Source: Tausonia pullulans
Taxonomy: Eukaryota; Basidiomycota; Tremellomycetes; Cystofilobasidiales; Mrakiaceae
NCBI GenBank assembly: GCA_951802195.1
Contig: OX637627.1
Location: forward strand, 434,001-498,000
DNA length: 64,000 nucleotides
Direction: 5' to 3'
This document shows, piece after piece, positions 1 through 64,000 of this stretch. The notes under the pieces were generated by a model. It was given only the letters and a program-made list of their open reading frames with translations. It was not told the DNA's origin and did no database searches. The stretch's first letter is position 1. Every line of letters begins with the position of its first letter. A program made the position numbers and the translations under genes.

Positions 1-1027
1 GCGGAGGGTGTGAGGTGGGCCAGTGTCTTGAGGAGGGAGGACTTGAGCGATGGGTTTGTTCGTGCGGACGACGTAGGGGAGAGCAGCGGCGTTGAGGCAA
101 TGAGGAAATCGGCGAGGAGAGAGGAGCAGTCGGACCTGGAATACAAATGTCAATCGATGGTTAATCGACGCAAACTGCGAGAACAGGTGCGTCTACTCAC
201 CGGACGTAGATCCGCCCGAGGAGAACAGCGCCACCCTCGCCCTCCTTCCCCCTTCCATCCCAGACGGCGCGCCGTCCAATGCTATCCAGCTTGGCAATGG
301 TTCCCTCGCCACCGGCGCTCTCGAGACCGAATGGGATCATCGAGACGAGCGAGAGCCAGACGAGGAGAATATAGCGGAGTTCCCAGGATGTCGGCGGGAG
401 GATCGTCGCATGCGGTGTCGGATGAAAGAGGGAGAGCAGGAGCGGAAGGGAGGGGAGAGATGGGGGAAAGAAGGATACTAAGAACCACAAGGGTTCAGAT
501 AAGCAAAGCAAAATCAGAAAACGAGGTGAAGAAGAAGGGAGACACTCACGGCAGCCCTTCCAGCCTCGGACCTTGAGCACCCACCAGATCACTTTGCCCA
601 GGCGCGCAAGGCGCTTCGTTCGATCGCTCAGATCCGGGGCGTCACCTCCAAAAGAGATTGAGGTATCATCAATGGTCGAGACGGCAGCCAGTGACTCTGG
701 GTCGGCGAGCGCCTCGACGAGCAGGCCGCGGACGGTCGAGACGAGCGGCGGGAGGATGAGGTGCAGGTGCGGGTCAAGCAGGGGCGGGGCAGGGAGATAG
801 ATGTCGAGCTGTCGAACACGAGGGGCCCATCCTCAGCCGGCCGAGCGCATGCACACACGCAAGCGTGAGTCCACACTCACAATGGCGCCGAGGTCCCGGA
901 CAAGCCTGTCGTCCACGTCGTCTGTGCGCCCCGGGCTGGAGTCGAGGAAGGTGGCAAGGAGGGCAAGAAATGCGTCCCGATGGGAGAAGGAGGTGAACAG
1001 CTGGTCGTCCTCCTCGGCGGCGTCCAT
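1..1027 (-). CDS. Tubulin-folding cofactor D (N-terminal part, runs off the window)
   Basis: Cofactor D (TBCD, Alp1/Cin1) helps assemble and take apart alpha/beta-tubulin dimers in the cytosol. Read on the minus strand, the exons are about 1027-881, 808-550, 477-201 and 135-<1, joined by GTGAGT-type introns that keep frame. The product begins MDAAEEDDQLF. It then carries the family's N-terminal blocks: KVIWWVLKVRGWK, then a segment ending WELRYILLVWLSLVSMIPFG (residues about 100-160), which matches the cofactor D pattern of a conserved arginine-tyrosine helix followed by LLWLS and IPFD/G. About 250 residues of a protein usually near 1,100 are inside the window; the rest lies to the left. It is divergent from MOB2 with about 210 bp between the starts. 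The family is fairly sure; the last exon is the least certain. Confidence 0.8.
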
Positions 1028-1241
1028 GGCGAGAGGGTGTTGTGCCGTTGATGGTCGTCGTCGTTGTCTTTGGACGCGTCGGGGTCGGTCTTCCGAGGTC
1101 TAACGCGCGTTGTCTCCTCTGACGGTGCCGGCGCCAAAGAGCGAGAGAGGGACGACAGAGAAGGCCCTCGCGTCGTTGTCTCTTCGACGCCCACCACTTC
1201 CCCTCCCGCCCTCTCCTCCCTCGCCCTCTTCCTAGCTTGAA

Positions 1242-2491
1242 ATGTCGTTCCTTGGGTAAGCAGAACCGCCTATGACAGGTCTCGACCCTCAGAGGCTAAG
1301 TGCCTCGCCTGCAGCCGACTCCGCGCCCCGAAGAAGTCGCCGGCGACGACGCCGACACCTGAGGCCATGTCGTCCGGTCATTCGCTGCCCTCTCGGCCTC
1401 AGCAGCAGCACGGCTATCCCCAGCAGCAGCAACAATACCACCAGCAGCAGCAGCAGCAGCAGTACCAGCAGCCGGCTCAGCGCGAGCCGCTCCCGCTGTA
1501 CCTTAGCCAGCCCTTCATCCGAAGCACGATCGTCACGGGCAACTACAAGACGCTCGTCACGCTCCCCAAGTATGTCAACCCAAACGAGTGGGTCGGTGTC
1601 AATAGTGAGTATCCATCTGCTTGACCTCTGTCGCCCAGAACGGTGCTTGGGGGTTATGACGACTCTCTCGAGATGGATCGGCGACCCGCGCTCTGACCCT
1701 GAACCCGCCTCGCCTCGTCTCGTCATGCGTCGCCCCACCCTGGCCCTGCCCTTCTGCCTGCCGCCAGTCTTTGACTTTTTCAACAACCTCAACCAATTTT
1801 ATGGCGTCGTCATCGAGCACGACACCCCCGAGGCATGCCCGACCATGTCGGCTGGCCACGGGTAAGTGAGACGCGTCGTCGCGCGATGCCGTTCCTTGAG
1901 TACTCCTGCGCGTCGTCTGATGCCGGCGTCCTCACTCTTCCAGCCTCGACTTTACCTGGATTGACACCAACAAGCGGCAGGTTCGCCTCCCGGCGCCGAC
2001 ATACATCGATTACGTCTTTACCTGGGTCCAGGGTCTCCTCGATGACGAGGGCACCTTCCCTCGCTCGACTGGTCAGCCTGCACGCGTGTTCCCGATCCTA
2101 TGCATGTACTGATTCTGTCTTCTTCTTCACTCACAGGCGTCGAGTACCCTCCGACCTTCCCGACGACGGCAAAGCACATCTACAAGCAGCTCCTTCGTGT
2201 CTTTGCCCACATCTACCACGCCCACTTCCCGCTGATCCTCCACCTCTCGCTCGAGGCGCACTGGAATGCACTCTTCGCCCACTTCCTCGCCTTTGGCAAA
2301 GAGTACGACCTTCTCGACCTAAGGGATCTCCGGACGCCAGGAGGGTGAGTCCCAGGAGTTCTCTTAGTGTGCGACTTGATGCTTGTTTTTTGACTATCGC
2401 TCTCATTTCTCCCATCCTTCCCAGTGGCATGCATGGTGGTGTTGCCGAGCTCGCTGAGCGATGGCGAGAAATGTCGATCTTGGACGTTTGA
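1242..2491 (+). CDS. MOB2: MOB kinase activator, Mob2 type
   Basis: Mob2 is the co-activator of NDR/LATS-family kinases (Cbk1/Orb6) that control polarised growth. Six exons: 1242-1255, 1315-1604, 1768-1861, 1944-2071, 2137-2344 and 2425-2491, all in phase. The first exon is only 14 nt, so the protein starts MSFLGRLRAPKKSP and not at the ATG at 1367. A Gln-rich stretch (about residues 30-60) is followed by the Mob domain. LYLSQPFIRSTIV, typical of Mob2 and not Mob1, leads into NEWVGVN, FDFFNNLNQFYGVV, CPTMSAG (a zinc-site region), YIDYVFTWVQ, FRVFAHIYH-like VFAHIYHAHF and SLEAHWNALFAHFLAF. The His residues of AHIYHAHF are the expected zinc ligands. The length (about 260 residues) is normal. 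It is convergent with ALG10. Confidence 0.92.
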
Positions 2492-2788
2492 AGGGAGGAA
2501 GAATCAGCTATGCAGGCCAAAGCCTCTCCCTTCCCTGAACCTTGTTCGCCCACACTCCGGTTTCACCTCCACACATCTCCTTGTCTCTATTCTCACGTCC
2601 TCCTTCCTCTCCATCTGCATTGCACACACCCCCATCCCCTCGGGTAGCGTCCTTAGTCACGCTTGCTCCTCCTCCGTCTCTCTTCCGTGTTTGCTTCTCT
2701 TCTCCTCTTGGAAACGATCGCCATGAACTTCACTCGCGACCGCCTCTCCCTCTTCCTCAGACCGGTGTATGGGTTCACCTTCCTTACA

Positions 2789-4867
2789 TCACCACATGAA
2801 CCTCTGCCAGCCAGGCTCCCCCTCCCACAAGAATGTCCTCCGCAAAAACACACCCACCGTCACTGCATTAATGAGAGCGTACCAGGCGGCCTCGACCCAG
2901 ATTCCTTCGCCGTCAGCTGCTGCCGTCTTCGCCTTAGCATATTTCTTTTTCTTTGAAGGGGGAGAGGGAGGTTCCTTTCGCGAGGCGAGCACCCGTAGCA
3001 CGAGGAATGGGAGGACGAAGTAGCGAGGCTCGATGAGAGGCGTTGGAGTGAGGGTGACGAGAGTCGCGCCTAGCCAGAGGAGGAGGCGGAGGGGTGGGGT
3101 CGTGCGGACTTGTGTTTACGAGGGAGATGAGTCAGGCTTGGATGAGAGGCGAGAGGAGACGGGGGAAGAAAGACGCACGGAGTCGACCACCCCAGAGGAT
3201 CATTGCTCCAACATAGAGAGGGACAAAGGCGTAGCGAGAGTAAGGGGGGCGGACGTTGAGGAGACGACGCCAAACGTAGAAAGCGTAATGGCGGTTGTCG
3301 GCCAAGAGGAAGGGGTGGGCGATGCTTTTGAATAAGGCGGGAGAGATAGGTAAATACTGTGAGCTGCCGAAGTTAGGAAAGAGACAGAGACGTACGTGAA
3401 GTGCTTCACGGCTAGAGTAGTGATCGTGAGGAGGGCGATGGTAGTCCGCAACTGACTATGGGTGGGTGGCGACGACGACATTAGCGATGAAAGCAAAAGC
3501 CCAATAGTCGGGCGTACCGGTGTCCTCCGAACGCGTCCCTCAAGCCGCGCCTGAGCAGTGGTACGAGCCCGCCTTGATTAAGGAGGACCGGCCAAGCGAG
3601 AGCAGTCGAGAACCCAAAGAAATATGCGGTCTGCGGAAGGTGGATCGTGGCGACGTGCATCTCCTTGTGGCCTGGTTTCGAAATAGCGAACGAGACGCCG
3701 TCAGAATAAGGTGCCGCCAGGTCTCCGGCGAGAAGGCCCACCAAGCACGATTCCGCCGTTCCAGTGGATGAAGTAGGCGAACGCGAGGAAAGTCGGGATG
3801 TACGGGAGGACAACAGGCGTAAAAGTGTCGGGTTCAGCGACCAGCCCGGGCAGGAGGAAGACGATCTCGTGAACAAAGGAGCCTTTAGGCACGTCAGCTT
3901 TTTCATCATGGTCATCGGTTGCCGTCATTGGAAAACATAACCAGAACCCACCGAACGTCTTGAAATCGCGCGCGAACACCTCCCGCCTGAGTTTTGACTC
4001 ATCCTGGTCCTTGAACCGGACAATCCGCAACGAGTCGAGCTCTGACAGAACTGCATCGCCCATGATGAACCCTAGCCAGACGATGTTGGTTTGCCTGAAC
4101 GTGAGGCTCACAAGGCCAAGCTGTCATCGACTCGCACTCGTCCGTCAGCACAGACCTCGCTCGAGACGAAGACACGTCAGGATCACAGGACCACTCACGC
4201 CTGAGGCCAGCCAATGCTTGTTCCTCTTGGCAGCCGCCCAGCTGGAGAGCACGAAGAAGCATCCCCCAACGTCGGTGTAGTAGAGCGAGCCGAAAAACCA
4301 GAGTGGCGGGAAACACGCGATCGTTATGGCCTCCACGAGGTGCCCAGGCGACGACGTGGACTTGATCCGGCGCGACGACGTGGCCTCGCTGGTGAGGAGT
4401 GTCCGGATGACGAACGGGAAAGCGAGGAGAAGGACGAAATTCGTCGCTCGATATAATGACACCGAGTCGCAGGAAAGGCGAAGGAGTTTGGCTGGAAGTA
4501 GAGAGAGAAGGTAGCTGTCATCGGAACGAAGACCAGCGGCGGCGGAATTCGCATGTCGTCAGAACGAAGAAGCAAGCATAAGGTACTTGGCGGGGAGACG
4601 GCACTCACAGGCCTGGAGGCGTGGTGAGCTTGGGGTCCCAGGTGGAGAAGTCGCCCCGGCAATACTGTTGGGCCTGGGGAATATGGAAGATCTCGTCCTG
4701 CCAGCAAGACATGCAGGTGGTGAATTCACCGCGCCAACGTTACAAGTCAACTCTTTGTCGGGGCGCACCATGTACGGTTCTGGGACGACATAATTGATGG
4801 AGAAGAAGGTCGCCAGAGAGACGAGTCCAAAGGCGATGTATGAGAGGGACACAGGAGGCGACATCAT
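2789..4867 (-). CDS. ALG10: Dol-P-Glc alpha-1,2-glucosyltransferase (Alg10/Die2)
   Basis: Alg10 adds the last (third) glucose to the dolichol-linked N-glycan precursor in the ER membrane. Exons on the minus strand begin 4867-4769, 4697-4609, 4513-4199, 4120-3952, 3897-3742 and 3671-3518, with further exons down to the stop at 2789. After a first membrane helix comes the family hallmark [17 protein letters not shown], split by intron 1, then [15 protein letters not shown] (residues about 30-65). Later blocks are [31 protein letters not shown] and the typical C-terminal end GWQRFMW. Many hydrophobic segments fit a polytopic ER protein. The donor and acceptor around 3360-3410 are unclear, since two short-intron solutions keep frame. 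It is divergent from TRS23. Confidence 0.93.
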
Positions 4868-5209
4868 CGCTGTCGATCGGTTGTCGCGGTTGGAGGGAAG
4901 GTTGGCCGACGGCTGTGGAAGTGTTGTGGTCTGACGTGACAGGTGTTACGACTCTTTGTATCCACGGCCAATGTCAGGATCGTCGACCTATGACCACTGC
5001 CACACAGCTTAGTATGACTTCTCTCCATGCATCTGCCTTGCAGAAATCCAAGGTCATTATGAGCTAGGTCGCCCGACGCAAAAGGTTACTGCACCTACAC
5101 CTCAGACTCGGAGAAAGGCGGCGATGCTGTCCTGTTAGTCGTCGATTTCCAACGTCCATCTCCCCTCAGCTACTCCACCTCTTGCTCTCACCCAAAATCA
5201 GTGGCTGAG
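4868..5209. other. Divergent intergenic region, ALG10 / TRS23
   Basis: 342 bp between two start codons. It presumably holds both promoters. I see no clear TATA box, no known operator and no further coding exon in it. Confidence 0.5.
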
Positions 5210-6085
5210 ATGAGCGTCTACTGCCTCTGGATCATCAACAAAGCTGGCGGCCTCGTCTACAACAAGACGCTCGCTCGTTCGTAGACGACGCGTCCTCACG
5301 CTCGTGCGCGTCCTCACGATTACTTTACTTCCCTCTCCATCACTTGTTCCAGCCGGCCTCCCGCCTCTGTCCCAGAACGATGCCCTCATCCTCGCTGGAA
5401 CGCTTCATGGAATCCACGCCATCACGGGCAAGCTGAGCCCCGTTGACGGCGCACAGCAAGGCGTCGAGGTCATCGAAAACGAAGGTTGCAAGATGATTCT
5501 TATGCTCACAGCAACCGGTGGGTCTCTGTTCTCTCGCAACCATATATATATTCTTCTCCATGCTACCCTAGACAAGTGCGGTTGCTCGACTGGACGCAGT
5601 CTCGATATGGGGAGGGCCCAAGCTGGCTCTCTGATGCCACGATGTCGGTCGATTGCGAGGATGCGTGCATTGCCATGAAGGAGCGCGACTTACCTTGCTT
5701 ACTCACATACATGTGCTGTGGCGATTGCCCGGTCTTTTGAAGCATTGCAATCATGATGTGGCGACGATCTCGTTGTTAAGCACGCGCGCACGACAACTAA
5801 TCCCCCGCATGACATTGACTCTTGTCGCAGATACCTAACTCGCTTTCTTTCCCTCTCCCAGGCACCAAGTTTGTTCTCCTTACTTCGCCCTCATACCCGA
5901 CGCCCTTCTCCAGCGCTCCCAACGCACCGCCACCACCAGGGCGCGTCCTCCTCGGCCGGATCTACGAAGCGTACGCGGACGCGGTCATGCGGAATCCCTT
6001 CCACACGCCAGAGATGCCCATCCGGAGTGAAGGGTTCGATTTCAAGGTCGAGGCGCTGGGCAAGGAGGCAAATTCGGGGCGATAA
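5210..6085 (+). CDS. TRS23: TRAPP complex subunit Trs23/TRAPPC4
   Basis: Trs23 is a longin-fold core subunit of the TRAPP complexes, which are exchange factors for Rab1/Ypt1 at the Golgi. Exons are 5210-5276, 5353-5517 and 5862-6085. The start MSVYCLWIINKAGGLVYNK is the standard family N-terminus. Exon 2 holds LSQNDALILAGTLHGIHAI, and exon 3 holds TGTKFVLLTSP, then RIYEAYADAVMRNPFHTPEMPI, all TRAPPC4 signatures in the right order. Length is about 150 residues, close to the human protein. The first donor (GTTCGT) is weak but is the one that keeps phase. The second intron is 344 nt, several times longer than most introns here, and nothing recognisable lies in it. Confidence 0.93.
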
Positions 6086-6704
6086 GATGGTGGAACGGAA
6101 GAGCTGGAGGCAATGACCTGATGACACGCACTTTGAACGAACGAGCGAGCTAGAGCATGTATCTTAGTGGCTACATGCTGGAGAAGCAGCTCTAGGACCG
6201 TCGCCGCTGGCGCAATGAATTGAGGACGTTTTCACAGATGTGAGCTTCCTCCAAACGAGGGACCTATGCGTTTGGGGCTCGAAAAGGGAGTCATACATGT
6301 TTCGACGTCGAACTTGCTTCAATGCGAGGTCAGCGAATACTCTTCCCCTTCCCCCCCATCACTCATCTCTCTGCTTCGAGAGGGCCTCGCTGCACCTCCG
6401 CCCTCAGTCCCCTCCCCCCCCCTCCCCCCCCCCGTTTTCAGCCGAAGCCAGCCGCCAGCGGTGACGCAGTTGTTTGTGAGCGAGCGCCGCGTCGCCTTCC
6501 TTGGCCTTCTGCCCCCGCCCCCATCGATTGAGTTGTCGGCATCCAGGCTGGCCCTCCCCAGCGGGTCTGATATCTTACGCCTGTCTCGGATTCTTTCTTG
6601 CCCTCGCCCTGTCCTCTATCATCGACCACCAAAAGAGTTCTCATTCTCTTCTCCATCCTTACCGATTTCATCGTCCTCCTCCCCTCTTCACCCACACACC
6701 CGGC
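6086..6704. other. Intergenic region with pyrimidine-rich leader
   Basis: 619 bp between TRS23 and the hydrolase gene. The 3' half is strongly C/T-rich on the plus strand, with two adjacent C runs (9 and 10 nt, about 6414-6433). This fits a CT-rich fungal promoter and leader just before the start at 6705. No gene seen. Confidence 0.5.
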
Positions 6705-9133
6705 ATGTCGCCGTCGACCTTCCGCCCTCCGACCCACCACGAGCGCCCGGCTCGCTCCTGGTCCTTTTGGTTCACCTTTTTGGTGCTTGTCGGTCCCGTC
6801 TGGACCATTATTCCGGCAGCCTGGGTGTGGGTCGGCTGGGAGATCCTCGATGTTGCTCGCTCCAACAACACTGGCGCTCACTCTCGGAGTTGGCCGTGGT
6901 TTCGCGTCGTCGGGCTCATATGGGCGTCACTCGAGGTGAGCCGGTATTGCTCGTTCTAGTGCTCTCGCCGAGGCTCACCTACTCACCTACCTTTGAAACC
7001 ACAGGTCCTCTTCTCCATCTACTACTTCTACCTCGCGCGGGCGATTCAACCGCCGTCCTTGCCCAAGACGTCCGACCCGAGCCTATTCATCCGAATCCTC
7101 ATGACGGGTCTTCGCGACTCTGACGCCGACCCCGCTGAAGACGACGCCGTCAGCATCGCTGAGGACGTCGAAATCGAGGACCTCATCGAGGATATGGTCA
7201 ACCTAGATAGTGTCTCCTTAGAGAAGCTCGACGCTGACGACGAGCGGGCGGTTACATTCCGCGAGCGACTTCGGACGTGGTTCTACCATGCTGAGTGGAG
7301 CGAGCTTGGCAAGGATAACGTTCTCGATTGGGTGTCGTGGAGCAACTTTGGGTGCGTCCGCGTCTCTTCTCTCAGATGATATCTTTCACTGATTCTCTTA
7401 TTTCGGACAGTCTGCCGCTCGAGGAGGCGCTCACGGATCCCGCGCGTGCCACTGTCCTGGAGCATGCGATCCAACTCATCGAGGCCCGCACCGGCGTCTT
7501 CCTTCCTCTTGGTCGCAACCCAAAAATCCGCGTCATCAGGCTGACCCTTGGTATGTTTCCAGACTAGCACATGGACCTTACTTCCCAGCCTGGACCTGAC
7601 TGCCGTTGCCCTTTCGCAGACAAGGTCCACGTCCGTCACCGGCCGCTTATCCTCTACGCCCTCACTTGCCTTATCAACCTCGCTGTCGAATATCTTGTGT
7701 ATCGTCCCGCTGGAGCGCGCCGCGTCTCGTTCGGCGACATAGAGTGAGATCGAGCACTCGCTGTGAAATTGCAATTTAGCTGACTCTCCGCGCTTTTTTT
7801 TTGCTCAGCTACCTCGTTCGCATCCCGCCCGGATGGACGCCTGAGATCGGCAGGACCGATCCTAGGAGCGCGCCCATTGTCTTCATCCACGGTCTCGGTC
7901 CGTCATCCGCAGTTTGGACGAGACGGCACATCCAGCTCGATTCTGATTCTTGCACCTTGTCTCTAAGGCTTCGGCTTCCTCCAAAATCACTCCGTCATTC
8001 AGGCTCTTCTCAAGACCCACTCTTCTCACCCCGTCCTTGTCAGTCCGTCGCTGGCTTACTTTGTCTCTTTTCCGCGCTGACATCCTCCCTTGACAGATCC
8101 TTATTCAGCCCCACATCAGTATGACCATGGTCCGTAACTCCCTCTCCCTCAAGTTGGTAGCCATCTCTCGCTGACTCGTTCCACCCAGTTCCACCCTAAC
8201 CATCTTCGCCCGGTCGACCGAGCCTCGACAGTCGCCTCACTCGCGGCTGCCTGCGAGCAGTACGGCTTCTCGGCTCCTCGGCCGCTCAAGTGGTCAGGCT
8301 CATCATCTCCCTCCACTACCTCCCTCTCATCGTCGCCGACGACCCCCATTGACAGCAGCTACGAGACAAAGACGTCATCGCATCCAATTCGCGCAAAGCG
8401 CACCCAGACGGTCATCTTCAGTCACTCGAACGGGTCGACGACACATGCATGGCTCATGAAGGACCGGCCGGATCTTGCAGCGAGGTCATGCTTCGTCGAC
8501 CCGGTCTGCTTCTGCTTGTGGGAGGGCGACGTGGCGTACAACTTTGTCTGTCAGCCAATTTTCTCGAAGCCACTTTCTCCTTGTTTCTCGGCTGATTCAG
8601 TCAACAGATCGCCACCCATCCACGGCGATTGAGCTCCTGATGAGCTACTTTATCGGCAGCGAGGTCGGCATTGCCAACACCATCTCTCGCAACTTCGACT
8701 GGTCGTGCGTGGCTCTGCGTCGTCCTCCGTTCAGCCACACCTCGACACTAACCATCCTCTTTCGCCGCCCTCGCCAGGTCCAACACCCTTCTCTTCGACG
8801 AAATTCGCCGCGGATGCGACGCCAACCGGACCGCCTTCTTCCTTGGCGGAAAGGATGCCATCATCGACGCGCATGTACGTCCCTCCGCCTAACTTTTCGA
8901 CCTGTCAAGAACTGACCCCGGCCTTTCTCCTGCCTAGAGGGTGCGCTCGTACTTGGAGCGTCGTGAGTCATTTTCTCACCGCTTGCTGTTTCGTGATGAT
9001 GACGACTGATGCTCATCCTTCTTTTTTAGACGGCGTCACTGATGGCATCCACTTCGAACCCAACGGTAGCCACGGCGAGGCGATCATCCAGTCCGTCGTT
9101 TTCCAGGCTCTCTTCTCCGCTCGTAAAGACTGA
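6705..9133 (+). CDS. Membrane-anchored alpha/beta-hydrolase
   Basis: A serine hydrolase of the alpha/beta fold; substrate unknown, probably a lipid or ester. About ten exons, beginning 6705-6935, 7005-7351, 7411-7550, 7620-7743 and 7809-. The N-terminus has one or two hydrophobic segments (WSFWFTFLVLVGPVWTIIPA; later VLFSIYYFYLARAI), suggesting a membrane anchor. The hydrolase core follows: IVFIHGLG (oxyanion-hole region), TVIFSHSNGSTTHAWL with the nucleophile serine in an S-H-S-N-G-S elbow, GGKDAIIDAH with the likely acidic residue, and NGSHGEA with the likely catalytic His near the C-terminus. The elbow departs from the usual G-x-S-x-G. The order serine, acid, histidine is intact, so it looks active. 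The 5' exons are acidic (DSDADPAEDD, EDVEIEDLIEDMV). Specific function not recognised. Confidence 0.8.
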
Positions 9134-10603
9134 TGATTATTCGCACTACTTTCAGAGGCAAGCAGTTAGATGCTGTTTTCAAGTGGATCACGGGCGAGGA
9201 ATCTTCGAGTGACGGGGGGGCTCTGTGAGCATCTAGACTGATGACCTAAACACTCTATCTCTCCTCTACTCAAATTTTTGATCTATTAGATATCTCTCAT
9301 TCCAATATCATGATGTGTCATCTCTACCCTTCATGCTGCAACGAAGGTTCGAGAGCCCAGAAACTCGCTAATGCCTTTAGGGAGACGGTTCTTGCCGCTG
9401 AACGCTTGTGGTTTCAGGTTACTCTTCGTCTTACCTCGATTAGACCATTGAGGCGCTAAAAACAACACAGAGTGTCCAAATCACGTACAGACATCACAAA
9501 AGACAGAAAGAGAGAGCTGAGACCAGAGGCGAAGGAACCCGGCCCCCCACGGCCTCCATGACGCCCTGTCACTGTCGAGTAGCTACCCGTGTTGGACGAG
9601 GCAGATCCACCAGCTGGATTCAACTCGACGGCGGCATTCATCTCGGTGGCGGTCATGTTGGTGACCTTTCCTTCGGTATCGCCGGGGGTGGCAGCGGTAG
9701 AGGCCTAGATAGGAGGGAAAAGTCGGAGATGCCTTACGCAAACACCATAAAAAAAGTATCTCGTTTTTTCCATGGCGTTGACCTTGGCCTCGTCAGTCGT
9801 GCCAGCCTCAGCAGAAGCTTCCATGTCCATTTTAACGGAAACAGTGATAGCGGTCTTGGCTGCAGCGGAAAATATATGGTCAGCTGAGAAGCCGAATGCC
9901 GAGGGAAGCGGGGAGAGGGAACAGGGACAAACCGGTAGCGGCGGGAAGCAGGGGCAGTTGCTGTTCGTTTACACCAAATCAGATTTGCAGGCTAGATGGT
10001 AACCAATGATGATATAGAAAGTCGCACCGGTGGCAGAGCGGAAGCTCTGTTGAAAGCTGAGGTGGTGGCGGCTTCATCGACAACAGATGCCTCCGCTAGT
10101 AGAGGGAAAAGTATAGGGGTTCAGCTCGTAGTCCAGGCATGGGATGAAGGGTGGTAACATCATACACTAGCAGAATCAATTCCTCTCGCACCTGTTTAGA
10201 TAAGTTTTGCAAGTCCCCGCCGTACAGTAGTACATCATGTAACCAGTAGTGTTGAAACGCCGTATCACATTTAGGCATTGGTATCTGCATGCTCTTGGTC
10301 TGAATCGCTTGACGGATGATGCATCTTTCAGGAAAAGGAGACGACAATTATTTCAATGAAATCTCTTAAACAGGTGAGGCTCTTTTTACTCGTGTTCCTG
10401 TGTTGAACTAGAACAGTGTCGACGCGCAGGTCGGCCAAATCTTCATCTTTGTCCTCGAAGGCATAGAATTGATGCCCCCCAGAAATGTCTGTCACTCCTG
10501 GACTCATTGGGACATACGGGTACCAAGAAGGTGAAATTGAGCTGTGGCAGCTGAGCAACTGCAGGTTTGGCAGAGAGGACACGTCAGCTGCGACCATTGA
10601 AGG
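9134..10603. other. Gene-poor interval with Ala/Ser-rich minus-strand reading frames
   Basis: About 1.5 kb without a gene I can assemble. On the minus strand, 10.1-9.55 kb carries coding-looking pieces rich in Ala, Ser, Thr and Val (ITVSVKMDMEASAEAG; VTNMTATEMNAAVELN). Their phases do not join cleanly by splicing. Two longer minus-strand open frames (10735-10328 and 10347-10096) show no family signature. This may be a small fast-evolving gene or relics of one. Confidence 0.3.
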
Positions 10604-10651
10604 ACGCGTAAGAGCTCGACGCGACGCGTACAGGAGAAAGGCCCAACGCGT
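10604..10651 (+). promoter_or_regulatory. Cluster of three MluI cell-cycle boxes (ACGCGT)
   Basis: Perfect ACGCGT hexamers lie at 10604-10609, 10624-10629 and 10646-10651, that is 51-98 bp before the thymidylate synthase start and 20 and 22 bp apart. In ascomycete yeasts ACGCGT (MCB) is bound by MBF (Mbp1/Swi6) and drives S-phase genes, including thymidylate synthase (CDC21). The same role here is inferred. Confidence 0.7.
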
Positions 10652-10701
10652 CGCGTCTTCGTCGACGTTCAACCAGCATCCCGACCCGACCCTCCCACGC
10701 C

Positions 10702-12078
10702 ATGACTGCCTCGCCTTCAGCCCCACCCACACCATCCGAGACCTTCGTGTCTGGAAATGACCCTCGGGAGATCCCTGCCTTCTCCAACGGCAGCGTCCCG
10801 GCCGCAGTGAGTCCCGATCTCAATCAGTACGAACCTTACTTCCATGCTGACAAGCGTCTCCGTCCTAGCTCATCGCTGGGAATGTAGCTTCTACGCCTTC
10901 CGCTCCCGATGTTAGGCATGAGGAGTACCAGTACCTCGACCTCATCCGTCATATCATCAACAACGGCCAACACCGCCCCGACCGAACGGGCACCGGCACC
11001 GTCGCCGTTTTTGCCCCTCAAGCTCTCCACTTCTCTCTCGCTGATGGCACTTTACCGCTCCTGACGACCAAGCGCGTCTTCTTTCGCGGTGTGCTCGAGG
11101 TGAGTCTCTCGCCTATATGACTAGCGTGTTGCTCTTGCTCGCCTTCCTCGCATTGCAGTTCGTCGTCACCTCCACCTTACAACTGACTCGACCTCTCGTC
11201 CCCCCTTGCAGGAGCTTCTGTGGTTCATCTCCGGTTCGACCAACTCCCTCCTTCTTCAGCAAAAGGATATCCACATTTGGGACGGCAATGGCTCCCGCGC
11301 CTTTCTTGACTCGCGCGGCCTTACTCACCGCGCCGAGGGCGACCTGGGCCCCGTCTACGGCTTCCAGTGGAGACATTTTGGCGCAAAATACATCGACTGT
11401 CAAACCGATTATAAGGGACAGGGTGTCGATCAGCTTGCGGAATGCATTTGGAAGATCAAGAATAACCCGACAGACCGGCGGATCGTCCTCAGCGCTTGGA
11501 ACCCAGCGGGTGCGCTTAGACACGTGTCGCGTTTGTGAAGACGCGTCGATCTCATACTTTACTTCCCCCTTCTAGACCTCGGTATCATGGCCCTCCCGCC
11601 GTGCCACATGTTCTGCCAGTTCTACGTCACCCTCCCGCCCTCACCAAACTCAGCGAACGAGAAGCCCAAGCTCTCGTGCCTGATGTACCAGCGGTCGTGC
11701 GACCTCGGCCTTGGGATCCCGTTCAACATTGCGTCGTACGCCCTGCTCACGCACATGATGGCCGTTGTCACGGACACGGAAGCACATGAGTTTATCCTCC
11801 AAATGGGAGACGCCCACGTTTACTCAGTGAGACCGTCATCTTGCCTCCTTACCAAGTGCCTTGCGTCTTGCACTCACACCCGCCTTACACCATCAAAGGA
11901 CCACATCGAGCCCCTGAAGATTCAACTCGAGCGCGATCCTCGACCCTTCCCTAAGCTCGTCTGGGCCCGACCCGTCGCCGAGCTCGCCGAGGCCGGCATC
12001 GACGGCTTCAAGACAGAGGACTTTGCCGTCGGAGACTACAAGCCGCATGCCAAACTTGAAATGAAGATGTCGGTCTGA
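10702..12078 (+). CDS. Thymidylate synthase
   Basis: It converts dUMP and methylene-tetrahydrofolate to dTMP and dihydrofolate, the only de novo source of thymidylate. Five exons: 10702-10806, 10869-11099, 11212-11509, 11576-11826 and 11899-12078. After a Ser/Pro-rich start ([13 protein letters not shown]) the enzyme begins at [10 protein letters not shown]. It shows [53 protein letters not shown], the active-site block [13 protein letters not shown] with the catalytic Cys, [33 protein letters not shown] and the C-terminal [12 protein letters not shown], whose terminal hydrophobic residue closes the active site. It looks complete and active. The ACGCGT cluster just upstream suggests G1/S control. 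It is convergent with the LysM gene. Confidence 0.97.
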
Positions 12079-12195
12079 GGAGGCGCGCTTATAGATTGGA
12101 TGGCTCACTTTCGAGTTATTGAACGGCAAGGGACATGTACACAACTAGCATAGCCCAATCGTAGCTTTAATTGTCCCCACATTCCCCCTCGTTCC

Positions 12196-14272
12196 TCAGA
12201 TCAGCACGTCCGGAACCGTCCCGTTGCCCAGTCCGTCCCCCGCACGCCGGTCCTTGCCATCGATGAACAATGCACCCCTATCCTCTCCGCCACTGTTTTT
12301 TCCGTTGACGAGCATCGGCCGCGTCGGGGCGGGCGGAGCCGAGACGACAGTCGATGGTTTAGGAGCGGCGAACCAGTCGGGCCGTTTTCTGTGGAGCGAA
12401 GGATTAAGCGAGTCAGGTTTAAATTGCGAGCCGGGCATCTGTACTCACAAGGAGGAAGACGAGGAAGCAGAGGCTGGTGACGTGAACCCGTCGAGTTCGA
12501 CGTCCGGAATCGCTGGCTTGGCCACGAGACTCCCGAGGTAGCCGTTGTCACTTGCGGAACGCTGCCTTGGTGGCGGTCCAGGTCTCAGCAAATCAGGAGA
12601 AGCCGATCCTGAGCCTCGGTTGACACGAGGGAGAGGAAGCGGAAGGGGAGCGGCGAGGATCGAGGTAGAAGGGTCAACGAAAAGGTTCGAGAGCCGGGAT
12701 GTAAGGGAGAGGGATGGAGAGGATCGTTTGGGGCGAAGATGGGATTGGGCGACGGATGCTGAGGAAGAGGTAAGGTTCGAGCGGTAGGCTGTGGGTGGAG
12801 GCGGGGTGCGAGCTTTGCCTTTACCGCCAGAAGAGGACGAGCGAGATAGAGTAGCGCTGTCAAAGGGCGAGGCTGGAGAGAGCGCGAATTTGCTACTGCT
12901 GCTAATCTCTATCGAGGAACGAGTTGACGCTGGTGCCGACCGAGGGAAGAACGACAGCTCGGACGCTGGGATCCTCACAAGCGAGAGAACCCGCTGCGAT
13001 GTCGTCGGCTGTGTAGGCGAAGGCGGCGGCTCACACGAGGACGAGATGTCCACCGGTATTGGCACGGGCGAGTGGGAAGCGTACAGCATGCTCGTTCCTC
13101 TGAGGAACGAGCTCGCTGGGTCGAGACCGTCCATGCTCCTTCGACCGCCGAAGGACGACGATGACCTCCCGCAGCCGCTGGGGCCACCGCCGTCCTCCGA
13201 CCCCTCATCGTTATTGGAGAAGTCGTCCTCCGATCCTAGAATCGTCCTAGCACGTGTATGAGCATGCACCCCTCCTGCTCCTCCGCGTCTAGGCAGGGGA
13301 GTTGGAGCGGACGCTGTCTCCGTCTTGATGAGCGTCACTTCGTTTTCACCGGGTCCGGGGATGACAGTCTCCCTGAGACGGCATGCCTCGAGCGGGATAT
13401 TGATCGTCTTGCGGAGGTGGATCGTGTCGGATGTCCAGAGCTTGTTGGCTTTACGAAGGATTGCGAGCTGTTCATCAAATGCAGGGTCTCAGGTTGGCGC
13501 GCGTTCAAACGACTGCGCGCTGGAACAAACCTCGATGCCGTACAGGAGCGCGATCTTGGGGAGTGTGTCGGTCGATTGGACCTGGAGGTGGCCCATGACG
13601 ACAAAGCCATGTCAGCGCTCAGTAACGGGCAGTTCCAGGTCGGGAAACGTCCGGTTCGCGACCAGAACGGACAACGGATGACGGACGAACCGGGTGCACG
13701 AGCACGTCGACCCCGTCCTCGACCTCCTTGCCCTTCCTTAGCAGATCCACCGAGGCTCTCAATCCATCCTTGCCTGAGAATCCCTCACCACCAGCACGAT
13801 TGCTCTCCCCCGAGGCGCGTCCGGGCTCTGTCGAGAGCAGTGACTCGCGCGTCTCGGTTGTCTTGCGAGCGAGTTTTGGCCGCGTTATGTCCTCGACGGC
13901 GAGCGCGCTGACCCCCGTTCCTCTTCCTTTGTCTCCAGCACTGTACGCTGAGCTTGTTGGCGAAGAGTTTCCTGTGACGGCTGACGACGGGCCCGACGCG
14001 AGAGGGTGTGGGTTGGACCGCGCTGCGGCTCCTCCCCGACGGAGGCGAGGCGAGGGCTCTCCCGTGAGCGAGAAGGAGGTGTCAATGGGGGAGAGGGCGA
14101 CGGAGGAAGAGGAGGCGGACGCCGATGCCCCTTGGCTGTCCGATGGCATGGAAAAAGGGGCAGGGAAAGGAAAAGGAGAGGAGAAAGAAGCAGAGGGTGG
14201 GTGGGCGTTGCAGGAAAGGCTCGGCTCGCGACGAGGCAACCGGCCGTCTCCTTCGCCGCGCGATTCGGTCAT
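12196..14272 (-). CDS. LysM-domain protein, Ser/Pro-rich, probably intracellular
   Basis: Exons on the minus strand are 14272-13691, 13581-13531, 13467-12449 and 12388-12196. The LysM domain is split over three exons at their joins: HPVQSTDTLPKIALLYGIE joins to LAILRKANKLWTSDTIHLRK, then TINIPLEAC. This is the usual LysM order (H-x-V-x-x-x-D-T-L ... Y-G-I ... L-R-K-A-N ... L-x-I-P). The 51-nt middle exon encodes 17 residues of it. About 190 residues of low-complexity Ser/Ala/Pro sequence precede the domain and about 400 follow. I see no signal peptide and only one LysM, so it resembles fungal and animal intracellular LysM proteins of unknown function more than secreted chitin-binding effectors. 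The start may instead be the in-frame ATG near 14147 (MPSDSQGAS). Confidence 0.8.
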
Positions 14273-16661
14273 CCCCGCAAAAGAGGCAGGGGGAGGGTGG
14301 GGTTAACACGCGGAAGACGCGAGAGCTTGCGGTTTCAAACGAGATGTCCATCCACCATCGCCCCATCCAACATGTCGTGAGTCTCGGCTGCCCGCCTCCC
14401 CAGGCCATGTACGACGCTGATTGCTCTCTGTCCATCTCCTTGTCCTTTGGGTCCACTGCAGGTCCCCCGCTGTCCTCGCCCCAATGTGGAAATCATTTCC
14501 CTCATCCTGCCAGACATCGCTCTCGGTACAAATGTCGGTCGATACAGAAGACAACCTAGGGAATGACAAGAGAGATAGTTCTCACGCCCGCCTCATTCGC
14601 TTTACCTGGAGAGTAAGTCGTCGTCCTCGCATCACCCCAAAGGCCGCACCTCTTCATGAGCTGGCATAGTCAAGCACGACGGGATACAAAACTCTGGCGA
14701 TTCCTCCAGTTGCATGAGACCGTTCTACCTCGCGGCATCGTCTCTCGATTCCTCACAGGGTATTACGCGAAGCTCCTTTCTCTGACGCTGACGTACAGGG
14801 AGGCGGCCGACATGACCCGGCCGAAATTCCTTGAATCTTCCCCAATCTTACCTAGCTCGGCATCTCGTCCTCCTTACCCAGGGGACATTTTATCACCAAG
14901 CACACCAGGCTGGAGGTGTCCGTAGCCAGGGTGGATTCATCTTGCCTTTCAACAACTAAATCATCGGGCCCGTTGCGCTCGGAACTGGCATCTGAGATCG
15001 AGCTGCCTTCTTTCTTCAGCTGTGCGAGTGGGGAATCTCGATTGAGATTGACTCCGGTTGGCGGTACTAACGCCAGACAGACGTCTGGGCTGATGAGATG
15101 GGCATGCTGGCAGGGCTACGAGGTAAAGCGAGTCTCATGTGCATCGTCCGTTTGTCGGCCTTAATTTGAGGCTTCCTTGTATTCCCCATGGCATCAGGTC
15201 TAAGCCCTCCTTCTCCTCCCTGCAGTTACCCCTTCTCCGGGCCCATGGAGGTACACCTGCTCCTAGAAGAGAACGGAAGGGGGGGGGGGGGGGGGGGGAG
15301 GGGGGGAAGGGGGGGGGGCAGGGGAAAGGTTCACTCTTGCTTGCTCGAGGCAGATGTCGAGTGTCGTTCGAGTGCTTGTCTCTATTCTGCTCCTTCCTCA
15401 TAACCGCACGTCCCGTCATGAGCGTGCTGACACCTGCAGCGCTAATTGACCAGCTAGACGTGCTACTTCCCTCTCTTCTTCCCTCAATTCACTTTATTTT
15501 CTATTTCCCTCCCCCTTTTCCTTCCTTTTGTTCCTTTTTTGCCTTGTCGCCTGTCGAAATGGGTACGAGGACGAGCGTTTCGTGGTCTCAAATATTATAT
15601 CCGCTAATGATCTCGTTTCTTTCCCAGCCTCGATTAAATTTCACACGTCGGACATGAGGCTCGCGAGTTTGCAGTTCAATGGCGGGCCCTGCTCGGCCAT
15701 ATCGCGCCTTCCAGACGCTTATAGAGGCAATAGAAGGCGAATGGTTTCACTATGAACAATGCTGCCTTTGCCTTTGTCTTGAGTGCCGGGATCGCTCGTT
15801 TCCGGCGCTGCTTTCTGTAGAGCGTCGTCGGGGTTGGTGAGGAATGGGCCAACATCTCTGGCGGCATTGGCCTTTTCTCGGAGCTCCGTCAGGCTGTATG
15901 TCATCAACGACGTTGCACGTTGATTGTGACATCTCAATTCAGCTGTCAGGTTCTTGCGGATGCGCCAATCCGGCTCTGTGCTCGTGTAGTCTCTCCCTTG
16001 CTTGCTCAGCATTCTCATCTCTTCAGTCCTGTTTCAGTCACATTGCCCAACACTCTATTCTTGTTCCTCCTTCTCATACCCTCCATTCTTCTCACCCTTT
16101 GTCCATAAAACGCTCGGTTCATCGTAGACTTTTGATCTGCACTCTGACTATCATTTGGACGTGACAAACCTGTCCAAGACCTCGAAGCGAGCCTGTGTCA
16201 CTGCCATCACTTCACCTCCAATCCTCCCCCGACGCCCCTGTCCTTACCCATCCTCCTCAGCCCTTGACTCTTGGGCGAATCCTAACACCAGCCTTCAAGG
16301 CCACCCTTTCATTCCAGCATGCTTGTTGGGACGGATACACGCACTTGGGTGCTATCATTCTGTCACTTTGTCGAGGAAAACGCGAGAGGCAGTCGATGTC
16401 ATATTTCTAATATAGTCCGGCTTTCACCTTCTTGACGATTGCCACCTTGTTAGCTGTTTTAAAACGGCTCAAATAGCTCTCCTTTGCAAATGAAAGACGG
16501 ATATCTCCCCAACTCTCTCTTGCTTCGGTATTGACTGAGTCCCGTCACTGAGTTCTTTGATTCCGCGTGGGTCGGGTCGATCGGCGAGGTGTCTAGGCTC
16601 TCTCCCCGTAAGCTGTTTCCTAACCACTCCCTCGCAACTCCCAGCTCACCTCCTCCCTAGC
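14273..16661. other. 2.4-kb interval without an assignable gene
   Basis: Scattered coding-looking pieces occur on the plus strand. One is an ATGTC start followed at once by GTGAGT (about 14371) and an in-phase exon to about 14611. Another stretch lies near 14990-15125, and a third near 15548-15740. I could not join them into one product or match a family. A G-rich run (20 G, then broken G blocks, 15279-15318) interrupts the middle. The right end, 16,000-16,660, is CT-rich and probably the OCH1-like promoter. Confidence 0.35.
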
Positions 16662-18710
16662 ATGCGACCGCCCCGGCTGGGCGAATTCATCCAGAGGCGG
16701 CCAGTGGCCCTACTTTCACTCCCGGCCTGCTTTGCCTTCTTCGTCTTTCTCCAGGCGTTTGACCCCATCGGCCTCAGAATCGTCGGCACTCTTCTCATCG
16801 ATCCAGGCCCAGCGGTGCGTCCCTATCGCCATTGACCTGTGACCTGTCCTCCTCCTGTTACTCTTTCCTCCTGTCTTTGCTGATCCCCCGGGAATGATGA
16901 TCTCTTCCGGTTTCTCTAGGGAGATGCCTCGTACCGTGTTGACCCCAACGAGACCCGCGACGCCTACTTTCAAACACTCGCGTCGTTCGCCCAGGGGCTC
17001 CCGCCCTCGGTCTCCTCGGGCTTCTCGCTCGCCGTCGCTCACTACCGTGATATTCACCGGCAAAAGGACTCGGAGAGCGACCGAGGATCCATGGTGAGCA
17101 CGCGCAAGCTATGGCAGACGGACAAGGCGCTGTTGGACGAGTCAAAACGGGCGAGGGAGTCGGTGAGCCGCCCATCCCTCCCTCAGATGCAGGAATAGGC
17201 GAGTGAAGAGGCCTAATTTGCGCTTCTTCTTAGTGGACAGACACAAATCCAAATTGGGAGTATGGGTTTCTAGATGATGCAGGCGTCAATGCTTTCGTCA
17301 ATGATACATTCGGAGGGAGCGACATTTCCTGGGCATTTGACGTGAGTGATTCGGGTCTGCTGGACAGGCGCGCGCGATGCTCAAGCGCCTGCTTGCTCGG
17401 TGAGGCAAGGGCCCCAAAAGCTGACAGGCGATCGCTACTATCGCTACTATCGTTGCTCAGTATATGAAGCGAGGGGTTTTGGTGTGTGTCGGTCATCGGC
17501 GCTTGTCATCCGGACACGAGCTGATGAAAGATACCGGTTTGTCACATCAGCGGGCGGACTTCTTCCGCTACCTCATCCTTCTGACAAAGGGCGGCGTCTA
17601 CAGCGATGGTGAGTTTCTTCTCTCCATCTCTCTAGTGCCCGCGCCGGCCGTGTTCACTGCTGATGAAACGCGCGATTGTCAGTCGACACTCACTGCCTCC
17701 AGCCGATTGAGCGATGGGGCACCACCAACACCGAGTACTACACTCTCGAGGGCTACGATTATTCGACTGCGCCAGAGGTCGTTGTGGGGATCGATGTCGA
17801 CGTACATCGACTGGTGCTGTGGCATCGCATCTGGTTTGTGGCTTGTGTCTTGAATGAGAAGCCAAAAATGCTCACAATGCGCTCGCTCGTATTCTTGTAG
17901 GCCAAGACCGTTGGGTATCTGGTGCGCTCCGAGTTGATTTACTGTTCTTGTTCTGCTCTGATTCTGCTTCACTATTTACAGCCAATGGACACTCTCCTCC
18001 GTCCCCTCTCACCCCATTTTCCTCGATGCCGCTCGCCGTGTCGTTGGCTCGACCCGAGCTGTCGAGAAATGGGAGGACGACCGGGCGGAGACCATTCGGA
18101 ATTTGGAGCGGGAAAAACCCCGCGGCTGGAGGCACGAGGTGAAGAAGTTGCTAAAAATGAAGACGACACCAGACGCGATCAGCGTGATGGAGTGGACCGG
18201 GCCGGGGCTGTTCACAGGTCAGTTCAAGCTTGTCCGCTCGTCTGTCCTTTCGCGATGTCACTCACGCATCCTGTCCGGCCCTCAGACGCCGTCATGGCGT
18301 TCGTCATTTTGCTTGTTCTCCCAATCTGCGCTTTCGTCAACTGATCGTTGCCCGTCTACACGCAGCTACCTCTACCACCAATTCGATGGCTTCTCTTGGC
18401 GCGACCTTCGCTTCCGAAAACGACCTCTCCGGATCGGCGAGGTACTCATCCTCCCTGTCACCGGGTTCTCCCCCGTTGGCGACAGGGACGTCGATGCGGA
18501 AGGGGTCGACTCGCCTCAGGCTTGCGTGGTGAGTTTCGAGTCCCTCTGTCGACGTGCATGAATCGCTGAAAGATATGTCAATCTCTCAGTTCCACGACTT
18601 CAGGTGCATTATTTTTGAAGCCAGGAGAGCCCGCATTCTGTCTTTGAAGTTAATCTCCTTTCTAATTACTCAGGGGGTCTTGGAAGCATCAAGGTTTCGG
18701 AAACTCATGA
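16662..18710 (+). CDS. OCH1: Alpha-1,6-mannosyltransferase, Och1-like (GT32)
   Basis: Och1-family enzymes sit in the cis-Golgi and start the outer chain of N-glycans. The protein is type II: a short basic tail (MRPPRLGEFIQRRP) and one hydrophobic anchor (about residues 15-45). Exons start 16662-16814, 16920-17162, 17234-17341, 17461-17481 (a 21-nt exon), 17551-17608. Signatures in order: RKLWQTDK (family IPRKIWQT), NPNWEYGFLDD, ADFFRYLILLTKGGVYSDVD with the DxD-type metal site across an exon join, PEVVVGIDVDV, EWTGPGLFTDAV, and a final FHDFRGSWKHQ as in other Och1 proteins. Length is about 430 residues. Fungi carry several GT32 paralogues, so Och1 against an Och1-like relative is not settled. 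Confidence 0.88.
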
Positions 18711-18946
18711 AATTTCCTTGGCGTGTATAGGAGAAGACATACGCACACCTAGCTTGACTTGGTCTTGACGACTTGATGACTTCTTGCGATCTCGTTTTGC
18801 TATCCCTGAGCGTCGGGCCGTCGAAGCAATCCGGAGGAGGGCACGCATGCATGCGGACAAGCGCGGAGAAGACCGAAGTGATATCCGAGGGAGAGAAAAC
18901 GAAGCTTGAGCTCGCCCCTCTCTCTTCCAGCGACGACCATCACACT

Positions 18947-21900
18947 ATGTTTGCTTGCCTGCCCTTCCTCACCTCCTCATCGTCCTCCTCCAGCAAGCAG
19001 CCGATCGCTCTCGATTGGGACGAGAAGCTGCCCCAAGACTGGACCGCCCATTCCGCCCTGTCTGGCGCGGAGAAGCGGACTCGCGAAGTCGCGCTTCAGC
19101 AGCTAATTGCCTCACTTGAGGAGCGGAAGCTCGACGTCTAGTGAGCCCCCCTTGCAGCGGAAACGCTATGGATGTTATGGAACATGCTGCTGACCAGATA
19201 TCTGGTCGTGACTATAGCGTCATCCCCTCCGCCGGTGTGTCGTCCCTTTTAGTACGAACGCGCCTGATGTACGGCTGACAACGGATGCATCAGACGAGCA
19301 CCTCAGTGAATATGTTGCCGAAGCTGACCAGAGGCGCAAGTTCATCACTGGGTGGGCCTCGCTGCTGCAATATATCGAAGTACCCTGAGCTGACTCGGAA
19401 ACTCGTAACCGTCAGCTTCACGGGCTCGGCCGGTACCGCCGTCGTCTACCGCACTGGCGAAGCGAGCCTCTACGTTGACAGTCGATAGTAAGTCGGCCTT
19501 CTTTGTTTATGTTCCAGGAATTGTCAATGTTGAGAATATGAAAGCGCGTCTGTAGCTGGGCACAGGCGCCGCTGCAGGTCTCTTCTTCATGGAACGTCAA
19601 GCGTGTCAGGGACGGACCTCAGAAGGATTGGGCCGCTGATCTTGTCGATGTAAGCCATCGCCCACGTAGGTTCGCTTCATAATTCCTGATCTTTTTGTCC
19701 TCGCTCGACTGGTCAGGCCGCGAAGGAGGACGTCCTCCGCATCGGCATTGACCCGTGCACCATCTCGGCCGGCGCAGGAGGGGCCCATTCCTGTGAGGAA
19801 TACCCATATGCATCATCCTGCGAGTTCTGTCGACTGATCAAACTGCTCTGGATGACAGCCGCTCTCGGTGATCTCCTCAAGGAGCCTAATCTGACGGTCA
19901 TCGCCGTCAATGACAACCTCGTTGACCGTGTCTGGCATGACAAGCCGTCGCGATCTGATGGTCCGATCGACCTGCATCCTCTAGAGTTCTCAGGTGCGTC
20001 AGATGACTGTGTTGGCCTCCATGCTATTGCTGACGTTACTTCCCGCAGGTCTCGCCTCTAAGATCAAGTTCGACAACCTCGTTTCCTCCAAAACCTTCGA
20101 GACTGGTCCCAGCCCGGCCGGGTATTTCCTCAGCACGCTCGACGAAATCTGTTGGCTCCTTAATCTCCGTTCTACCGCTGGAGATGTGCCAGACACGCCT
20201 GTGTTCCATGCGTACCTGTGCGTGCATGCAATCACCTGAATTGGACGTGAGCTTCCCAACTGAGCTGCGTTCTTCTAGCTGGATCCCCCTCAACACCCCA
20301 CTCTCCGGCGATGCCTCGACCCGCACGCTATTCGTCAACCCCGTCAAGATCCAATCGGCGGTGCGGAGCTATCTCGAGTCCCTTGAGATCGTCGTTCGCC
20401 CGTACGATGACGTGTGGGGCTTTCTCGAGGCGCTGGGAAGGGCCTCTGCGGACTCCAAGAAGACGGTGTACACGGGCGAAGCAGTGACTTGGGCCGTTCA
20501 GAGGGCCGTGGGCGAGGTCAGAGTTCCTCAACCATGCGAGAATAGACATCAACTGACGTAATACCCTCGAACTGAAGGGGCAGCTCAGGCCTATTATGTC
20601 CCCCATTTTGGAGGCGAAGGCCGTCAAAAACGACGTTGAGCTCGAGGGGATGCGGCGGGCCTATCTTCGTGACGGACGAGCGACGGTCCGGTGCGTGCGA
20701 GGCGACAATGAGTCTGCGATAACCTCAGCTGACCAGCTCCGATCAACAGGTGGCTCGCCGAACTGGATCGGCGGATCCGGAAGGACCATGAGCAGATCGA
20801 CGAGTGGACCGCCGGGTTCGTCGTTGCTCGTTTGGGCTTGCCCCTTCCGTTTTACTGACGAGTTAACCCTGTCAGAGAGATGCTCACCAAGCTTCGCTCG
20901 AAGGAACTGCACTTCCGCGGGTTGGCCTACGTACGTGTCTCCGTTTTCGACTCTGAAATGAGTTCCATCTGACGACGAATCCTCATACTTCACAGGAGAA
21001 CATCTCAAGTTCAGGTCCGTGATGCAACCTCCCTACTGACGATCCGTCTCATTGATGGTCCGCCGAGCTCAGACAAAACTCTTACCGCTCGTAATCAGGA
21101 CCGAACGCCGCGCTAAATCACTACAGCCCTATCAAGGGCAAGTGCCGGATCATCGATCGGGAGACACCGTATCTCAATGGTGGGGTCTCACAGCTTATAA
21201 TGGTCCTTCTCGACTGTCGAATTGACGAAGTACTTCCTTCTCAGATTCTGGCGCTCAGTATCTCGGTGAGTCGAAGAGGCACGGGACTGGCCTATGAACC
21301 ACGCTGACATGTGTTTGTGAAGATGGCACCATCGACACGACCAGGACCGTCCACTTTGGCAAGCCAACCCCCGAGCAGAAGCGTGCTTTTACACGCGTAC
21401 TCCAGGGACATGTGAGTCGCGGCTGCCTTCGTTCCTGGTTGGAAGGATGCCTGACATCGATTTCTCAGATCGCCATCGACACAGCCGTCTTCCCTGCCGG
21501 CACGAGCGGTGCCATCCTCGGTGTCCTTGCCAGGCAGAAGCTCTGGCAGGACGGCCTTGACTTCGGCCATGGTGTTGGGCGTAAGTGGACATCTCCAACT
21601 GTTGGAAGGTCGCAGAAGCTGAAAGAGATGTTTGGGGCTCAGACGGCATTGGCTCCTACCTCTCTGTCCACGAAGGTACGTCTGTGTCCGAGTCCCACCT
21701 CGATGCTTGAATGCTGATGACCTCAATTCTCTTCTCAGGGCCCCAGGGCATCCCTCACCCGTACCCATTTAAGCCTGGCCACGTCATCTCAAACGAGCCT
21801 GGTTCGTCTGGCCGTGGTCTTTACATTCAAGAGCTCTGTCTTCTGACCTGAGAAATCTTACAGGCTATTACAAGGAGGGCCACTTTGGCATGCGAGTCGA

Positions 21901-22209
21901 ATCTGTTCTCGCCGTCGCCAAGGTTCAGGTCAGGCTCAGTCTCCTCGCACTTGCCATCCGCTCTCTCCGCCGACCACTGATTCCTCAGGGCCTTCTCAGA
22001 CCAAGGGCAACTTTGGCGGCGACCACTGGCTCGGCTTCACCCGCCTCACTCGCGTCCCGATCGACCGCGTCCTCATCGATTTCTCCCTCCTCAGCAAGGA
22101 GGAGAAGACTTGGCTCGACGCGCACAACGGGGAGTGCCGACGGGATTTGCTGCCGCTTCTCCAGGGGAAGGAGGACAAGGAGGCGAGGGAGTTCCTTCGC
22201 CGTTGCTAG
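18947..22209 (+). CDS. Xaa-Pro aminopeptidase P
   Basis: A cytosolic manganese-dependent M24B peptidase that removes an N-terminal residue before proline. More than ten exons; the start [18 protein letters not shown] is the first ATG before the conserved part, and an in-frame ATG lies further upstream at 18773. Two creatinase-like N-terminal domains come first ([15 protein letters not shown], then YVDSRYWAQA), with [13 protein letters not shown]. The catalytic pita-bread domain follows: [51 protein letters not shown] with the two metal-binding Asp, [17 protein letters not shown] with the His, NEPGYY and RVES with the two Glu. All five ligands are present. Length of about 650 residues is normal. 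Its stop lies about 70 bp from the convergent Mgr3-like gene. Confidence 0.95.
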
Positions 22210-22279
22210 TGGGCAGCCTTTCTTTTTCTTGCTCACGAAGTTCACCCGATCGGAATGTATGAATATGTATGGCGCTCGG

Positions 22280-24235
22280 TTACCAGAACTTCTTCCAGAG
22301 AGACCCGCCACTCTTCTTCTCCTTGCTCGCAGCCGCCTCCGAGGAAGTGCCCAGCCGGACCCGCTGGAGCGCCTGGTCGGCCTCGCGGGCCCCGGCAGTG
22401 AAACCGATGGCGTGAGCTTCGGCTGAAGCCTCGCTGAGAAAACGTTCGGCTTCGGGGTATTCGTTCGCCATCTTTTTGGGGGGAGAGGTCAGAGGCCATG
22501 ACGGAGGGGACAGGTGGAAGGATAGAGAGATATGTGCGCACTTCGGCCAAAACCCCATTGTTGAACAACGCGACGGCCCTGACCTGCTCGCACATTGTCC
22601 TCGTCCGCTTCTGCTCCTCGGACCACTCTTCTCCTGTGGCGGGATCCACAGCGGCCGTGAAGAGGGGGGCGTTGTGCTCGGTGGCGGAGGAGACAGTCTC
22701 CAGGGCTCGATTGGCCCAGGTGCGTGCGATGGCAATATTAGGAAGTGTCGGGCGGAGGGTGAGAGTGTTGGAGAGGTTGTTTTGTATCTGAGGGGGGGGG
22801 GGGGGGGGGGATTCGGAGAGCGTGTGAGTGAGAGAGGGAGAGGCAATCGTCAGGCGGGAGGGGACGGACCATGGCACCTGAGGAGACATGAGGAGCGTCA
22901 GTTCCTATCGAGGGCCCAAAAGCAATGCATCTCAACGCACCTCGGCATGCATCCTCTGTCGAAGGCAAAGGGTCCATGTTGGGGGGGACGATCGTGTTGA
23001 TCGCGTAGAGCAGAAGCGGCGCTGCATAACTGATCCGCCGAACCGTCAGCAGGCCTCTTTCTCTCATCGCCAACGTGGAGAGCTCACTCGGCCTTGTCCT
23101 CTCGGACATAGAAGTTGCCCAGAGACTCCACAGCCGCCGCAATGTCCACCTTGCCCAACCACGTCGGCATCGGCAGCTCCTCCTCCTCCCCTGGCACGAC
23201 CACCGCCTCCTTCTTCTCCGCCTCCGCCGCGTTCTGCGGCTTCCCCTCCAGTCTCTCCTTCAGCTTCCGCCTCTCTCCAACCACAGCCCTCAACCCCGCC
23301 TCAACGGCTTTCGTCAAGAACTTCTCCTCCTCCGCAGTGTTTCCCAATCTCTCGGCAATCTCCCCCAACTTGCAGAGGATCGCGAACCGACGGTATTTCT
23401 CGTTGTCCGTCAGGCGCTCACTGTTCCCATTACTCGTGGGGGCAAGGGAGGCAGAGTCGAGCTGGGCGAGCGCCGTCTTGAGGTGGTCGTAGGCCTTCGA
23501 AGGGGAGGAGAGCTTGGTGAGGTAGAGGTGAGCGAGAGAGATCTCAATGCCAGTGAGGTGAAGGAGCGGGAGCGGAGTTGCGAGGGTTGGGGCTATTCGG
23601 AGGGCGCTGCGATCGTGCATGGTTTGCGGTCAGCTATCTCTTTCTCGAGATGAACGACCTCGGGGATCTGAATCAAATAGCCAGTGAGGTTGAGAGCGTG
23701 TCAAGCGGACTCACGCGAGGTACGCCTTCTCCGCGAGCGGCCAGTCCTGGTTCCTCTCGGCCTGGACGGCCGCTCGGAGGTCCTTCCGCATCTCCTTGGG
23801 CCAGACCTTGAAGAGCTGCTCGTGTCGTTCGGGTTTCAAAACAATCAGCCCTTTTTACCGCCATATGAGTCGGAGGTCGATCCTAGGGGCGCGACGGACC
23901 TTCATGAACTTGTTCCTAGACGTGTTCCCCGAGCGGCCGATCAGCAATGACTCTATTCCATCCCTTCAAGACCGATGCCGGACGCACAGCGTGTACCCAA
24001 TAACCCCGACCAACCCCAGCCCAAGTGTACCGACAAGCCAGTACGGCGCAGACGAACCCCCGCCCTTGGTCTTACCGCCACTATCAGCGCTCGCGAAGGC
24101 GCGTCGCTGCTGCTGGTGAGAGGCGGGACTGCATCGGCGGGAGGAGGCGAGAAGGGATCGGGGCACGGAAGGAGAAGCAAGTAGGCGAGAGCGAGCCATC
24201 GCCGAGACGGCGATGGTGGAATGAGAAAGCGTCAT
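22280..24235 (-). CDS. TPR protein of the mitochondrial inner membrane, Mgr3-like
   Basis: The N-terminus is rich in Arg and Ser with few acids (MARSRLLASPSVPRSLLASS), as in a mitochondrial presequence. One hydrophobic segment, YWLVGTLGLGLVGVIGYTL, follows, then a soluble part: QLFKVWPKEMRKDLRAAV, NQDWPLAEKAYLA, TGIEISLAHLYLTKL, LCKLGEIAERLGNTAEEEKF, AAAVESLGNFYVREDK and ARTWANRALETVSSA. These fit tetratricopeptide helices. The plan matches Mgr3, the adaptor of the i-AAA protease Yme1; this assignment is by layout and TPR character. The start may be 24235 or the in-frame ATG near 24199. One intron's pyrimidine tract is a run of 19 C directly before its 3' splice site (plus-strand 22792-22810). 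Confidence 0.7.
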
Positions 24236-24915
24236 GGTGGTGGTTGGACCGAGAAGCAGCAGACGGCGGACGCGTTTCCCTCAGGCCGAGAAACACAGGC
24301 AAGGCAAGGCAGAGCGCCGAAGCTTGTCATCATCTAGTCACTAACACCATTTCACCAAGATGACGTGAGCGTGTGATGATGAACTTCTTATTTCTTTGGT
24401 TTCTTTCCGGGGGCAAGAGATAATGCGATATTCTGCCAGGAACATGACCATCAAGAGCTTCGCGACACAAAACTCTATCGCCACCTCCCGACAAATAAAA
24501 ACCAACTGATTCCAATTCCCTAATAGTTCTTCAAGGGCAGCAAAGCACTGTTGATCAAAAGAGAACAGGAAAACAAGGTCAGCTCTTGTCTTTTCCGACG
24601 AGGGGTCAATAGAAACGAGACAGGAGAGTGAAGGTTCAGACAGCACAGCTATGTTGTGGCAAGCCACAGAGTTCGATTCCATGCGGGTTTTCCGCAACCC
24701 AGGCAAGCCCAGTTGGAAGAGGGAGTTCCCATGATTCATCATTTTGAGAATGGAAGGTTCGAGAAGACAGGAGCGAAGAGAAAGCCCGCGCACAAAGCGA
24801 CCGGCTCTCCGACGTTTTTCCTGCTCACGACCGAGAGTGAAGAGAATGAAGGGCCCAGAGAGCAGAGACTAACCTCAAAGAAACGTGGATCCGAAACCGA
24901 GCGGCGAGGGCGCGC
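24236..24915. other. Intergenic region between the Mgr3-like gene and RPS12
   Basis: 680 bp that must hold the 3' end of the RPS12 transcript and the Mgr3-like promoter. A 150-codon open frame on the minus strand (24793-24341) has no domain or family look, and I take it as chance. Nothing else seen. Confidence 0.4.
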
Positions 24916-25680
24916 TTAGCGCTGGGCGAAGTACTCGAGGAGGACCTGGAGACCCTGGGACTCCTGTCCGTACTCCTTGACAACGACGCACGAGCAGCCG
25001 ACGACCTTGCGGGGGTTGCCCTCACTGTAGAAAGAGCAGATGAAGGGGTCAGAACACGAGACAAAGAAAATGGAATGAAGAGCCAAGGACACGAACCGGT
25101 CGATCTTGGCGAGACCAGCCCAGGTACCGAGGACCTTGGGGTCGGTAACCTTGATAAGGTTGACCTTGTGCTCGGCGCAGAGGGCCTCGATGAGCTTGAT
25201 GTACTCGGCTGCAAGGAAAAGAAGGGGTCCACCGTTAGCGACGAAATGAAAAGATGGGTGACGAATTGAAAAGATCGAGACGAACCCTCAGTGCAGGTCT
25301 CAACGAGAACACAGAGGTGGGCAACACCCTTGTCGAGGGCCTTGGCGCACTCGCGGAGACCGCGAGCGAGTCCATCGTGAACGAGGGCGTTCTGTGAGGG
25401 ATGAGAAAGAGCGCGCGGGTAATCATCAGCTCGACTCAAGAGCGAAAAAGCGCAAGGGACGACAGCGCACCTTGAGGACCTCCTGGAGAGCCTCCTCAAC
25501 GGAGAGGGCACCTCCCTTGGGGGCCTCGACCTCGGCGGCCTCAACGTTCTCGACAACGGGCTCAGATCCAGCGTCAGCTATCGAAAGAGGAAGTACAGTC
25601 AGCTTTGAGCAAGGGCGGAATGAGGAAGGGGAAAGAGCCCTGGACGGACAGCGAGGGCGGCTAGGCTAGGACTGACACAT
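24916..25680 (-). CDS. RPS12: 40S ribosomal protein S12 (eS12)
   Basis: A component of the small ribosomal subunit. The first exon is just four bases, ATGT (25680-25677). Exon 2 starts at 25577, giving [20 protein letters not shown]. Four introns in all. The conserved body is [94 protein letters not shown] and the end LEYFAQR. Length of about 145 residues is right for a fungal eS12. The very short first coding exon with an intron straight after the start is common for ribosomal protein genes in basidiomycetes. It is divergent from the clathrin light chain gene with about 245 bp between the starts. Confidence 0.96.
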
Positions 25681-25925
25681 AGTTCTAGTCTTCTTCCGCG
25701 AAAAGGGGTAGGGTAGGGAAGGGAAAGAAGGGGATGGTTGTTGAGTCGTCCGCGCTATGGCGAGAACGAAAAAGCTCTTGGGCTCACTCCGAGCGAGCGG
25801 ATCGCAGCGTGGCGCACCCGTGGGAACTCTCAGCCGCTCAACCACGCACCCCCTCGCCCCTCGCTCAAGCCGCCCCAGCCCTCGCCCTCAACCATCGGCC
25901 AGCTCACTCCCTCTCACGACCCATC

Positions 25926-27548
25926 ATGGACGACTCTGTTGACGACTTCCTCGCCCGCGAGAGGGCCGCCCTCGGTCAGTCACTCCAGCCTGCCACCGAA
26001 GACGGGTCTACCCTTCCCAGCGCATGCATCTCGCTGACCCTTGCTTCCCATCGTCCGACGCGCTTCTCCCCAGGCGGCGACACCTCGCTCTTCGACTCGA
26101 ATGACGTCCCTAGCTCGACCAACACCTTCGAGCTCCCTAGCACTGATTTCCCTGACCTCGGAGGTCCGTCCCTGCACTCTCGCACACGCGCTCGCTCGTT
26201 GCGCAGCCACCCTTCGTTCGCTGATCTCGGCACGCGCGCATTCCCCTCCCCCTTCGCTCGTAGATGGAACGTCCACGCCCCCTCCTCTCCCCGAGCCTTC
26301 GTCGTCCTCCCTTCTTGGTGACTTCTCCTCCGCTGGCGGCTTCCCCTCAATCGAGACCCTCACCGCGTCATCGGGTCCCAAGGGCGGCGATATCAGCATC
26401 ACGGGCACCGGCGACGCCGAGCTCGACAAGTTCGAAAGCGAGTTCCCGGACGTGAACGAGTTCATGCCCGCTGAGATCAAGGTGGGTCCAGGGCCTGCTG
26501 CTGGAAGTAGGACGTTCCTCAGCTTGTCGTGCCGGTCGTCGCTCGTTCGGTCGCACAGGCCCTCGTCGTGATAGCGCGAGCCTCGTCGAGCGCGCTTGTC
26601 AGCGAGAGGGAGTTGAAGGGACGGAGCCTGAGAAGAATGCCATTTCGTGGGGGGGGGGGGGGGGGATGTTGATCTTGTCGGGTGTTCGCCCGTGGATGGC
26701 TGGTCTCTCGTACGCGAGCGGGTCTGGAAAGCGATGGACGAGACGCGTGGCGCCTTGGCTTCCCTTCACCTCTTCCCACCGCCTCCCCCGGGCTCTCGGA
26801 GCGCGTCGTTCTCTTCCTTGTCAGCGACCTCACTCCACTCTCCATCAAACACTCTGCTTGGGACGGCTCGGTAAACTCCACTTTTCCTAGCTTTCTCTCT
26901 CGACTCCGTCCGCTCAACGTTACTCGTCTCGTCTTCCTTCCTGTTCTCGTCGTTCATCCGCTCACTCCATCATGCTTCTCTCCAGACCCTCCCTCCCCAA
27001 AACTTCCAATACGGCGAGTCCCCCTACGCCCCCGCGCCCCTCCAGTCCTCCTCGACCGGCTTCGGCGCCGCGCCGATAGACGTCGACGATGGACCTGAGC
27101 CCGAGGCCATCACGCGCTGGCGGGAGCAGCAGGCGGAGGACATCAAGAAGCGTGACGAGCGGAGCAAGGCCAAGCGGGAGGAGACGATCACCAAGGCCGA
27201 GCAGGCGATCGACCAGTTCTACGAGGAGTACAACGCTTCCAAGGAGAAATCGATCAAGGAGAACAAGTTGGTTGTCACCTCGTATGCGATTTCAATGAGA
27301 CGATGCTGACTGCGCTTGTTCGTTCGTGCGCCAGGGAGAACGAGGCCGCGTTCCTCGAGGCCCAATCGGCCGCGCTCTCGGCCGGAACGACTTGGGAACG
27401 CATCACCAACCTCATTGGGCTTGAAAACTCGCAGTCCAAGACGCTCGCTAAGGGTGGAGCTGGCGGGTCCGACCTAGCGAGGATGAAGGAGATCCTGCTC
27501 AAGCTTAGGAGGCAGGGCGAGTCGGCGCCAGGCGCGAAGGGCTACTGA
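25926..27548 (+). CDS. CLC1: Clathrin light chain
   Basis: It binds the clathrin heavy chain and regulates coat assembly in endocytosis and Golgi transport. Exons are 25926-25974, 26074-26163, 26264-26481, 26986-27266 and 27335-27548. The N-terminal half is acidic and Ser-rich, with the conserved light-chain stretch ELDKFESEFPDV (about residues 105-120). The C-terminal half is a long charged coiled coil: EAITRWREQQAEDIKKRDE, SKAKREETITKAEQAIDQF, then WERITNLIGL and ARMKEILLKLR. The intron at 26482-26985 is 504 nt, the longest in this gene, and contains a run of 17 G. Convergent with LEU2. Confidence 0.93.
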
Positions 27549-27696
27549 GTCGGGGGTGGCGAATGTAGAGATGGGGGGAGTTTGCTTCCCCTCGCTGGGC
27601 AGGCTTTTTGACCAATGACTTTTGATTTCCGCTCCGACAGAAGTGACTCATAGACATACACAGGTGTAGATAGCAAGAGAGGAAGGGAAGAGACAA

Positions 27697-29434
<1,738 letters not shown>

Positions 29435-30839
29435 GTGACGAGAGAGATGAGAAAGAGAGAAGTGGTGGGCTAAAGGCTGGATGCGCTGGTGTCGTGGTTG
29501 ATGGAGAGAGGTGGAAGAGTGATTCCGAGGCGAAGTGACGGGTCGCATGCTCACGCTCGCCTGAACATTTCGGGAGTGAGGCCCGAAGCGCAGCGCGGAT
29601 GGTCCTCGGCCTGGTGGGGCTTGTCAAGCCATTTGTCGAGTGTTGCCTCCTGTAAGAAGGGGCAGCTTATCGAGTCAGGACAAACGGTCTCTTTTGTCGA
29701 CTGGAGAGAGAGAGACACTGGGGTCTGACCTTGCGGAGCGAGATATAGATGAAGATCATTGTGCAGAATGCCGGGTCGCGTCACGCCGCTGCGGTCTTCC
29801 GCCAAAGAAACACAAGCTAAACTGGACGCGATATGAGATCTTATGACAGGTCGATAGTTGGAAAAACATAAAATAAATCAGACTGCTGGGCTGCAGCGGC
29901 GCTGCCGGATGATTCAAGACGTGGCGGGTGTTTCGACCGACGCTCCAAAGCTGTTCAAGCTCCTGACTCGGTCAATGCCTCTCTCCATGTCCAGGTGCCT
30001 TCAGCGCGGCGCAGAGATATCCACGCTGCCCAAAGCCTATGCAAGGAATCCACAGCTTGCAAAGACGAACCCGATCTGACTGGTCTTTCCTTCCATAGCT
30101 TTGTCGTGGTTCCCGTTGCGATTACAACGGACCTCTCTCAGGACGGCGACCGACTACTCGAGGAGCTCCAATCAAATGCTTGTATGCTCAGACCTTGGCC
30201 CATTCCGAACGGAACGTTTTTCCTCATATATAGTACCGAAGAAGATAGCAGTTTCCAGAACGCTCGGAGCCGAGTATGCTTCAGCTGGCAGGGAGGGGGC
30301 GCCTTCCTTGCTATCATTTGCACGTGGAAGGGCCACGTCGACACGAGAGAAGATGAAGGGATAAGAGAGGTCATAATGAGTGGATACTCAAAGCAAGTAA
30401 TTATACTCAAGAAATTTGGAGTAACTGATCTATAGCAAAGAAGGAAAGGGTGAATCCAAGGATTGGTAAGGTGCGGAAGGGATTGGGCGGTCACCGATCA
30501 GGCTCCTTGGTGTCGATGGCGAGCATGTTCGTCGTACCAAAGCTAGACTGGGTAATAATAAGAATCTAGATTAAGGAGTACAAGGATCTGGAAGCTCCAC
30601 ACTCGACAGAGGTGGGGACGGAGACGGAAACGCTCGCGTTCGCACTGGCACTGGACAAAGGCAGAAATGTTGAGGTTGGCGGAACCGCTGGCATCATTTG
30701 GCCTCATCACCAGACTTAGCCTGGGCCTCGGCGGAGGCGTTCACATTGGCGAGAGCGGCAGCTTTTGCATCGGCGTCGACGGCAGCGTCAACATCTAAGA
30801 GAGATAGGGGAAGATGCGAAGGCCAGCCTCGGTCTTAGG
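29435..30839. other. Gene-poor interval, with small coding-looking pieces
   Basis: On the minus strand just upstream of LEU2, two short exons join in phase (about 29765-29536) to give a 42-residue peptide starting MIFIYISLRK and holding TLDKWLDKPHQAEDHP; family not recognised. At 30840-30600 on the minus strand is an Ala/Ser-rich frame (AALANVNASAEAQAKSGDEA). A 146-codon plus-strand frame (29995-30435) has no signature. None of these can be called a gene with confidence. Confidence 0.3.
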
Positions 30840-32520
30840 AAGTGAAGGAAGAAGAATCGCTGGTAGCAGTCGCGGCAGCCGTGGTGACAACTGATCATGC
30901 GGTGGCGTCCGTTGATTTCACCTCGCAGGTATCCAAAATTCTTTGGAGCTTGCTGGCGGCCTCGAGGACGACTCGAGCCAGAAGATCTTTTAGAAAGGAC
31001 ACGGTTGGGCTTGGCCATGAGAGACCGATCCCTTAATCCCTTCCGAGGTTCTTGCTGCTGATTTTGAACTCGTAACCATTCTTTGCAAAGATTATCGTCA
31101 ACCTTCTCTCCAGCGCGATCACCTGCATGAGCTCTCTGCATGATATTCAGGGGAAACTCGCTGATATTTGGAGATCCGCTCTTGCAGACCGACAAGGCCT
31201 CCCATCCACCGCCGGGCGATCCGCGTCAAGTTCGGGGTCTTCGGCAGCCTGCCAGACGACACGACTGCAAGACTTCCACAGATGCAGGGTCAGCGCCGAC
31301 CATCCCGAGCCAGTTCGCTTGGATCTACGGCTGAAAGTTCTCATGGAATACCCCGACTTACGGGACAACACTGAGGTCTAGATTTTCCTTGACCCGGCAG
31401 CTGTCCCGTATTCTGCGCATTGCTCTCCATTGTAGCGGTAGCAGTTATGTAGAGCTTTCCACACTGACAGGCACATCTCATCAGAGCCCTGAACTGTTCC
31501 CCATGGAATTCACCTAGCTCTTCCGTCGAGTGAGTCGCCTAGCGGTGGTGAAGGCTTGGAACGCGACCAATAAGCATATTCACACTCTTCAGTCAGCCAA
31601 GCATCTTCGGCGATCCATATGGGTCTTTGGAGGCTCAACTGTTATTGGCCTCCAGCGAGTGAGTCGTCGATAGCACTATGTTTCCCTCTTGCGTCTCAGC
31701 TGACGATCCCGGTGTTCTTTTTTTCTATTTCCAGGGTTTGCAGAATGATCACCGGCCTCATAAGAATCTGAATCGAGGTAAGTCTGGAGTTTCCCCTTCG
31801 TTCTCATCTCTCCTTCTCTGACGCGATGTTCCACAATTCCGCAGGCCAACTGCGTCAAGTATCATGGCTCCTCTTTCCGTTTCTCCGTCCAGTCCAGCAC
31901 GATGTCACTCGAAAAAGCCGATGTCCAGATCACCAAGACGCTCAGCGTACCATTTGTCATTTTCCCACAAATGAACCGCCAGGTCTTGATCGTCGAGGAT
32001 AGCACATTCAATCAGGGGATCCTGAAGCGACAGCTGGTGAAGGGGGAAATGACTGTTGAGGATGAGCAGGATCTCCCTCACTCTCTTTTGTATCCCTCGC
32101 TAGTCCTTGTCATAACCCAGTCACTTCGGATGGATAGGAAGCCCTCGATACCGTCAATCGCTCGTACCTTGTTAGCGGAAGGAAATTCGATGTCATTCTC
32201 GTGCGTAAATCTAATCCTCCTTCTCGGACGTCGGTCTGCTCTACTCATTTCCGTGATCGCTCTCTCCAGATGGATCTGGAGATGCCCGTCATGAACGGCC
32301 GGACTGCAACCGCGCACATCCGACAGATAGGAAAGTCCGGTGAGGTTCGCTCATTCTCACCTTTTCTGTGACTTTCGTATTTTTACAACAGATATACATA
32401 GACCATCATCAAGCCATACAAGATCGAACAATTCTTCGAAAAGCTCCGCACTGCCGGATCTCCGCCTCTCACCCGCAATTCTTTGCCGACTTCGCCGCCC
32501 ATGGCTCATCCCTGAAGGGC
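30840..32520 (+). pseudogene. Decayed hybrid histidine kinase (kinase and receiver domains)
   Basis: Pieces of a fungal hybrid sensor kinase occur in the right order on the plus strand. A helix like that following the phospho-His domain lies near 30915 (VDFTSQVSKILWSLL). The N box is near 31085 (FAKIIVNLLSSAIT). A damaged G box is near 31625 (FGGSTVIGLQ). Then GSSFRFSVQSS near 31870, and a receiver domain: QVLIVEDSTFNQGILKRQL (31980), FDVIL joined over an intron to MDLEMPVMNGRTATAHIR (32190-32325), and IIKPYKIEQFFEKLRTAG (32410). The acidic pair, the phospho-acceptor Asp and the Lys of the receiver survive. The kinase part changes frame between blocks, has in-frame stops, and the receiver lacks about 25 residues before IIKPYK. 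I therefore read it as a pseudogene. Convergent with SEC18. Confidence 0.7.
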
Positions 32521-32785
32521 GGCTTCCATTCTCTGCTTTTTAGAGTGCCCTCTGTCTCTTTCGTCTTATCCCCCGCCTCGGTCGTTCTTGCCATGAAGTA
32601 CTGCTCTCCTTCTTCCCCATCTATCCTATGCTCATCGTTGGGCACCGGCGGCTGCTTTCTCTCTCTGCTCTGCTTTCCTTTATTCCCCGCTCCTGCTCCG
32701 TGCCCATTGTCGCGATACTCAGCTTTGCTCTCGTGCTTGGTTCAAACAAACGCATATCGATCGGCCAGCAACTCTCTCCCTCTAT

Positions 32786-36250
<3,465 letters not shown>

Positions 36251-36455
36251 GAAGGTGGCGTGGGTGGCGTGGTGGTGGTTGATGGGAGGGCGAGCTGGCG
36301 GTTGAAGTGCAGCGAGTGAATGAGGGGGCGAGCCGGGGCCCTGGGCGTGAGGAGGTCCAAGGACAGCGGACACGGCGACACGCGGGGAAGCCACGCTCAG
36401 TCTCGCTTCACTCCTAAACCACTACCACAGACACGCATTCCAGACCGGCGGACCC

Positions 36456-38360
36456 ATGGACACCCACTCACCACCAGCCGGTTTAGCATGGTTCCCTCCC
36501 GCGTCTGCCACGCTCGGCCTCGTCGCCCGCGGGGTCGCCGCGGCCCTGAACGACACGTCTTCGTCGTCCCCATCGGCTGGTGCCCTCGCCGGGAACGATA
36601 ACAAGCCCGAAAACTGCAACCTAGTGTGAGACACTCTCGCTTGGTTCCCAGACTGCTTTACCCCCTCTGATTATCGTATCTGAACCCTTCAGTGGCTCGG
36701 TCGGGCTCGCCGTCCAAGGTGAGAGAGACGACCGGCAGCACGTCGGCCTGGCGTTTGTCCGAGACTGGCCAACGAGCCTTCTGCTGATCGGTCGGTCATG
36801 GCCTCTTTCCTCTCTTTAAGGCCTCATGGGGGTCGTTGTTATCGTAACACTGCTTGTGAAGCGCTCGTTGGAGAATCCCAAGCGGCCCTGGCAGATCTGG
36901 TCGGTCCTGGCCGCTGCCCTCCACCCTACGCGTGTCCTCGCTCTGACTCTTGTATTTCGACTTCTTCTCTACGTTGGCTTGCCGCCGGCTGTCTTCTCTC
37001 TTGGTCTCTATATGGTTCTGCGCTGTTGCTTCGCCAGGGCGCTGGACAACTCGAAGCAGTTCCTGGGTCAGGTGAGTGGTCACTCTCCCTAGACCAGGGT
37101 GATGCGCGCGTCGGTCAGGGGTCCGGCCTGGCTTCGATCGCGCGCATGCTTGCCACTCTCTGCCTATCTAGGCGAGCGATTACTGAGTGCCTATTTTCTC
37201 ATTGGATAGGCCATCGTACACGCCTCCAAGTGCGTCCATCTCGTAGCAGTGTTATTCCCCAGAGACTCCGATTTTGATAAGCTCTCCTCTAGCGTTCTCA
37301 TTTCCACCTTCCCCTCTCCCGGCCTCGCCGCCTCCTCTCCGACGGATCCAGCGATCGGAGGTGCTGCCGTCGCTCTTCTTCCTCTCCCAACACCGCCGAA
37401 CCCTTGCTCGCTCTACTTCCTCAACGTCCTCATCGATACGACCGTCGGCGTCCTCATCATTTGGGGACTTCTCAGACTCGCGCGGTGGACGTTTGTCGAG
37501 CAGCTCGGCTGGAAGGGCTGGGAGATGGGCATGTATGAGCCTGGGAAAATGGCCTCTTGCTGGGTGCGTGGTTGCCCAATGCCGAACTGAAGGGCGCATT
37601 AGGGGCTGACGATCCAAGTTGCCCTGCTCCAGACCAAACAGGCTTTCATTTACGTCTCCGCGTTGCTCGCGATGAAGGGGTTTGTCCTCATCGTCTTCTC
37701 TCTCTTTCCCGGGATCTTCGATTTTGGCTCCTGGTCCGTATCGCCCGTCTTTTCTCCTCATGTGAAAATTTCAGACTAATCCACTGAAATCGCCACTCAC
37801 ATCAGGATCCTGAGCTGGTCCGTCTCGACTTGCTATCCTCTAGGCGATAACTCTCACTGATATCTCCGAGCTACAGGCTCGACCCGCACTCCCAAGTGGT
37901 CGTCGTCCTTGCCATCTTCCCGATGCTCATGAACGTCATCCGTGGGTGATGTTCATTCTCGCTCTGCTTGTCCACTTCAAGCTGACCCTCTTATTCTCCT
38001 TCAGAGTTCTCTCTTGTGGACACAATTGTATGTGAACCCTCTTTTGCTTCTTCTCTTGACTGATTTGGGTACGTGGACTGTCAGCTCCGGCATCGCAGCC
38101 CCTCCTCCACTTCCTTCGTCTCCTCCCCTTCGCACTCCTCCTCCCCTCACCTTTCCTCTTCCGCCGGCGCCTACGCCCCCGTTTCCATGACGGACCCGAT
38201 TCCTTCCTCCCCGCCAAGTTTCACGACCGCCACTGAGAGACCTCGGCCGGGTCTCGGTCTTCGGCGGGCGAGCACAAGCAGTACGAGTGTCCATGGGTGG
38301 GTGGCGTCGCCGGCGAGGGACGAGGAGGAGCGTATGGGCGAGGGTGGCGAGAGGGGCTGA
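36456..38360 (+). CDS. STIMATE/TMEM110-family membrane protein
   Basis: A polytopic membrane protein of the family that includes human STIMATE (TMEM110) and a yeast vacuolar membrane protein; in animals it acts at ER-plasma membrane contacts in calcium entry. The start MDTHSPPAGLAWFPP leads to NCNLVGSVGLAVQGLMG. Hydrophobic segments follow with RPWQIWSVL, CSLYFLNVLIDTTVGVLIIW (the family core, shortly after a Pro-rich loop), ARWTFVEQLGW, FIYVSALLAMKGFVLIVFS and VVVVLAIFPMLMNVI. The last exon is a Ser-rich, probably disordered tail of about 95 residues ending EERMGEGGERG at 38360. Seven or more short introns. The family call rests on the Asn-Cys start region and the FLNVLIDTT block. The role in this fungus is unknown. 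Confidence 0.8.
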
Positions 38361-38559
38361 GCAGGAAGGGGCAGCTTTGGATCTTGTTATGTTTTCTGCC
38401 TTGAAAACAAAGCATATTGAGAGAAAGAGAAAGAGAGGGTGCGACGCGTCGCCGTGCGCATGAACCTCGCCTGGAATTCAAGGCGGCAAGGAGAGAGAAA
38501 GCTTCGGTCTCCTTGACACCTTCCTCTCTCAACGCTCAGCATCCGTCCTCTTGCCCGCT

Positions 38560-41500
38560 ATGGACGACTTTGTGCTCAACATCGCCCCAGCGTCATCGGT
38601 CAAATCGGCCTCGGCCAAGCAGAAAGGCGGTCGCTGGACGGACCGGTGAGCCCTGGCTCGCTCGCCTCACTCAGTCCGCACGCGACGCCGCCGTTATCCT
38701 GACAGCCTGTCCGCTCCTTCCTTCCTCCAGTGTCAAGGCCAACAAGAAGGTCAAACCCCAGAGCGACAACCCCAAGCAGCCATCTGTCGCCGCCGCTGTC
38801 TCTTCCAAACCTAAGCCTGCTGTGCCTGCTGCCGCTCCTTCTGGCGCTCTCCCCCGGAAGCGCGCGTCGGCCTCGTCGCTCGCCTACAAGGAGTCTCGCA
38901 AGCAGCAAAAGTACGGTGGCGGGAGCGGCGGAGGCGATTACTCGGCCTCCACAGGATCGTATGGTTCTGCTCCTTCGAGAAACAACGGAGGAGCGGCCCC
39001 GCCTTCTGCCAAGCGGTTCCGGCACGACGAGTTCAAGGACGAGGTCTTCGACGAGACGTATGAGGACATGATCCCGTCGAACTCCTCCAAGGCTGCTACT
39101 GCCCCATCTGCCAAGGGTGGCAAGCAGATTGTGTCCTCCCTCTTCTCCGCCAACGACCAGCTCGGCATTGACGAGTTGGCCTCGTCCGGCGGTGGCACCT
39201 CTCTCCTCGCTCCAACGAACGCGCCCCTCACGGGCTCCTCCTCGAGCGCCACCTTCCCTGGACTTGGCCTTGACCCTCTCCTCGTTCATCATCTCGCCTC
39301 GAAGCTCTCCATCACGCACCCGACCAACATTCAAAGGGCTGCTCTCCCGTCAATGCTCCACCCACGCGAGGACCGCGACGTCTTCATCCAGTCCCAGACG
39401 GGATCCGGAAAGACGTTGACGTACCTCCTACCCATCATCCAGAGCTTGCTGCCCTTATCCGTGAGTTTCGTTGCCATGGTCAAGGTCGCTTATCTCTCTG
39501 TTGACACAGACACACATAAATATCTGCTTCTTCAGGGCCTCTCTTACATCGACCGCTCAATTGGCACCCTTGCCATCATCCTCGTCCCCACCCGCGAGCT
39601 CGCCAAGCAGATCTCCGACGTTCTCGAATCCCTCCTTTCCCTCAACCTCTCCCTCCCCTCCGAAACTGCCGATGATGCACCCGTCCGCCGAACGCGTTGG
39701 ATTGTCCCCGGTCTCCTCACGGGAGGTTCCACCCGGGCGCACGAGAAGGCCCGTATCCGAAAGGGCCTCCCAATCCTCGTCTCCACACCCGGACGACTCC
39801 TCGACCATCTGCAGAACACAGCGTCGTTCGACGTAGGGAAGTGTCGGTGGCTTGTCCTCGATGAGGCTGATAGGCTCATGGACTTGGGCTTCGAGGAGAC
39901 CGTCACGGGCATCTTGAAGGGTCTCGATGGACGACGCAAGCTTGCGCTCGAGGCTCTTCGTGCCGGGGAGTCGACGGGAGGTGTCGGGGGATGGGACTGG
40001 TCCATCGAGAGGAAGACAGTCCTCTGTTCCGCGACAGTTCGGGAGGACGTCCAGAAGCTGGCGGGTCAGGCCCTCAAGAGACCCGTCGTCTTCCGCGCTT
40101 CGGATGTTGCGCCTGTCGCTGGTGGGGCGAGTGAAGCTGGGCCCAAGCTCGTCCCGATGGTCAAGACCAAACCCTTGAACGCTAGCGCAGGGACAGACCT
40201 CGCGGACGTCGTCGCGGAGGGTGAGGCGGAGGAAGAGAAGTTCACGCCCCCCTCACAGCTCGCCCAGCGACACATCGTGGTCCCGCCCAAGCTGAGACTC
40301 GTCACGCTCGTGTCGCTGCTTCGATCGTTGCTCTCTAACAAGGGAGCTTCGGCGTCGGCGAACCCGAAGGAGGCGCGCAAGATCATCGTCTTCCTCAGCA
40401 CGACGGACTCGGTCGACTTTCACTGGAAGATGCTCGGCGGGGTCGGTATGGGCGGAAGCAGGGACGACGGTGAGGCCGAGGAGGCTGAGGCCGAGGAGGA
40501 GGAGGAGATGGGAGAGGAGGGAGAAGGAGAGGACGACGCCCCCCTCAGCGACTCGGATGACGAGGATATCCGCAACATGATCAAGCAGGCCAAGGCCGAG
40601 ACGGCGGACAGCGACGAGGAGAAGGAAACGCCAGCCGAGGGCGGCAAGTCCAAGCCCAAGAAGGTGAAGCCCAAGTCGGCGGCCCAGAAGGCCGCTCAGG
40701 TGATCAAGGACGAGCCCGTCTCGTACACATCAACGCTCCTACCCAATACGACGCTTCACCGGCTCCACGGATCACTCCCGCTCCAGACGCGTCTCGCCTC
40801 GCTCAAGGCGTTCGCCTCGACCAAGCCCAACGCGGACCCGGCCAAGCCTCCAGCCTCCTCGATTCTCTTCTGCACGTCCGTCGCCTCCCGTGGTCTCGAC
40901 TTGCCGACGGTCCGCGCCGTCGTCCAGTACGACCTTCCGACCGAAGGTGGACCGACCGAGTACGTCCACCGTGTCGGTCGAACGGCGCGTGTCGGTCGCG
41001 GCGGAGAGGCGTGGTCGTTCGTCGGAACGGGACCGGAGAAGGACTGGGTTCCCTGGATCGAGGCCAAGATGGGCGAAGGTGTTCGCCTCCAGCCTTTCGG
41101 AGTAGAGGGCGTCCTCAAGAAGGGCTTCGGCGGCCAAGACTGGGAGTCCCGCGCGACCGAGGTTCAGGGAGCGTTCGAGCGTTGGGTCCTCAGCAAGACC
41201 AAGAACGTTACGCTCGCTCAGAAGGCGTTCCAGTCCTACGTTCGGTCGTATTCGACACACCCGCTTGAGGAGAAGCGGTTCTTCCACATTCAGAACCTCC
41301 ACCTCGGTCATCTCGCCAAGGCGTTCGCCCTTCGCGACGCGCCGTCGGCCATCCCGTCTGCCTCGCGATCCAAGGCCGCAGCGTCGGCACCTCGGCCGGC
41401 TGGATCCAAGTGGGAGAGGGACGACGACGAGGGCAAGCTCGATGCGGAGAAACGGATGCAAGAGGCGGTCCGCAAACAAGGTCGCATGACGAAGAAGGGC

Positions 41501-41629
41501 GGTGTTCTCGGTGTCCAGGGAACGGACGACTTCCAGACGATGGGCACGAGCGACCTGGAGAAGCTCGTCTCGGGCTATGGCAAGGGATTGGGCGGCGGAG
41601 GAGGAGGTGGCAAGAGGAAAAGGAAGTGA
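38560..41629 (+). CDS. DBP7: DEAD-box RNA helicase Dbp7 (60S ribosome biogenesis)
   Basis: Dbp7/DDX31 is a nucleolar helicase needed for early large-subunit assembly. Exons are 38560-38645, 38731-39460 and 39536-41629. The start MDDFVLNIAPASSVK is chosen because it follows the TATA-less CT-rich leader and resembles Dbp7 N-termini. Motifs: HLASKLSITHPTNIQRAALP (Q-motif), QSQTGSGKTLTYLLPI (I), IILVPTRELAKQI (Ia), LVLDEADRLMDLGFEE (II), LCSATV (III), ILFCTSVASRGLDLP (V) and YVHRVGRTARVGRGGEAW (VI). An acidic and then a basic insert lies between III and V. The C-terminus is Gly/Lys-rich (GGGGGGGKRKRK), with a nuclear signal. The intron at 39461-39535 has 75 nt and no stop, so the whole region from 38731 reads as one open frame. 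Confidence 0.95.
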
Positions 41630-41843
41630 TAACGATGGTGCTCGACGAAAGACAGATTTTTCGTGAGAGTTGGTACATTCAAGGCGTCATTGGATCAAAG
41701 ACAATTTGGCCTGGTGGTTTTGTTTCTTCGTCTTTTTTAGGCTTTTCTACTCTAGTCAAAAACAAAATAGAAAGGGCATCAAGGATTCTTCAGGAATTGA
41801 TACATGAGCTAAGGCGATAGATGCCTCGAGCTCCTACACCTCC

Positions 41844-44800
41844 TCAATACCGTCCTCCACGTCCTCCGCGTCCTCCGCCCCGCGACCCATCGTGGCCACC
41901 CCGGCCACCAGCGCCGCTGCCACTGGCCCCGTAGCCACCGTAGCCGCCGTACCCTCCATAGCCACCCTGTTGCTGAGGCATAGGCGGCTGCCCGAAGGGA
42001 GGCGGGCGAGTGGGCATCTGGTTGTAGCCTGGACCCGGAGGGGGGGGACCGTAGCCAGAACCGGGAGGAGGCGGCGCATAGCCTCCACCGTAGCCTCCGT
42101 AGCCACCCTGAGCAGGTGGCATTGTCGGCGCCGGCATCCCAGCGAACGGGGGCTGGCCAGGCGCCGGCATGCCCCCTCGTCCATAAGGCGTGGGCGAGTC
42201 AAACCCGCTCCGGTTGCCATTGCCGTACCCGCCGTAGCCCGACTGGGGTGTACCTGGGTACGAACCCGAGGAGTAGTTGGATCCAGCGGGACTCGCGCGG
42301 CCACCGTAGTTAGGCGAGTCGTATCCGCTGCGTCCGCCTCCGCCGTAGTTCATGGGACTACCCCGACCCCGACCTCCTCCGCCCATACCGGGTCCACCCA
42401 TGTGGCCTCCACCGCGACCGCCACGCGAGTTATCATTGCCACCGCGGCGAGTGCGGTCAAGGTCGCCCTGGTTGAGCACGCGCTTAGGTCGCTGGACGCC
42501 GGGAAGCATGACGCTCCGATGCGGCGTGATCTGCTTGGGAAAGAAGTACCGGACCGAGAGAGACTGGTCGCCGTAGATGTCACCCATCGGAGTTTCGGTT
42601 AGGGGCGAGTCGTACGTCGAGCCGGGGACGCAGGTCGGGTCGGCGAGCGCGAAGCCGGAAAGGCCACCGGACGCATTGGCATCAATAGGCACGGGCTGAA
42701 GGGGGAGTCGGAAGGTCAACAACGGAGTGTCTGTTTGGAAAGAAATTGAGAGCAATCTCACCTCCTTGACCTTCTTCTTGCTGTAGAGTTTGCAGAGCCC
42801 TTCGTACAGCGGGTGCTCCTCGGAGACAAAGAGAACGTCGCTGCCCCACGAATTGCGCCGCTGGTGGTCCTCCGAGAGCTGCGGGTACCGAGGTTGCATC
42901 TCGGCAAGCAGCCGAGTCGGGTCGATGAACGGGAGGAGCGCGACACCTTGCCACTGCATCTTCTTGCCGTTCATGTCAATTTCAAAGTCTTCGGGATAGA
43001 AATCGATGATGGGCGACCGTTCGTCCGTCATGAGATCGTGGAAGATCTCGGGAATGTGGATCTTGCTGTGAGAGGGAAGGCGGGGAGAAGGGAAGAGCGT
43101 CAGAAAGGGCAGGTGAAAGTTCAGGAGCCAGCGAGGCAGAGTAGACGCACGAGGCGGCCGGGAATACCCCCATCAGCTGCTCAAACGGCTTGAAGGGGGC
43201 CCCAAGGGTGAACTTGATGTCCATGTCGCCAACATTCTCAAAGTCGGCGGCGAAGGGGGCGTAGTGGTACGGATAGTACCACTGCCACGAAGGCGTCTGG
43301 AAGAAAAAGAAAAAAAATGGGAAAGAGGTCAAACCAGAACCGCTGATACGGACGAGGAGGATGACGAACGCCTTGGTAGTAGTAGTGAAGGACCCAACAA
43401 AGACCCTCGATGTAGTGGGTAGTGAGCCTGAGAAGTGATACTGGCCAATTAGCGCACAATCGCAGCGCCGAAGCATATAAAAGTGGCCACGACGCACTTC
43501 TTCCTGAAAGCCGTGTCGCTCAGCTCAACGCCGAACTTCTCGCGGTAGTAACGCTCCTTGTATCCGGGTTCCCAGAGTCTTGAGGGAAAGCAGGTCCGTC
43601 AGTCATGGGCTCACCATCGCAACCAGGGCAGGTAACTCACTTGACCGTGTCCTCATACTCGACCGTGCCGTCAGGGTTGACCTTGCGTCCCTTGGGCTCC
43701 TGGACAGGCTGGTCCATATGCGGGATGCTTGTAAGTTCCGTGACGGGCGGGTCTTCGAGGACGTCGTCGGCGGCGGCGTCGACAAGCCCGTCAATCTCGG
43801 TCTTTATCGTCGCATCTTCCTCGGCAACCTCGTCAGCCTTGCGCTTGTGGCCGTGGCTCGCAGGCGTCGTTGCCGTCTTGGACACCGTTGCAGGGGTCGA
43901 CGGCGGCGGCGGGAAGGCCGCGTCAAAGGCAGCGTCCGAAGCGGACTGGCTGGGCAGGGCCGTGAGCTCAGTCGACTCCTCCTTGGCGAAGGCAGCCATG
44001 GGCTCATCGGGGCGCTCCTCCGGCTTGACCTCGGCCCTCTGTTCTTCCTCGGTCGAGGCCTCGTCCACGATGTTGGCCTCATTCGTAGAGCCCGCAAGCT
44101 CGGCCTTAAGCAATTCTGCTGCACTCATGTTTGCCATCCGAATCGCCCGGCGGTTCTTGACAAACTCGTTGTTCGACCCGCCGGCGGCCTTCATGCCCTT
44201 AGCCCGGTCCGAGGACGTCGTATCCTTGGCCGGTACGGTTGCAGGCACCTGGGGAGGGAATGCGTTGGGCAATGGAGCAGAAGCAAGCGCCGCTTGCGAT
44301 GCCGGAACGAGATCAAACGCCGGTCGAGCGGGGAGCGACGGATTGACGATCTTGGGGTCTGCCACCTTAGAAGGCTGAATTTGGACGAGCGTTTCGCCGT
44401 TGAGCTGCATACCAACGAGGTTGGACTTGGAGTCCTGGCCTCCCGTGTCGCGCTCGCGAGGTGGCTCCCGGCCCTGCCGGCGGTTCTCCTCGACCCTGCG
44501 TCGCTTGGCGTTGTTCTCTTGACGTTCCTCGGCTGTGGAAAAGAGCAGAAAAAGTTCTGGTCAGCGATGTGTCTAGCCCTTGGGGGATTAGAGTCAAAGG
44601 CACCTTCTCGTCTTCGCCTAAAGATGTCATCCTCGGCCTTGGCGAGTCCCTCAAGCATGACCTGTGCGCGCTCAAGCTCAACGCGACCGTGGTTGGTAAC
44701 GTAGCCACCCATGCGAGGAAGCTCACGCTTCCAGATTCCGAGGAGCGTGTCGATGGCGCCCTCGCGGATCTCGAGCGAAGGAAGGTGAGGCAAGAAGTCA

Positions 44801-46662
44801 TTACCGACGAAGAAGATGAGGAAAACCCAGTCGTCCATTGCGCGCTCGAGATCAAATGGGAAGGGCGTCGAGGGCACATCGAGCTCGACCTCGAGGTACT
44901 CGCGAAGGATACCGACGTCGAGGAAGATGAAGGGCTTCGTCTCTGAGAGCGGCTTGGCGGGACCGGTGACAGCCTTCTTCTCCGGTTTCTCACCTGGGCG
45001 ACAGGGACGTCAACAAAAAATTAAACGGATGAGGGTGAGAAACAGACCTACCTGTACAGTTAGCAGCGATATGCCCGAGTTCTCCACACTTTCGGCAACC
45101 AGCGCCGCCGTTAGGCTGGAAGAAGACATCCTCACGGAGGACCTTGAAGTTGGGCTCGTGCGTGGCAAGAGCGAGCATGATAAGATCGGCATCCTGAAGG
45201 AAGAGGTTAGCACCAGGTGTGGAGAGGTGGTCAAAGTAGTGAGACAGCACGCACCAGTCCATAGATGACATGCTGCGTGTTCGGGTCGTGCTCCGAGTGG
45301 CTTCGTTGCCGACGGATGTAGTCCATGATCTTATGCTCTCCCTCTCCGGGGACCGAAGCGTCTGATATAATGACTTGTATCTGAGGTGGAGGGAGATGAG
45401 CTGGTGTCAGCGAGGTCCGGCCGAAGGGCATCTGCGTTCTTAGAGACTAACGTTCTTCCACGCCTGGTCGGTATTCATCTTCTGAACGACCCAATAGCGG
45501 AGCGAGGCGGCAAGGAGATCCATAAAAGGAGTTCCTGGAGAGAAAAAGTAGGACATTGGATGAGTGGGGGTTCGATAGGGAGGGTCGACCGAGCCTGCCT
45601 CAGTCATCAATGACGGGGGCGAAGGAGCACCCACCGGGCGTGATCGCATTTGAGTCCCAGGACTTCTTGTTCTTGGTCTCATCCGAGACGGAGTGACCCA
45701 TGGCTAACGTCCGAGCAAGAGTCACAGCGTTTCAGTCCTGGGTGGAGAGGGATCCACCGTAGATACGCGATCGAACTCACAGGCGAAGAGGGCGATAGCC
45801 TCCTCCTTCTCGCGCTCCTTGTCCATGGCCTCCTGAGCAGCACGGAATCGACGAGACCGCTGCTGATTCATTTTCGCTCGCGGGGCGACTCCATCTGTAG
45901 GTGGGAATGGGAATAGCTTCACCTGTCAGCAACAGGTCCAACTCGGGGACACCCTCAGTGAGGCAAGGGTGGAGTCAGGCGGGCTAAATGAGACGCGACG
46001 GCGACGCACCGATGGCCATGAAGAGCAGTTTGCGGGGCCGGACCATGGAGACGACACGCTCCGTGTAGGCAAAGATCTCGAGCATCATGTCCTGTTCCGT
46101 CTCAGGCGCGGGCTGAGAAATAGGAGGAGATAGAGAAACATCGGGTCGAAACGCGAAACGCGTCGTCAGTACATTCCACTCGCGAGTCTCGTCCCTCAGC
46201 TGATGGCACGCACCTTGCCCTCGGGATGAGTACAGGGGTGAACAATACCGTTCATCTACGTGTGAGCAGACGAACTTCGTCAGTCGGGGCCCAACCTCGG
46301 GGTGAAGAGAAGAACGAACGTCGAGGTACAGGTTGTCGAACTCTTGGCCATTCGGATTCTTCCCAGAGAGGTCGACAGGGATCGATGTGAAGACATCCGG
46401 ATCATCTTCGGAAGGGACCTGGATCGGGTCCTCCTCGATTACCTTGTCAACGATTTTCGGATACTTCCTGGAAGCGAGAAGCCGAGCGAGAAAGCAAGCA
46501 AGAGTCAGCGAACCGGTGGAAGCAAGCCAGCCGCAGGACGAGCAAGGACCGACTTCGAAAGCCATCGGAAAAGGGCAGGGACACCCTGGGAGTATAGAGA
46601 AGTAGTATTCTCCACTAATCAGCATGATGAAGGCCCGAGAGAGAGCTAAGTTGGCGTACCAT
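41844..46662 (-). CDS. RAT1: 5'-3' exoribonuclease Rat1/Xrn2
   Basis: The nuclear exonuclease that trims rRNA and ends transcription by torpedo. The first exon is the start codon alone (ATG at 46662-46660, then GTACGC). It is joined to [11 protein letters not shown] and [14 protein letters not shown], the standard Xrn start. Then come [93 protein letters not shown] and [20 protein letters not shown], which give the acidic metal-binding residues and basic pocket. A zinc knuckle, [14 protein letters not shown], is typical of the nuclear Rat1/Xrn2 form and not Xrn1. Further blocks are [21 protein letters not shown] and [10 protein letters not shown]. The last 150 residues are a Gly-rich RGG tail ending [10 protein letters not shown]. 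About 1,100-1,200 residues. Confidence 0.95.
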
Positions 46663-47219
46663 GATAAAGGATGTGGTTGGTCGTTGGAGGGAGAGGGGGC
46701 GGAGCGCGGCGGTCTCCGAAGTTGGCTTGCACGTTTTTGGACGTCCCCTTGGGAACGGGACTTTCTTGTCCTCGAGCGTTTTATTGCTGAGTCGTCTTGT
46801 ATAACAGCAAATTCACTAAGTCTTCAAGTTGCAAGTCATTGGTTCTGAATCCGAGAACCCTCTAGGTTTCTAGTGGCTAGCGAGGGCCAGTCGGCCGTCT
46901 ACAGAATACTCAGATCCCAGTACACCGCACAAAGTAACATGATTGGGTAGAAGAGAAACATGGAGTTTGCATTGCTACTAAGTCCAGACTCGCATAAGAG
47001 AAATCGGCGAACGTCTTAAGAAACGCTTCGCGCACAGTCGAGGCAAGAGGCGGGTCTGACATTCGAAAAGGAGAAGACGCACCGACTGACTGCATGCAGA
47101 TGTAAAGTCCCTGGATCACACCAGACCTTTCAAGGAGAAGAGCTGATCCAAGCAAGCGCCACTGATCCACCAACATTGCCACAATGATAATCCATCGGAG
47201 GAAGGGCGACAGGATGTCC
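46663..47219. other. Interval between RAT1 and the F-box-like gene
   Basis: 557 bp. It contains the RAT1 promoter and a 90-codon minus-strand frame (47182-46910) holding WRLLGSALLLERSGVIQGLY. That frame runs on from SPFLRWIIIVAMLVDQ and could be an alternative last exon of the F-box-like gene. Nothing else seen. Confidence 0.35.
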
Positions 47220-48415
47220 TCATACGCCAGAGTCTGTGGTCTTTGGAGCGCCTGCTAAGAGTAGGTTTCACAGTCAGCAGGTATCACTGATTAACAAGAG
47301 GTACGCCGCTACACGCACCGCCGACCTCAACCGGAGCGATGACCTTAACTTTCAGCCGGAGACGCGCCTCCAGTCTCTGATCTAACAAAAACTCGGCAAT
47401 AGCAGCTTCGAACTGATTCTCAAAGAGCAGCTCGATGAATTCGAGGCTGCGCGAGGAGAAAACCCCTTGCGTTATCTCGTGCTGGCCCTCCTCGAGGTCG
47501 ACGAGAACGTTCGTCAGGAGTTCCATCGGCTGATCCACCTCACGGAGGTCGTAAACAACCCTAAGCGGTGACAATGGCTCCTTATATGGGTAGGTTCGAT
47601 ACGAGATGCTCGTCTGGGTGAAGATGGTGGCGCGGTCAACTGGCCGACCGAGCATGAAGCAGCAGCCGACATACGTCGCCCGCTCGATCCGGAGCCACGT
47701 TGGACCGTTCGGTAGGATCGTCTTGTCTACGACAAAAATGTTGCAATCATAGCCCTCGGCGCCAAGCGCCTGCGGCTGCGGCAGGGAGTTCCAGTGTCGA
47801 AGGACAACCTCGAACGGGTCGAAGAGACGGAGGAGCGCCGAGAGGTTACGCTGGGCGATGACCTGGTTCCGGAGGCCCAGAAGGTCGGCCGGTGTCGCGA
47901 GCGCGAGTGAGGGGAGCGACCCGTAAAGTGGAAGGTCCTCTGGCCCGCTTGGTTCAATGGCGAGGAGATCGACGTGAAGCGGAAACCCGTTCGGAAGGCG
48001 ACTATGGTAGAGGTCGATGTTAAGACCAAAGTCCGGCAGGAGCGGACCCGGATGGGGTTCCGAAGTAAGAGGCCTCCCAAACAAAGGAGAGATTCGGAAG
48101 GTGCGGATCTGGGCCAGGGACACGTAAGGCTCGATAGAGAGTGCGATGCTATCTGAATCCTGCAGGCGAACGGACGAGGGCAAGTCAGGATGCCTCGCAA
48201 TAGGCAACAGTGACCAGTACGAGACCAACCCTGTCGTAGAAAAGTCTCGCCAGCTGATCGTGCCTCCGGATCACGATGTTGCGATAGAGGAGCGGGCCCG
48301 AGTCCTTGAGGAAGCCGTAGCAGACCCGGCTTGCGACGGCGACGGTCCCCCGGTCCGCGAAGGCGAGGATGAGAGCGAAGAGCTCGGGCGGGAGGGCCGG
48401 CAGCAAGTAGACCAT
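47220..48415 (-). CDS. F-box-like protein of unknown function
   Basis: Starting at MVYLLPALPPELFALILAFA, the first 50 residues look like an F-box: LPPELFALILAFADRG, then VASRVCYGFLKDSGPLLYRN. Such proteins usually link Skp1/cullin ubiquitin ligases to targets. The remaining 350 or so residues show no repeat or known domain. They include NIDLYHSRLPNGFPLHVDL, LRHWNSLPQPQ and VDLEEGQHEITQGVFSS and end near VKVIAPVEVGG. The C-terminus is open to doubt. Using the good GTGCGT donor gives a stop at 47220-47222. Using the GT inside GAGGTCGGC, in another phase, continues into about 100 hydrophobic residues ending at 46910. Divergent from MRS6, with 170 bp between the starts. Confidence 0.6.
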
Positions 48416-48586
48416 AGATGAGGGCTTCGAGGGTCTGTAGAGTGTCACGAGACCCTGTGGCCCCCTTGGGTTGAGATTGATGGTGGTTGTCGAAGGTGAA
48501 CTCGAGCGAGGAATCGATGACGAGGGAAGTCGGTCGTCGCCCTCTCGGCTTCTTCCGAACCACCACCACCAATACCTCAACTCGTT

Positions 48587-50753
48587 ATGACCCCGATGGA
48601 GCTTTCTCCGTCCCATTACGACGCCATCATTGTCGGCTCTAGCCTCCCACTTTCCATTACCGCAGCGTGAGTCGTCGCATACTCCCTTGAGAGTCATGGC
48701 TCATCCTGAATGCTGACCTTACGCGACGACGCGCCTCTTGATTGATCACCCTCAGCGCTCTCGCTCACGCCGGAAAGAGCGTGCTCCATGTCGACGAAAA
48801 CGAGTACTACGGCGCCGATCATGCTAGCCTCTCTCTCGGCGAGATTGTCACATGGGCTCACGCGCGGTCTTCGCCGCCGCCGAGTTCCCCCTCGTTCGAG
48901 AGTGCCTACGCCTCCAACCAGCGGTCCCGGTTCTCCCAAATCTCTCTCTCTTTCCCCGCGTCCGAGGAGGTCGCTACAGTAACCGCCACCGATGGTTGCG
49001 TCGGCCACGTGGCAAGCTTGCCCGCAGACCTTCAGAAACAGCAGCGCGCCTACTCGCTCTCGCTCTCTCCGACGCTCGTCCCCTCGCTCTCGCCGCTCAT
49101 CGGCGCGCTCGTCGCATCGGGCGTTTCGCGGTACGCAACATTCCGCCTGCTCGAGTCGACGTCCGTCTTCTCGCCTTCGACCGGGCAGGCCCGCCGGGTC
49201 CCAAGCAGCAAGGAGGACGTCTTTCGCGAAAAGAAGATCGGCCTCGTCGAGAAGCGCCGCTTAATGAAGTGTCTTCTCTGGTGCGCAGGCGAGTTTGAGA
49301 AAGACCTTAAGGGTGAGTTTTTTCTATCGAGTACTCAGGATGATTACAAAATCTCATTATTTTGTCCTTCCTTTAGCGCAGGGCAAGGAACAAGAGCCCA
49401 TCCTGCATTACCTCCAGTCGACCTTCTCGCTCTCGGACGACCTTGCTGAGGCCTTGACCTTTGCTCTTACGCAGAGCCTGACGTCTTCGGGTTCGTCACT
49501 GTCTCTTCATGAAGGCCCATACGAGCCCGCTCAACTTGACAGCCGCAAGTTGATTGATGCGTACTCTTCCCCGCCTCCCCCCTCCCATCACTTAAAAAAG
49601 AGCCTGCACTTCCCGCCCTCACACGAGCCCGGTCTTACCTTCGCTCAGTTGGAAAGTTTGGCAATGCGGCTTTTCTTGTGGGTCAGTACGGCGGAGCTGG
49701 AGAGGTAGCGCAAGGTTTCTGTCGGTGAGTTTTTGTCCCGAGGTCTCGTTCTACCTTCTGTCCTGACAGTTGAGTTTCCTGCCTTCCTGGCCTCCTCAGA
49801 CTGGCCGCTGTCCAAGGCGCAATCTACATCCTCTCTCACCCGATCGAAAGCATCACCTTTACAGACGATGCTCCTGTTCCTGCCGCTTCCAACGCATCCG
49901 AGACTCCCCTGACACCGGCTGGGCTGGTGTCGGTCCAGATTCGTGGCTTCTCGCATCCTCTCACGACCACCCACCTTGTCACATCATCAGACTATCTCCC
50001 GGATTCGTCCTCTTCCTCCAGTGCTAATGGTGTTGGACGAGCGACTGTCGCTCGGTGCATCGCTCTCTTCGACTCCTTTCCAAACGGATTCCCCGTTGAC
50101 GAACCGCCACCCGATGGTGCCGCCGCCGCCGCGGAAGCAGATACATCATCGTCCGAGCCCGTTAAGAAGGAAGGCATTAAGCCCGACACAGCCTTACTCG
50201 TCTTTCCACCGGGAAGCGTTGAGGGAGTGGACGTCGCTGTCGAAGCGGTCCTGATGGGCGAGAACACGGCCAGCTGTCCTGCCGGGAAATGTACATAACG
50301 CTCGTCGCTCTTTGCCGAGTCTCATGTACTAACGCAGCATCTTCTCTCATCATCACAGACATTGTCTACCTCACATGCTCCCTTCCTCCGAACGCCGCCG
50401 CCCCCCTCCCAGCATCGACGCTCTCCTCGTTCATCCCGCTCCTGTCCCCCTCGGCTTCCCCATCCCTTCTCCTCACCTACCTCGAGTTATGCCTCCCCTT
50501 CACCACCCCTTCCAACGTCTCCCGCCCGGCATGCCTTCACCTCGAGCGCGGCCCCTCTGCAGACGGCTTGACGCCGTTTGTTCCGGAAGAGGCTGGGCGG
50601 TGCGCCGAAGAAGGCGAAAGACTGTTCTGGGAAGTCTTGGGACGGAAAAAGGAGGCCGCGGATGCAGAGGATGGGGAGAAGGACGCGAGGGGTTTCTTCG
50701 AGCCTAGTACGGTCAATGCCGAGGGGGACGATGGCGACGCTGATGAATGGTGA
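48587..50753 (+). CDS. MRS6: Rab escort protein (REP/Mrs6)
   Basis: It presents newly made Rab GTPases to geranylgeranyltransferase II and delivers them to membranes. The start MTPMELSPSHYDAIIVGSSL gives the GDI/REP dinucleotide-fold start (YDAIIVGSSLPLSITAA), followed over an intron by LAHAGKSVLHVDENEYYG. Then come VEKRRLMKCLLWC (Rab-binding region), FGNAAFLVGQYGGAGEVAQG, FCRLAAVQGAIYILS and HPIESI, the sequence conserved region 3. A large Ser/Ala-rich insert lies after the DENEYYGAD motif and another before the C-terminal part, as is usual for REP and not GDI. The C-terminus is acidic (AEGDDGDADEW). Length of about 620 residues. The limits of the intron before GNAAFLVG (about 49.49-49.65 kb) are not certain. 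Confidence 0.9.
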
Positions 50754-50909
50754 ACTTTCTTTGCCATCTATCTGTCTGAGTTGTGCTGCACATTATGAGA
50801 TATGTAAGCCCATGTGTGGGTCTCCTTGCGGTCAAATGAAAGTGATTTTCTCTCTCTCTCTTCTCTTCCCGCCACCCTTCCTACTTCCCCCCCCCCGCTC
50901 ACAGTGGAA

Positions 50910-52285
50910 TTAAAGGAAGAACTTCCCGTTGGCATCGAAGAGGGCGAGGTTTGGCCCAATCTTGCGCACCTGGGATGGAAGGCGATGTCAGTCTTTGGAA
51001 CCGCGTCCTCGTCACCACGAATTCGACCAACCTCGATGTGCTTCCTCTCGCCAATAAACACGCCATGTTTCCTCACTACATTCTTCCCTCTCACTCCCTT
51101 CTCCTCCTCGATCTCCTCCTCAATCTCCTCCGCCTCAACCTCAATTTCCTCCCTACCCGCCCGCGACTCCACCTCCTTCGACGCCTTCTTCTCCTTCACC
51201 TTCCCCCTCGTCTCCTCAGCCTTAGCTAGCCTTTCCAACTCATCCGCCGCCTCCCTCTCAGCTTTCCTCTCCTTGTCTGTCATTTTTGCCTCCGGGTCGT
51301 CCGCCCGCGACCGTCTCAGGCCCGCAAGAATGTGCAGAGCTCGCGCTCGCACAAAGGGAGGAACGCGTGGAGAGGCGAGAACAGAGAGGACCTCGCGCTG
51401 TAGCGTGTTGATGCCGCCAAGAGAGGCTGTGAGCGTCGCGATGGCTTTGGGGAGGACCTTGGCGGCTGCGCAGAGAACGAAGTCGGATGAGCGTCAGAGA
51501 GTCGTGGTGAGCGGGCGGACAAGATGGGAAGAGTCTAACAGATCTTGGCGAGCGAGCCGCTGTGCGAGACGAGCGCTGACTTAGCTCCTATCGCGGCCTT
51601 TGAGATGGCAGGGCCCAGGGAGGACGACGAAGAGGCAGTAGAGGCGGCGACCTGGAGAGGAGAGGAGAAAGCGCCATTTCAGTGTCGCATCGTCATCGAG
51701 TGATCTTTTCATCGTCAAATTTCGCACCGCTGTGCCGCCGATAATAGTTTCTGGGAGAAGAGCTGCTCCAGCTGTGACAGCTACTGCTCCGACGGCGAGA
51801 CTGAAATGCAGAGTGGCGAGTCAGCATCAGCCAACCAAGGCCACTCCGCCGCGCCCCTAAGCCGAGGACAACGCACCTGATGACAGCAATCGTCGCCGCA
51901 GACTTGAGAACTGAATACCTGTTCTTCTTATCGTCCACCACCGCTTCTACTGTGAACCAGACGCGTCCAGGCTGGGGGAGGCAAAGACGGTGCGAGCGAG
52001 TGTACGTGTCAGTCCTGAGGCGCGTAGGATGACGCTGTTTCGTTCGTTGATTCATCGAACCTTGAACTTGACAGTCTGGCCTGGAGCGACCTCATTCTCG
52101 AAATGGAGCGCTATGGGTGGAGGATAGACGGCCAGGTGAGCAAGGGGAGAGAACGCTTGAGGGAGTCCGACAGAGCAAGTCTCCCGCGGCGCGCAAGCGA
52201 ATGATCCAAAGGACGCACCTGTGAGTTGCTTGAGACATACGTTGATCTTGTGATCTGTGAGGTTGGTGATTCGGACAGACGGCAT
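50910..52285 (-). CDS. Conserved fungal protein of unknown function
   Basis: Not recognised as a named family. The N-terminal 70 residues look like a small beta-sandwich: MPSVRITNLTDHKINVCLKQ, then, over an intron, LHFENEVAPGQTVKFKV and PGRVWFTVEAVVDDKKNRYS. A long small-residue hydrophobic stretch follows (AVGAVAVTAGAALLPETIIG). Next are an Ala/Ser/Leu-rich helix region (KVLPKAIATLTASLGGINTL) and a highly charged coiled-coil-like block (KEVESRAGREEIEVEAEEIE). It ends GVFIGERKHIE joined to VRKIGPNLALFDANGKFFL. The tight start and end with a variable middle suggest a real, conserved protein of about 330 residues. The last intron was placed so that the frame runs through VRKIGPNLALFD. Convergent with MRS6. 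Confidence 0.7.
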
Positions 52286-52607
52286 CAGATAGAAATAGCT
52301 GGGATCATGGATGTTGGGAGGGAAGGAGGAGGGAAGCCCAACGAACCGACAACCAGCCCTCGTCGTCGCGTGCGTGGTCCGACTCTTGCAAACGTCATCA
52401 GTTCGAACGCCTCAATATCTTTTTCGGGTCAAGCAGCATGCGACAACGGTCACTGTGGATCAGGACGAAATTCAAGAGAGGTCATCTTCTACAATATAGA
52501 GCAAAAGGGCTTTCTTGCAAGCGGTGCAGTTTGACGTGTCTGGCTGTGCGCGTGTACGGCATCATCACAATCTCACTATCAACTCGGTTTCGCCACACTT
52601 GACATCC
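52286..52607. other. Intergenic region
   Basis: 322 bp between the unknown conserved gene (start at 52285) and the SVP26 stop at 52608, both on the minus strand. It holds a 3' untranslated region and a promoter. No further feature recognised. Confidence 0.4.
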
Positions 52608-54508
52608 TCAGTCGTCCTTCGCCGCCAGCTTTGTCCGCCGCCCAAGCGAAGTAGCATCCGACCCTCTCGTCCGACCTGAGGCGACGCCACTCCCCTCGTT
52701 CTCCGACGTGTACCCACCGCTGCTCTCGATCGACACCCGCCTGTTCATCCCCGGCGATGGCGCACGCATAGGCGGCCTCATTCCTGCCCCCAAAGGCGAA
52801 GGCGCCGACGCAGAACTCGCGAGCCCGCCAGTGGTGATGACGTTCTCACTGACAGTCCTCCGAGGCGACGGCGGCGGTGCAAGCCTCGACGGCCGGAGCT
52901 TGTTGATCTCGTTTTGGAAGCCGATGGCACTCAGCCCTCCGCCATACGATGGCCCCCCAGCTACGCCGCCGATGCCTCCATTCCCAAAGGGGCTTGGCGA
53001 CCGTCTGTACCCCACAGGACTAGTCGTCGGCTGTTCCGGCGCACCCCAGGGCGAGTACGTCCCGCTGGCCAGGACGGGAACAGATCCGGGCGTCTGAGGA
53101 GCGATGAGGCCCTCGGCGTAGGCGCCACGAGAGGCCGAGCCGCGGGTAAGGAACCGGGGGAGGATGGAGGAGACGGAGCTGAGGAACGTCATGAACAGCG
53201 AGTGGCGGGCTGGGGGAGGGCCGGAGGAGGAGGATTCGGGGGGAGGGTTGCTGGTTGAGCCTGAGGGGGAGCGGGTGCGAGCTTCGTCGGTATGAGGAGA
53301 CAAGTAGAGGAAGGAGCGAAAAAGGACACGAACCGAAGGACGGAAGAGCATTGTCGTTGGCACTGAGGCTCAGGAAGAGGTAAAGCGGGATGAACCAAAC
53401 GCAGATACCTGGGTATGAGAGAGGTAAGCATCAGTAGATGCGAGGGTAAACAGGCGATACGCGCGGCTCACCGAAGAAAGCAGCGACGTCCATAAAGGCA
53501 GGCGCGTCCGCCCTCGCCGCTTGATCATGAGCCGGACGACTGTAAGGGCTCCGTCGGCCGCTGGCCCTGGCCTGCTCGGCGAGTGAGGAAAAGTGCCAGA
53601 ACCAGACGAAGTGGTCCGAGAGGACGAGGATGCACGAGGCGATGAACGAGGGCGAGGTGAGCGAAATGAGAGGCCACGTTTTGGAGAAGTTTTGCTTCAG
53701 GAGAGAAAAGGGTCAGTCATCCTTCTTTGTGAATGAGAGAGACGAGGCTCAACTCACGAGGTAGACGACGTGACAGCCGATGGAGAAAAGCGTCGCCCAG
53801 AGCGGGAAGCGGTCTACGGCGAGGAGGAGGAGGTGGAGGCCGATGATGGCCTGGAGAAGAGGCAGCCCAGCGCATCAGTCAAGCGTTCCGAAGAGTTAGG
53901 ACGGGAGGCGCGTCGCTTCTGAGGAAGACGATGCAGGGGAGGGCGACGCGACAAGAACATGATGGGGAAAACGACGCGTTCTGCCTCAGAGCCGTCGCGG
54001 TTCTCGTCCACTTCATCTCGACTGAAAGGGTCCACTCGTCTGAATCACGCCGGTAAGGGAGAACTCCCCCAGAGCAAGCTTGAATAGAGTCTGCCTAGGT
54101 CGCGTGGAATGCGGGAAAGAAGGATCGGACGGGAAAGACGGCCGGCCCATTCCGGGGGGGGGGGGGGACGTGGAAACGTTTGGTGGGCCAACTCACGTAG
54201 ATTGACCGCCGGCCGACAGTCTTTGCGAGCCTCGAGTGCTCTTCAATGACCTCGGCGATCCAAAGTAGACCGCTGGCTATGTAGGTGAGAAGGGAAAGGT
54301 GGAAGAAGAAAAAAGAGCGTGAGCTGGCTGTGGCTGGACTATGATCCAACTTCGCTCTCGCATGACGGACGCACCCAGACTGAGGGTCACGAAAAGGAAG
54401 GCCGCAACGGCGGCAGCGAAAGAGACTGTAGCATGAGGAGTGAGCTCTGGGAACAAGAGAGAGGTGGAGGGATCTTCGGGACTCACTGATGTGAAGGAGA
54501 GAAATCAT
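52608..54508 (-). CDS. SVP26: Svp26/TEX261-family ER export receptor with long C-terminal tail
   Basis: Svp26/Erv26 (TEX261) packs Golgi type II membrane proteins, such as mannosyltransferases and alkaline phosphatase, into COPII vesicles. Minus-strand exons give MISLLHIISFAAAVAAFLF, ASGLLWIAEVIEEHSRLAK (family LYYLAELIEE), TVGRRSIY, AIIGLHLLLLAVDRFPLW, WPLISLTSPSFIASCILVL, DHFVWFWHF and FFGICVWFIPLYLFLSLSAN, then DNALPS. This is the expected set of four membrane helices with the LTSPxF and SLSAxDxxLPS signatures. After LPS the protein runs on for about 240 residues of Ser/Pro/Gly-rich sequence, much longer than in S. cerevisiae. An intron holds a run of 14 C (minus strand). Confidence 0.88.
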
Positions 54509-55767
54509 GAGGCAGCGAGACTAGCTACACCTAGACACGTCGACAGTGGCGGCGGGTGGGGGACGACGCGCAAAGGACGCGAGGGAGGTTGAAGGGGAGG
54601 GTAGCACGCGGTTGGTCGTGGTGAATAAATAAGGCGTGAAAGCAGGTCGTGAAGTGACCAGCACGAAGTGATGACGGTGGCTCAGTGTTCCTAGGGCTGG
54701 CTAATAGAGACCCGTCGAGAAAGGAAGGTCGTAGTCTGAAGTGAGACCTTGCTTGCCGCCGGCCTTGTCTTTCCTCGGACGTGCGTTCGGCCTGCCGCCT
54801 AGTTGAGCTGTACACACATGCGCGTGACGAATAAGCTCGCTCTGAGGGGCGTTTGTCGCCTTCGATCCAACCCGCAGCGCAAATTCAGGGAGGTCCATTG
54901 TCGGGTGTGCGTAGCAGCCGATGGTGGTGGATAGTCTCTTCCCTGAGGTCTTCGCCGCGCGCGTGTGTACCTTCCACTCACGCCGACCTGTTGTACTGTC
55001 TTCATACATGGCGTTTCGTGGCAATAGCGTGTCTCTCCCTCCCAGTCCCTTCTCTACATGCACCCCCACGACGCATGCGTTCGTTCCCTACGGCGGCCGT
55101 CGTCCCCATCCTTCCTGCACGGGCTCACTTCAGCCAATCTATGATCATCTTCCTCGCACGTCCTCCTTCTCCATCGATGTGCTCGCTCATTGCTGAACGC
55201 ACCGGGTCCACCCGCTCCAGTAGATTGTCGGATTTGTCTTCGAGTCGGTCGTGGGTTGCATGCACGAGATTTAGGCCATTCCCGCCTTGACGTAGCAATC
55301 CTCTGGAAGTGGTACAGCAAGACAGAGACGACGCAGCGGCAAGATCCGCGAGCGAAGGAAAGGGAGGAAAGAGAAAGAGGGGTTCATGGAAGGTTAGCCA
55401 TCCCTCGTTGCGCACTTAACCCGACCGGGATCATTTGCACTCCGGTAGTACATGAACGCTTGCAGGCGACCTGGTCCGATCGGCCCTCCATGGCTGGTCA
55501 CGTTGGATCGTCAATGGGAAGGGGGAGGGGCATAGCTTCCGTGCAGAGGGACGAGAGAGAGGAAGGAGAAGACAAAGCTCGAGCGAGGGAGAAGAAGGCC
55601 GTGAGCCCCGAGGGGAGCGTTGTTTTCCAAGGAGGAGAGGCAGGGAAAGTTCTATTCTGCTCCATCACATCGGAAAGTAAGAGCGAGCGAGGGATGCAAC
55701 GCCCTCTCGAACCGAGGGACGGCAATGACGGTGCCACGCCTCTCCCTTCCAACCTTCCTCACTTCTC
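54509..55767. other. Interval with a possible minus-strand gene
   Basis: Between SVP26 and the permease, all minus strand. Two frames look coding: 55415-55125 (holding DRLEDKSDNLLERVDPVRSA and MSEHIDGEGGRARKMI) and 55069-54701 (holding RNAMYEDSTTGRREWKVHT and PTMDLPEFALRVGSKATNA). A GTGAGC donor after IIDWLK and an AG near 55045 could join them. No family recognised, so it is left as a candidate. Confidence 0.35.
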
Positions 55768-58700
55768 TTACGCCCTCGGCTCCGAAGCCTTCTCGGCGAC
55801 GTGCTGTGTGGGTGTCAAACGATTACGCCAGTCAGCCTTGGAACAGCGCTCACCACAACAAGCGGGGGGGAATTACTCACCGCCAGGAGGTCCTTCTTCA
55901 GCCACGCCGACTTAGGGGTGAACCACCACATCCCAACGGCGAGGAGTGTCGCAGCCGCCCAGATAACGACAGCGTAGTTGAACGACTCCGCGCCAGTAGG
56001 GTAGACAAAAGGTGCGACTGGGAGAGGGAGTTAAGGTCAGACGTTGGAGAGTACTATCGATACGCGCCACAACTAACTCAGGACCGAAAAGAGGAAGAGA
56101 TTCCAAACGCCCGCGATTAGGTAAAATGGCTTGGCAAGCCGGCCGAGTCCAAAGCGCGTCGAGCCAAAGGCGTTCGGAGTGAAGAAGTAGCGAGAGAGGG
56201 CGATGAGCGAATACGCTGAAATCGTCGGCACGGCACCGGCCGAGATGAGGGAGGTGAAGGCGACGTTGGAGGGGAGAATTGTACAGAGCAGCACGGCACC
56301 AAAGACAGCGAAGACGGTAACTGCGTTCTTTGGGCGACCATCCGGAGTAACTTGTCCGATCCAACTGGAGCCGGGGAGGACGCCGTCTCGAGCAACGGCA
56401 AAGATGAGCCGAGACGCAGCCACGATGGCGACCGACGAGTTAATGATCAGACCGATGACCTGCCCGATGCCCGACGCCGAGAATCAGCCATCCGCTCAGG
56501 TTGGGTCCGTGCGTTAAGAGGACTCACTGCCAGAACCGTCATGAAGACTGCGCCGCCTTTGCCAAGGGCCATTGCGTAGATCTAGGCGAGAAACACTGTG
56601 CAGATGAGCAGCTGACCCTTATATATATTTTTCAAACTCAAGCCCACGCTTCTCACCTGTACAAACGGCTGCGGCGCTGTCAAGGTCATCCAAACGTCGA
56701 TGTTGGGTGTGACGAAGAGAAAAAGGATGGTCGCGAGTAGTCCGCACGTTCCAGAGGCAATGGCGCTCGTGAAGATGCCTCTAGCAGCGGCAGTTGAAGC
56801 ATTTTTGGTCTCTTCGGCTGTATGTCCAGATGCGTCAAAGCCAATGAGGGGGCCAGTGGCGTAGATGCTGGGAGGGGTGTCAGAGGTGGTGCCCCTTGAC
56901 TGGCAGATCGCAATCGACAGACGAACAATGAGAGCATCCAGTTCCAAGCCGGCGGTGCACCAGTCCCATTGTAGGTGACGAGCAGCTCTGATGGAGAGCG
57001 AAGGCCGTATGTCCGGTGGGCGCCGATGGGGAGCCAGATCACGCAGAGGAGAAAGTCGATCAACATGAGCACCATCGAGATTTTGAAGACCCAGGCGTAG
57101 GCGCGTTGAGGGAGGTAATTGAGGGCAACGACGACCACTGAATAGTCTTATCAGCAATCGGATGGGCCCAAGGGGAAGATAGAAGGCTCGGAGAACACGG
57201 CCGACCTACCGAGAAGGGCCTCGGAGACAGCCCAGACGACAACTCGAAAGCGGATCTCAGTCACGCCGAGTCCTCCAGGAAAATCGACTTCGAAAACGTA
57301 GAGCAAGCTTAAGATGAAATTAGCCGTGGTTTGGCAGTTACCGGCAGCAAATGTCCTATCGTATAACAAAGGGAGGAGGGTCAGTGGAGCGCACGAGAGA
57401 CAAATGTGAGCTTTTCAATACCAACATCCACGCCGTGCACGCCCAAAATGCGACGATGAAGCCAATGAGGCGACTGTGCTTTGCTCCGGCAGCTTCGGCA
57501 GCCCAGATATAGCTAAACGTTTGGTATGGGCGTGAGCGATGAGTCCCTATCGGTCGTCGGGGGGGGGGGGGGGGGAGGAGGGGGGGGGACAAGAACACAC
57601 ATGCTGCCGGACAGCGGGATCGCTGAGCAGATCTCGGCCAGGACGGCGGCTGTGACTGATGATCGGGAGAAGTCATTAGTTCAGATAGGCTGGTGAACAA
57701 TAGAGATGAGCGCACTCCACATGAGGGCCATAGCTGCAGGGAAACAAGATGGAACGTCAGATGGGAGAGGACAGGCAAGGGGACCGAGAGCGCCTCTACA
57801 CACCGACGAGCTGCATCGACCACATCGCCTTAGGACCGCCGGCGAGGATACCGAGGAAAAAGATAGATCGTGTAACGCCGATGAAGTTCATTGCTGATAG
57901 GCTTGCAGCAAAATTCTCGATGAATCCCCAGCGTCTACCGAGGGTCTGAAAGAGCAGGAAGCATTGAAAGCGAAATCAGCGCCCGTCATCTGTTACCGAA
58001 CAGCCAAAAGCAGAAGACCAACCTGCTTGTATCCCATGGACTCCTGCACATACCAAGTAATATAACCAGTGAGTCAGCACGCCACATCCTGAGCTGACGG
58101 CTCGGCTCCACGCGCGAGCCGAACAAGAGTCGAAGAATGCGCGGGCAACAACGCAATGAAGAGGTGAAAGGAAAGTGGAGTTGAGAAAAAAGGATGGGGT
58201 GGCCCATGAAGAAGTCTAGCTAGGGTGAATAAGAAAATGGAGAAGAGAAGACCGAGGGCGAGCTCTTTCGTTTCTGGGGTGTTTCTTCATATGCAACACG
58301 ACTCGCGCGCGGGTCGTGTAAGCACAGTGCGCTGGTATTATCCAGATCAAGTTCAGACCGTTCGGGCTGCTTGGGTTCACACTTGTTCTATTGTTTCCCC
58401 TTGGAACACCCATTACTGGCGCGCGTCGTCCGCTCGCTCGCTCGGAGCATCACCTCCGGCGGACGAACGGCTGCTCGAGCACATGTGGTAACCAAGAGGA
58501 GAAAGTAGAAGCAAGCCACCAAGCGAGCCACGCTCTCTCAGGTCAGTCGTCCTTGCTCCCCAAGCAAACGCGCGGGTGTGCTTAACTCTTGCGCGGACGC
58601 CGGTACTACCGACCAACGAGCAAGAGCCGAAGACGACACGTGCACGCACGCCGCTGGATCGTCGCAAAAAGACGCTGCCACCGGTACAGCCAGAAGGTTG

Positions 58701-59052
58701 GGAGAGCCCCTAAAGGTAGGTACCGAGTTGTGAATGTGGGTCTCGCACATTGGGCACAGGCGCAGGCGAAACACCGCCGAGAGAAACTCGAGAACTTCAC
58801 CGCGCGCGCCGGCGTCTCTCCTCCTTCAGGAGATTAAGGTGAGAGGAATGTCATTGGCAGACCATTTGCTTCTCATCGGAATCTGGAATGGCGGAGAGAG
58901 AGAGCGTCAGCATGAAAAACGAGGAAGCGAAGTACGACGCGAAACAGCAAGAGAAGGCGTGCGCTGCTCTAGCGATCAATCGCAATCTGACCAAGGGAGT
59001 CGACAAAGCTCTGCGGCTTGTCCTTCGTGTTGTCGGTGGAGGCGGCGTCCAT
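55768..59052 (-). CDS. APC-family permease, candidate thiamine transporter
   Basis: A 12-helix-type permease of the amino acid/choline/GABA group. Exon 1 (59052-58992, MDAASTDNTKDKPQSF), exon 2 (58882-58863, DSDEKQM) and exon 3 (58043-58023, ESMGYKQ) join in phase to give the usual cytosolic start DEKQMESMGYKQTLGRRWGF. Helices follow: NFIGVTRSIFFLGILAGGP, IYIW-like YIWAAEAAGAKHSRLIGFIV, CQTTANFILSLLY, DFLLCVIWLPIGAHRTYG, PLIGFDASGHTAEETKNAS (the family block FDASAHMSEET), IIYA-like IYAMALGKGGAVFMTVLAV, NSSVAIVAASRLIFAVARDG and SYSLIALSRY-like AYSLIALSRYFF. The last exon ends EKASEPRA at 55768. S. pombe Thi9, a thiamine carrier, belongs to this family. With the TPP aptamer in intron 2, a thiamine or thiamine-precursor substrate is likely; this is inference. 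Confidence 0.85.
58322..58422 (-). promoter_or_regulatory. TPP (thiamine pyrophosphate) riboswitch aptamer inside permease intron 2
   Basis: On the minus strand, 58349-58330 reads TGATCTGGATAATACCAGCG, the conserved P4-P5 core of TPP aptamers in its fungal form (TTGATCTGGATAATACCAGCG in NMT1-type switches). Upstream are GGGT (58411-58408) and ACCC (58376-58373), able to form P2. Between them are GTTC/GAAC for the P3 hairpin and UGUGA at 58381-58377, in the place of the pyrimidine-binding UGAGA. GCGCCAGT (58422-58415) can pair with ACTGTGC (58328-58322) as P1, with one bulge. The usual purine run after CAGCG (P4, 3' strand) is not seen in its normal form, which is the weak point. Lying within the 819-nt intron 58862-58044, it most likely controls splicing. 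Confidence 0.82.
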
Positions 59053-60150
59053 GATACGAGAGCGTAAGGGTGTTTGATGAGGCTTGCGGTCGTCGTTTGG
59101 AGCCTTCCTTCTCGAATTCGTGAGCTGTTTTGGCTTACCGAGGCGACGACGACAACGTGATCTGAGCAGGCTTGCCTCAGCTTGCCCCCGCCAGGGCGGA
59201 CCTCCGATCCGCCCGTGCCGTAATCCGGGGTCTCCCCGAGAGCCGCTTGAAGAGGAAGGAAATGCATGAGAGGGAGATCGGCAGGGTTAAAGGTATCAGC
59301 GGAAAAGCAGCTTGGAAGGTGCGCGCTCGCTTTGTGAAGCGCAAAACGCGCAGCAGGAAGAGCTGCATGGGTCGATCAAGTTTGATCCTTTTTTATTGAA
59401 ACCATTGAATCGTCCTCGAGTGAAAGTATAACAACCGTTGTCAATGGGGTGGAAAAGAAGGGGGGAGGGAGGTGCGCTCTCAAGAGAGGTGGGACTGACA
59501 CAAAGGAATGAGGAGAGAAAGAGAAAGGATAGTTGAACTGTGATGAAAGTATAAGGAAAAAGGGAAGAGAGAGAGATTTGGAAGGAGGAGGGAAGAAGGA
59601 ACCGACAAGGAAACCAACGGGAACGCTCCCCACGACACCATCTACTCCCATCTAGGCACAACGACCCATAACCTAGCTAGACACCCAAGCAACAGCTCGA
59701 CTTAGCCGTCCGCCTCAGCCGTCCTACGACTTTTCTTGCCCTTGCCTGCGACGAGCCCCTCAGCGCGCACCGTGGTCGCTTGGAATATCCTCCGACTCGC
59801 CCGAGCAACCTCAGAGATGTCCTGAGACCTAATTTTCCTACTCACCTCCGCATGAACGAACCTCCTGTTCTGGAGACAGTAGGTCCGGGTGGAAAAAATG
59901 ATTTTTATGACGGATCTGGAGGTACCGGGCCCGGCCCGCAAGTTCAGGAATTAAATTGGAGTGGCGCAGACCCTCTAGTATTCGAACAATGACGCGATGA
60001 CCTGAAATATCACTCCGCCAGACCTAGCCAACTGTGATTCGCCCAGCTCGGGTAAGCCCAGTCTATGAATTTAATAAGCGAAGCCCTCCCTAGTTTACTT
60101 CTTGTCTTCCGCTGATGAGATTTCAAAATCTACAAACAGATGTATCTTCT
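59053..60150. other. Permease upstream region and unassigned sequence
   Basis: It contains the permease promoter. A minus-strand frame ending at 59702 (QDISEVARASRRIFQATTV, then EGLVAGKGKKSRRTAEADG) looks like the basic C-terminal end of a protein. No upstream exons can be joined to it, so it may be a gene remnant. No other feature seen. Confidence 0.3.
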
Positions 60151-60560
60151 TTGTATTTAAGTCATGAGTCATACGTAGAGGACGAGGTAACCCTATGAGA
60201 GACGGTGAGTCGTAGCTAGATAGAATAAGATCGAAGATGAAATTAGAGGTGGAAGAAAAACAAAATGGGTGATGGACATTGGCACATTAGAAAAGTACAG
60301 TGCTCGTGGTAAAGAGCGATGGCTGGAGGTGAAAGATGTAGGAGGTAAGAGGGGGCGGGGTAAGGGAGATCTAAAAGTACATATCAAGATGGCCAGCTAT
60401 GTCGAGTGGTGGGTATGGTCTATGGCCTAACCATACTTTCCCACCCTTGACCTGCTTTTTACCCAGGATCGATGGCGGCGCCGGCAGCAGTCTCATCTAG
60501 CCACTGTCAGCCATCCATCCACCTCGTGTTCAACTGCCAGAGTGTCTGCCAGATCATTTC
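60151..60560. repeat. Direct tandem duplication, copy A
   Basis: It begins TTGTATTTAAGTCATG and contains CGTAGCTAGATAGAA, a GGACAT..CATTAGAAAA block and then a GATCGATGGCGGC block. The same landmarks recur in the same order about 426 bp further on. Copy A carries a decayed version of the 3' coding end seen in copy B, with several differences, plus about 85 bp that copy B lacks. Confidence 0.8.
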
Positions 60561-60576
60561 CCCAGGACTTTTTTTT

Positions 60577-60905
60577 TTGTATTTAAGTCATGGGTCATAC
60601 GTAGAGAACGAGATAACCCTATGAGAGATGATGATTCGTAGCTAGATAGAAAGAAAGCGAAAATGAAAGTAGGGGTGGAAGGAAAACAAAAGATGGGTTA
60701 TGGACATAGGCCCATTAGAAAAGGTAAGATATTAAGATGACCAGATACACAAAGGATTGGCTATGGACCACCAGCCATACTTCCCCTTCCCTGACCTGCT
60801 TTTCACTCGGGATCGATGGCGGCACCGACAGCAGTACCAGCCATCTGGCCACTGCCAGCCATCCACCTCGTGCTCGACTGCCAGTGTGTCTGCCGGATCA
60901 TAGAC
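60577..60905. repeat. Direct tandem duplication, copy B
   Basis: The second copy of the same unit, about 85 bp shorter in its middle. Its right part overlaps the 3' coding end of the minus-strand fragment at 60803-61200. Divergence of roughly one base in six or seven between the copies, judged by eye, suggests an old duplication. Confidence 0.8.
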
Positions 60906-61200
60906 GCGATCTTGCGGATCTCCTCGTCCGTGACAGGGTCGAGGGCTGCGATCTTGCTGTACCTCCGCCTCCGGACAAAACGCCATGTCCGGGCTACAAA
61001 GATGCAGTGGAAGAGGAAGACCGCCCTCGGCGGCGACGGGGTTGGGCAGACGAGCGTCTGGAGGGAGGGGGGATGGGAGGGGAGTGAAGGAGAGGCACGC
61101 GCTGCCGCAGCCGACCAGATAGCGCGCACGACGGGGCACGGCTCGTCGAAGAGGTGGAAGAAGGACTCGACGGGGGCCGTACAGAATTGTGGCTTGACAT
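60803..61200 (-). CDS. 3' part of an unrecognised gene (possibly truncated)
   Basis: Minus strand. A frame contains QFCTAPVESFFHLFDEPCPV, an optional 72-nt intron (GTGCGC...CTCCAG), then TLVCPTPSPPRAVFLFHCIF, VARTWRFVRRRRYSKIAALD, PVTDEEIRKIASMIRQTHW, and the end GSGQMAGTAVGAAIDPE at 60803. One hydrophobic stretch precedes a basic patch, as in a single-pass membrane protein. No start codon or upstream exon was found before the tRNA gene 50 bp away, so the 5' end may be lost. The only ATG nearby (61200) opens a different frame. Family not recognised. Confidence 0.4.
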
Positions 61201-61250
61201 GAGTTTGAAGAACTAAATGGCTAGTTTAGCCTTAGTTTTCGTCTTTTCCC

Positions 61251-61322
61251 GGATGTGTCGTATAGTGGTTATTATTCAAGATTTCCATTCTTGAGACAGG
61301 TGTTCGATTCACCTCACATTCA
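61251..61322 (+). tRNA. tRNA-Gly (anticodon TCC)
   Basis: The cloverleaf folds by hand. The acceptor stem is GGATGTG with CACATTC (one G-T pair). The D arm is GTATAGTGGTTATTAT (A box with the AGTGGTT loop). The anticodon stem is CAAGA/TCTTG with the 7-nt loop TTTCCAT, giving anticodon TCC. The T arm is AGGTG-TTCGATT-CACCT, holding the B box GGTGTTCGATTC. The discriminator is A, and a TTTT stop lies two bases downstream. No intron. The pattern closely follows yeast tRNA-Gly(UCC), which reads GGA. Confidence 0.9.
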
Positions 61323-61323
61323 A

Positions 61324-61327
61324 TTTT
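61324..61327 (+). terminator. RNA polymerase III terminator of tRNA-Gly
   Basis: A run of four T directly after the tRNA discriminator base, as expected for Pol III. Confidence 0.7.
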
Positions 61328-61451
61328 GTCCGAGGGAGACAGGGGAGAACAAGTTTTGCTGTTCGGCCAGACACGACAACTTCATATCGCCGACTCGCAC
61401 AGCGCAGCGCGCTCTTTTTTTAAGAGCCTTCTTCCTACTCCTGAGCAAACG

Positions 61452-61682
61452 ATGACATTATCGGCGGAAGCTTTAAGTCGATACCTCAGCAATAAAGAAC
61501 TAGAAGCCGACAAGCAGCGTACGTACGGTTCGAGGGTTCTAGCAGTCTGTGTTCGCATGCTGAAGAACAGCGAGACATGTGACATTCGACCGTTGAGGAT
61601 GCAGCTTGAATGAAACTCCGCAAGTCGTGTTCGGACTGGTTCAGAGGTCGAAGGCTGAGGAGGATGGGCGAGCAGAGGGATG
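61452..61682 (+). CDS. Candidate small protein gene
   Basis: ATG at 61452 opens MTLSAEALSRYLSNKELEAD, then KQ and a GTACGT donor. With an AG acceptor just before GATGCAGCTTG (about 61599) the frame runs on as NETPQVVFGLVQRSKAEEDG and ends MELQWRK, about 55-60 residues. If unspliced, it stops after 53 codons. The charged helical start looks like a genuine protein, but no family was recognised and the splice choice is a guess. Confidence 0.35.
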
Positions 61683-62451
61683 TTGCTGGTGGATGGAACT
61701 GCAGTGGCGGAAATAACACAGGTTCGCTTTGAAATCTTCGCAGGTTTGTCAAGTCTAAATGACAGTCAACGTGTAGAACAACGATTATGATGAAGTGAGT
61801 CTTTATGGACGAGGAACGAAATCAATGGTAGGGATGAGAAGAATGAGAAAGCAAAGCAAGTGGAACAAGTGACGAAAGATAAGAGAGAAGGATAACGAAG
61901 CAAGAAGCGTGTAAAGATGTGGCTAAAGAAGGAAAGGAGAAGAGGGAATGCCGAACATGCAAGGAAGATGCTGCGCAGGCGAACTACACAGATCACCCGA
62001 AGCACGTCGAATAGATTGACAAGGTCGCAGGCGCAAGAGTACAGATGCGGAAGTGGCCAGGCGCAGAGCGAGATGGCTAGTCCGCGAGATCTTAACCAGT
62101 CGTCCGGGAAGACCTGGATGGACTGGCTTCGAGATAGTGAGTGCGATGGGCTTCTTGTCTCGTCTGATCATGATCAGACGAACAGGTCAGCAGCAATACA
62201 CAGAGTGATGAGAACTGCTGATTGAGAGTACACATCACCGAGCCAGCTGGCTCCCTAGCTTCCTGAAGTCGCGTCCTCATGATTCCTCTTCCTCGTCCTC
62301 TTAGGCAGAGACGCAAGGTGAAAGGCCAAACCATGAAACGCGCACCAGCAAGCCAGAGGGTTGGGCCAAAGACGGCCACGCCCGCCGATAGCGCGCGGCA
62401 TTCAGCGCGTCGCAAGTTCCAGTCAACCTCGACGAACCTCGCTTCCTGGCC
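61683..62451. other. Interval without an assignable gene
   Basis: 769 bp before the Dsc2-like start. It contains an A/G-rich stretch (61.8-61.95 kb) and one 22-bp perfect palindrome (listed separately). No coding exon was supported. Confidence 0.4.
62160..62181. repeat. 22-bp perfect palindrome
   Basis: The two 11-base halves, TCGTCTGATCA and TGATCAGACGA, are exact reverse complements with no spacer. It could be a dimer-binding site or form a hairpin; no known regulator is assigned. Confidence 0.6.
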
Positions 62452-64000
62452 ATGTCGGGTGAGCCAGCCCCTCGGCCACTATCACGTCGGCATCTTTTCT
62501 AACGCTCAGACTTAGCCGCAGGTTTTGCCCATGCGCCGGTCTCGAAGGCCCTACTCGTCCTGACGGGCGTCTCGTCGCTCGCCGTCGCGCTCCTACACGT
62601 CCAGCCGTACTTCACACTCATCTTCTCTCCGCATCTGACCAAGTACCACCAGGTTCTTCCACTTTCCTTTATACTCTCAACAATGACCAGGCGGTGTCAA
62701 GGGCGGAGTTTTCGTCGGTACTGACTGTCGTGTCCCTTTCTCCTCTCACGCGAATACGACCTCAGCACTGGCGGATAGCCCTTCAGCCGCTCGCCTTCAT
62801 CAACTCGGCCGATCTCTTCATTTTTGAGCTCATCATATACTACACTGCGAGACACACTGAGCGTCGCCTGGGTTCTCGCAAGTTCCTCGTGCGTGACTCG
62901 TTGCCTCAGTCTCTCCCGATGATCCCGACGATCGTGACGCGTCTCCTCCGTTGATGCTCGTCGTGTCTCGTCTTCCTTCAGTCGTTTCTGATCCTCTCGC
63001 AGCTTGCATCGACCACTCTCTCGCTGCTGATTCTCATGGCCACACCACTCAACCGTATTGCTCCTGGAGCCGCCTCGCTGGCCTTTGCGCTTCTCCACCG
63101 ACAGCACACCCTCACGCCTCCGTTGTACACCGTCCGCCTCTTTGGCCTCACCCTCGCCGACACCATCTTCCCGTGGCTGATTTCGCTCCCTGTACGTCAT
63201 CGACACTGGAAAGTGCCCTGTATGCTCCTTTTATGTTGACATCGTCTCTTTCAGCTCATCTACTCCCGACCTCTCTCCTTCGTCCTCGGCCTCCTCGCCT
63301 CGCACCTGGTCACCTCCCACCCATCCCCCTCCTTCCCCATCCCACGGCGTCTCATAGTATTCTCAGAAAAGTATCTCATCCCTCGACTCGGCTCTCTCCG
63401 TCCTCCGAAGCGATCCAATGACCCTTGGCCGCTCGAGATGCCGACGAGCCTCGTCTCCATCCGCACCCAGGGGCTTTACGGCGGCGTCCGTCGACGGTTC
63501 GGCTTGGGCAGGCCGGATCCCGTCCCGGTCATTGGGGGAGCGCCTGTTGTCGTTGCGGCTAATGGGAGACCGACGACAGAGGCTGCAGCGACCGCTGCGA
63601 CGACAGCGACGGCGCCACCTCCTCCACCAACCCTTGGGGCGATGGGTCCCGCGAGCGCACCACCGGCAGGGATGGCGAGAGCGACCACACTGCTCTCACC
63701 ACCGCTGCTGAGAGGGATGGATGTCCCGGGTGGTCCAACGGCTGGTCTCACGCGTGGCGGGAGTAGCGTGCTTGGGCAGTGGGTCAACGAGTTGACGGAT
63801 CGGACGGGCGCAGGCCGGATCCCAAGCGAGACGGAGATTGCACCGTAAGATTGGGCTTGTTGTCCTACATGCCGGTCCGAACCTGATAGATCATGTGCTT
63901 CGATCTCCTCAGGCTGCAGATCATGTTTTCAAATGTCCCGCGAGAACGCATCATCCAAGCTCTGCAGCAGAGGTGCGTTCCTGCGTTTGACTGGCTCATC
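62452..64000 (+). CDS. Rhomboid-like membrane protein with CUE domain, Dsc2/UBAC2 family (partial)
   Basis: Dsc2 is a pseudo-rhomboid part of the Golgi Dsc ubiquitin ligase; UBAC2 is its animal relative in the ER. Exon 1 is ATGTCGG only (62452-62458). Exon 2, from 62522, gives GFAHAPVSKALLVLTGVSSL, then PYFTLIFSPHLTKYHQ, HWRIALQPLAFINSADLFIF, YYTARHTERRLGSRKF, LILSQLASTTLSLLILM and FALLHRQHTLTPPLYTVRLF. This order (GF..APVTK..L, then L....Q.WR......F, E+.GS+K) is the family's. A Pro/Ala/Gly-rich loop follows, and then a CUE-like start, LQIMFSNVPRERIIQALQQR, at 63912-63971. The remainder of CUE and the stop lie to the right of the window. Confidence 0.82.

Follow-up and report, generated by a model that had tools for sequence, protein, structure and literature searches.

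An amino-acid-type (APC-type) permease gene of Tausonia pullulans carries, in its coding intron 2, an element that is very probably derived from a TPP riboswitch. With a probability of about 0.52, we consider that this intron is the ancestral home of the basidiomycete TPPsw-AA (THI9-type) riboswitch, and that the present element has diverged strongly, with its TPP sensing weakened or lost. Descent from TPPsw-AA is suggested by the exact core, the order of P2, P3 and UGNGA, the AA_permease_2 host, the translated aptamers of homologous permeases and the literature. Decay is suggested by the low RF00059 score, the incomplete P4, the UGUGA motif and the far better scores of the THI4 and NMT1 elements in the same genome. 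The weak distal donor also favours this reading.

The permease gene and its small exons

The window, that is, the whole stretch of 64,000 nucleotides analysed here, belongs to contig C8 of a 23.9 Mb genome in 21 contigs. Eleven exons of the permease gene were modelled by script and the remainder, which reaches about 55,880 on the minus strand, was read by eye (Table 1). The product matches AA_permease_2 (PF13520) with 152.8 bits, as an amino-acid-type permease of a fungus. Among the best 120 of 677 homologues, one Mrakia frigida protein is 73% identical and the other 119 are 54-65% identical; those bearing organism names are basidiomycetes, and the named proteins are mostly annotated as amino acid or GABA transporters. 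No paralogue was found in the genome, all nine matches falling inside the gene itself, and no solved structure gave a sequence match at E 0.001. Searches of genome contigs and viral contigs yielded no DNA from a relative. A tRNA gene is also present in the window (61251-61322, plus strand; RF00005, 57.4 bits).

Codon 27 is the end of exons of 61 and 20 nt. The original prediction, an 819-nt coding intron after this codon flanked by exons of 20 and 21 nt, agrees with our model in coordinates and frame; its figure of about 50-90 nt for the other introns is slightly off, as the nine others modelled measure 59-109 nt. Across the junctions the frame reads DSDEKQM/ESMGYKQ/TLGRRW and aligns with basidiomycete homologues, e.g. 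DSDELQL/QKLGYKQ/TLHRTW. The seven-residue microexon is skipped exactly and in frame in the gene models of five of the 120 listed homologues (P0036, P0040, P0044, P0045 and P0049, by script), and the same skip was seen by eye in four more (P0041, P0055, P0081 and P0087).

Table 1. Features of the permease gene and of intron 2 (window positions; order of the minus strand after the first row)
Feature	Position	Strand	Basis
Permease gene, model exons 1-11 (AA_permease_2)	56528..59052	-	Exon modelling, Pfam, homologues
Exon 2, 20 nt	58863..58882	-	D.DE.QL common to many homologues here
Intron 2, 819 nt, phase 0, after codon 27; retained frame VCQ-stop	58044..58862	-	Frame across junctions
Possible P1 5-prime strand, CAGU	58415..58418	-	Pairing
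P2 5-prime strand, GGGU	58408..58411	-	Sequence, folding
P3 5-prime strand, GUUC	58404..58407	-	Sequence, folding
P3 3-prime strand, GAAC	58385..58388	-	Sequence, folding
UGUGA replacing UGAGA (J3/2, pyrimidine side); overlaps donor-like GUGUGA starting at 58382	58377..58381	-	Sequence
P2 3-prime strand, ACCC	58373..58376	-	Sequence, folding
Extra J2/4 hairpin, CAG.CC/GG.CUG	58354..58369	-	Sequence, folding
TPP aptamer core, exact 20-mer: end of P4 5-prime strand, J4/5, P5, L5, GCG	58330..58349	-	Sequence, RF00059 alignment, genome scan
Possible P1 3-prime strand, ACUG, one base past GCG, at the expected site of the P4 3-prime strand/AGGGA	58325..58328	-	Pairing
Donor-like GUAUGU, separated by two bases from the AG that closes intron 2; possible alternative 5-prime splice site	58048..58053	-	Donor matrix
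Exon 3, 21-nt microexon, codes ESMGYKQ	58023..58043	-	Gene model, homologues

The TPP-like element of intron 2 and its relatives

The 20-mer core TGATCTGGATAATACCAGCG is exact at the place first proposed for it, and nowhere else in the 23.9 Mb genome is the IUPAC core matched perfectly. Matches with one mismatch occur at two other places, THI4 and a site on C10, the latter with no RF00059 match listed there. About 1e-5 exact copies of the 20-mer would be expected genome-wide by chance (first-order Markov model, window composition), and it was not found in the viral contigs searched. The pyrophosphate-side core (GAUC, P5 and GCG) is present as a 22-position RF00059 match with 20 bases exact.

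Upstream of this core, P2, P3 and UGUGA stand in the order of a TPP aptamer. Using a search rule composed once the sequence was known, the arrangement of P2, P3 and UGNGA was found 7 times in 20,000 dinucleotide shuffles when the flank was 80 nt long, 34 and 48 times in 20,000 with flanks of 150 and 250 nt, and at 31 of 20,000 random places of the window, the intron-2 site itself included. Pairing partners for P1, P2 and P3 had all been proposed beforehand; P2 and P3 stand, in order, and P1 (CAGU/ACUG) is possible but not significant, as 10.8% of 20,000 shuffles do as well on P1 alone. The replacement of UGAGA by UGUGA and the lost purine run are both seen in the sequence, the stretch after GCG being CACUGUG. 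A hairpin-capable segment, UGUGC..ACACGAC...GUCGUGU.GCAUA (window 58290-58326, minus strand, by eye), nearly abuts the core. Displacement of the 3-prime strand of P4 by a downstream hairpin is a conceivable cause of its loss, considered by eye. An intact aptamer with its 5-prime half further upstream was rejected by eye: the UGAGA near 58541 is without a P2 partner or a core at a workable distance.

The RF00059 search suggested with the original prediction gave the intron-2 element 19.4 bits against a gathering cut-off of 54.3, over model positions 63-84 only, with E-values of 0.49 for a search of 1,101 nt and 2.48 for the whole genome; no RF00059 match at gathering score was found anywhere in the window. 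The yardstick for this element came from prokaryotes, where the identical 20-mer occurs in at least 118 places; three of these 118 were too near a contig end and were dropped, leaving 115 usable controls (111 distinct). P4 has four pairs in 73 of these and three in 42, never fewer, against two of four in intron 2. UGAGA occurs within 80 nt in 114 of the 115. The distance from ACCC to the core is 4-11 nt in 91 of the 103 controls with ACCC locatable after UGAGA, and 23 nt in intron 2, whose J2/4 has about 16 extra bases. The 80 listed control loci alone give P4 with four pairs in 47 and three in 31, UGAGA in 77 of 78, and the usual spacing in 62 of 68. By its P4, compared with the 115 controls, the intron-2 copy is outside the normal range of TPP aptamers, and both this and the RF00059 result speak against an intact working switch.

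Better preserved elements occur elsewhere in the genome. A THI4 element on C15 (L001) scores 54.4 bits with RF00059, above the cut-off, and two NMT1/THI5 elements, L002 (G000:C4:6909-7011) and L003 (G000:C16:779663-779765), score 40.1 bits each, below it. All three matches span the whole model, with UGAGA and four P4 pairs as read from the alignments. Of four exon pieces taken from L001 and L002, three matched Pfam. The NMT1/THI5-like copies are about 96% identical over 3.1 kb and lie close to contig ends, with the TPP element between exons (by eye). NMT1 with a riboswitch is rare or absent in Basidiomycota according to the accessible portions of PMC5882874 and PMC11683625.

Among the 120 listed homologous permeases, five hold translated TPP aptamers in their N-termini. 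Three (P0054, P0058 and P0093) contain the peptide LR(S/L)YR(L/S)NL...TCVGK and two (P0072 and P0089) the peptide EIIPLEPE, in another frame; one RNA, UGAGAUCAUACCGCUUGAACCUGA, is compatible with both frames, P0093 differing at at least two bases (its L and S). In a degenerate codon scan that allows any synonymous codon, with a pattern composed once the peptides were known and some positions free, these five show 0-1 mismatches, the other 115 show 5-7 and shuffled proteins 4-7. The positive control, the reading frame of the genome's NMT1 that contains the RF00059 match, has one mismatch. In P0054, P0058 and P0072 the aptamer peptide precedes the microexon (LGYKQ or LGYTQ), an order known from the proteins, in which the exact intron is not visible; the models of P0089 and P0093 are without the microexon. 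The translated aptamers could also stem from a different intron further upstream that the gene model has joined on. The cores of these fungal sequences vary too, with GAUC changed to GAAY in P0054 and GAGC in P0072 and P0089 (by eye). Translations of the window core (DLDN/IWII-type motifs) were absent from the first 200 residues of the 120 listed homologues, and the first 60 residues of P0058, used as a protein query, matched only P0058 itself.

Four of the 120 listed homologues (P0032, P0035, P0102 and P0117) are named translation initiation factor 5B, although permease domains are the only Pfam domains listed for them. The available text of PMC5882874 reports that eIF5B genes of Gloeophyllum and Postia contain TPP riboswitches; permeases misnamed eIF5B may explain this odd report.

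Folding, splicing and the possible fate of the switch

A 105-nt piece with the core is unremarkable in stability, 131 of 200 shuffles being equally stable. The TPP-like fold lies 2.8 kcal/mol above the minimum, and the corresponding values are 2.0 for the THI4 element and 6.2 for NMT1, a rough comparison since different helices were enforced. Being just 2.8 kcal/mol above the minimum, near the THI4 value, the TPP-like fold can form.

The modelled donor at 58862 is weak, with 2.8 bits and rank 15 of 57 GTs in a donor matrix built from 10 donors only; the GUAUGU at 58053 reaches 6.3 bits, and the stronger donors of intron 2 include 58613, 58382, 58053 and 58748. A donor at least 12 nt downstream of 58862 adds VCQ-stop, which leaves a protein of 30 residues. 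Skipping of both small exons, suggested with the original prediction, is not the likeliest outcome, because exon 3 would drop out in frame while such downstream donors bring VCQ-stop. The weak distal donor, the stronger downstream donors and the in-frame stop fit the published logic of Type II and Type III switches, from which we infer splice switching.

On the fungal Type II/III models, the ancestral element would have worked as follows. When TPP is scarce, splicing would join the distal donor (58862) to the acceptor at 58044, giving a functional permease. With TPP bound, the folded aptamer would shift splicing to donors further down the intron, VCQ-stop would be kept and a 30-residue peptide would result. 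In the present lineage the P4 3-prime strand and the J4/1 purines would have been lost, the J2/4 hairpin gained and UGAGA changed to UGUGA, so that the two arms that grip the ligand would be expected to fall out of register.

Masking of splice sites by P4/P5 was rejected as evidence, the complementarity to the upstream intron being matched by 148 of 200 shuffles, and a P4/P5 match in exon 4 (-18.1 kcal/mol) was equalled in 21 of 200. The pairing of the GUAUGU site with the core (-12.4 kcal/mol) is tied with other GT sites.

The main competitor, tentative and clearly the less probable of the two, is a functional TPP riboswitch with an unusual architecture that tolerates a short P4, the J2/4 hairpin and UGUGA, and in which TPP would direct splicing to the downstream donors and an early stop. 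It would account for the retained core, P2 and P3, for the closeness of the TPP-like fold to the minimum, for the host gene, a known home of TPPsw-AA, and for an intron much longer than its nine modelled neighbours with several donors stronger than the distal one. It is harder to reconcile with a P4 and a J4/1 that fall beyond anything seen in the 115 natural elements, an RF00059 match of just 22 positions, a stability common among shuffles and a P1 that is not significant. Several points also weigh against the preferred reading of a diverged descendant: the energetically accessible TPP-like fold, the restriction of the core controls to prokaryotes, the variation of the translated fungal cores, the absence of a translated window core from the 120 homologues, and the possible origin of the translated aptamers in another intron. 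In addition, slow neutral decay would hardly be expected to leave a 20-nt core untouched beside a lost P4, a pattern that could reflect selection.

Considerably less probable is a rewired aptamer with P4 preserved in permuted strand order: CAAG, now located upstream within J2/4, would take the place of the lost 3-prime strand and pair with CUUG, the 5-prime strand of P4. The CAAG/CUUG pairing does appear beside P5 in the minimum-energy folds of 70-nt and 49-nt pieces, yet the z-scores are just -1.5 and -1.2 (equalled by 13 and 24 of 200 shuffles), and the pairing needs bases also used by P2 (ACCC). A more elaborate proposal is even less likely: a working sensor with this permuted P4, CAAG lying in the J2/4 hairpin, and with UGUGA inside the donor-like GUGUGA at 58382, in which the ligand would hide the splice site in its own pocket, possibly with reversed control. 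Finally, an ordinary long intron with a TPP-like 20-mer by coincidence is highly improbable, for although the sub-threshold Rfam score and the C10 site without a listed RF00059 match would suit it, about 1e-5 exact copies are expected per genome and the site is in a gene family known for TPP aptamers.

If the element still senses TPP, this would show that an aptamer can do without P4, the purine run and UGAGA, present in all or nearly all of the 115 prokaryotic controls, or can rebuild them. If sensing has been lost, as our preferred reading of weakened or lost function allows, the intron would offer a natural example of how a eukaryotic riboswitch fails in a transporter gene, with the THI4 and NMT1 copies in biosynthesis far nearer the consensus. 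As translated aptamers occur in wrong gene models, a degenerate codon scan of protein databases can find fungal riboswitches.

Comparison with known systems

The setting, a TPP riboswitch in a basidiomycete amino-acid-type permease, is not new. In the parts of the literature available, TPP riboswitches of amino-acid transporters occur widely across Basidiomycota (PMC5882874), TPPsw-AA is the most prevalent group among Basidiomycota in a survey of medically relevant fungi (PMC11683625), and basidiomycete Thi9 orthologues carry riboswitches (PMC5997356, citing Moldovan et al.). In the open-licence literature, no report joining a riboswitch with Cystofilobasid- or Mrakia was found, which is weak evidence of absence.

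The THI4 and NMT1/THI5 elements of the same genome also lie between exon-like stretches and have a short P3; they differ from the intron-2 element in their whole-model RF00059 matches (54.4, 40.1 and 40.1 bits), UGAGA and four P4 pairs. Type II switches (NCU01977/DUR31, a urea-type transporter) share the long intron, of 650-900 nt in the accessible description, and several possible donors. However, they belong to another transporter family, and for a long-distance alpha pairing the intron-2 P4/P5 offers the upstream intron a complementarity at the level of shuffles (148/200). Type III switches, in an internal intron with a stop between two donors, are matched by the in-frame stop between 58862 and the donors at least 12 nt downstream; their introns measure 200-400 nt, in contrast to 819 nt here, and the intron-2 aptamer is incomplete.

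Regarding the TPPsw-AA/THI9 group, L5 is described in the available part of PMC11683625 as being without RUAAUR, whereas L5 of the intron-2 element is AUAAUA; this element also differs in having UGUGA and a long J2/4, with no P4 3-prime strand and no AGGGA. It resembles the group in its amino-acid-type permease host, TPP core, P2 and P3, and possibly in its site before the same microexon, as judged from the translated aptamers of three homologous proteins.
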